DNA from: Gammaproteobacteria bacterium Ga0074134
Lineage (GTDB): Bacteria > Pseudomonadota > Gammaproteobacteria > Ga0077554 > Ga007554
Length of the DNA: 33,508 bases
NCBI GenBank assembly: GCA_001464965.1
Contig: LNEJ01000052.1
Span: forward strand, 1 to 33,508
Direction of reading: 5' to 3'
The translations under genes were made by a program, and so were the position numbers. This document shows positions 1 to 33,508 of this stretch, in pieces; position 1 is the first letter of the stretch; every line of letters starts with the position of its first letter. Below the pieces are notes generated by a model. It searched no databases. It was not told the DNA's origin and saw nothing but the letters and a program-made list of their open reading frames with translations.

Positions 1-239
1 ATGTCCGTCTGCTTTTTGCCATTTCGTCACCTGTTTTATATTGAGGGTGATGTTATCACCCATAATCAGGTGGCCAAATTAACTATGCCACTACACTATA
101 TGTGACAACTTAATCTGCCGAACCGCCGTATATGTGATCCGTCCGTACGGTGGTGTGGGAGGGGGGAGCCGTGAGGCTTCTCCCTCTCCCAAATAGCCAC
201 AGACGAGCAGAGGGATGAAGTCGTCTGTGGTTTCCATCA
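1..239. other. Gene-free left edge with intron remnant and a hairpin
   Basis: No convincing coding region is present here. From about 120 to 194 the sequence resembles the 3' end of a bacterial group II intron (separate entry). Positions 45-61 form a 7-bp hairpin (GGGTGAT/ATCACCC). Positions 197-206 and 221-230 form a perfect 10-bp stem (CCACAGACGA/TCGTCTGTGG) with a 14-nt loop. Neither hairpin has a clean U-tract, so I do not call them terminators. The first 118 bases could be more intron sequence, but I see no maturase coding sequence in them. Confidence 0.5.
120..194 (+). mobile_element. Degenerate 3' end (domains V-VI) of a group II intron
   Basis: Positions 120-154 read like a domain V. 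The proximal strands ACCGCCGTA (122-130) and TACGGTGGT (146-154) pair over nine positions including one G-U wobble, and GTGTGGGAGG follows, as in many bacterial group II introns. The next block (about 157-190) folds into a long G-rich/C-rich hairpin with a GTGA loop, as expected for domain VI, and ends near AAAT. The distal domain V helix is poor, and the segment is about one base longer than the usual 34 nt, so it is probably an inactive remnant. The 5' part and the reverse transcriptase are not in the window. This is recognition from memory of the motif; a covariance-model search was not possible. Confidence 0.55.
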
Positions 240-420
240 TCCTAAAAACGGCGGTTGGAACCTACTGCGAATGCCTAATGCACAGAATCTGCGCGAGAAA
301 ATCGCAAAATCTATCCTCACCGTAGCGGTGAGCTACGGCTGCGGAATATTTTGCGATTTTCTCGCCCCATCTTCAGCACCTTAGTCATCCTCGCTACGGT
401 TCCAACCGCCGTTTTTAGGA
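240..420. repeat. 181-bp nested palindrome, MITE-like, flanked by TCA
   Basis: The outer arms 240-262 and 398-420 are perfect 23-bp inverted repeats beginning TCCTAAAAACGG. An inner pair, 293-310 and 348-365, is a perfect 18-bp inverted repeat (GCGAGAAAATCGCAAAAT). The spacers between arms (30 and 32 bp) are also roughly complementary, and the centre (316-337) forms small hairpins. The trinucleotide TCA occurs directly outside both ends (237-239 and 421-423), consistent with a 3-bp target duplication. There is no coding capacity. It ends 13 bp before the aspA-family stop codon, so it could also shape the 3' end of that transcript. It may be a non-autonomous transposable element or a strong structured repeat. 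Confidence 0.6.
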
Positions 421-433
421 TCATCAGCTGGCG

Positions 434-1834
434 TTATTCTATCTTTCCTTCCCGCGCCGCCTTTAGCACCAGCGCATCGAATTCTTCTGCTGTCATAAGA
501 TTCTGTTCGGACACGATGTCGCGCACTGGACAGCCAGTCTTTTCCGAGGCCTTGGCGACCTCGGCGGCGGCGGCGTAGCCGATACGGGTGTTGAGCAGAG
601 TGGCCAGGCCAACGCTGTTGTGCAGGAATTCCTTGCAGCGTTCGCGGTCCACGCGCAGGCCCTTGAGATTGAATTCAGTGGTTGCGTTGACAGCGTTGGT
701 CAGCCAATCCATGGCGTCGAACAGCGCCGAGCCCAGCGCCGGCATCATCACATTCAGCTCCAACTGCCCGGCCTGCGTCAGGGCGGCGATAGCGGCATCC
801 TGGCCCAGCACCTGATAGCACACCTGATTGAGCATTTCGAACATTACTGGATTAACCTTGCCCGGCATGATGCTGGAGCCGGGCTGTACCGGTGGCAGCA
901 GGATTTCGCCCAGGCCGGTGCGCGGGCCGGAGGCCAGTAGACGCATGTCGTTGGCGATGCGGATCAGCTCCAGTGTGAGGTCGCGGATCGCCGATGACAG
1001 GGCTTGCAGGTCGTGCATGGATTGCATCTGTGCCACCAGGTCGTCCGCCGCGCGGATCGGCTCGCCTGTCAAGCGCGCAAGCTCCGCCGCCACGTTGACA
1101 GCGTAGCCTGGCGCGGTGTTAAGGCCCGTTCCCACCGCGCTGCCGCCCAGCCCGGTTTCGCACAAAGGTTGACGCGCCTGCTCCAGGCGCTGGCAGCAGC
1201 GGCGCAACGTCCACGCATAGGCATTGAATTCACGCCCCACGGTAGTGGGTACGGCGTCCTGCAGATGGGTGCGTCCGCTCTTGACTGTGTCGGCCTCGTT
1301 GGCACCGATGCGCGCGTACTCGTCCGCCATCATGCGCACGGCTTTGATCAGGCGCGGCAGCTTGGTCAGCGCGGCGAGGCGGATGGCGGTGGGAATGGTG
1401 TCGTTGGTGCTTTGGCCCATGTTGACATGATCGTTGGGGTTGACGGGTTTGTATGTGCCGCGCACGCCGCCCAGCGCCACATTGGCAAGATTGGCGATAA
1501 CCTCGTTGCTGTTCATGTTATGGCTGGTGCCCGCACCGGCCTGAAAACGATCCACCACGAACTGCTCAAGGTATTCGCCGCCAAGGATCTTGTCGCATGC
1601 CGTGATGATGGCAGAGGCCAGGGTATCGTCCAGCCATCCCACCTGCTGGTTGGCGGCGGCGGCGGCGCGCTTGATGCGCACATGGGCGGCAACGAAGTCG
1701 CGGTCCGGCCCGCGCCCGCTGATGGGGAAATTAGCAACGGCACGGGCCGTCTGGATGCCGTACCAGGCATCGGCGGGTACGGCCAGTTCACCCAGGCTGT
1801 CTTTTTCGAGGCGGTAGGTGGTATCGTTAGTCAT
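434..1834 (-). CDS. aspA: Aspartate ammonia-lyase / class II fumarase family enzyme
   Basis: This 466-residue protein belongs to the aspartase/fumarase superfamily. These are cytoplasmic homotetramers that eliminate ammonia from aspartate, or water from malate, to give fumarate. The N-terminus has LGELAVPADAWYGIQTARAV, closer to aspartase than to FumC. GAGTSHNMNSNEV and NPNDHVNMGQSTND form active-site segments, and the signature loop GSSIMPGKVNP with the catalytic serine lies near residue 320. The length suits either enzyme. A ribosome site (AAGGAA) precedes the ATG, and a TATAAT-like box reads on the minus strand at 1887-1892 without a clear -35. The gene stands alone, with a palindromic repeat just past its stop. 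I favour aspartase, but the choice between aspartase and fumarase is a family-level inference. Confidence 0.85.
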   Translation of the reverse strand: MTNDTTYRLEKDSLGELAVPADAWYGIQTARAVANFPISGRGPDRDFVAAHVRIKRAAAAANQQVGWLDDTLASAIITACDKILGGEYLEQFVVDRFQAGAGTSHNMNSNEVIANLANVALGGVRGTYKPVNPNDHVNMGQSTNDTIPTAIRLAALTKLPRLIKAVRMMADEYARIGANEADTVKSGRTHLQDAVPTTVGREFNAYAWTLRRCCQRLEQARQPLCETGLGGSAVGTGLNTAPGYAVNVAAELARLTGEPIRAADDLVAQMQSMHDLQALSSAIRDLTLELIRIANDMRLLASGPRTGLGEILLPPVQPGSSIMPGKVNPVMFEMLNQVCYQVLGQDAAIAALTQAGQLELNVMMPALGSALFDAMDWLTNAVNATTEFNLKGLRVDRERCKEFLHNSVGLATLLNTRIGYAAAAEVAKASEKTGCPVRDIVSEQNLMTAEEFDALVLKAAREGKIE

Positions 1835-1923
1835 GGGTTTTCCTTGATTATGCTGTTTGTAACAGGGGGCGCAGAGCTTTTTGCGGATTATAACGTGACT
1901 TGGTTTTGGATGGGCTTTTCTGT

Positions 1924-2073
1924 ATGGCGGTCTGTTTGAATTGCCTGGTATCGGGGCGGGTGCAGGGCGTCGCCTTCCGCGCTGCTGTGCGCAAGCATGC
2001 CTTGGCGTTGGGCGTCACCGGCTGGGCGCGCAACTTGCCCGATGGGCGCGTTAATCACTGGCTTCGAAGTTGA
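1924..2073 (+). pseudogene. Acylphosphatase, 3'-truncated
   Basis: This 49-codon frame encodes the N-terminal half of an acylphosphatase, a small enzyme of about 90 residues that hydrolyses acyl phosphates. The phosphate-binding motif GRVQGVAFR (catalytic Arg19) and [11 protein letters not shown] (catalytic Asn37) are both present. The homology stops at about 2052, after DGRV, and the frame ends a few codons later at 2071-2073. The usual second half (VEV..G....) is missing. The break coincides with a change to AT-rich sequence carrying the next gene, so a recombination or insertion event probably removed the 3' half. I could not find that half on the far side of the islet. A product would lack the last strands of the fold and is probably not functional. 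Confidence 0.7.
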
Positions 2074-2140
2074 ATAACTGCCAACCACAAAAGATAGTTA
2101 AGCCTCAAAGAGAAGTCGCCGCCCTTCCATAAAAGGCTTG

Positions 2141-3046
2141 ATGTTGAAAATTTTAAATGTGAAGTCCCATCTGTTGGTCATGCTCGCAACAATTCTTGTG
2201 GCGGGATCATTTTTGGCTTCAGAAAAGCTCGCCGGTATTATCAATCCATTTTCTCTAACATTGCTTCGTTTCATGGGTGCTGCGTTAATATTGCTTCCCA
2301 TTATATTTTCTAATCCGCGATGGAGGAGAAGCATATTGCCGACATTGCCAAGAGCCATGATCATAAGTCTGTTTTTTTCTATATTTTTCATCTGTTTTTT
2401 TGAGTCTTTGAATATAACGACAGCGTTAAATACAGGAACATTGTATACATTAGTGCCGTTTATCACAGCTCTTCTATGTATGATTGCCTTCAGGGAAAGA
2501 ATTACTGTCAAACATGTCGTTGTCTATCTTCTGGGGGTAGCAGGGACTTCATGGGTGATTTTCAGTGGTCAGCTCGACTTGCTTTTATCATTCTCACTGA
2601 ATAAAGGCGACTTGATATTCATGGCAGGTGTGTTTTTCATGTGTTGTTACTCCATTTCCATGAAATTCTTGTATCGGAATGATGAAATGGTCGTGCTGGT
2701 TTTTTGTATTCTCGTAGGTGGTTCACTCTGGATGGCGCTTGCATTGTTTTTTTCAAGCCAGACACTTCAATGGGATTTGTTGCAAGGACAGTCAATTTAT
2801 TACATGGCTTATCTTGTTATAGGTGCAACACTCGCGACAGTTTACATCTATCAAAAAACCACTATAGTTCTTGGTCCTGCTCGGGTAAATGCCTATATTT
2901 ACTTGAATCCGGCATTGGTGGCCGTGCTATTGTTTTTGATTGATGGGGCATCAATTCCTATGGCTGTTGTTCCGGGCATTTTGATTTCATCAATTGCAAC
3001 GGTTATTCTTCAGAAAAGCCGTGTTCAAGAGAACATTGTGAAATAG
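2141..3046 (+). CDS. EamA/DMT-superfamily membrane transporter
   Basis: This is a strongly hydrophobic protein of about 301 residues with roughly ten predicted membrane helices arranged as two similar halves, the EamA (drug/metabolite transporter) pattern. Supporting features are a helix-1 region ending in a lysine/leucine stretch (SEKLAG), LTLLRFMGAA in helix 2, and NTGTLYTLVPFITALL near residues 95-110. The C-terminal half has ARVNAYIYLNPALVAVL. These proteins export small metabolites or amino acids; the substrate cannot be told. ATG at 2141 follows AAAAGG; a TTG one codon upstream is the alternative start. The gene sits in an AT-rich islet with codon use unlike its neighbours, and the islet begins inside a broken acylphosphatase gene, which suggests horizontal acquisition. 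Confidence 0.8.
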   Translation: MLKILNVKSHLLVMLATILVAGSFLASEKLAGIINPFSLTLLRFMGAALILLPIIFSNPRWRRSILPTLPRAMIISLFFSIFFICFFESLNITTALNTGTLYTLVPFITALLCMIAFRERITVKHVVVYLLGVAGTSWVIFSGQLDLLLSFSLNKGDLIFMAGVFFMCCYSISMKFLYRNDEMVVLVFCILVGGSLWMALALFFSSQTLQWDLLQGQSIYYMAYLVIGATLATVYIYQKTTIVLGPARVNAYIYLNPALVAVLLFLIDGASIPMAVVPGILISSIATVILQKSRVQENIVK

Positions 3047-3068
3047 TAGGGTGCATCTTACATAATTA

Positions 3069-3097
3069 TTGACGTTTTGAAAAAAAACAGCATTTAG
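3069..3097 (+). promoter_or_regulatory. Candidate sigma-70 promoter of the methyltransferase gene
   Basis: TTGACG (3069-3074) and ATTTAG (3092-3097) are 17 bp apart, just upstream of the ATG at 3114. The spacing is ideal, the -10 is imperfect, and the surrounding DNA is AT-rich, so chance matches are possible. Confidence 0.35.
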
Positions 3098-3113
3098 TCG
3101 AGAGAAATATACC

Positions 3114-3809
3114 ATGTCAGAAATGCTGGAACGTACTCAGGCCATGCTTGCCAAACATCACCGCCACGGAGAAAATTTTGTCCAGTTGATGAAGGATACC
3201 TTCGCGGGCCGTTTCAATGAAGAATTCTGGGTGGCGTGGGGGGAATGGATTGAGCCGGTGCTGTCTACGCCACCCGTGGTGCTCGATCTTGGCAGTGGGC
3301 CGGGACTGTTCCTGAGGGCACTTGCAGAGCGCTATCCGGGAGCACATGCCATCGGCGTGGAGTGTGCGCCCTATATGCTGGAGGCGATGGGGGAGTTGCC
3401 GCCGGGGTGTGAGGTGATCCCCGCCGATCTGCATGATCCACATTTGCCCTTGGCGGACAACTCCGTAGATGCCGCCATCGCTTCAGTGGTGTTGCACGAG
3501 CTCAACCAGCCGGTGCGCGTGCTGCGCGAGGTGCGGCGCTGCCTCAAGCAGGGTGGCCGTTTCTATGTGCTTGATTGGGTGCGCGCGCCGCTGGATTTAT
3601 ACGTCCGCAACGAGACATCGGAGCAGAAGGTGTTCGATCCCACCACGCCGCTGGATGAGCTGGAGGATATCTTTACCCACTTCATCGAACACAACCGCTT
3701 TTCCCGCGATGACCTGGTTTATCTGCTGGAATGCAGCGGTTTTGCGGTGCTGGACAATACGCCGCTCAAAGAAGGCCAGTTTGCGCGGCTGGTGGCTGAG
3801 AAAAAATGA
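3114..3809 (+). CDS. Class I SAM-dependent methyltransferase
   Basis: This 231-residue cytoplasmic protein has a Rossmann-type SAM-binding core. Motif I, VVLDLGSGPG, lies at about residues 55-64, and an acidic residue after strand 2 (IGVECAPYM) would bind the SAM ribose. DNSVDAAIASVVLHEL and the post-core GGRFYVLDW match motifs II-III of the Methyltransf_11/25 group. The substrate cannot be predicted. The gene is back in normal-GC sequence just right of the AT-rich transporter islet. A peroxiredoxin gene follows 89 bp downstream with its own strong ribosome site, so co-transcription is possible but not shown. Confidence 0.8.
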   Translation: MSEMLERTQAMLAKHHRHGENFVQLMKDTFAGRFNEEFWVAWGEWIEPVLSTPPVVLDLGSGPGLFLRALAERYPGAHAIGVECAPYMLEAMGELPPGCEVIPADLHDPHLPLADNSVDAAIASVVLHELNQPVRVLREVRRCLKQGGRFYVLDWVRAPLDLYVRNETSEQKVFDPTTPLDELEDIFTHFIEHNRFSRDDLVYLLECSGFAVLDNTPLKEGQFARLVAEKK

Positions 3810-3898
3810 TAGCTATTCTTTCTTGAATATTTGATACACTTCGACCACAATTGGACTTATTCTATTTTTTAGACGTATTCAAACGAAGGAGGCACAAA

Positions 3899-4501
3899 AT
3901 GGCTGTTTTAGTTGGCAAACCCGCGCCGGATTTCACTGCGACTGCAGTGATGGGCAACAATGAGATCAATGAAAGCTTCAACCTGCTTTCGCACTGCAAG
4001 GACAAATACGCCGTAGTTTTTTTCTATCCTCTGGATTTTACTTTTGTATGCCCCTCGGAGATCCTGGCGTTTGACCACCGTTACCAGGATTTCAAGGAGC
4101 GCAATACCGAGGTCATTGCAGTCAGCGTGGATTCCCAGTTCAGCCATCTGGCATGGAAAAACACGCCCGTCAACAATGGCGGTTTGGGGCAAGTGAAGTT
4201 TCCGATGGTGGCGGATCTTACCAAGTCCATCGCCCGTGATTACGATGTGCTGATCAACGACGCCGTAGCGCTGCGCGGTACATTCCTGATCGACCGTGAC
4301 GGCGTTGTGCGTCATCAGGTAGTCAACGACCTGCCGCTGGGGCGGAACGTGGACGAGGCCATCCGTATGGTGGATGCCCTGCAATTCTTCGAGCAGCATG
4401 GGGAAGTGTGCCCGGCTGGCTGGCAGAAAGGCAAGCCCGGCATGAAGGCGAGCACGGCAGGGGTTGCCGAGTACCTGGCTGCCCACGCCGCAGAGCTTTA
4501 G
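3899..4501 (+). CDS. Typical 2-Cys peroxiredoxin (AhpC/Prx1 type)
   Basis: This 200-residue thiol peroxidase reduces hydrogen peroxide and organic or nitrogen peroxides in the cytoplasm. The peroxidatic cysteine is Cys51 in FYPLDFTFVCPSE, and the resolving cysteine is Cys171 in EVCPAGWQKGKPGM, as in the obligate-dimer Prx1 class. A GGLG motif follows at about residues 92-95, but the C-terminal YF motif of overoxidation-sensitive enzymes appears only as YL. ATG 3899 is chosen because AGGAGG lies 7-8 bases upstream and the protein then begins at the usual position (MAVLVGKPAPDF). A hairpin shared with convergent prmC follows the stop. No AhpF-type reductase is adjacent, so the electron donor is probably thioredoxin; this is inference. 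Confidence 0.93.
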   Translation: MAVLVGKPAPDFTATAVMGNNEINESFNLLSHCKDKYAVVFFYPLDFTFVCPSEILAFDHRYQDFKERNTEVIAVSVDSQFSHLAWKNTPVNNGGLGQVKFPMVADLTKSIARDYDVLINDAVALRGTFLIDRDGVVRHQVVNDLPLGRNVDEAIRMVDALQFFEQHGEVCPAGWQKGKPGMKASTAGVAEYLAAHAAEL

Positions 4502-4509
4502 CAACGCTT

Positions 4510-4539
4510 GGTGGGTTACGCAAAAAACGCTAACCCACC
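4510..4539. terminator. Hairpin between convergent peroxiredoxin and prmC genes
   Basis: GGTGGGTTA (4510-4518) and TAACCCACC (4531-4539) form a perfect 9-bp stem around CGCAAAAAACGC. The sequence is of the GGTGGGTTACGC...TAACCCACC type, a repeat seen between genes in many gammaproteobacteria. It may work as a bidirectional terminator, although there is no good U-tract. Its right arm encodes the last codons and stop of prmC. Confidence 0.5.
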
Positions 4540-5408
4540 TTACTTTCCTGCCGCGAGCCGTGCCACTGCCCGCTGACCGCCCGGTTTACTCCCGCCATGT
4601 CCTGATGATTGCTTACCTGCTGGTAGCCGAGTCCGGTCAATATTTGTGATGCCACCTCACCCTGGTCATACCCATGTTCCAGCAGCAACCAGCCGCCGGG
4701 CAGTATGTGCTGCCGCGCCCGGCCAGCGATAAGGCGGATATCGTCCAGTCCGTCTGGGCCTGATGCCAGTGCACTCAAGGGTTCAAAGCGTATCTCGGTG
4801 CTGTTCAAGCGGGGATCATGACTGCTGACATAGGGCGGGTTGGAAACAATCAGGTGAAAGGCTGCTCCAGCAAGCGGGGCCAGCCAGTCACCTTCGCGGA
4901 ATTCGATGTTTTTGATGGCCAATGCCGCGGCATTGCGGCGCGCCACCTCCAGGGCCGCTGCGGAACGGTCGGTGGCGATGATCCGGCAGGTGGGGCGTTC
5001 GCTGGCGATGGCCAACGCGATGGCGCCTGAGCCGGTGCCGAGGTCGGCAATGCACCCTGCGGCACCGGGCGGGATGCGTTGCAGGACGAGCTCGACCAGC
5101 AGCTCTGTTTCGGGGCGGGGGATGAGGGTGGCTGGCGTGACTTCCAGTTCCATTGACCAGAATTCACGGTGACCGGTGAGATAGGCGACAGGCTCGCCCA
5201 TGGCGCGGCGTTCGATGAGGGCATTGAAGCGTGTCTGTTGTTCAGGCTGGAGTCGCCGGTCGGGCCAGGCATGGAGATGGCTACGGTTACGTTCCAGCGT
5301 GAAAGCGAGCAGTGTTTCGGCGTCAAGCCGGGCCGTGTCGTGCAGGGCGGCAAGGTGCAGGGTGGCCTGGTGTAGTGCCTCGGCGATTGTCATGGGTTTG
5401 CTTGTCAT
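4530..5408 (-). CDS. prmC: PrmC, release-factor glutamine N5-methyltransferase
   Basis: PrmC (HemK) methylates the glutamine of the GGQ motif in release factors RF1 and RF2, raising termination efficiency. The 292-residue protein has the N-terminal helical domain, an IPRPETE segment near residue 97, the SAM motif DLGTGSG at 122-128 and the diagnostic catalytic NPPY at 190-193. Two in-frame ATGs (codons 1 and 6) are possible starts; the second, giving MTIAEALHQA, matches many homologues. The last residues after RAVSGQW look like read-through into an intergenic hairpin repeat, a harmless tail. prfA, the usual neighbour, is not here, so the gene is separated from its common operon. Confidence 0.93.
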   Translation of the reverse strand: MTSKPMTIAEALHQATLHLAALHDTARLDAETLLAFTLERNRSHLHAWPDRRLQPEQQTRFNALIERRAMGEPVAYLTGHREFWSMELEVTPATLIPRPETELLVELVLQRIPPGAAGCIADLGTGSGAIALAIASERPTCRIIATDRSAAALEVARRNAAALAIKNIEFREGDWLAPLAGAAFHLIVSNPPYVSSHDPRLNSTEIRFEPLSALASGPDGLDDIRLIAGRARQHILPGGWLLLEHGYDQGEVASQILTGLGYQQVSNHQDMAGVNRAVSGQWHGSRQESKVG

Positions 5409-5468
5409 GGTCAGTAAATGTGTTTATATTGTAGCGTGTTGTATCTCACCTTGGTTTAATCCGTCCGA

Positions 5469-5777
5469 ATGATCCTGAGATTGCGTTCCATTTTGCTCGC
5501 TAAACACGGCGCCATATTCCTGGTGCTGGCGTTGCTGTTTGCGCAATTCGGACTGATCGCGCACGAGATCAACCATCAGTTTCACAAGCCCAGCACAGCC
5601 TGTGAGATGTGTCTTACGGCGCATCATCTGGGTAGCACGCCAGTCGTCAAGAGTACGCCTCTGGTGGTGTCGCGCGTGGCAGGCAATATTGCTTTGCCGA
5701 CGAACGCCGCTACGCCGATTCAACGCTTCGTCGCCAATTTCTCCGCTCGCGCCCCACCCCAATCTCTCCACGCCTGA
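5469..5777 (+). CDS. Small membrane-anchored Cys/His protein, first gene of zinc-type cluster
   Basis: This 102-residue protein has a basic N-terminus, one hydrophobic segment at about residues 14-31, and then a possible metal-binding patch: His32, His36 and His39, followed by Cys45-x-x-Cys48 and His52-His53. The rest is Pro/Thr/Val-rich without a known domain. Similar short HxxxH...CxxC proteins are, from memory, common next to metal-uptake genes, but I cannot name a family with certainty. It begins a same-strand set with an outer-membrane beta-barrel, ZnuA-like and ZnuB-like genes. A role in periplasmic metal sensing or handling is a guess from context. Confidence 0.6.
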   Translation: MILRLRSILLAKHGAIFLVLALLFAQFGLIAHEINHQFHKPSTACEMCLTAHHLGSTPVVKSTPLVVSRVAGNIALPTNAATPIQRFVANFSARAPPQSLHA

Positions 5778-5874
5778 AAAACAACCGAACCGCCAACGTC
5801 CATTAGGACGGCTTGGCACGTGTTTTTGCCGTGCGCGCGCTGCGCTGCGGTGTACTTATCGTGTGGAGAAAATA

Positions 5875-7128
5875 ATGATCAAGAAACAATTTGCCGTCAT
5901 CGGCATGGCGGCTGTTCTGTCTCAGCCAGTTATTGCCCAGGAAGAAACACAGCAAGGAACCTCGTCCGAAGCCAAGCCGGGAACAGGCGGTGAGATGCGC
6001 CGGCCCTGGCAAACGCAGCGGCCCATCATCACCAGTAATGCCTTCAATCCCGCAGTCAGCCTGATACTGTATGGCACGTACAGCCGCTTCACCAAAAGCT
6101 ATCAGGAAGACATTCATGGCTTTGCCCCGGCCGGTGACGCCCACGGTGCGACCAGGGAGGGCTTATCTCTCCAGGGGAGCGAGTTGGTCTTGTCGAGCAA
6201 TGTGGATAATAAATTCTACGGTTCGTTGATCCTCAAACTGGAAGACGGCAAGGCCCAGGTTGAGGAGGCCTTTTTTCAGACCCTTGGCTTGCCCCAGGGT
6301 TTGACCGTCAAGGGTGGGCGTTTCCTGTCTGGCATCGGTTATCTCAATGAGCAGCATCCGCATTTTTGGGATTTTGTCGATATCGCCCTGCCGTATCGTG
6401 CCATGCTTGGGGGGAATTACGGTGACGACGGTGTGCAGTTGCGCTGGGTTGCGCCTACCCCGCTGTTCGTGGAGTTTGGCGCCGAGGCGTTGCGCGGCGA
6501 GAATTTCCCGGCCTCCGGTGCGGCGAAGCGAGGTATAGGGGCGCGTAGCGCCTTCGTTAATCTCGGTGATGATGTTGGTCTCAGCCATAGCTGGCGCGCG
6601 GGCGTGGCCCGGCTGGAGGCCGATGCGCAGGGGCGCATGTTCGAGGACCATGCTCACAATGAATACAGCTTTACCGGTAAAGCGCCTCTGAACGTCGCTA
6701 ATTTTGTCTGGAAGTGGGCGCCGCTGCGTAATCCCGCTGTGACCAATTTCAAGTTTCAGGCGGAATATCTCCAGCGTGACGAGAGCGGTGCCTACACCTT
6801 CGGCTCGCCCGTGCAAGATGTGCGTTATGGCGCCAAACAGTCGGGCTGGTATGCCCAGGCGGTTTACCAGTTCATGCCGCGCTGGCGTGTGGGCGCGCGC
6901 TATGACGCGCTTAAAGGTGCCATGCCGCCTGTAGAACTGGCAGGTACGATTCTCGACCCTGAAGGCCACAAGCCGCAGCGCGCCAGTGTGATGCTCGACT
7001 TCTCCAACAGCGCGTTCAGCCGCTTGCGTGTGCAGTTCAGCCATAATCAGACCGCGCCCAAGGATGCCAACGAGATTTACCTGCAATACATCATGAGTCT
7101 GGGGGCGCACGGCGCACATAAGTTTTAG
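5875..7128 (+). CDS. Outer-membrane beta-barrel protein of the zinc-type cluster
   Basis: This 417-residue exported protein has the signal peptide MIKKQFAVIGMAAVLSQPVIA, then an acidic linker, then a barrel rich in alternating aromatic and small residues, ending in phenylalanine (HKF) as outer-membrane barrels usually do. SLILYGTYSRF begins the barrel near residue 60. ATG 5875 is preferred because GGAGA lies 7 bases upstream and a signal peptide follows directly; the longer open frame upstream lacks these. It has no TonB plug domain, so it is probably a porin-like protein. Being directly upstream of a ZnuA-like gene suggests it lets metal or metal complexes across the outer membrane. The family has no name I can give securely. 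Confidence 0.75.
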   Translation: MIKKQFAVIGMAAVLSQPVIAQEETQQGTSSEAKPGTGGEMRRPWQTQRPIITSNAFNPAVSLILYGTYSRFTKSYQEDIHGFAPAGDAHGATREGLSLQGSELVLSSNVDNKFYGSLILKLEDGKAQVEEAFFQTLGLPQGLTVKGGRFLSGIGYLNEQHPHFWDFVDIALPYRAMLGGNYGDDGVQLRWVAPTPLFVEFGAEALRGENFPASGAAKRGIGARSAFVNLGDDVGLSHSWRAGVARLEADAQGRMFEDHAHNEYSFTGKAPLNVANFVWKWAPLRNPAVTNFKFQAEYLQRDESGAYTFGSPVQDVRYGAKQSGWYAQAVYQFMPRWRVGARYDALKGAMPPVELAGTILDPEGHKPQRASVMLDFSNSAFSRLRVQFSHNQTAPKDANEIYLQYIMSLGAHGAHKF

Positions 7129-7137
7129 GGGGTAGGA

Positions 7138-7162
7138 GTAGGGTGCGTGCGACGCACCCTAC
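7138..7162. repeat. GTAGGGTGCGT hairpin repeat
   Basis: GTAGGGTGCGT (7138-7148) and ACGCACCCTAC (7152-7162) form a perfect 11-bp inverted repeat with a 3-nt loop, between the barrel gene and the ZnuA-like gene. It is a common intergenic palindrome type in gammaproteobacteria. Without a U-tract it probably modulates mRNA stability or partial termination within the operon. A related half-sequence (TAGGGTGCA) occurs at 3047-3055. Confidence 0.6.
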
Positions 7163-7184
7163 GAGATTTTTGGAAATGGTTGCC

Positions 7185-8141
7185 ATGAAAAAAGTATATT
7201 TGCAGCTGTTAGCGGCTTTGTTGCTGCTATTCAGTACTTCTGCGCCGGCGGCGTTGCGGGTGTTTGCCTGCGAACCGGAGTGGGGGGCGCTGGCTACTGA
7301 GCTTGGCGGCCCGGCGGTGAGCGTTTATACGGCAACGACTGGCTTGCAGGACCCGCACCTCGTCGAGGCCCGGCCCAGCCTCATTGCCCAGATGCGCAAG
7401 GCAGACCTGGTGGTATGCACCGGCGGCGATCTGGAGCAGGGGTGGTTGCCGTTGCTGTTCCAGCAGGGAGGTAACAGCCGGGTGCAGCCTGGCGGATCGG
7501 GTTATTTCGAAGCGGCTGCGTTTGTCACCCTGCTGGAAGTGCCAAGCCGGCTGGATCGGGCGGAGGGTGATGTCCATGCCATGGGTAATCCCCACCTCCA
7601 TCTCGATCCGCGCAATATCGCGCTGGTTGCAGCAGGGTTGGCAAAGCGGCTGGCGCAGGTTGATGGCGCGAATGCGGCACAATACCAGGTGCGTCACGAC
7701 GATTTCGCCAAGCGCTGGACGCAAGCCATACGGCGTTGGGAACAGCAGGGCGCGTCACTCAAGGGTATTCCTATAGTTACGCAGCACAAGAGCTGGAGTT
7801 ATCTTAGCCACTGGCTGGGATTGCGGGAGATCGTGACGCTCGAACCCAAGCCGGGCATACCGCCAAGCAGCGCCTATTTGTCGCAAGTGCTGGCGGAATT
7901 GAAGCAGAAACCGGCGAAAATGGTGATCCGCGCCGCTTACCAGGATCCGCGCCCCGCGCGCTGGCTGGCGGAGAGGGCAGGCATCCCAGCGGTGGAACTG
8001 CCCTTCACCGTGGGCGGTTCAGATCAGGCCAAGGATCTGTTCGGGTTGTTCGACGATACGGTGGCCCGTTTGCTCAAGGCCGTGCAATGTGCAGGGATGG
8101 AGGAGTGCCGCGGGAGGCAGGATGCCGGGGGCGGCCAATGA
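7185..8141 (+). CDS. znuA: Metal ABC transporter substrate-binding protein, ZnuA-like
   Basis: This 318-residue periplasmic protein is of the cluster A-I (zinc/manganese) family. A signal peptide is clear (MKKVYLQLLAALLLLFSTSAPA). Likely metal ligands are His58 in LQDPHLVEARPS, His137 or His139 in GNPHLHLDPRN and His201 in TQHKSWSYL, as in ZnuA/TroA proteins. The His-rich loop of enterobacterial ZnuA is missing. ATG 7185 fits the signal peptide, with GGAA nine bases upstream. Its stop overlaps the permease start (ATGA), showing translational coupling. Zinc is the likeliest cargo from family and neighbours, but manganese cannot be excluded. Confidence 0.85.
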   Translation: MKKVYLQLLAALLLLFSTSAPAALRVFACEPEWGALATELGGPAVSVYTATTGLQDPHLVEARPSLIAQMRKADLVVCTGGDLEQGWLPLLFQQGGNSRVQPGGSGYFEAAAFVTLLEVPSRLDRAEGDVHAMGNPHLHLDPRNIALVAAGLAKRLAQVDGANAAQYQVRHDDFAKRWTQAIRRWEQQGASLKGIPIVTQHKSWSYLSHWLGLREIVTLEPKPGIPPSSAYLSQVLAELKQKPAKMVIRAAYQDPRPARWLAERAGIPAVELPFTVGGSDQAKDLFGLFDDTVARLLKAVQCAGMEECRGRQDAGGGQ

Positions 8142-8944
8142 ATCTGGCGAGCCTGGATTGGAGCATCCTCGGACCGGCGCTACTGGCCGGGCTGCTGGTG
8201 CTTGCCACGCATGTGCCACTGGGCAGCCAGGTGCTGGCGCGCGGCATTGTTTTTATCGATCTTGCCATTGCCCAGCTCGCCGGACTGGGTGTCATCGCAG
8301 CCCACGCCTTGGGCTGGGGCGAGGAGCAAGGCTGGCAGACCCAGGCTGTTGCAGTGGGCGCAGCGTTGCTTGGCGCGCTGTTGCTCACCTGGAGTGAAAG
8401 ACGCTGGCCACAGCTGCAGGAGGCGCTCATCGGCGTATTGTTCGTGCTGGCCGCCAGCGGCGGGATTTTGTTGATCAGCAATGATCCGCATGGCGGTGAA
8501 CACCTCAAGGATCTGCTGGTGGGACAGATTCTATGGGTGACCCTGCCTGATCTCATTCCGGTTATGGTACTGTATGCCGTGGTATTGGCCGCCTGGTTTG
8601 GCCTGCGCCGCCGTCTCGGCGACTTGGGGTTTTATGCCCTGTTCGCTGTTACTGTCACCGCTTCCGTGCAACTGGTTGGCGTGTACCTGGTGTTCGCCAG
8701 CCTGATCATCCCGGCGCTGGCGACGCGCGGCTGTGGCCGCGAATCCTCGCGTCTGGCGCTGGGGTATGGTCTGGGAATCACAGGCTACGCCGTGGGTCTG
8801 GCGCTTTCGGCGCTGTTTGATCTGCCTTCAGGGGCGGTTGTGGTATGGTCACTGGCGGTATTGGGTGCGCTGGCGGCATGGCGGGTTTCGGCTAATCGAA
8901 CACCACCTCAATCCGCCGCAGATAATCGGCCAGTTCAGCCTTAA
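8138..8944 (+). CDS. znuB: Metal ABC transporter permease, ZnuB-like
   Basis: This 268-residue inner-membrane protein has about eight predicted helices, the ABC-3 permease pattern. VPLGSQVLARGIVFIDLAIAQLAGLG is split here as VPLGSQVLARG then IDLAIAQLAGLG (residues about 22-50), typical of ZnuB/MntB. FYALFAVTVTASVQLVGVYL is likewise typical: LVGVYLVFASLIIPA lies near residue 190. The start overlaps the znuA-like stop by ATGA. No ATPase gene lies upstream or downstream in this cluster, although the family needs one (ZnuC). The last 53 bp overlap the convergent Hpt gene. Confidence 0.85.
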   Translation: MNLASLDWSILGPALLAGLLVLATHVPLGSQVLARGIVFIDLAIAQLAGLGVIAAHALGWGEEQGWQTQAVAVGAALLGALLLTWSERRWPQLQEALIGVLFVLAASGGILLISNDPHGGEHLKDLLVGQILWVTLPDLIPVMVLYAVVLAAWFGLRRRLGDLGFYALFAVTVTASVQLVGVYLVFASLIIPALATRGCGRESSRLALGYGLGITGYAVGLALSALFDLPSGAVVVWSLAVLGALAAWRVSANRTPPQSAADNRPVQP

Positions 8945-9197
8945 TCTTGCTGATGGCCGCGCCGTCACTTTGTAGCGCGGCCTGCTCAAATTTGTCGCCG
9001 ATTTCGCTGATGAAGTCGAATCCGTATGCCGTGCCCGTGCCTTTGATGTTGTGGCCGATGGCGCGGATTGGCTCATAATCCCCTCGCTTCAATGCCTCCG
9101 TAATAGTGCCCATATCCCGTTGCCTGTTGGCAAGATAGTTCGCTGCAATATCCTTGAGGGAGGCATTTATATGCACCGTGATTTTGGGATTGTCCAT
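8892..9197 (-). CDS. Histidine phosphotransfer (Hpt) domain protein
   Basis: This 101-residue stand-alone Hpt protein carries the phospho-accepting histidine His49 in AIGHNIKGTGTAYGF, the classic H-x-K-G pattern of four-helix Hpt domains. It would relay phosphate from the receiver of the hybrid kinase encoded 24 bp upstream to a separate response regulator. The two receiver-HD-GYP proteins encoded divergently nearby are obvious candidate acceptors. Its 3' end overlaps the 3' end of the convergent permease gene by 53 bp. Confidence 0.88.
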   Translation of the reverse strand: MDNPKITVHINASLKDIAANYLANRQRDMGTITEALKRGDYEPIRAIGHNIKGTGTAYGFDFISEIGDKFEQAALQSDGAAISKIKAELADYLRRIEVVFD

Positions 9198-9221
9198 GCG
9201 GCTTATCTTGCGTGTTTTAAA

Positions 9222-11588
9222 TCATTTGCGCAATGGCAGCAATATCGCAGTGAGCGCATTTTTCAGTGCTTCACGTTTGATGGGTTTGGTCAGGCAGCCA
9301 TCGAAGCCGGCCTGCAGCAGTTTGTCGCGCATGGCCGCGCTGCCATGCGCGGTGAGCGCCAGAACAGTTTTGGCGTAGCCCCGCTGGCGTAGCAGTTGCA
9401 CGGCTTGCAGGCCATTCATGACCGGCATTTCGATGTCCATCAGCACGATGTCCGGTTGCTCCGCGAGTGCGATGTCCACCGCAGTCTGGCCATTCTCCGC
9501 AAACATGGCGGAGAGCCCCATATTGTCGAAGTAGTTTTTGAACAGGGCGCGGGCGTCTTCGGAATCGTCGGCCAGCAGCACGCGCCCCTGCAGTTTCTCC
9601 GAGGGTTGATGCTGCATCTCACTGGGCAGTTCCGCCTGTGGCGCGGGGATGCGCACATAAAATGTTGAGCCCTTGCCCAGCATGGATTCAACTGATATGG
9701 CGCCCCCCATCAGATGCGCCAGATTGCGGCTGATGGTAAGGCCCAGGCCAGTACCGCCATGTGTGCTGGTCACGGAGGCGTCGGATTGTTGAAATGCCTC
9801 GAAGATTTTTTCCAGGGCCTTTTCAGGGATGCCCGGGCCGGTATCTTCCACCGCGATTTCGAGCCAGGCATTTTTCCAGAGGACCTTGACATGGATGTGA
9901 CCTTGATTCGTGAATTTCAGGGCGTTGCCAATCAGATTGATGAGGATCTGGCGCAGGCGGAAGCCGTCCACCATGAGTCCTGGCGGCAGGCTTTCATCGT
10001 AGAGCGCTTTGATCTCCACTCCTTTGGCGGCGGCCAGCCTCTCCAGCGTATCAGTCACGCTGTCTATCATGCCGCGTATGGCTATCGGGCGAATGTCGAG
10101 GTCCATTTTCCCAGCCTCGATTTTTGCCTGGTCAAGCAGATTGTTGATTAAACGCAGCAGATGTTCGCTGTTTTTGTCGATAGTCTGAATCGCCTTTTTT
10201 GCGTCGGGTGGTAATGATGTGTTTTCACCGAGCAGGCGATTAAATCCCATGATAGCGGCGAGCGGGGTGCGCAGTTCATGGGTTATGTGAGAGAGAAATT
10301 TGCTCTTGAGCGCGTTGGCTTCCTCCGCCGCCATTTTTTCATAAAAAAGTTTTTGCTTTTCATCGTAAAGAACCTTGATGCGTGATAGAACCATCAGCAG
10401 ATAGAGAATAAAGCAGTTTGTTATCGCAAACAGCAATGTGCTTTGCTGCTTGAGCAAGGCCAGTAACGCCAGGCTAAACAGATAGACCGTTGATATCCCC
10501 GCCACCGCCAGCAGGCTCATGGCCGAAGCGGATTGCAGGCGGCGGTGCGCGGCAAGCAAAGGGATGGCGATGCCAATCAACACCAGTGCAATATCCCAGC
10601 CCAATTTATGCGGGCGCCATACTAAATCCCGTGCCAGATTTTGATATGTCAGAGCCACAATCTGCAGGCCTGCCTTCATGCCCTGCGATGTGGCAACGCG
10701 ATCACCCAGAATGGCTGTGCTGCTGCCGATAAAAATGGTTTTCCCCTTAATCTCGGCGAGGGGTATTTCATAGCCAGGCGCGCCGAGCGCGGCAAACACC
10801 AGGCGGTAGAAAGGCATTACCGGGAAGGGTTCGAGATTTTTGGGGTGCTGCAAAATAACCTCGCCGTTCTCCGTAACGGGCCAGGAATGCTGCCCTATTT
10901 GCAAGCGCTGTTCATCGGGCAGATACTTTACGGGTGGATACGGTTGCTGGGCGTATAGCGCCGCCAATGCCGTGTTAGGCAGGTACTTGCCGTAGGCCTC
11001 GTGCAGCAGCGGGACGCGGCGTAGTATGCCGTCCGTATCGGTGGGCAGGTTGATGACGCCGAGTCTCACCGCCGCCGGGGAAGGCTGGGTAAATATCGCT
11101 CTTGGCAGGGTGATGTCATCCCAGTGCTTGACAGGGACAGGGCTGTTGACCGGCCAGGCCAGCGAGGCCAGTTGCGCGTGGTAGGCGGCGTTGCGTTGCG
11201 GTGCAAGCGGCAGCGCCACGCCCGGCAGCAAAACATTGCCGGCGCGCTGAATGGCGCGGGCGAATTGCTCGTCACCCTCGCGCTGTTCGGAAAACAGGAT
11301 GTCATAGACAACTGTTTTGGCGCCGGCATCTTTCAGGTAGCCGGTCACCAGATCATAGATGTCGCGTTTGTAAGGCCACGCGCCAAACTCAGGGGTGAGC
11401 TTGGCCATGGATTCTTCGTTCGCATCAACGATCACGCTATCCGTAAAGTGAAGTTCTTGTGCGATCAGAGGTTGCTGGGTGGTCTCCGCAAACCACAGGT
11501 TCATCTGCTTGTAGGATGCGGTCTGACTGATGAAGGCCGTAAGCAGCAGCGCCGCGCAGACCATAATGATCAGGCGCCGCCATGTCAT
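9222..11588 (-). CDS. CHASE2-domain hybrid sensor histidine kinase
   Basis: The protein has 788 residues. An N-terminal helix (about 5-22) leads to an extracytoplasmic CHASE2 sensor (about 45-325, with GAWPYKRDIYDLV and FIGSSTAILGDRVATSQG). Three membrane helices follow between about 331 and 402. HisKA has phospho-accepting His437 (SHITHELRTPL). HATPase_c shows N555 (NLIGNALKFT), DTGPGIP and GGTGLGLTIS. The C-terminal receiver has acidic DD at 674-675, phospho-accepting Asp718 and Lys768. This is a phosphorelay starter: His437 to Asp718 to the Hpt protein downstream. A FecR/LysM envelope protein is encoded 36 bp upstream in the same direction; CHASE2 and FecR proteins often occur together, suggesting a joint envelope-sensing unit. 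The ligand is unknown. Confidence 0.93.
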   Translation of the reverse strand: MTWRRLIIMVCAALLLTAFISQTASYKQMNLWFAETTQQPLIAQELHFTDSVIVDANEESMAKLTPEFGAWPYKRDIYDLVTGYLKDAGAKTVVYDILFSEQREGDEQFARAIQRAGNVLLPGVALPLAPQRNAAYHAQLASLAWPVNSPVPVKHWDDITLPRAIFTQPSPAAVRLGVINLPTDTDGILRRVPLLHEAYGKYLPNTALAALYAQQPYPPVKYLPDEQRLQIGQHSWPVTENGEVILQHPKNLEPFPVMPFYRLVFAALGAPGYEIPLAEIKGKTIFIGSSTAILGDRVATSQGMKAGLQIVALTYQNLARDLVWRPHKLGWDIALVLIGIAIPLLAAHRRLQSASAMSLLAVAGISTVYLFSLALLALLKQQSTLLFAITNCFILYLLMVLSRIKVLYDEKQKLFYEKMAAEEANALKSKFLSHITHELRTPLAAIMGFNRLLGENTSLPPDAKKAIQTIDKNSEHLLRLINNLLDQAKIEAGKMDLDIRPIAIRGMIDSVTDTLERLAAAKGVEIKALYDESLPPGLMVDGFRLRQILINLIGNALKFTNQGHIHVKVLWKNAWLEIAVEDTGPGIPEKALEKIFEAFQQSDASVTSTHGGTGLGLTISRNLAHLMGGAISVESMLGKGSTFYVRIPAPQAELPSEMQHQPSEKLQGRVLLADDSEDARALFKNYFDNMGLSAMFAENGQTAVDIALAEQPDIVLMDIEMPVMNGLQAVQLLRQRGYAKTVLALTAHGSAAMRDKLLQAGFDGCLTKPIKREALKNALTAILLPLRK

Positions 11589-11624
11589 CGATGGGTATCC
11601 ATTATCGACGTGCCTGCGGCGGTA

Positions 11625-13304
11625 TCAGGGCACAAGCGGAAACAGCAATACAGGGATGATCAGCCACCACGGTATATTGTGCGGCACTTTGATTTGTTGA
11701 GTTGCTCCGAACGGCCCGGCAAAGCCGTCCACGTCTATTGCCTTGACGCGCATGAAATATTCGCCCCCGCCTGGGTTGGCCAAGGTGATGCGCGGTTCGG
11801 TCAGGGTTTGATCAGTGAGAATATCCTTGAAGTCCTTGTCGCGCGCCAACTGGAATTGATATGTTTGCCCAGGCTCTCCTGCGGGCCACTGAAATTCCAT
11901 GTGCTTGCTGTCGATTTTCGGCGGCGGTACCGTTGCAGCGACCGGTATCGGTTTCATGGTGAACGTTTGCACGTCGCTGAACGGCCCTTCGTCTTCGCCC
12001 ACGGCACGGCTGGAAATGCGCCAATAATAGTCGCCAGGTGGCAACGTAGCGGTATGTTGCAGGTCTTTCAGGCTAGTGAGATCCGCAATCGGGCCGGAAA
12101 ATTCAGGGTTGGCTGCAAGCTGGAAATGGTAGGTCTCGGCCTTTTCGGATTTTGTCCATTGAAACTGCGCCTGGTCGCCATAGAGCTTACCCTTGTTCGC
12201 TGGCGCACTGACAAAAGGTGGTTCGGGGCGTGCTTTCAGGGTGAAGGCATGTTCGGCATTCAATCCTTCCAGTCCTTGCGTGCCTATGGCGCGGACCCTC
12301 AGGAAGTAATGGCCGTCGGGCAGGTCGGGCCATTTCGCTTCATTGTTTTTGAAGGTGCCATCCAGCAACAGATTCTGAAAATCCGGATCCGCAAATACCT
12401 GGGCGCGATAGGCGGCCGCGCCGTCCATGGCTGCCCACTTGAAGCGCAACGGAACCCGCTGCAGCAATGTTGTCACGCTCGACAGGTCGGGTGCTTTCTG
12501 CAAGGCTATGGGCGGGGAAGGTGGCTTGCCGGCCTCGGCCAGCGTGCCGAACCCGGCGGGGACGGGCAGCAGTTTACCTTCACCCTGTACCGCCACCTCG
12601 CCATGCAGCACCTCGCTACGTGATACGTTGATATCGGCATCCGCACTCACGCGGAAGTCTGTGCCGCGCACGCCGACGGCAATCACTGGGGTAATGATTT
12701 CATAGCGCGCCGCCGGGCCTCTCAAGGGGGTGACCTGGGTTTCCACCTGGCCGCTCTGCAGCCGTGTGCGTGTGTCCGTCACGCCGGACTTCCCGTATGC
12801 GGCCATCGTTACCAGCGTCAACCGGCTGTTCGCCATCACCAATAGGCGCGAGCCGTCGGCAAAACGTAACGTGAGGTTGCTGTCGCTGCCGGTGTGAATT
12901 TGGTCGCCCGCCTGCAAGGATGTCCCGGCCTCAATAGCTAAAGGTGCGCCGCCCGTTGCGTGTATCACCTCTGCCATCCCCTGCACGCGCACCACCTCGG
13001 CAACGGTTTGCTGGAGTTTCAGCAGTTCTACGGGTATGCGCAACTGTAATCCCGGCGGGAGCCGTCTCGGGTTTTTTACGCTGTTGATCTTTTGCAGCTT
13101 CACCCAATCTCGGGTATGCGCCAAATAGCTGTTCGACACGCCAATCAGCGTGTCACCCTGGCGTACCGTATATATCCAGTCAGCAGCGTCCGCTTGGGCG
13201 TATCCCGCCAGCAGCAAAACCATCCAGATGTAGCGGGATAAGCGCTTGCCTGGACATAGTGGAGAAGGGCTTGAGGTTGGGCGGGTATTCACGGGTAGCA
13301 TCAT
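11625..13304 (-). CDS. LysM-FecR domain envelope protein with Fn3-like repeats
   Basis: The protein has 559 residues. A signal sequence (hydrophobic about 25-40, ending ADA) is followed by a LysM peptidoglycan-binding motif (about 43-92: WIYTVRQGDTLIGVS ... LRIPVELL). A FecR domain follows (about 125-225, with GSRLLVMANSRLTL and TPVIAVGVRGTDFRVS). Next are about three fibronectin-III-like segments, each with a YxFQLA- or YFLRVRA-type strand, and a C-terminal membrane helix (IPWWLIIPVLLFPLVP). It is probably anchored in the envelope facing the periplasm. It is the first gene of the set with the CHASE2 kinase and Hpt genes, so it may give input to the kinase. This is not the TonB-coupled FecR of iron uptake; only the domain is shared. 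Confidence 0.88.
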   Translation of the reverse strand: MMLPVNTRPTSSPSPLCPGKRLSRYIWMVLLLAGYAQADAADWIYTVRQGDTLIGVSNSYLAHTRDWVKLQKINSVKNPRRLPPGLQLRIPVELLKLQQTVAEVVRVQGMAEVIHATGGAPLAIEAGTSLQAGDQIHTGSDSNLTLRFADGSRLLVMANSRLTLVTMAAYGKSGVTDTRTRLQSGQVETQVTPLRGPAARYEIITPVIAVGVRGTDFRVSADADINVSRSEVLHGEVAVQGEGKLLPVPAGFGTLAEAGKPPSPPIALQKAPDLSSVTTLLQRVPLRFKWAAMDGAAAYRAQVFADPDFQNLLLDGTFKNNEAKWPDLPDGHYFLRVRAIGTQGLEGLNAEHAFTLKARPEPPFVSAPANKGKLYGDQAQFQWTKSEKAETYHFQLAANPEFSGPIADLTSLKDLQHTATLPPGDYYWRISSRAVGEDEGPFSDVQTFTMKPIPVAATVPPPKIDSKHMEFQWPAGEPGQTYQFQLARDKDFKDILTDQTLTEPRITLANPGGGEYFMRVKAIDVDGFAGPFGATQQIKVPHNIPWWLIIPVLLFPLVP

Positions 13305-13490
13305 ACGTTATTCTGCTCTATGAAAGGAAATAGCGCCTTGCCCCGAAAAGTGACGGCTTCTATGCCGGGATTGTTCCCGTTGCGAATTTAACAAAACTTA
13401 TCAAACAGTTCTACATTATGGTACTAGAATGTGGATTGTCCCTGGTGAGCGCAGGGTGAGTGTAGCTGGCGGCCACTCGGAGAAGCCTGC

Positions 13491-14534
13491 ATGAAGATAG
13501 TCATTGTTGATGATGACCCGGACCATCTGTCGCTGGTCCATCAGCTGCTCGAAAAACTGGATGAGTGCCAGGTGCTGGATTTTTTGCGTCCTCTCGAAGC
13601 CCTCGATTGGTGTGAGCAGAACGACCCCGATCTGGTGATTGTCGATTATATGATGCCCGAGCTGGATGGCATGGCGTTTATCCGCCGCTTCCGCCGGCTG
13701 AATGGCAAGGCGGATACGCCGGTGGTTATGGTCACCTCGCGCAAGGAGAACCACGTGCGTTACGAGGCGCTGGAGGTGGGCGCGACGGATTTTCTTAATA
13801 AGCCGCTGGATAAAGCCGAGCTTTTTGTGCGCACCAGAAACATGCTGGCCCTGCGCCGCAATCAAAAGCAACTCGCCAATCGCGCCGAATGGCTGGCCGG
13901 GGAGGTTAAAAAGGCGACAGAGGAAATTGTTGCGCGGGAGCGCGAAACCATTCTGCGACTGTCCAAGGCGGCCGAATACCGCGATCCGGAGACGGGCGCG
14001 CATATTCTGCGCATGGCTCATTATGCTCGGCTGATCGCACGGAATGCCGGAATTTCAGAGGATGAGCAGGATCTTATCCAGAAAGCCGCGCCCATGCATG
14101 ATATCGGCAAGGTGGGCGTTCCCGATCATATCCTGCTCAAGCCCGGGCGGCTGGATCCCGACGAGTTGAAGATTATGCGGCAGCACGCGCAGATCGGCTA
14201 TGAGATCCTCAAAGACAGTGATTCCCCTATTTTGCGCGTTGCGGCGCAAATTGCGCTGACGCATCATGAGAGGTACGATGGCCGTGGTTATCCGCATGGG
14301 TTGAAAGGTGAGGATATCCCGATAGTGGGCCGGATCACGGCACTGGCCGATGTCTTTGATGCCTTGCTGTCCAGTCGGCCCTACAAAAAGGCCTGGGAAT
14401 TGGATCGTGTGATTGAAATGGTCAAGGCTGAATCCGGAAAACACTTTGATCCACTGTGTGTGGAAGCGTTATTCAAGGACTGGAATGAGGTGTTGGAAAT
14501 CAGGCGGCGGTTTCGCGATGATTTTTCCATTTGA
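13491..14534 (+). CDS. Response regulator with HD-GYP phosphodiesterase domain (copy 1)
   Basis: This 347-residue cytoplasmic regulator has a receiver domain at about 1-120: acidic DDD at 7-9, phospho-acceptor Asp52, Lys104 in LNKP. A coiled linker spans about 121-160 and an HD-GYP domain about 160-340. The latter shows H171, the HD pair H203-D204 (MHDIGK), HHE at 258-260 and RGYP at 265-268. HD-GYP domains hydrolyse cyclic di-GMP to pGpG or GMP, and all key residues are present, so activity is likely. It is transcribed away from the FecR/CHASE2 kinase/Hpt set, and its close paralogue lies 74 bp downstream. The relay from that kinase is a reasonable inference. Confidence 0.93.
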   Translation: MKIVIVDDDPDHLSLVHQLLEKLDECQVLDFLRPLEALDWCEQNDPDLVIVDYMMPELDGMAFIRRFRRLNGKADTPVVMVTSRKENHVRYEALEVGATDFLNKPLDKAELFVRTRNMLALRRNQKQLANRAEWLAGEVKKATEEIVARERETILRLSKAAEYRDPETGAHILRMAHYARLIARNAGISEDEQDLIQKAAPMHDIGKVGVPDHILLKPGRLDPDELKIMRQHAQIGYEILKDSDSPILRVAAQIALTHHERYDGRGYPHGLKGEDIPIVGRITALADVFDALLSSRPYKKAWELDRVIEMVKAESGKHFDPLCVEALFKDWNEVLEIRRRFRDDFSI

Positions 14535-14608
14535 ATCCGCCACCTAAAAAATGATTGTCATGAGATATGGTCTGCACGAATAAAGTCATGTGAACCATCG
14601 GAGGGGAA

Positions 14609-15655
14609 GTGAATATAGTGATAGTAGATGATGATCAGGATTCAGTATCCCTCCTGTTGCAGATACTGGGATCGCTTGAAGGATGCAGCACTGTCTGTTT
14701 TACGGAACCCCATGAGGGGCTGGAGTGGTGCGCACGCAGTGATCCCGATCTGGTGATTCTTGACTACGCCATGCCGGGGATGGATGGCATCGAGTTTTTG
14801 CGCCGCTTCCGTGCCCTGGAGGGCAAGGCGGGGATCCCTTTGCTGATGGTGACGGTTGTTCACGAAAAGTCGGTGCGCTATCAGGCGCTGGAGATGGGGG
14901 CGACGGATTTCCTCACCAAACCGGTCGATTCCATCGAGCTTATGGCCCGCGTTAAAAACATGCTTGCCTTGCGCCGCAACCATAAACAACTTTCTGATCT
15001 TGCGGGATGGTTGGCTCAGGAGGTGGGCAAGGTTACCGATGAGATCGTGTCGCGGGAACGCGAGATTATTATCCGCCTCTCCAAGGCGGCGGAATACCGC
15101 GACCCGGAAACCGGCGCGCACGTGTTGCGCATGGCCCACTACTCCAAGTTGATTGCAAAAAATCTCGGACTTGCCCGCCAGGATCAGGATGTTCTCCTGG
15201 AAGCGGCGCCGATGCACGATATCGGTAAAGTCGGCATCCCAGATTATATCCTTCTCAAGCCTGGCCCCTTGAATCCGGCGGAAATTACCATCATGCGTCA
15301 GCATGCCCAGATCGGTTATGAAATTCTCAAGGGCAGTGAATCCAGTATCCTCAATGTCGCTGCGCAAATAGCACTGACACACCATGAAAAATACGATGGG
15401 TCGGGTTATCCATCTGGCCTGAAAGGTGATGACATCCCGATTTATGGCCGGATTGTTGCGCTGACGGATGTGTTCGATGCGTTGCTTTCGCAGCGTCCCT
15501 ATAAAGAAGCGTGGGGAGTGGAGCGTGTTGCGGAAACAATCCGCGCCGGGGCGGGAAGCCACTTTGATCCGGCCTGCGTGGATGCATTGTTCAATGACTG
15601 GGAGGCCGTGCAGACGATCATGCAAAATTTTCGAAACGAATCTCCGTTGCATTAA
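14609..15655 (+). CDS. Response regulator with HD-GYP phosphodiesterase domain (copy 2)
   Basis: This 348-residue paralogue of the preceding gene has the same architecture and spacing: Asp52 in VILDYAMPGMDG, LTKP lysine, linker, then GAHVLRMAHYSK, MHDIGKVGIP, LTHHEKYDGSGYP. It starts with GTG behind a strong GGAGGGG ribosome site. The two copies are collinear throughout and clearly arose by tandem duplication, but they have diverged in the receiver and C-terminal tails. They may therefore answer different inputs or form heterodimers. All HD-GYP metal and signature residues are kept, so it should degrade cyclic di-GMP. Confidence 0.93.
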   Translation: MNIVIVDDDQDSVSLLLQILGSLEGCSTVCFTEPHEGLEWCARSDPDLVILDYAMPGMDGIEFLRRFRALEGKAGIPLLMVTVVHEKSVRYQALEMGATDFLTKPVDSIELMARVKNMLALRRNHKQLSDLAGWLAQEVGKVTDEIVSREREIIIRLSKAAEYRDPETGAHVLRMAHYSKLIAKNLGLARQDQDVLLEAAPMHDIGKVGIPDYILLKPGPLNPAEITIMRQHAQIGYEILKGSESSILNVAAQIALTHHEKYDGSGYPSGLKGDDIPIYGRIVALTDVFDALLSQRPYKEAWGVERVAETIRAGAGSHFDPACVDALFNDWEAVQTIMQNFRNESPLH

Positions 15656-15697
15656 CCCGAACTCCATAAGCGCCGCATAGCTGGTAAACTAGCGGCT

Positions 15698-17611
15698 ATG
15701 ATCACACTGCGTAATATATCGCTGCGACGCGGCGGACGTCTTCTGCTGGAGGGCGTCACACTTACTTTTCATGCCGGACAAAAAATTGGCATCACAGGTG
15801 CCAATGGCACCGGAAAATCCAGCCTGTTTGCCCTATTGCGCGGTGAAATTCACCAGGATAGCGGGGATGTGGAGATGCCGCCGCGGCTGACTATCGCCCA
15901 TGTCGCGCAAGAAACCCTGGCGTTGGATCAGCCTGCCATAGAGTATGTCATTGATGGTGACGCGGAGTTGCGCGCGTGTGAGGCGCAGATCGCCGAAGCC
16001 GGCCACGCCGATGATGGTGCGCGCATCGCCGCGCTCTATGCACGTTATGAAAGTATTGATGGCTACACCGTTCGCACACGTGCCGCGCAGCTTCTAAGCG
16101 GCCTGGGATTCACCGTGCCGGAGCACATGCGGCCCGTCAGCGCCTTCTCCGGCGGTTGGCGCATGCGGCTCAATCTGGCTAAGGCGCTGATGTGCCGCTC
16201 TGATTTGCTGTTGCTCGATGAGCCAACCAACCATCTCGATCTCGATGCCGTACTGTGGCTTGAACAGTGGCTGCTGGCTTATCCAGGCACGCTGTTGTTG
16301 ATCTCCCATGACCGCGACTTTCTGGATAATGTCGTGGATGTTATCGCGCATGTGGAGCAACGCAATATCAACCTGTACAGTGGCAATTACGCGCAATTCG
16401 AGCGGCAGCGCGCCGAGCGGTTGGCGCTGCAGCAGGGCACTTACGAGAAGCAGCAGCGTGAGATCGCCCATATGCAGGAGTTCGTGGCGCGCTTCCGCGC
16501 CAAGGCCAGCAAGGCGCGCCAGGCGCAAAGCCGACTGAAAGCCCTGGCGCGCATGGAGACGATTGCCGCGGCCCATGTGGATTCGCCGTTCCGCTTTGCC
16601 TTCCGCGAACCCGCCAAATACCCTCATCCGTTGTTGCGCTTGGAAAAAGTGAATGTCGGATATGGCGATCCCGTGATTTTGCGCGACATTACTCTCGGTC
16701 TGGAGGCGGGCGCGCGCCTGGGTGTGCTGGGCCGCAACGGCGCGGGCAAGTCTACCCTCATCAAATTTCTAGCTGGAGAGATCAAGCCCCTCAGCGGACA
16801 GCGGATCGACGGCGATGGCCTGCGCATCGGTTATTTTGCCCAGCATCAACTTGAACAACTGTGTCCCGAGGACAGTCCATTACAGCATTTGCGGCGGCTC
16901 GACCAGCAAGGCAGCGATACGCTGGGCGGGACGAGTGAGCAGGAGATGCGCAGTTTTCTCGGTGGTTTTGGCTTTGCCGGTGACGATGCGTTGCGTGCGG
17001 TAGCGCCATTTTCCGGGGGAGAAAAGGCGCGTCTGGTGCTGGCCCTGCTCGCGTGGCAGCGCCCGCATCTGCTGTTGCTCGATGAGCCCACCAATCACCT
17101 GGATCTGGACATGCGCGACGCGCTTACCATGGCCCTCCAGGATTATCAGGGCGCGCTGGTGGTGGTGTCCCATGACCGCTATCTGCTGCGCACCATTGCC
17201 GACAGCCTGGTGCTGGTGGCGGATGGCAAGGTGGCACCATTCGATGGTGATCTGGATGATTACCGGGACTGGCTGAATCAGTCGCAAAAGCAAAAACAGC
17301 CAGATCTTCCGGAAAATCCGTCCGCTGCCGCTAATAATAACTCCAGGCTGCAAAGCCGCCAGGCCGCACAGCAACGGCGCCCGCTGGAAAAGCGCCTGAG
17401 CGAGATTGAAAGGCAGCTGTCTCGTCTTCACGATGAAAAGACCGCGGTGGAAGCGCTGCTTGCCGATCCCGCCAGTTATCAGGCTGAAAATAGGGTTCGC
17501 CTGAATGAAGGTATCGCACAGCGGGCGCGGATTATGGAGCAATTACAAAAGATTGAAGAGGATTGGCTGGAGGTCAGCGAGATGCTGGCAGCACACACAG
17601 GCTCTAAATAG
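15698..17611 (+). CDS. yheS: ABC-F family ATPase, YheS-like
   Basis: This 637-residue soluble protein has two ABC ATPase domains and no membrane segments. Walker A motifs are GANGTGKSS (34-42) and GRNGAGKST. Signatures are FSGGWRMRLNLA and FSGGEKARLVLA, and both Walker B motifs read LLLLDEPTNHLDLD. The inter-domain linker (about 240-300, rich in Arg, Gln and Ala, with FRAKASKARQAQSRLKAL) is the P-site tRNA interaction motif of ABC-F factors. A charged coiled tail (from about 540) closes the protein. The sequence and layout match E. coli YheS along the full length. ABC-F proteins act on the ribosome to relieve stalled or difficult translation. Confidence 0.92.
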   Translation: MITLRNISLRRGGRLLLEGVTLTFHAGQKIGITGANGTGKSSLFALLRGEIHQDSGDVEMPPRLTIAHVAQETLALDQPAIEYVIDGDAELRACEAQIAEAGHADDGARIAALYARYESIDGYTVRTRAAQLLSGLGFTVPEHMRPVSAFSGGWRMRLNLAKALMCRSDLLLLDEPTNHLDLDAVLWLEQWLLAYPGTLLLISHDRDFLDNVVDVIAHVEQRNINLYSGNYAQFERQRAERLALQQGTYEKQQREIAHMQEFVARFRAKASKARQAQSRLKALARMETIAAAHVDSPFRFAFREPAKYPHPLLRLEKVNVGYGDPVILRDITLGLEAGARLGVLGRNGAGKSTLIKFLAGEIKPLSGQRIDGDGLRIGYFAQHQLEQLCPEDSPLQHLRRLDQQGSDTLGGTSEQEMRSFLGGFGFAGDDALRAVAPFSGGEKARLVLALLAWQRPHLLLLDEPTNHLDLDMRDALTMALQDYQGALVVVSHDRYLLRTIADSLVLVADGKVAPFDGDLDDYRDWLNQSQKQKQPDLPENPSAAANNNSRLQSRQAAQQRRPLEKRLSEIERQLSRLHDEKTAVEALLADPASYQAENRVRLNEGIAQRARIMEQLQKIEEDWLEVSEMLAAHTGSK

Positions 17612-17613
17612 TC

Positions 17614-17820
17614 ATGAGCATAAGCCGAATACTGATTATCGCCGGGATCGTCCTGATTGTTTTGGGGTTGTTATGGCCGATGTTGCAGAAAGCCGGCTTA
17701 GGCAGGCTGCCGGGCGACATCGCCATAGAGCGTGACAATTTCCGCTTTTACTTTCCCATTACGACGTCCATCATCATCAGCCTTATTCTTACCCTGTTGT
17801 TTTGGTTGTTCAGGAAATGA
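17614..17820 (+). CDS. DUF2905 small membrane protein
   Basis: This 68-residue protein has two predicted membrane helices (about 5-25 and 46-66) separated by LGRLPGDIAIERDNFRFYFP, the conserved DUF2905 core. Its function is unknown. It starts 2 bp after the yheS stop and ends just before the GTG start of the next gene, so these three are probably one transcript. Confidence 0.88.
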   Translation: MSISRILIIAGIVLIVLGLLWPMLQKAGLGRLPGDIAIERDNFRFYFPITTSIIISLILTLLFWLFRK

Positions 17821-17821
17821 C

Positions 17822-18907
17822 GTGAGCGCAGAATCAAACATAGTTACTATTGAATTGCTCAAGCAGCTTGTGCCTCTTGCCGCGCTCGCGGCGGAACAGC
17901 TTGAGTACTTGGCGACGCAAGCCGTGATCGAAAAACTTGCATCAGGCGCATGTCTCTTCCGCGAAGGTGAGGTTGACCGCAAGATCATCTATCTGCTGAA
18001 CGGGGATATCCTGCTCACCTCAGCAACTGCGAGGGATCAGATCGCCCTTTCGAGCAAAACCTCGGGCGGTGTGGGAGGCATGTATTATCCCCTAACAAAA
18101 GTGCAGCCCCATCGTTACACTGCGAGCGCCACAACCGATCTTGAAGTGATACGGCTGGACAGCGACCTGATCGAAACCATGCTTGCCTGGAGCCAGTTTG
18201 CTTCCAGGGAGCCTGAAATTATCATGAGCGAGGAGGGTGTGTTCAGCGTAGATAAAAGCCGCTGGCTGCAAAAAATGTATCGTTCCCCGGTGTTTCGCAG
18301 CCTGCCTCCCGCGAACATCGAACAATTGCTCGACCGTCTCGAGCCTTTTAAAGTATCTGCTGGAGATGTCGTCATCCGGCAGGGCGATGCGGGAGATTAT
18401 TTTTACATGATCGACGAAGGTACGGCGCTGGTAACGCGCATCGTGGAGGATGATTATGAATCCATCGAGATTGCGCAGTTGAGTGAAGGCAGCAGCTTTG
18501 GCGAGGCTGCCCTGATTTCAAATAAACCGCGCAACGCCACGGTGTCGATGCTGACGGACGGTGTGCTGCTGCGCTTGTCGAAAGTCGATTTCCTGCAACT
18601 TCTAAAGGAGCCGGCGTTGCAATGGGTGACCTTTGAGGAGGGGCAGGAGAGAGTCAAGGCGGGAGCGCTGTGGCTGGATGTGCGCTTGCCATCCGAATTT
18701 GGACACACCCACCTGCCGGAGGCAATCAATATTCCAGTTCAGGAGTTGCACCGGCGCATCAAGGAGCTGGACCGTGCGCGGTCTTATATCTGTTGTTGCG
18801 AGTCCGGGCAGCGCAGCTCCGCCGCTGCGTTTATTCTGGGACAGTACGGATTGCAGGCGAGCGTGCTGAAGGGTGGCCTGGATAATGTGCCCGAGGAGTG
18901 TTTTTAG
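17822..18907 (+). CDS. Protein with two cyclic-nucleotide-binding domains and a rhodanese domain
   Basis: The protein is about 361 residues from GTG 17822, chosen because it follows the DUF2905 stop immediately and removes an unlikely hydrophobic extension. A degenerate cNMP-binding domain (about 15-130) is followed by a better one (about 150-270: DVVIRQGDAGDYFYMIDEG and GSSFGEAALISNKPRNATV, the phosphate-binding cassette with Glu and Arg). A rhodanese domain ends the protein, with the active-site loop C326-ESGQ-R331, a normal six-residue loop. It may couple nucleotide or redox sensing to sulfur transfer; this is inference. The stop overlaps the convergent yqaA stop by a few bases. Confidence 0.88.
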   Translation: MSAESNIVTIELLKQLVPLAALAAEQLEYLATQAVIEKLASGACLFREGEVDRKIIYLLNGDILLTSATARDQIALSSKTSGGVGGMYYPLTKVQPHRYTASATTDLEVIRLDSDLIETMLAWSQFASREPEIIMSEEGVFSVDKSRWLQKMYRSPVFRSLPPANIEQLLDRLEPFKVSAGDVVIRQGDAGDYFYMIDEGTALVTRIVEDDYESIEIAQLSEGSSFGEAALISNKPRNATVSMLTDGVLLRLSKVDFLQLLKEPALQWVTFEEGQERVKAGALWLDVRLPSEFGHTHLPEAINIPVQELHRRIKELDRARSYICCCESGQRSSAAAFILGQYGLQASVLKGGLDNVPEECF

Positions 18908-19332
18908 ACTATCAGCAGGATGGCCGCATAGCGCGCTGCCTTGCCGATGGCGATAAATAGCAGCGCCAGCCCGCCGTGGATGCGCAGCCAGCCTGCCGCC
19001 ACGCATAACGGGTCGCCGATGATCGGCAGCCAGGAAAACAGCAGCAGCGGGCTGCCCCATTTTTGTATATAGCGCACCGCGCGCTGCAGCTTTTCATTGC
19101 CCATGGCCTGTGCGGGGTAGCGCCATGCGATTATCCGGCCGATCAGCCAGGAGCTCATTCCGCCCAGCGTATTGCCCAGTGTGGCCACCCAGAATAACGT
19201 CAAAGGATCATGTCCCTTGTTGGCGGCCAGCAGCGCCAGGATCGCTTCTGAGCCGCCCGGTATTATCGTTGAGGCAAGAAAGGCGCTCAGGAATAACGCC
19301 CATACCCCCCATTCATTAACAAACTCCAGCAT
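18904..19332 (-). CDS. yqaA: YqaA-family (DedA-like/VTT domain) membrane protein
   Basis: This 142-residue inner-membrane protein has about four helices. FLASTIIPGGSEAILALLA near the N-terminus and NTLGGMSSWLIGR match the VTT/DedA fold as found in YqaA. SPLLLFSWLPIIGDPLCVAAGWLR holds the conserved re-entrant-loop proline/glycine residues: it is read here as LLFSWLPIIGDP then LCVAAGWLR. DedA-related proteins are implicated in lipid transport across the membrane; YqaA itself is poorly characterised. A GAGG site lies 5 bases before the ATG. A strong intrinsic terminator lies 20-50 bp upstream on the same strand (see entries at 19355 and 19457). Confidence 0.88.
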   Translation of the reverse strand: MLEFVNEWGVWALFLSAFLASTIIPGGSEAILALLAANKGHDPLTLFWVATLGNTLGGMSSWLIGRIIAWRYPAQAMGNEKLQRAVRYIQKWGSPLLLFSWLPIIGDPLCVAAGWLRIHGGLALLFIAIGKAARYAAILLIV

Positions 19333-19354
19333 TAGGCCTCGGCCATGAAAGGCA

Positions 19355-19379
19355 ATAAAAAAAGCGGCCGAAGCCGCTT
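19355..19379 (-). terminator. Intrinsic terminator upstream of yqaA
   Basis: Read on the minus strand, AAGCGGC, TTCG loop and GCCGCTT form a perfect stem (19362-19368 with 19373-19379) followed by TTTTTTATT. It is a textbook rho-independent terminator. Its position, only about 20 bases before the yqaA start codon and downstream of a minus-strand promoter candidate, suggests either the end of a short RNA of about 95 nt or a transcription attenuator in the yqaA leader. Confidence 0.75.
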
Positions 19380-19440
19380 AGTGGTGATGCGTGTGGTTTT
19401 TGTTGTAAACCGGCACCCCTGCAATCCTGGCGGGATGTAA

Positions 19441-19446
19441 TATAAT
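19441..19446 (+). promoter_or_regulatory. Candidate -10 element of lipB
   Basis: A perfect TATAAT at 19441-19446 lies about 75 bp before the first possible lipB start. No good -35 is seen at the usual distance. It overlaps the region of a minus-strand promoter candidate, so the two would be divergent and competing. Confidence 0.4.
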
Positions 19447-19456
19447 GTGTGGTGAA

Positions 19457-19485
19457 ATCTAAACCACGAGCATGGCGCGAGTCAA
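19457..19485 (-). promoter_or_regulatory. Candidate sigma-70 promoter for yqaA leader or small RNA
   Basis: On the minus strand, TTGACT (19485-19480) and TTAGAT (19462-19457) are separated by exactly 17 bp. The predicted start is near 19450, giving an RNA of about 95 nt that ends at the terminator at 19355-19379, or, on readthrough, the yqaA mRNA. Confidence 0.45.
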
Positions 19486-19562
19486 GACCGTTTTTGCAAC
19501 TATATCCCGGTAAGTTATAGATGAACTTTGGCGCCGTATGGGTGGATTTGAATAAATCAGAG

Positions 19563-20171
19563 ATGCCGAATGTCGTGGTGCGCCACCTTGGGTATCGCGA
19601 CTACCTGCCGGTATGGCACGCCATGCAGGAATTCACCGCTACGCGCAAGGAGGGTGCCTCCGATGAGCTATGGCTAGTGGAGCACCCGCCGGTGTATACC
19701 CAGGGCATGAGCGGCAAGCCCGAACACCTGCTTGATCCGGGGGCTATCCCCGTGATTCAGGTGGATCGCGGTGGACAGGTCACCTACCACGGGCCGGGCC
19801 AGGCCGTGGTCTATGTGCTGGTCGACCTGCGCCGCCGTGGCTGGGGGGTGCGGCAACTGGTTGGCCTCATGGAGCAGGCGGTGATCGACCTGCTGGCGTA
19901 TTATGGCATCACTGCCCATGCGCGCCGTGATGCCCCCGGTGTGTATGTTGGGAACAGCAAAATCGCGGCCCTCGGATTGCGCGTACGCCGCGGATGCAGT
20001 TATCACGGCTTGAGCCTCAATGTGGCGATGGATCTGGAGCCATTTCAACGCATCAACCCCTGCGGCTATGCGGGAATGGAGGTCACGCAGGTGAGCGATG
20101 TGGGTGGTCCGGGCGACCTTGGCGCAGTGTCTGATGCGCTGTTAAGCCACCTTGGGCGGCATCTGGGGTAA
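19563..20171 (+). CDS. lipB: LipB, octanoyl-[acyl carrier protein] transferase
   Basis: LipB moves octanoate from acyl carrier protein to lipoyl-dependent enzymes, the first step of lipoate synthesis. The 202-residue protein has [12 protein letters not shown] (69-80), the lysine of [11 protein letters not shown] (Lys133) and the catalytic cysteine in INPCGYAGM (Cys167), matching the Lys/Cys pair of the family. ATG 19563 gives the usual N-terminus ([10 protein letters not shown]...); an upstream in-frame ATG at 19521 would add 14 residues not typical of LipB. lipA follows after 83 bp on the same strand, so the two consecutive pathway steps are neighbours. Confidence 0.95.
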
Positions 20172-20254
20172 ACTATACCGATTCTGCGGATTGACCATGA
20201 ATCATATCTGCCTGGCTCCGCGTATACTCTTCCAACTCAATTTTCATAAACCTC

Positions 20255-21223
20255 ATGCCCATCTCCGATAGCGACGAACTTCCTCTCCAGACGCCCAATC
20301 CCATGAAGGGCGAGTCAAAAGTGGCCCGTATCCCGGTTAAAGTGGTGCCCGCTGCAGTGCCCCTGAGGAAACCGGTATGGATACGCGCCCGTTCGCCCAA
20401 CAGTCCCGAGGTGGCGCGGCTCAAGGGCGTGTTGCGTGAACACAAGCTGCATACCGTGTGCGAAGAGGCGTCATGCCCGAACCTGGGGGAATGCTTCGGC
20501 CACGGAACTGCCACCTTTATGATCATGGGCAATATTTGCACGCGGCGTTGCCCGTTTTGCGATGTCGCCCATGGCAGGCCTGATGCGCTGGATGCCGAGG
20601 AGCCGGAAAATCTTGCGCGCACCATTGAGGCGATGGGGCTGCGCTATGTGGTGGTGACCTCGGTAGACCGCGACGACCTGCGCGACGGCGGGGCGGGCCA
20701 CTTCGCTGCCTGCATCCAGGCGATACGCCACAGGGCGCCGGACACGCGGCTTGAAATTCTTGTGCCTGATTTTCGTGGGCGCATGGATGTCGCACTGGAG
20801 GTGCTGAACGGCAATCCGCCGGATGTTTTCAACCACAACCTGGAAACCGTGCCGCGTCTCTACAAGCAGGCACGCCCAGGTTCTGATTATGAGTGGTCTC
20901 TCAAGCTGCTGCAGCGCTTCAAGGTGGCCCATCCCGCTATCCCTACCAAGTCTGGCGTGATGCTCGGCCTTGGTGAGACCATCGAGGAAGTTGAACAGGT
21001 GATGATGGATTTGCGCGCTCATGGCTGCAACATGCTCACCCTCGGTCAATACCTGCAACCCAGCCAACACCATCTGCCCGTGGCGCGCTACGTTACTCCT
21101 GATGAGTTTGATCGTCTTGCGGAAGCAGGCCGCAAAATGGGCTTTGCCAATGTCGCCAGCGGCCCAATGGTGCGTTCCTCCTATCACGCCGATCTTCAGG
21201 CGGCGGGCAACAAAGTCGTATAG
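20255..21223 (+). CDS. lipA: LipA, lipoyl synthase
   Basis: This radical-SAM enzyme inserts two sulfurs into protein-bound octanoyl groups. The 322-residue protein has the auxiliary-cluster cysteines C69, C74 and C80 ([12 protein letters not shown]), the radical-SAM CxxxCxxC at C95, C99 and C102 (CTRRCPFC), and the conserved C-terminal RSSYHA serine (308-309) that ligates the auxiliary cluster. ATG 20255 is used; ATG 20303 ([11 protein letters not shown]) is a possible shorter start, and neither has a strong ribosome site. It works directly after LipB. A 13-bp hairpin follows 10 bp past the stop. Confidence 0.95.
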
Positions 21224-21233
21224 CTTTCTTTTA

Positions 21234-21265
21234 ATCCCTCCTGACATAATGCTGTCAGGAGGGAT
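21234..21265. terminator. 13-bp stem-loop after lipA
   Basis: ATCCCTCCTGACA (21234-21246) and TGTCAGGAGGGAT (21253-21265) are perfectly complementary with a 6-nt loop. There is no U-tract on the plus strand, so it may protect the lipBA mRNA 3' end rather than terminate efficiently. The buried AGGAGG has no real gene behind it. Confidence 0.5.
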
Positions 21266-21340
21266 GGTGTAGAGTTATAACTCCATTTGGTAATAAGCCA
21301 AATTATCAAGGTTGATCAACTTTAACTGGAGGAGAAGCAT

Positions 21341-21742
21341 ATGGACAAAGTGCAGCATTTTGAAATTCCGGCCGATGATGTCACCCGTGCGAGAAAATTT
21401 TACGAAGGTGTGTTTGGATGGAATACGATGGCGTTTCCCATGCCGGGCATGCTGTATGTGGGGTTGCACACAGGCCCGGTGGACGAAAAAAATATGCCGA
21501 AGGAAGCGGGCTTTATCAATGGTGGCATGTTCGAGCGCAACCCTAAATTTCCCGTCCAAGGGCCGGTGGTGGCAATGACCGTCGAAGACATTGATGCATC
21601 GCTTGCGAAAGTGAAAGCCGCTGGCGGCATGGTCGTGATGGAGAAAACGCGGATCGCCGACATGGGCCTTTATGCGTATGTGAAAGACACTGAAGGCAAT
21701 ACAATCGGTGTCTGGCAGAATTTGAATACGCCGCAGAAATAA
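21341..21742 (+). CDS. VOC-superfamily (glyoxalase/bleomycin-resistance fold) protein
   Basis: This 133-residue protein is of the vicinal-oxygen-chelate fold. Two beta-alpha-beta-beta-beta modules can be seen: VQHFEIPADDVTRARKFYEG(V)FGW at the start and VVAMTVEDIDASLAKVKAAGG at about 75-95, ending DTEGNTIGVWQN. The subgroup with 'HFEIPADD..RA..FY..VFGW' is often annotated as a glyoxalase/bleomycin-resistance-like protein of unknown substrate. The ribosome site GGAGGAG is strong. A near-palindrome centred on GTTGATCAAC (21311-21320) lies just upstream and could be an operator; that is only suggestive. Confidence 0.85.
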   Translation: MDKVQHFEIPADDVTRARKFYEGVFGWNTMAFPMPGMLYVGLHTGPVDEKNMPKEAGFINGGMFERNPKFPVQGPVVAMTVEDIDASLAKVKAAGGMVVMEKTRIADMGLYAYVKDTEGNTIGVWQNLNTPQK

Positions 21743-21923
21743 AATAGGGATCACCCTCAAAAAATCGGGAGTCCTGCTGGGCTTAGCGGAAAAAAACTGT
21801 TCTGCCAAGTCCGGCGGGATCGTATGGATCGACTGGAGGTTCTCGATGAAAAATTCGATGAAAAGCCGGGCCAAACTTTGCAGGATTTTTTTGTTGTGTC
21901 TCGCGTAAAAGGGGGTGAAAACA

Positions 21924-22484
21924 ATGCGGCGTTGTGATTGGGCAAACGGAAGCCCATTGGAAATGGAATATCACGATAGCGAGTGGGGCGTGCCTGTCCA
22001 TGATGACCGGGTGTTGTTCGAGTTTTTGATTCTGGAAGGCGCGCAGGCAGGCTTGAGCTGGTCGACAATACTCAAAAAGCGCGAAAATTATCGGGCAGCA
22101 TTCGATGACTTCGATGCCCAAAAAATCGCGCAGTACGATGAAAATAAAATCGCCGCCCTTCTTGCCGACCCCGGTATTGTGCGCAACCGGCTGAAAGTGG
22201 CCTCAACGGTTTTGAACGCCCGATTGTTTTTGGTTGTGCAAAAAGAGTTTGGCAGTTTTGATCGTTATATCTGGAGTTTTGTCGGTGGCGCTCCCATCAT
22301 CAATGCGCGGCAATCCGCCAAGGATGTTCCCGCCAAAACAGCGGAATCGGATGCCATGAGCAAGGATCTGGCCAAGCGCGGCTTTAAATTCGTCGGCTCC
22401 ACCATCTGTTATGCCTTTATGCAGGCGACCGGGATGGTGAACGATCATAATGTGGCGTGCCATCGTTATCATGCCTGTCAGTGA
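21924..22484 (+). CDS. tag: Tag, DNA-3-methyladenine glycosylase I
   Basis: Tag excises 3-methyladenine from alkylated DNA. With ATG 21924 as start the protein has 186 residues and its zinc ligands fall at Cys4, His17, His175 and Cys179, exactly the positions known for E. coli Tag, which decides this start over the in-frame GTG at 21915. YHDSEWGVPVHDDRVLFE and EGAQAGLSW are family motifs lining the base pocket. AAAGGGGG is placed well as ribosome site. Its 3' end overlaps the start of a tfoX-like pseudogene by 14 bp, suggesting an original two-gene operon. Confidence 0.95.
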   Translation: MRRCDWANGSPLEMEYHDSEWGVPVHDDRVLFEFLILEGAQAGLSWSTILKKRENYRAAFDDFDAQKIAQYDENKIAALLADPGIVRNRLKVASTVLNARLFLVVQKEFGSFDRYIWSFVGGAPIINARQSAKDVPAKTAESDAMSKDLAKRGFKFVGSTICYAFMQATGMVNDHNVACHRYHACQ

Positions 22485-22983
22485 GCAGTACAGGGACTAT
22501 GTGCTTGAGCAACTGCGCTGTGCCGGGTAGGTGACTGCCAGGAAAATGTTTGGCGGGACGGGGCGTTATTTACAGGGGGTGTTTTTCGCATTGATTGCCA
22601 GTGACATGCTGTACTTCAAGGTGGATGACTCCAACCGGCCCGATTACGAGGCCGCGGGCATGGGGCCGTTCAAGCCCTTTGCCGACAGACCTGCCTATAC
22701 CATGCAGTATTACGAGGTTCCGATAGTCCTACTGTGTCACAAAGCGCTGAAGGGCGCATTGCGGCGTTAAAATCTGGCTCAAAATGCTCATTTACTCCGT
22801 GTAAACTCCGCTTTTTCGCCCGATTTTGCCTTGCACTGCATCCCTTGATCACTTTGTGACACAGTAGGAGTAGACGTGCTGGAGGATGTTGCAGAGTTGC
22901 GGGTGTGGGCTAACAAGGCACTGTCCGTGGCGCTGCGCAAGGCTTCCGGTGGCAAAAAAATTTCCAAAAAGACCAAATCATAG
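22471..22983 (+). pseudogene. TfoX N-terminal-domain protein, broken by a stop codon and a MITE
   Basis: The frame begins MPVSEQYRDYVLEQLRCAG and then meets TAG at 22528-22530, where homologues have an acidic residue. It resumes VTARKMFGGTGRYLQG ... FFALIASDMLYFKVDDSN ... YYEVP. At 22724 it is split by a 144-bp inverted-repeat element. Removing that element plus one TAG duplicate restores IDVLEDVAELRVWANKAL and a C-terminal basic tail ending at 22983. The repaired protein would be about 121 residues, the usual size of TfoX_N proteins. A GTG right after the stop could restart translation of 79 residues before the element. Two independent lesions argue for a true pseudogene. Confidence 0.85.
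22727..22870. mobile_element. 144-bp MITE with 18-bp perfect terminal repeats
   Basis: The ends 22727-22744 (TCCTACTGTGTCACAAAG) and 22852-22869 are perfect inverted repeats. TAG flanks the element at 22724-22726 and 22871-22873, consistent with a 3-bp (or TA) target duplication. Excising it with one flank copy rejoins the host reading frame exactly. It has no transposase, so it needs one in trans. I cannot assign it to an IS family by eye. Confidence 0.8.
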
Positions 22984-23075
22984 CGCTGGGAGTCCCGCCG
23001 CTTCCATCATTTCTTCAAGCCCGCTGGGATGGTGTACAATCATCCATCTCATAGAAACAACACGAGGAATCCCCA

Positions 23076-23633
23076 TTGGAGCAATTTCGTGGCACCACGA
23101 TCCTGTCGGTGCGCCGTGCCGGGCGGGTGGTGATCGGTGGCGACGGGCAGGTGTCGCTGGGCAATACCATCATGAAGGGCAATGCCCGCAAGGTGCGCCG
23201 TCTTTATAATGGCGGGGTGCTGGCCGGTTTTGCCGGAGGCACGGCAGACGCCTTTACCCTGTTTGAGCGATTCGAGGGCAAGCTTGAGAAATATTCGGGC
23301 AACTTGCAGCGCGCGGCGGTCGAACTGGCCAAGGACTGGCGCACCGACCGTATGCTGCGCCGCCTGGAGGCCATGTTGACGGTGGCCGACAAGCATGTTT
23401 CATTGATTATTTCCGGCAATGGTGATGTGATCGAGCCGGAAAACAGCCTGATGGCGATAGGTTCCGGTGGGGCATTTGCCCAGGCCGCGGCGCGCGCCCT
23501 GCTGGAAAACACCGAGATGGATGCGCGTACCATCGTCGAGCGTGCGCTGTCTATTGCCGCCGACATCTGTGTTTACACCAACCATAATCTGACCATCGAA
23601 GAGCTGGAAGCGGTCAACCCCGATTCATTGTAG
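23076..23633 (+). CDS. hslV: HslV, ATP-dependent protease peptidase subunit
   Basis: HslV (ClpQ) forms the double-ring threonine protease core that works with HslU. The 185-residue precursor starts with TTG, supported by GAGG about 10 bases upstream. It has a short leader MEQFRG before the mature N-terminal nucleophile Thr (TTILSVRR). [30 protein letters not shown] and [14 protein letters not shown] are family motifs. hslU follows after 37 bp. This is the first gene of an apparent six-gene run through ubiB. Confidence 0.95.
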
Positions 23634-23670
23634 CCTTGACGGTGAGAGCGTTATCCGTGAGTCCCAAACC

Positions 23671-25005
23671 ATGTCCGAAATGACCCCAAGAGAAATCGTC
23701 CAGGAACTGGATAAACATATTGTCGGCCAGGCTGCCGCCAAGCGCGCTGTGGCCATCGCCTTGCGCAACCGCTGGCGCAGGATGCAGATCGGTGAGCCGC
23801 TGCGTAGCGAGGTCACGCCGAAGAACATTCTCATGATCGGCCCCACCGGCGTGGGCAAGACCGAGATTGCGCGGCGTCTCGCCAGGCTGGCCAATGCGCC
23901 GTTCATCAAGATCGAAGCCACCAAGTTTACCGAAGTAGGCTATGTCGGGCGTGACGTGGAGTCGATCATCCGCGATTTGATGGACATCTCCATCAAGATG
24001 ACGCGCGAGGAGGAGATGAAGAAAGTGCGCCATCGTGCCGAGGATGCTGCTGAGGAACGCATTCTCGATATCTTGCTGCCACCCGCACGTGGCATGGGTT
24101 TCAACGCGGAGCCACCCAGCGCGGAGGCATCGTCAACACGCCAGAAATTCCGCAAGAAACTGCGCGAAGGAGAGCTGGATGAGCGTGAGATCGAGGTGGA
24201 GGTCAGTGTAGCGCCCGTCGGCGTGGAAATCATGGCGCCGCCCGGCATGGAAGATATGAGCAGCCAGTTGCAGAGCCTGTTTCAGAATATCGGGACAGGG
24301 CGTACCCGCACGCGCAAAATGCGTGTCAAAGAGGCTTTCAAGGTGCTCACCGACGAGGAAGCTGCCAAACTCGTCAACGAAGAAGAGATCAAGATCAAGG
24401 CTGTGCAGAATGTCGAGCAGAACGGTATCGTCTTTCTCGACGAGATAGATAAGATCGCCAAGCGCGGCGAGCACGGCGGGCCGGATGTGTCACGCGAAGG
24501 CGTGCAGCGCGATTTGCTGCCTCTGGTGGAAGGCTCCACCGTATCCACCAAGTCCGGCACGGTGCGTACCGATCACATTCTGTTTATCGCCTCGGGCGCG
24601 TTTCATCTTTCCAAGCCGTCTGATCTTATTCCTGAATTGCAGGGGCGGCTGCCGATCCGCGTTGAACTGGATGCGCTGACGGTGGATGATTTCGTCAGGA
24701 TACTCACCGAGCCCAGCGCCTCGCTCACCGAGCAATACCGCGCGTTGCTGCTGACGGAAGGCGTAACGCTTACCTTCAGCAAGGATGCCATCGCGCGCAT
24801 CGCAGAGGTGGCCTGGCAAGTCAACGAACGCACCGAAAACATCGGCGCGCGGCGCCTGCATACCGTGCTGGAACGGCTGCTGGAAACCCTTTCATTTGAT
24901 GCGTCCGACCGCAGCGGTCAAACGCTTGAAATCGACGCCGCCTATGTAGATGAGCACCTCGCAAAACTGGCGAAGGATGAAGATTTGAGCAGGTATATTC
25001 TGTAA
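23671..25005 (+). CDS. hslU: HslU, ATPase subunit of HslUV protease
   Basis: HslU (ClpY) unfolds and feeds substrates to HslV. The 444-residue AAA+ protein has Walker A GPTGVGKT (57-64), the GYVGRDV pore motif (near 90-96), a charged I-domain (about 110-240), Walker [12 protein letters not shown] and the C-terminal tail LSRYIL that docks into HslV to activate it. Its stop overlaps the next gene's ATG (TAATG), showing tight coupling with DUF971. Confidence 0.96.
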
Positions 25006-25400
25006 TGATCACAGACAACAAACCCAGACCCACCGACATACGCCTGCATCAAAAAACGCGGGTGTTGGAACTGTTCTTCGATGATGGTGCGCATTTCCGG
25101 CTGCCATGCGAGTATCTGCGCGTCTACTCGCCGTCGGCGGAGGTGCGCGGCCACGGGCCGGGGCAGGAGGTGTTGCAATTGGATAAGGAGAACGTAAATA
25201 TCTCCGCCATCGAGCCGGTCGGCAATTATGCCGTGCGTTTGGTGTTTGACGATGGACATAACACCGGGCTTTATTCCTGGAATGTGCTCTACACTCTGGG
25301 CGAAAATTACGACACCTTCTGGCAGGAATATCTGGCGCGCCTTGAAAAGGCGGGACATACTCGCAATGAACCCGGCCTAAAGGATAATGCTCATGGATAA
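25005..25400 (+). CDS. DUF971 protein (GBBH-like N-terminal domain)
   Basis: This 131-residue protein has the DUF971 core: [38 protein letters not shown] and [18 protein letters not shown]. The domain is also the N-terminal part of gamma-butyrobetaine hydroxylases. Its job as a free protein is not settled; proposals link it to iron-sulfur or quinone functions. Its fixed place between hslU and ubiE, overlapping both, is typical of many gammaproteobacteria. Confidence 0.9.
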
Positions 25401-26154
25401 ACACGAACCAACAGACGATACTACCCACTTCGGTTTCCAGCGCGTGCCGGTGACGGAGAAGGCGCGCAAGGTGGCGGGGGTTTTTGACTCAGTAGCATCC
25501 AAATATGACGTGATGAATGATGTCATGTCGCTCGGTATCCACCGTTTGTGGAAGCGGTTTGCCATTGATATGAGCAACGTCCGCGCCGGGCAGCATGTGC
25601 TGGATTTGGCCTCCGGCACGGGCGATCTGGCCGCCCGGTTTGCGCGCAAGGTGGGTCCGGCCGGTTATGTGGTTTCTTCCGATATCAACGCCAGCATGCT
25701 CAACACCGGGCGCGCGCGTCTGATGGATCAGGGTGTGGTGGGCAATGTGCGTTATGTGCAGGCCAACGCTGAATGCCTGCCGTTTCCCGATAATCATTTC
25801 GACTGCATCACCATCGCCTTCGGTCTGCGTAATGTTACCGACAAGGATGCCGCGCTGCGCTCCATGTGCCGCGTGCTGCGGCCCGGCGGACGGTTGCTGG
25901 TGCTGGAGTTTTCCAGTCCGGTGGCGCCTGGCCTTAAACCTGTCTACGACACCTATTCATTCAAACTACTGCCGCTGATGGGCAAGATGATCGCTGGAGA
26001 TGCCGAAAGCTACCGCTATCTGGCCGAGTCGATACGCATGCATCCCGATCAGGAAAGCCTCAAGGGAATGATGCAACGCGCCGGTTTCGATCGCTGCGAA
26101 TACTTTAACCTGGCGGGCGGCATTGTGGCCCTGCACCGGGGGTATAAGTTGTAG
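25393..26154 (+). CDS. ubiE: UbiE, demethylmenaquinone/ubiquinone C-methyltransferase
   Basis: UbiE adds the C-methyl group in ubiquinone (and menaquinone) synthesis. The 253-residue protein starts [19 protein letters not shown], the family's N-terminus, and has SAM motif [27 protein letters not shown] and [15 protein letters not shown] 25393 is preferred because AAAGGA lies 8 bases upstream; ATG 25387 is possible. The start overlaps DUF971. ubiJ and ubiB follow, so the run encodes ubiquinone-pathway partners. Confidence 0.96.
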
Positions 26155-26238
26155 GAGCGAGCCTGATGCTATGCACCCTTCCGCAAAAAACCTGTGTGTC
26201 CATTGTATCTTCCGTGGCTAATTTTTAAGGGCAGTGCC

Positions 26239-26865
26239 GTGCAAGTACCTGCAATTTTTCTCTCCGCGCTTGATGTTGCATTAAACGCCTGTCTGCGTCT
26301 TGACCCAGGCATCCTCCAGCGTCTGGCCGCGCTGTCTGGCAAGGTGATAGCCGTTGAACTGCGCGGATTGGATCTCACTCTCTATTTGCTGCCCGGTACG
26401 GATGGCATGCAGCTGTCGGGTGTTCATGAAGGCGCGCCGGATGCATTGCTGAGCGGCACGCCTCTGGCGTTGGCGCGGCTGGGTGCTGCGAAGCATGAGC
26501 CGGGGACATTGTTCTCGGGCGATGTGGAGATTCGTGGCGACATCGAGCTGGGGCAACGTTTTAAATCCATTCTCGACACCATCGACATCGACTGGGAGGA
26601 GCAGCTTTCCAAGCTGACAGGCGATGTCATCGCGCACCAGGTTGGCAACGCGGTGCGCGACATATTGGACTGGAGCCGCCGCGCGGCGGACACCATGGGC
26701 CGCGATGCAGCCGAATATCTGCATGAGGAAAGCCGTGACTTGCCCAAGCGCGATGAAGTGGAAGAATTCCTTGCGGGTGTCGATACGCTGCGCTCCGGCG
26801 TTGACCGGGCCGAAGCGCGTATCCACCGCTTGCACGGGCTGATGCAAAGCAGGGGTGCCGGATGA
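26239..26865 (+). CDS. ubiJ: UbiJ, SCP2-domain ubiquinone biosynthesis accessory factor
   Basis: This protein is about 208 residues from GTG 26239 (AAGG 8 bases upstream); longer in-frame starts give an unlikely N-terminus. The N-terminal SCP2 lipid-binding domain includes [11 protein letters not shown] and [21 protein letters not shown] with DWEEQLS. The C-terminal half is helical and charged. In E. coli UbiJ with UbiK helps hold lipid intermediates in the ubiquinone-synthesis complex. Its stop overlaps the ubiB start (ATGA). Confidence 0.92.
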
Positions 26866-28520
26866 TCCGCCCCGGCCAGGCGTTGCGCCTGCTGCATATC
26901 AATCGTATTCTGGTACGGCATGGGTTGGATGAAATCGTCCTTGCCACGCATCTGTTCCGTCCCTTCCGTTTTCTTCTTTATCTTATGCCATGGCGCTGGT
27001 TTGGCGTATCCCAGGAGGCGCGTGGTGTACGCATCCGGCGCGCCCTGGAAGACCTGGGGCCGATCTTTGTCAAATTCGGGCAGACGCTCTCTACGCGCCC
27101 TGATTTGCTTCCTCCTGATATTGCCCAGGAACTGACGCGGCTGCAAGACAGCGTGCCGCCGTTTCCAGGGTTGCAGGCGCGCGTGATCATCGAACAGGCC
27201 TATGGCAGGCCACTCGCAGAGGTATTTCAGAACTTCGATGAAATCCCGCTGGGCTCGGCCTCCATCGCCCAGGTGCATGCCGCGCGCCTGCACGATGGCA
27301 AAGAAGTGGTAGTCAAGGTGGTGCGCCCCAGCATCGAGCAGGTGATACAACGTGACATCGGTTTGCTCTATATCGTTGCCGATCTCGCCGAACGCTACTG
27401 GAAAGAGGCGCGGCGTCTGCGTCCGCGCGAGGTGGTGGCTGAATATGAAAAGACCATTCTCGGCGAACTCGATCTGATGCGAGAGGCGGCCAACGCCTCA
27501 CAACTGCGCCGTAATTTCACCAATTCGGATTTGCTATACGTGCCTGAGATTTACTGGCCGCAGACGCGCCGCAACGTGATGGTAATGGAGCGCATCTCCG
27601 GTACGCCGATCAGCGATATTGCATCGCTGCGGCAGCAGGCCATTGACCTCAAAAAACTGGCTGAGAAGGGTGTAGAGATTTTCTTCACCCAGGTGTTCCG
27701 CGACAACTTCTTTCACGCCGACATGCACCCCGGCAATATCTTCGTTTCCCCTCAAGGCCGTTACATCGCCGTGGACTTTGGCATCATGGGCACGCTCAGT
27801 CCCGAAGACCAGCGTTATCTCGCCGAAAATCTGCTGGCCTTCTTCAACCGCGACTACCGGCGCGTCGCCGAACTGCACGTGGAGTCCGAATGGGTGCCCG
27901 CGGGCACCCGTGTCGATGAATTCGAGTCCGCCATTCGCAGTGTCTGCGAGCCGATCTTCGAGCGCCCTCTCAAGGACATCTCCTTTGGCTATCTGCTGCT
28001 GCGTCTGTTCCAGACCGCCCGCCGTTTCAATATGGAGGTGCAGCCTCAATTGGTGCTGCTGCAAAAGACCTTGTTGAATATCGAAGGTCTGGGGCGCGAG
28101 CTGTACCCCGATCTCGACCTATGGACCACTGCCAAGCCTTTCCTGGAACGCTGGATGCGCGAACAGTTCGGGGCGCGTGCCTTGTATAAAAACCTGCGTG
28201 CCCAAATCCCGGGCTGGGCCTCAAGCCTGCCGCAACTACCTGCCCTGGTGTATGACGTCTTGCAACAAACGCGCGATGGCAAGTTGCGTGTGGAATGGCA
28301 ATCCGAGGAATTGCAAAAGATTCGCAGCGAGATCAAACGAGCCAACCAGCGCACCTTCGGCGCCATCGCCGGCGCTTCCTTGATTATCAGTGCCGCCGTC
28401 ATTAAGGCATTGGATGGCAATGCCCCCGCGATGATTGGCGGTGCGCCGCTGATCACCTGGTTGCTGGGAGGGATGGGTCTGATTATCCTCTTTCTGGCAT
28501 GGCCTGATGATAGGGATTAA
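26862..28520 (+). CDS. ubiB: UbiB, ubiquinone biosynthesis protein kinase-like factor
   Basis: This 552-residue atypical kinase-like ATPase is needed for ubiquinone production. The family KxGQ signature is [15 protein letters not shown] (71-85), followed by a kinase-like core: [30 protein letters not shown] (catalytic loop) and VDFGIMG. Two C-terminal membrane helices (about 500-548) anchor it. It ends the plus-strand run from hslV. The next gene is convergent with 47 bp between. Confidence 0.95.
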
Positions 28521-28567
28521 TCAGCGCAGGTTGCGAAGAAAACCCCCCTTGACCAAATGCCGCCGCA

Positions 28568-29827
28568 CTACCGCCTGTCCTGCGCCTTGGAAAAAAACGC
28601 CATCGGCATGCGCATCGCCAACTGCATGTCCGGTGCATCTGCGGTGATGCCGGCACCGATGGATATATTGACGCTGGTATCCGGGGTTATCCGATATGAA
28701 TACCCAAGCAGCAAAGATCCGATCTTGAGGGTTTCCGATAGCGGTATAGGTTCACCGTTCTGTTTTGTCTTTCCAATAACACTCAGGTCATAAGCGAGAC
28801 TAAACGACGCCTTCTCATTTAATGACAACCCCATCCCGAAATTAACGCCGATGGCATTGCCTGGGTCGATACGGCCATATTTCTCAAGCGTGCGTTCGAT
28901 ATTCCAAAGATAACTGACATTAGCAAAGATTACCGCCGGATCAGAGGGTATTATCATCGTCAGGCTAGGTTGCACACCCCAGAATCCGGAGCCGGTGGGC
29001 AGGGCCTTTTGCAGGCCGGTTTTCTCGTCGAACTCCACATCGTAAGGAGACGTGCCGGTATGGCTTTTGGCGCGGAAATTACCTATTACATAGGGCCAGC
29101 CACCCTGCCCCTGGGACAGTTGGTAGCGCAAAGCGAATTCGGCATCGCCAATATTTTTTCCGCCTACACTTTCAGTTATTAGTTGTTGGTCTGCGTCTGC
29201 TCCCAGATTAAGTGGGCGTGCCGTCGTGGTATCGGAACGATTCACATAGGGCAGTTTTACCTCAATCTCAAATCGAGGGGTAATGCCATAACGCGCCGCA
29301 ACAGCGGCAATGTAGGTGTCGCGGCTAACTTTTTTTATGTCGACTTTTCCAATGAGAAGCGCCGGCAGGAATGTAAATCCCTCCAGTGCCACACGATGAA
29401 CCGATGAGTTGGTATATTGCAGGGAAGGTTCCACTATAAGTGTGCCACGCGGGGTCAGTACGCCACGCTGTTCTGAACCTATGGGGATATCAGGGGGGCG
29501 CGGCCGTTCCGGAGCTTGTCCTACTGGCTTGACTGGCAGTGCATCTTTCCCTGGGAGGGATGCTGGAACGGGTGGCTTGATGGCATCTGTCGGCTTTTCC
29601 AGCAGCGTATCAAGGCGGCGGCGCATATTTTCAAGCTGGTTTTTCTGAACGTCCATCTGCTTGCGTTGTTCTTCCAGCAACTGCTGGAGTTTCTGAATAT
29701 CCGTTTTATCTCCAGAAACAGCATCTTCTCCCCACGCATGGAAAGACATTAACAATATTCCGAACAGTCCGCCGAGCGTAACTATGTTCCTTAAAATGGT
29801 AATCACAACACCCCACGATAACGGCAT
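28568..29827 (-). CDS. fapF: FapF-like outer-membrane amyloid-secretion protein
   Basis: The protein has 419 residues. A signal sequence (to about 33) is followed by a coiled coil (about 41-78: IQKLQQLLEEQRKQMDVQKN...), a Pro-rich linker (about 83-116) and a beta-barrel from about 123 (GVLTPRGTLIVEPSLQYTNSS) with repeated amphipathic strands. That order is the design of FapF, the barrel that exports Fap amyloid subunits in Pseudomonas, where the coiled coil gates the pore. It ends in DRR rather than the common terminal aromatic. It is the last gene of the amyloid operon. By sequence alone it could be a related barrel of the phenol-degradation (MetA-pathway) type; the neighbours favour FapF. 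Confidence 0.72.
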   Translation of the reverse strand: MPLSWGVVITILRNIVTLGGLFGILLMSFHAWGEDAVSGDKTDIQKLQQLLEEQRKQMDVQKNQLENMRRRLDTLLEKPTDAIKPPVPASLPGKDALPVKPVGQAPERPRPPDIPIGSEQRGVLTPRGTLIVEPSLQYTNSSVHRVALEGFTFLPALLIGKVDIKKVSRDTYIAAVAARYGITPRFEIEVKLPYVNRSDTTTARPLNLGADADQQLITESVGGKNIGDAEFALRYQLSQGQGGWPYVIGNFRAKSHTGTSPYDVEFDEKTGLQKALPTGSGFWGVQPSLTMIIPSDPAVIFANVSYLWNIERTLEKYGRIDPGNAIGVNFGMGLSLNEKASFSLAYDLSVIGKTKQNGEPIPLSETLKIGSLLLGYSYRITPDTSVNISIGAGITADAPDMQLAMRMPMAFFSKAQDRR

Positions 29828-29858
29828 TTTTAATCCCGTCTATATGCTGTTCCTTGGT

Positions 29859-30335
29859 TTACCGGATAGAAGCCGCTAGCTGATCAGTTAATGATGAGTG
29901 CAGTGTACCCAATGCGAAAGATCGGAGATTCGAGATTTCTGCATTAATGAGGGTGAAATTCTGAATAGTCTTGAAGTCCTGGGAATTTTGTATCAACGTT
30001 ATAAAGCCGGCGGGAAAAATACTGGCCATATCATGCTGGTGATTATTGGTTATTTTTGATTGCGGGATATCAATAACCGTTCTCGACACAAGGCCGCCGT
30101 CTATAATCACAGCACGCTCGATGCTGAAATTTATCTGCAATCCATCTGAAGTTATAAACCCGCCACGCAGAGTATCCAGCGTGTCATCATCAAGCCATTG
30201 GATATGTTCTGGGTCGTTTTCATCAGCCATGGCCTGGAGCGGCGCAACAATGGCTGCGCATGAAACAAACGAGCCAGAAAAAATACCCCACGCGATACTT
30301 GGGAGGCAATGCAATATTCGATGCAGGCTCATCAT
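29859..30335 (-). CDS. Small exported protein with double-glycine-like motif (possible minor amyloid subunit)
   Basis: The protein has 158 residues. An N-terminal signal region ends near residue 37 (AMA). WLDDDTLDTLRGG (47-59) then fits the double-glycine leader pattern: Leu at -12, -7 and -4 and Gly-Gly at -2/-1. A segment at about 107-136 (GFITLIQNS...IQNFTLINAEI) resembles the C-terminal module of the two upstream Asn-rich proteins. Lying between the C39 peptidase and FapF-like genes, it sits where fapE does in Pseudomonas, but it is shorter than I expect for FapE. The peptidase next door may process it; that is inference. Confidence 0.65.
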   Translation of the reverse strand: MMSLHRILHCLPSIAWGIFSGSFVSCAAIVAPLQAMADENDPEHIQWLDDDTLDTLRGGFITSDGLQINFSIERAVIIDGGLVSRTVIDIPQSKITNNHQHDMASIFPAGFITLIQNSQDFKTIQNFTLINAEISNLRSFALGTLHSSLTDQLAASIR

Positions 30336-30361
30336 GGGATCGTCTGTTTACAGCCACAGCC

Positions 30362-31045
30362 TCAAAAATCATAGCTATTAGGCAACAGCAATGCCGATGA
30401 AGACAGGCCATCACGGTTTACCGCCGCCTCCAAAGGCGCTTGTTCACGCACCTTCCATTCTTTTTTACTATTAAAATATTTTACCGCTATATCTTCCTTG
30501 TTGCGGATAATAAAAAGGATCCTATTCCACATTGCTTCAAATTCCTGGCGCGGGATGATCTTTGTGCCCATGGCGGGGTCCGCTACCAATACCTGGGTGC
30601 TGCTCACTCCTTTGACCACAACAAAATGATTATAGCCATGATCATTAATCAGTGTGATGGCAGGAACTCCCTTTTTTGACAGCATATCCAGTGGTGCAAC
30701 AAAACCATCGGCGCGGTAGCCGTTTTCTTCAAGATAACGTTTTATGTCAAGCAGAGAAAAACCTTCTCTATGAATCTTCTCCTTGTTACCCTTTTCATAC
30801 ATGGCTGTCAATACAGTCTGTTCGTTGACGGGATTTTGATAAAAATACGTCAACAATGTCGCCAGCGCTGCTGACCCGCAACTGAAATCATATTGCTGCT
30901 TCACTACCGTCAGAAAGCGGGCTTCCTTCATGCTAACCACCGGCACCGAAAAACTTCCCCCGGCACCCGTGATGCTCAGTGAATCCGCCTTGGTCGTCGC
31001 AGCAACGGAAAAAACAGCCATGAATACGATTATAAAAAAGCGCAT
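30362..31045 (-). CDS. fapD: Exported C39-family cysteine peptidase, FapD-like
   Basis: The protein has 227 residues. A signal peptide (to about residue 20, TTKA) directs it to the periplasm. The C39 peptidase triad is complete: Cys56 in QYDFSCGSAALATLL with oxyanion Gln50 six residues before, His140 in DHGYNHFVVVKG, and Asp156 in VADPAMG. No ABC transporter domains follow, unlike bacteriocin exporters. A free exported C39 peptidase inside an operon of Asn-rich secreted proteins and a coiled-coil barrel is the hallmark of fapD. It starts only 4 bp after the previous gene ends. Likely substrates are subunits or the barrel of this system. Confidence 0.85.
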   Translation of the reverse strand: MRFFIIVFMAVFSVAATTKADSLSITGAGGSFSVPVVSMKEARFLTVVKQQYDFSCGSAALATLLTYFYQNPVNEQTVLTAMYEKGNKEKIHREGFSLLDIKRYLEENGYRADGFVAPLDMLSKKGVPAITLINDHGYNHFVVVKGVSSTQVLVADPAMGTKIIPRQEFEAMWNRILFIIRNKEDIAVKYFNSKKEWKVREQAPLEAAVNRDGLSSSALLLPNSYDF

Positions 31046-31049
31046 GGGA

Positions 31050-31415
31050 TTAGTTGTTCAGCGTCATGTTCAATATAGTATTATTCTGAATAATCACATT
31101 GTTTCCTGAGTTTTGAATCACCGTCGGAAATCCTATTGAGTCCGCAAACGCCCCTCTTCCAACATTATTGTTTCCATTTATGCTGGAATAAACCACATTA
31201 TCATTCAGCCTCGCATTTAAATCCGCGTTACTGAGCGGCTGGTCTGGCGCACCCGCCCGGCCGCTTTGCTCTTGCAGATGATCATTGGAAACGGCCTCGC
31301 CGAACTCGACATCATCGGTGGCTGCATTGTCTTGATTCGCCAGCGCCGGGTTGATCCCGCCCCCACAGGCAACCAGAACGATGGCCGCAATAATACGACA
31401 CGCTCTATAGTGCAT
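31050..31415 (-). CDS. Small exported Asn-rich protein, probable amyloid subunit or nucleator
   Basis: The protein has 121 residues. The N-terminus has both a lipobox-like LVAC (Cys17) and a signal-peptidase I site (ALA/NQ), so it may be a lipoprotein or a soluble exported protein. The middle is acidic. Residues 76-121 (SINGNNNVGRGAF... VIQNSGNNVIIQNNTI) align with the last 45 residues of the large repeat protein upstream. Together with its place in the operon this suggests a minor subunit or nucleator, comparable to FapB or FapA in role, but I cannot match it one-to-one. It follows the terminator at 31438-31471. Confidence 0.65.
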   Translation of the reverse strand: MHYRACRIIAAIVLVACGGGINPALANQDNAATDDVEFGEAVSNDHLQEQSGRAGAPDQPLSNADLNARLNDNVVYSSINGNNNVGRGAFADSIGFPTVIQNSGNNVIIQNNTILNMTLNN

Positions 31416-31437
31416 GGCCTGTTCTCCTGTCTCTATG

Positions 31438-31471
31438 AAAAAACCGGCGGACGCACTGAGCGTCCGCCGGT
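31438..31471 (-). terminator. Intrinsic terminator between amyloid subunit gene and accessory genes
   Basis: On the minus strand ACCGGCGGACGC (31471-31460) pairs perfectly with GCGTCCGCCGGT (31454-31443) around a 5-nt loop, followed by TTTTTT to 31438. It lies 13 bp past the major subunit stop and 22 bp before the next start codon. Partial readthrough would give much subunit mRNA and little accessory mRNA. Confidence 0.85.
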
Positions 31472-31483
31472 GATGTGAGGCAG

Positions 31484-32905
31484 TTACGGGCTTACATTAC
31501 CCTGTATCGTGAAGTTTTGCTGAACCAGGCTGTTGTGCCCAGTGTTTTGCGCCACCTGGGAAATGCCTGTGTTGCTGGCAACTGAGCCATTATCAATGGT
31601 GTTGTTGCCATTGTAAGTACTGGCAGGAGGCGTGCTTCCAGTATTGATGTTAACCGTATTACCGCTGACGGCACCATCCAGGGCGGCAGAGGCAACGGTG
31701 TGAACACTGCTGTCATTGTTGGAGTTGTTGACGCTGCTGTTGTTGTTGGAGTCGTTGACGCTGTTGTTGCTTTGGTCAACGGTCGCACCACGCGTAGCGA
31801 CGATACCAGTGTTGTCATGGATGTCGTCGCTATCGGTGATTGTGGTGTTATTGGAGTTGTTGGTGCTGTTGTTGCTTTGGTCAACAGATGCGCCGCGGGT
31901 CGCAAGAACGCCGCTGTTACCCGAGTTGTTGTCACTATCCGTGGTGTTGTTAGAGTTGTTGACGCTGCTGTTGTTGTTGGAATCGTTGACGCTATTGTTG
32001 CTATTGTCAACGGAGACGGTCGCGTTGCGTGTGGCTACAACACTTCCTGTCCCGCTAGCTGTGTTGTTGTCGTTGTCAGCAGTGGTGGTTGTTGTGTTGT
32101 TAGAGTCATTGATGCTCTTGTTGTTGTTGGCATCGTTGGTGCTCTTGTTGTTGTTGGTATCAGCGGTATTCACGCTCTTGTCATTGTTGGCATCAGAGGT
32201 GTTGGTGCTGTTATTGGAATTATCGGTGCTAGTAGTTGTCGCTGTTGTCGTGTTGTTAGAGTCGTTGGTGCTCTTGTTGTTATTGGCATCATTTGTACTC
32301 TTGTTGTTATTGGCATCGGCAGTATTCACACTCTTGTCATTATTGGCGTCAGAGGTGTTGGTGCTATTATTGGAACTATCGGTGCTGGTTGTTGTAGTAG
32401 TAGCGGTAGTGCTCTTGTCGTTGTTGGTATCAGAGGTGTTTGTGCTCTTGTCGTTGTTGGCATCAGAGGTGTTGATGCTGTTGTTGGAGCTGTCAGTACT
32501 GCTTGTGGTAGTAGTGGTGCTCTTGTTGTTGTTGGCGTCAGAGGTGTTGGTGCTCTTGTTGTTGTTGGCGTCCGAGGTGTTAGTGCTATTGTTGGAGCTG
32601 TCAGTGCTGCTTGTGGTAGTGCTCTTGTCGTTATTGGTGTCGGATGTGTTGGTGCTCTTGTTGTTGTTGGCGTCGGACGTGTTGGTGCTGCTATTGCTGC
32701 TGTCGGTATTGCCGTTGTTGGAATCGCTGGTGCTGGTTGCGTTCGAGGCTTCGTTCGCGGATGTTCCTTTGTTATCGGCAGAGGACGATGCCGTGGCAGT
32801 CTGTGACTGAGCCGATTCTGTCGCGGTGTTGCTGGGATTTGCCCAGGCCTGGCTTGAAATTCCCAGCGCAAGCGCGATCGCAGTAGAAAGTAGCGTCTTA
32901 TTCAT
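31484..32905 (-). CDS. Exported Asn/Ser/Thr/Asp repeat protein, probable major amyloid subunit (FapC-like)
   Basis: The protein has 473 residues. The signal peptide is residues 1-22 (MNKTLLSTAIALALGISSQA then WA). Residues about 67-272 are five tandem superblocks starting TDSSNNST and containing units such as NTSDANNNKS; this part has no Pro, Cys or aromatic residue and one Lys about every ten residues. Residues 289-400 hold three repeats beginning (V/L/I)ATR(G/N)A(T/S)V followed by DQSNNSVNDSNNN-type runs. The C-terminus (429-473) has YNGNNTIDNG and QNTGHNSLVQQNFTIQGN. GGAGG precedes the ATG. The composition, repeats and operon point to an extracellular amyloid fibre protein of the Fap type. 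No close sequence match to known FapC can be claimed by eye. Confidence 0.8.
   Translation of the reverse strand: MNKTLLSTAIALALGISSQAWANPSNTATESAQSQTATASSSADNKGTSANEASNATSTSDSNNGNTDSSNSSTNTSDANNNKSTNTSDTNNDKSTTTSSTDSSNNSTNTSDANNNKSTNTSDANNNKSTTTTTSSTDSSNNSINTSDANNDKSTNTSDTNNDKSTTATTTTTSTDSSNNSTNTSDANNDKSVNTADANNNKSTNDANNNKSTNDSNNTTTATTTSTDNSNNSTNTSDANNDKSVNTADTNNNKSTNDANNNKSINDSNNTTTTTADNDNNTASGTGSVVATRNATVSVDNSNNSVNDSNNNSSVNNSNNTTDSDNNSGNSGVLATRGASVDQSNNSTNNSNNTTITDSDDIHDNTGIVATRGATVDQSNNSVNDSNNNSSVNNSNNDSSVHTVASAALDGAVSGNTVNINTGSTPPASTYNGNNTIDNGSVASNTGISQVAQNTGHNSLVQQNFTIQGNVSP
31706..32041 (-). repeat. Three ATR-type repeats in the amyloid gene
   Basis: Residues 289-400 contain three copies starting VVATRNATV (289), VLATRGASV (333) and IVATRGATV (368), 44 and 35 residues apart. 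Each is followed by Asn/Ser/Asp-rich runs ending near SSVNNSNN in copies 1 and 3. In Fap and curli proteins, such imperfect repeats form the cross-beta core, so this is the best candidate core here besides the C-terminus. Confidence 0.7.
32090..32707 (-). repeat. Hierarchical tandem repeat array in the amyloid gene
   Basis: Five superblocks begin at residues 67, 101, 137, 175 and 227 (TDSS or TDNS). Each has two or more NT(S/A)D(A/T)NN(N/D)KS units of about ten residues, and a Thr-rich joint follows most blocks. The last two blocks are longer because an extra NDANNNKS(T/I)NDSNN was added to both, showing block duplication after the extension. It is prone to copy-number change. Confidence 0.85.
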
Positions 32906-33058
32906 TGTAGCCTCCGTGTTACCTTGTTGGACATTAAACCTTTTTACCCTAGAAACGTCGTTATTTATAGAGAGATAGAGAGAAAGTCTTTACGATCTTT
33001 CAGGTTGGATTTATTCACTATTCGTGCCATCAGCTTGTTTCCGGCATGTAACAATATG

Positions 33059-33093
33059 AAAATAGTATGAAAAAATTATTTTCATACTATTTT
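33059..33093. promoter_or_regulatory. 15-bp perfect palindrome upstream of the amyloid operon
   Basis: AAAATAGTATGAAAA (33059-33073) and TTTTCATACTATTTT (33079-33093) are perfectly inverted around AATTA. It is about 155 bp upstream of the amyloid start codon. It could be an operator for a dimeric regulator or, as it ends in T-runs on both strands, a weak bidirectional terminator shielding the operon. Confidence 0.5.
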
Positions 33094-33120
33094 AGTAATG
33101 ATTTTAATTTTCGCTAGGTG

Positions 33121-33162
33121 TAAAAAATACCGACATTTTTTTATAAAAAATACGCATTTTTT
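33121..33162. repeat. Tandem TAAAAAATAC..CATTTTTT repeats
   Basis: Two units, 33121-33142 (TAAAAAATACCGACATTT...) and 33144-33162 (TAAAAAATACGCATTTTTT), lie head to tail, and each is itself nearly palindromic. A pair of equal sites about two helical turns apart (23 bp) is a common pattern for cooperative regulators. Confidence 0.45.
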
Positions 33163-33508
33163 CAATAATTAATTTATGTATTATTATAATATAATAAAAT
33201 GATTATATATGTATTAATATAATGATTGGTAATAAGTTTTTAAAAATTAAAGGTAAAAATAAGATGAGAATTTATGGTAAAAATTGCGGGAAATAATTGT
33301 GTAAAGAAAGCCGACAAATATTAAGTATTCCGACACATTGAAGGCGTGGTGATGATCGGTGTCTCTGTCGTCACGCGTATTCATGCCAGCCACTTCAATC
33401 CGTTTCACCAACGCATTGCCTCAAGATAAAAGGTTACCAAAGGGGGGGTCGTTTCCTCAAGCTCGGTGGTTACCGAAGAAGTTTGAAGATGGCTCTCAGT
33501 TTACGCTG

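Follow-up and report, generated by a model that had tools for sequence, protein, structure and literature searches.

Gene Organization of the Locus

The window analyzed was the complete 33,508-nucleotide stretch of contig LNEJ01000052.1 from Gammaproteobacteria bacterium Ga0074134. An ORF check confirmed the five same-strand genes proposed in the first-pass annotation, all on the minus strand at the coordinates given below, with intergenic gaps, from gene 1 to gene 5, of 68, 4, 26 and 31 nt. Gene 1 (31484–32905; recognized by its ORF, relatives and repeat profile) encodes a large exported subunit of 473 residues, whose C-terminal module, located by hhalign at 31484..31693, contains a single Fap-type repeat (NTIDNGSVASNTGISQVAQNTGHNSLVQQNFTI). 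Gene 2 (31050–31415; ORF, relatives and hhalign) encodes a small exported single-repeat protein of 121 residues, and gene 3 (30362–31045; NCBIfam NF058616, motif residues and tree) an exported C39 peptidase of 227 residues homologous to FapD. Gene 4 (29859–30335; hhalign against canonical FapE, leader motif) encodes a FapE-like exported protein of 158 residues, and gene 5 (28568–29827; NCBIfam NF058560, structural model and Foldseek) a FapF homologue of 419 residues with a coiled coil, a linker and a 12-strand barrel.

The operon runs subunit, gene 2, D, E, F. Contrary to what had been claimed, this is not the gene order of Pseudomonas fap, in which fapB lies ahead of fapC; here gene 2 comes after the large subunit. 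The five genes were all accounted for, with no sixth gene that could be FapA. Since the gene order and the proteins recur in 83 loci, the operon is more than a chance arrangement. A sigma-54-like promoter candidate (TGGCACGAATAGTGAA; 33014..33029, minus strand), matching 10 of 12 consensus positions, lies 124 to 109 nt upstream of gene 1; scores of at least 10 were obtained in 31 of 74 loci of the clade described below, versus about 2% of shuffles.

The Peptidase and the Barrel Protein

Gene 3 is a homologue of FapD, and gene 5 of FapF. In the profile search against Fap families that the first-pass annotation had suggested, gene 3 matched NF058616 (FapD) with E 3.3e-41 and 141 bits, below the equivalog cut-off of 330, and gene 5 matched NF058560 (FapF) with E 2.4e-41 and 141.9 bits, below the cut-off of 700. 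Genes 1, 2 and 4 had no match in Pfam, NCBIfam or PHROGs, and none of the five proteins matched curlin, CsgG, CsgE or CsgF in Pfam or NCBIfam.

The catalytic residues expected of gene 3 were found: Gln50, Cys56, His140 and Asp156 of the C39 motifs are invariant in an alignment of six relatives. The coiled coil and beta-barrel foreseen for gene 5 were likewise borne out by a model (mean pLDDT 84) with a signal helix at residues 5–26, a coiled-coil helix at 41–77, a low-confidence linker at about 78–115 and a 12-strand barrel thereafter. When this model was compared with the PDB by Foldseek, the top matches were 5o67 and 5o65, both FapF (E 2.6e-22), with a TM score of 0.81 by target length for the barrel; the barrel profile matched PDB FapF with E 2.5e-61.

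The C39 peptidase FilB and the FapF-like barrel FilC of Acinetobacter form a similar pair; the locus might be read as a pilus operon of the FilABCDEF type. Gene 3 does match FilB (1.2e-34) and gene 5 FilC (9.1e-16), but more weakly than FapD and FapF. Moreover, the Acinetobacter locus has a candidate subunit of another family (MQSMDDAALSAATGQDG-type), contains no match to the profiles of gene 2, gene 4 or the repeat, and falls outside the clade in both the C39 and the barrel trees. We give this reading hardly any credence.

A Sister Clade of Canonical Fap

The 83 loci with a window-type operon are distributed among Beta-, Gamma-, Alpha- and Deltaproteobacteria. Among 369 genomes of the class, the clade was found in 14 and canonical Fap in 15, and one genome (G019) holds both. 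In the C39 tree, canonical Fap and the clade each occupy one side of a branch (98/96 and 99/98, respectively), and the same was seen in the FapF tree (99/98 and 84/99); the root was not resolved in either. A canonical FapB profile matched four of four canonical-positive genomes and none of the 10 clade genomes. Judged from these comparisons, the window operon is a member of a widespread sister clade of canonical fap, without fapA and without the three-repeat FapB/FapC. The barrel and the peptidase thus did not group with unrelated families, the outcome that had been named as a refutation; both are FapD/FapF-like and belong to a clade of their own. The idea of a divergent Fap system stands in that the locus is Fap-related, with FapD, FapE and FapF homologues and Fap-type repeats, but it concerns a sister clade and not one odd fap operon.

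The clade shares with canonical Fap the periplasmic C39 peptidase, the coiled coil joined to a 12-strand barrel, a FapE-like protein with an RG[GKR] motif and a C-terminal repeat, and exported subunits whose Asn/Gln repeats are homologous and whose linkers are long and variable. It differs in lacking FapA, although FapA is often lost in known fap operons too; in having one repeat per subunit, where canonical FapB and FapC usually have three of 37–39 residues each; in the short single-repeat gene 2, which follows the large subunit where canonical operons have a three-repeat FapB ahead of FapC; and in the true double-glycine leaders, present on gene 4 and often also on gene 2. An ordinary, divergent fap operon with a shortened FapC would account for the FapD, FapE and FapF homologues and their D-E-F order, and wide variation is seen in the linkers of canonical FapC as well (L2, 35–259 residues; PMC12392863). 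Such an operon would not be expected to form separate clades in two trees, to coexist with canonical Fap in one genome, to lack both FapA and three-repeat FapB/C, to escape the FapB profile or to score so far under the equivalog cut-offs, and we consider it improbable. Membership in a Fil pilus or in plain fap was rejected on the profiles of the Acinetobacter locus and the trees.

Ralstonia pickettii is listed as Fap-positive in PMC3792158 and PMC6173800. Strain SSH4 of this species has an operon of the clade, and with the profiles used neither FapE nor FapB of the canonical kind was found in it. The available part of PMC6173800 (2018) also reports colocalized fapD-fapF homologues in five further phyla, outside canonical fap, and does not describe their subunits, leaders or operon. 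In the one annotated RefSeq record examined, the clade subunit has no name.

The Fap-Type Repeat and the Spacer of the Large Subunit

A direct search of the window proteins with the canonical FapB/C repeat profile gave no match at E 10, after which profile–profile comparison by hhalign was used. The C-termini of genes 1 and 2 matched each other over 58 columns (P 1.5e-10). That of gene 1 matched the canonical repeat with P 8.9e-5 and a score of 22.3 (maximum of shuffled controls, 17.5), and that of gene 2 with P 2.6e-6 over 36 columns and a score of 29.0 (shuffled maximum, 13.8; reversed, no match). In the converse test on the canonical set, which also matches the solved FapC, the top 15 matches of the clade repeat profile were all FapB/C/E, and FapB proteins were mostly matched three times each (best, 7.6e-5). 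The C-terminus of gene 4 alone gave no significant match to the canonical repeat, and its repeat is assigned through gene 2. At the level of sequence, it can be said that genes 1, 2 and 4 have one repeat in common and that its homology to Fap repeats is detectable; gene 2 would be FapB-like in role. The link between the window proteins and canonical Fap runs through relatives.

Gene 1 consists of a Sec signal (about residues 1–23), a conserved head (24–57), an Asn/Ser/Thr/Asp array (58 to about 290), Asn/Ser segments spaced by ATR (291–404) and the C-terminal module (405–473), matched by the repeat profile at 405–472. The array described earlier as 200 residues without aromatics, Pro or Cys exists and is longer, since Phe, Trp, Tyr, Pro and Cys are absent from all 401 residues between 25 and 425; residues 53–292 use just nine amino-acid types. 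Across the clade, both the length and the composition of the spacer are hypervariable, with Asn/Ser/Thr/Asp here and Gly-rich sequence elsewhere. The unusual array is real, but it is one of several interchangeable spacer types. The amyloid core had been placed in the ATR repeats and the C-terminus. The ATR repeats are unlikely to form it because they are confined to four genomes, all of the window's own family, while the C-terminal repeat is, from its conservation, the one widely conserved core-like element of the subunit.

Asn-rich arrays can form amyloid-like ladders, and the array of gene 1 shows periodic identity at 11 and 52 residues, strongly so at 11. It could be conceived that the ordered core of the fibre is the array itself, for example as a beta-solenoid in which the 11-residue unit builds an Asn ladder, with the C-terminal repeat merely nucleating. 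This seems very improbable: neither the sequence of the array nor its period or composition class (Asn/Ser/Thr/Asp versus Gly/Ala) is conserved across the clade, near relatives are 52–63% identical in the array versus 73–95% in the repeat, and hydrophobic residues are almost absent from the array.

Double-Glycine Leaders

Gene 4 encodes, in order, a Sec signal, a double-glycine leader (LDDDTLDTLRGG; residues 48–59, at 30159..30194), a FapE-like segment and the C-terminal repeat. The LxxxRGG motif of this leader was found in gene 4 of 79 of 82 relatives, in gene 2 of 45 of 83 and in no subunit, against a background of 22 in 1859 control ORFs (1.2%); in the window itself, the gene 2 leader is degenerate (LQEQSGRAG). 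Because the leader is theirs and never the subunit's, gene 4 and many gene 2 proteins are probably substrates of the C39 peptidase, with the predicted cleavage site at the double glycine. In double-glycine (PCAT) export, the C39 peptidase is a domain of an ABC transporter; that of the clade is a stand-alone, Sec-exported, periplasmic enzyme, and LxxxRGG is of the same LSxxELxxIxGG type.

Although a three-row canonical FapE profile found no match in a direct search of the window genome, hhalign aligned gene 4 with canonical FapE (probability 90%, P 1.5e-6) through a common conserved segment, RGG being aligned with RG[KR]. In most canonical loci examined, FapE has LSDxELxxMRG[RK][FY] at about residues 50–66. 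This position fits the finding that no FapE peptides were detected before about residue 70 and that Cys38 of FapD was needed (PMC5557850).

Proposed Assembly and Its Implications

The best explanation, and in our opinion a fairly probable one, is a Fap-type extracellular fibre system driven by the FapD and FapF homologues. Sec would export the products of genes 1, 2 and 4. In the periplasm, the gene 3 peptidase would recognize the LxxxRGG leader of gene 4, as well as that of gene 2 in many relatives, and remove a short pro-segment; the processed proteins would start secretion and assembly, with gene 2 nucleating the fibre and gene 4 anchoring it, and a FapF-like trimeric barrel would be the exit for all three. 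The large subunit would stack through its single repeat, one 4.8 Å cross-beta layer per molecule, and its approximately 390 hydrophilic residues outside the repeat would remain disordered, surrounding the fibre as a dense brush and determining its surface chemistry.

The spacer amounts to about 390 residues per repeat in gene 1, against a median of 96 in the canonical loci examined, i.e., about four times denser per layer. Such a brush, much denser than in known FapC, may be difficult to stack for steric reasons. This density favors the notion that no long amyloid fibres are made, the repeat being mainly a secretion and docking module recognized by the FapF-like pore, gene 2 and gene 4, with single large subunits displayed on the cell surface as hydrophilic stalks or a brush. 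The repeat is indeed the one element common to all three predicted exported proteins, a single copy (75 of 77 non-redundant subunits) is the minimum for docking, and the spacer is hypervariable. On the other hand, the repeat is homologous to those of FapB and FapC, and the cross-beta core of FapC is made of such repeats (PMC12392863). In two relatives the copy number rises to 4 and 15, in keeping with a unit that stacks, although a five-repeat fragment of the latter was modeled by AlphaFold with a mean pLDDT of only 40. We consider the docking role unlikely.

Extending the fibre reading, we propose tentatively, and with somewhat more doubt than belief, that the clade represents an unnamed, widespread amyloid class in which each subunit contributes one cross-beta layer together with hundreds of spacer residues, as in a bottle-brush of interchangeable spacer chemistry; that a periplasmic C39 peptidase matures its accessory proteins at a double glycine; and that LSDxELxxMRG[RK] is the FapD cleavage site in canonical FapE. 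FapD was shown to be essential, and its substrate has been an open question since (PMC5557850, PMC6173800). The unmistakable leader on exactly two of the clade's three exported proteins makes the cut site directly testable and transferable to the motif that aligns with it in FapE.

In the sampled genomes, the clade appears to match canonical Fap in frequency. Its subunits were nevertheless missed by the canonical repeat profile built here and are nameless in the RefSeq record, and counts of biofilm amyloids may therefore be too low for methanotrophs, nitrifiers, metal reducers and Burkholderiales. With one core repeat each, the clade subunits constitute a natural series for the effect of spacer length and chemistry on fibre properties.

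Operon layout and large subunit

The five-gene operon proposed by the first-pass annotation was borne out by five closely spaced ORFs on the minus strand in the last 5 kb of the window (28568–32905), with intergenic gaps of 68, 4, 26 and 31 nt. They encode a large subunit (gene 1), a small single-repeat protein (gene 2), a C39 peptidase (gene 3), a FapE-like exported protein (gene 4) and a coiled coil with a 12-strand barrel (gene 5). The operon adjoins ubiB (26862–28520).

Gene 1 (473 aa) displays a Sec-type N-terminus, a conserved head (residues 24–57), an array of nine residue types (residues 53–292), three Asn/Ser segments spaced by ATR and, at its C-terminus, a distinct module (residues 405–473). 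The low-complexity array noticed earlier is present, but its length had been understated, since Phe, Trp, Tyr, Pro and Cys are all absent from residues 25–425. Two long ORFs run antisense to gene 1 (31700–32806, plus strand, 368 aa; 31716–32810, plus strand, 364 aa). Their translations are Val/Ile/Ala- and Leu-rich, and they are probably not genes but arise because the repeat array lacks stops.

Peptidase and barrel

Gene 3 matched the FapD model NF058616 (E 3.3e-41, 141 bits; equivalog cut-off of 330 not reached) and gene 5 the FapF model NF058560 (E 2.4e-41, 141.9 bits; cut-off of 700 not reached), while the models of FilB and FilC, the C39 and barrel proteins of the Acinetobacter Fil pilus system, gave lower scores. 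The C39 motif residues were invariant among gene 3 relatives. Among PDB chains searched with a profile of gene 5 relatives, FapF was the sole match (E 2.5e-61), and when gene 5 was modelled with AlphaFold (mean pLDDT 84), the 18 best Foldseek matches of the model were all crystal structures of FapF, followed by the COG4313 channel.

In maximum-likelihood trees of peptidase and barrel alike, canonical Fap (fapABCDEF as in Pseudomonas) and the operons of the window type, hereafter the clade, each formed one side of a branch (supports 98/96 and 99/98 for C39, 99/98 and 84/99 for FapF; root not resolved), and Fil and other C39-barrel pairs fell outside both. In an Acinetobacter C39/barrel (Fil-like) locus (L170, ~4600–6700), a candidate subunit of the MQSMDDAALSAATGQDG type lies directly upstream, and in locus L036 a protein of this type (MQAMTDTAMSNATGQDG) adjoins the C39/barrel pair; these proteins are a further C39/barrel-linked family.

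Distribution of the clade

Six gene 3 sequences used as queries on species-representative genomes yielded 549 relatives, the best 80 of which were read. Including the window and whole-genome loci, 83 non-redundant loci carry relatives of genes 2, 3 and 4 in the same arrangement, counts that are not independent because the Ralstonia loci and the Methylobacter loci are near copies. A gene 5 relative lies within the fetched stretch in 76 of the 83, on the operon strand in 39 of the 76. The hosts include Geotalea, Geomonas, Desulfopila, Methylobacter, Nitrosomonas, Ralstonia, Burkholderia, Variovorax, Lysobacter, Luteimonas and Rhodospirillales, and the operon occurs in plasmid records of Cupriavidus metallidurans CH34 and Croceicoccus marinus. 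The RefSeq labels of the Croceicoccus operon are, in order, hypothetical, hypothetical, C39 family peptidase, hypothetical and transporter.

In a congener (G003; L029 on contig G003:C5) the operon is flanked by an alpha-glucan phosphorylase and an RND pump gene, and no window-type operon was found in congeners G001 (78% complete) and G002 (99% complete). These different chromosomal places and absences suggest gain, loss or transfer among congeners.

A sigma-54-like -24/-12 element lies at 33014–33029 (minus strand), 124 to 109 nt upstream of gene 1. Of 74 loci, 31 have such an element with a score ≥10 ahead of gene 1, versus about 2% of shuffles, and sigma-54 activator genes lie within 30/83 clade loci and 11/15 canonical fap loci.

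Repeat and spacer

In 15 canonical loci, FapB and FapC carry three repeats almost throughout (94% of FapC in a published survey, PMC12392863) and FapE one where detected. The canonical repeat profile found no match in the window proteins even at E 10; among 5745 ORFs, however, relatives of genes 2 and 1 were its best matches outside canonical proteins. By profile-profile comparison, the gene 2 C-terminus aligned with the canonical repeat over 36 columns (P 2.6e-6; score 29.0 versus at most 13.8 in 100 column-shuffled controls, and nothing with the reversed alignment), and with the gene 1 C-terminus over 58 columns (P 1.5e-10). Reciprocally, FapB, FapC and FapE made up all 15 top matches of the clade repeat profile, with mostly three matches in each canonical FapB (best 7.6e-5).

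A single C-terminal repeat was found in 75 of 77 non-redundant clade subunits (79 listed minus two duplicates; a few ORFs truncated), the exceptions being L032, with four, and L085, with 15. The latter, a Kiloniellales relative (L085:36-3305), has its tandem repeats (VQQNNGxxN) within a 1089-aa subunit.

The middle region of clade subunits ranges from up to 84% Asn/Ser/Thr/Asp at one extreme to up to 57% Gly/Ala at the other, and the ATR motif is confined to the window's own family. Between near relatives, identity is 52–63% in the array, with many gaps, versus 73–95% in the repeat. The median number of residues outside the repeat, per repeat, is 382 in the clade versus 96 in canonical FapC. 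Should one repeat account for one 4.8 Å layer, as it does in FapC (PMC12392863), a given length of fibre would carry about four times as much disordered mass as in FapC.

Candidate cut site

RGG is invariant in the gene 4 alignment, and its context, LSxxELxxMRGGF, is by sequence the leader pattern of double-glycine type that C39 substrates carry. The shorter motif LxxxRGG is present in 79/82 gene 4 relatives, 45/83 gene 2 relatives, none of the subunits and 22/1859 other ORFs of similar length. The window gene 4 leader is LDDDTLDTLRGGF, with a predicted cut after Gly59; that of gene 2 is degenerate (LQEQSGRAG). Canonical FapE has LSDxELxxMRG[RK][FY] near residue 50–66 in most loci examined, and the two families align at this motif. 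In Pseudomonas sp. UK4, FapC secretion requires FapD Cys38 and FapE peptides before about residue 70 were undetected; the FapD target was called unclear (PMC5557850). Given the leader distribution, the FapE alignment, the Cys38 requirement and the missing N-terminal peptides, RG[GKR] is the best candidate cut site, its cleavage being predicted.

Relation to canonical Fap

Three class genomes with full fap operons (L034, L035, L037) served as the canonical yardstick, taken as genuine Fap because their FapB profile matches solved FapC. Run on 369 class genomes, a profile of their FapE (A2) and one of gene 4 (A3) were each positive in 15, the latter count falling to 14 once G367, a weak match to its own canonical FapE, was dropped. 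Only genome G019 held both systems, ~90 kb apart on one contig (G019:C11; L033, L037), which is natural material for comparing them. A profile search found no canonical FapE in 28 named clade genomes, and the canonical FapB profile detected 4/4 positive genomes versus 0/10 clade genomes.

The divergent Fap system originally proposed thus holds for the machinery, which is homologous, but three-repeat subunits, FapA and placement within canonical Fap were each looked for and not found, and for this reason the operon is filed as a sister variant of Fap. Functionally it resembles a Fap-type amyloid secretion system, with putative amyloid, processing and biofilm roles, and some clade members may have been counted as Fap in earlier surveys.
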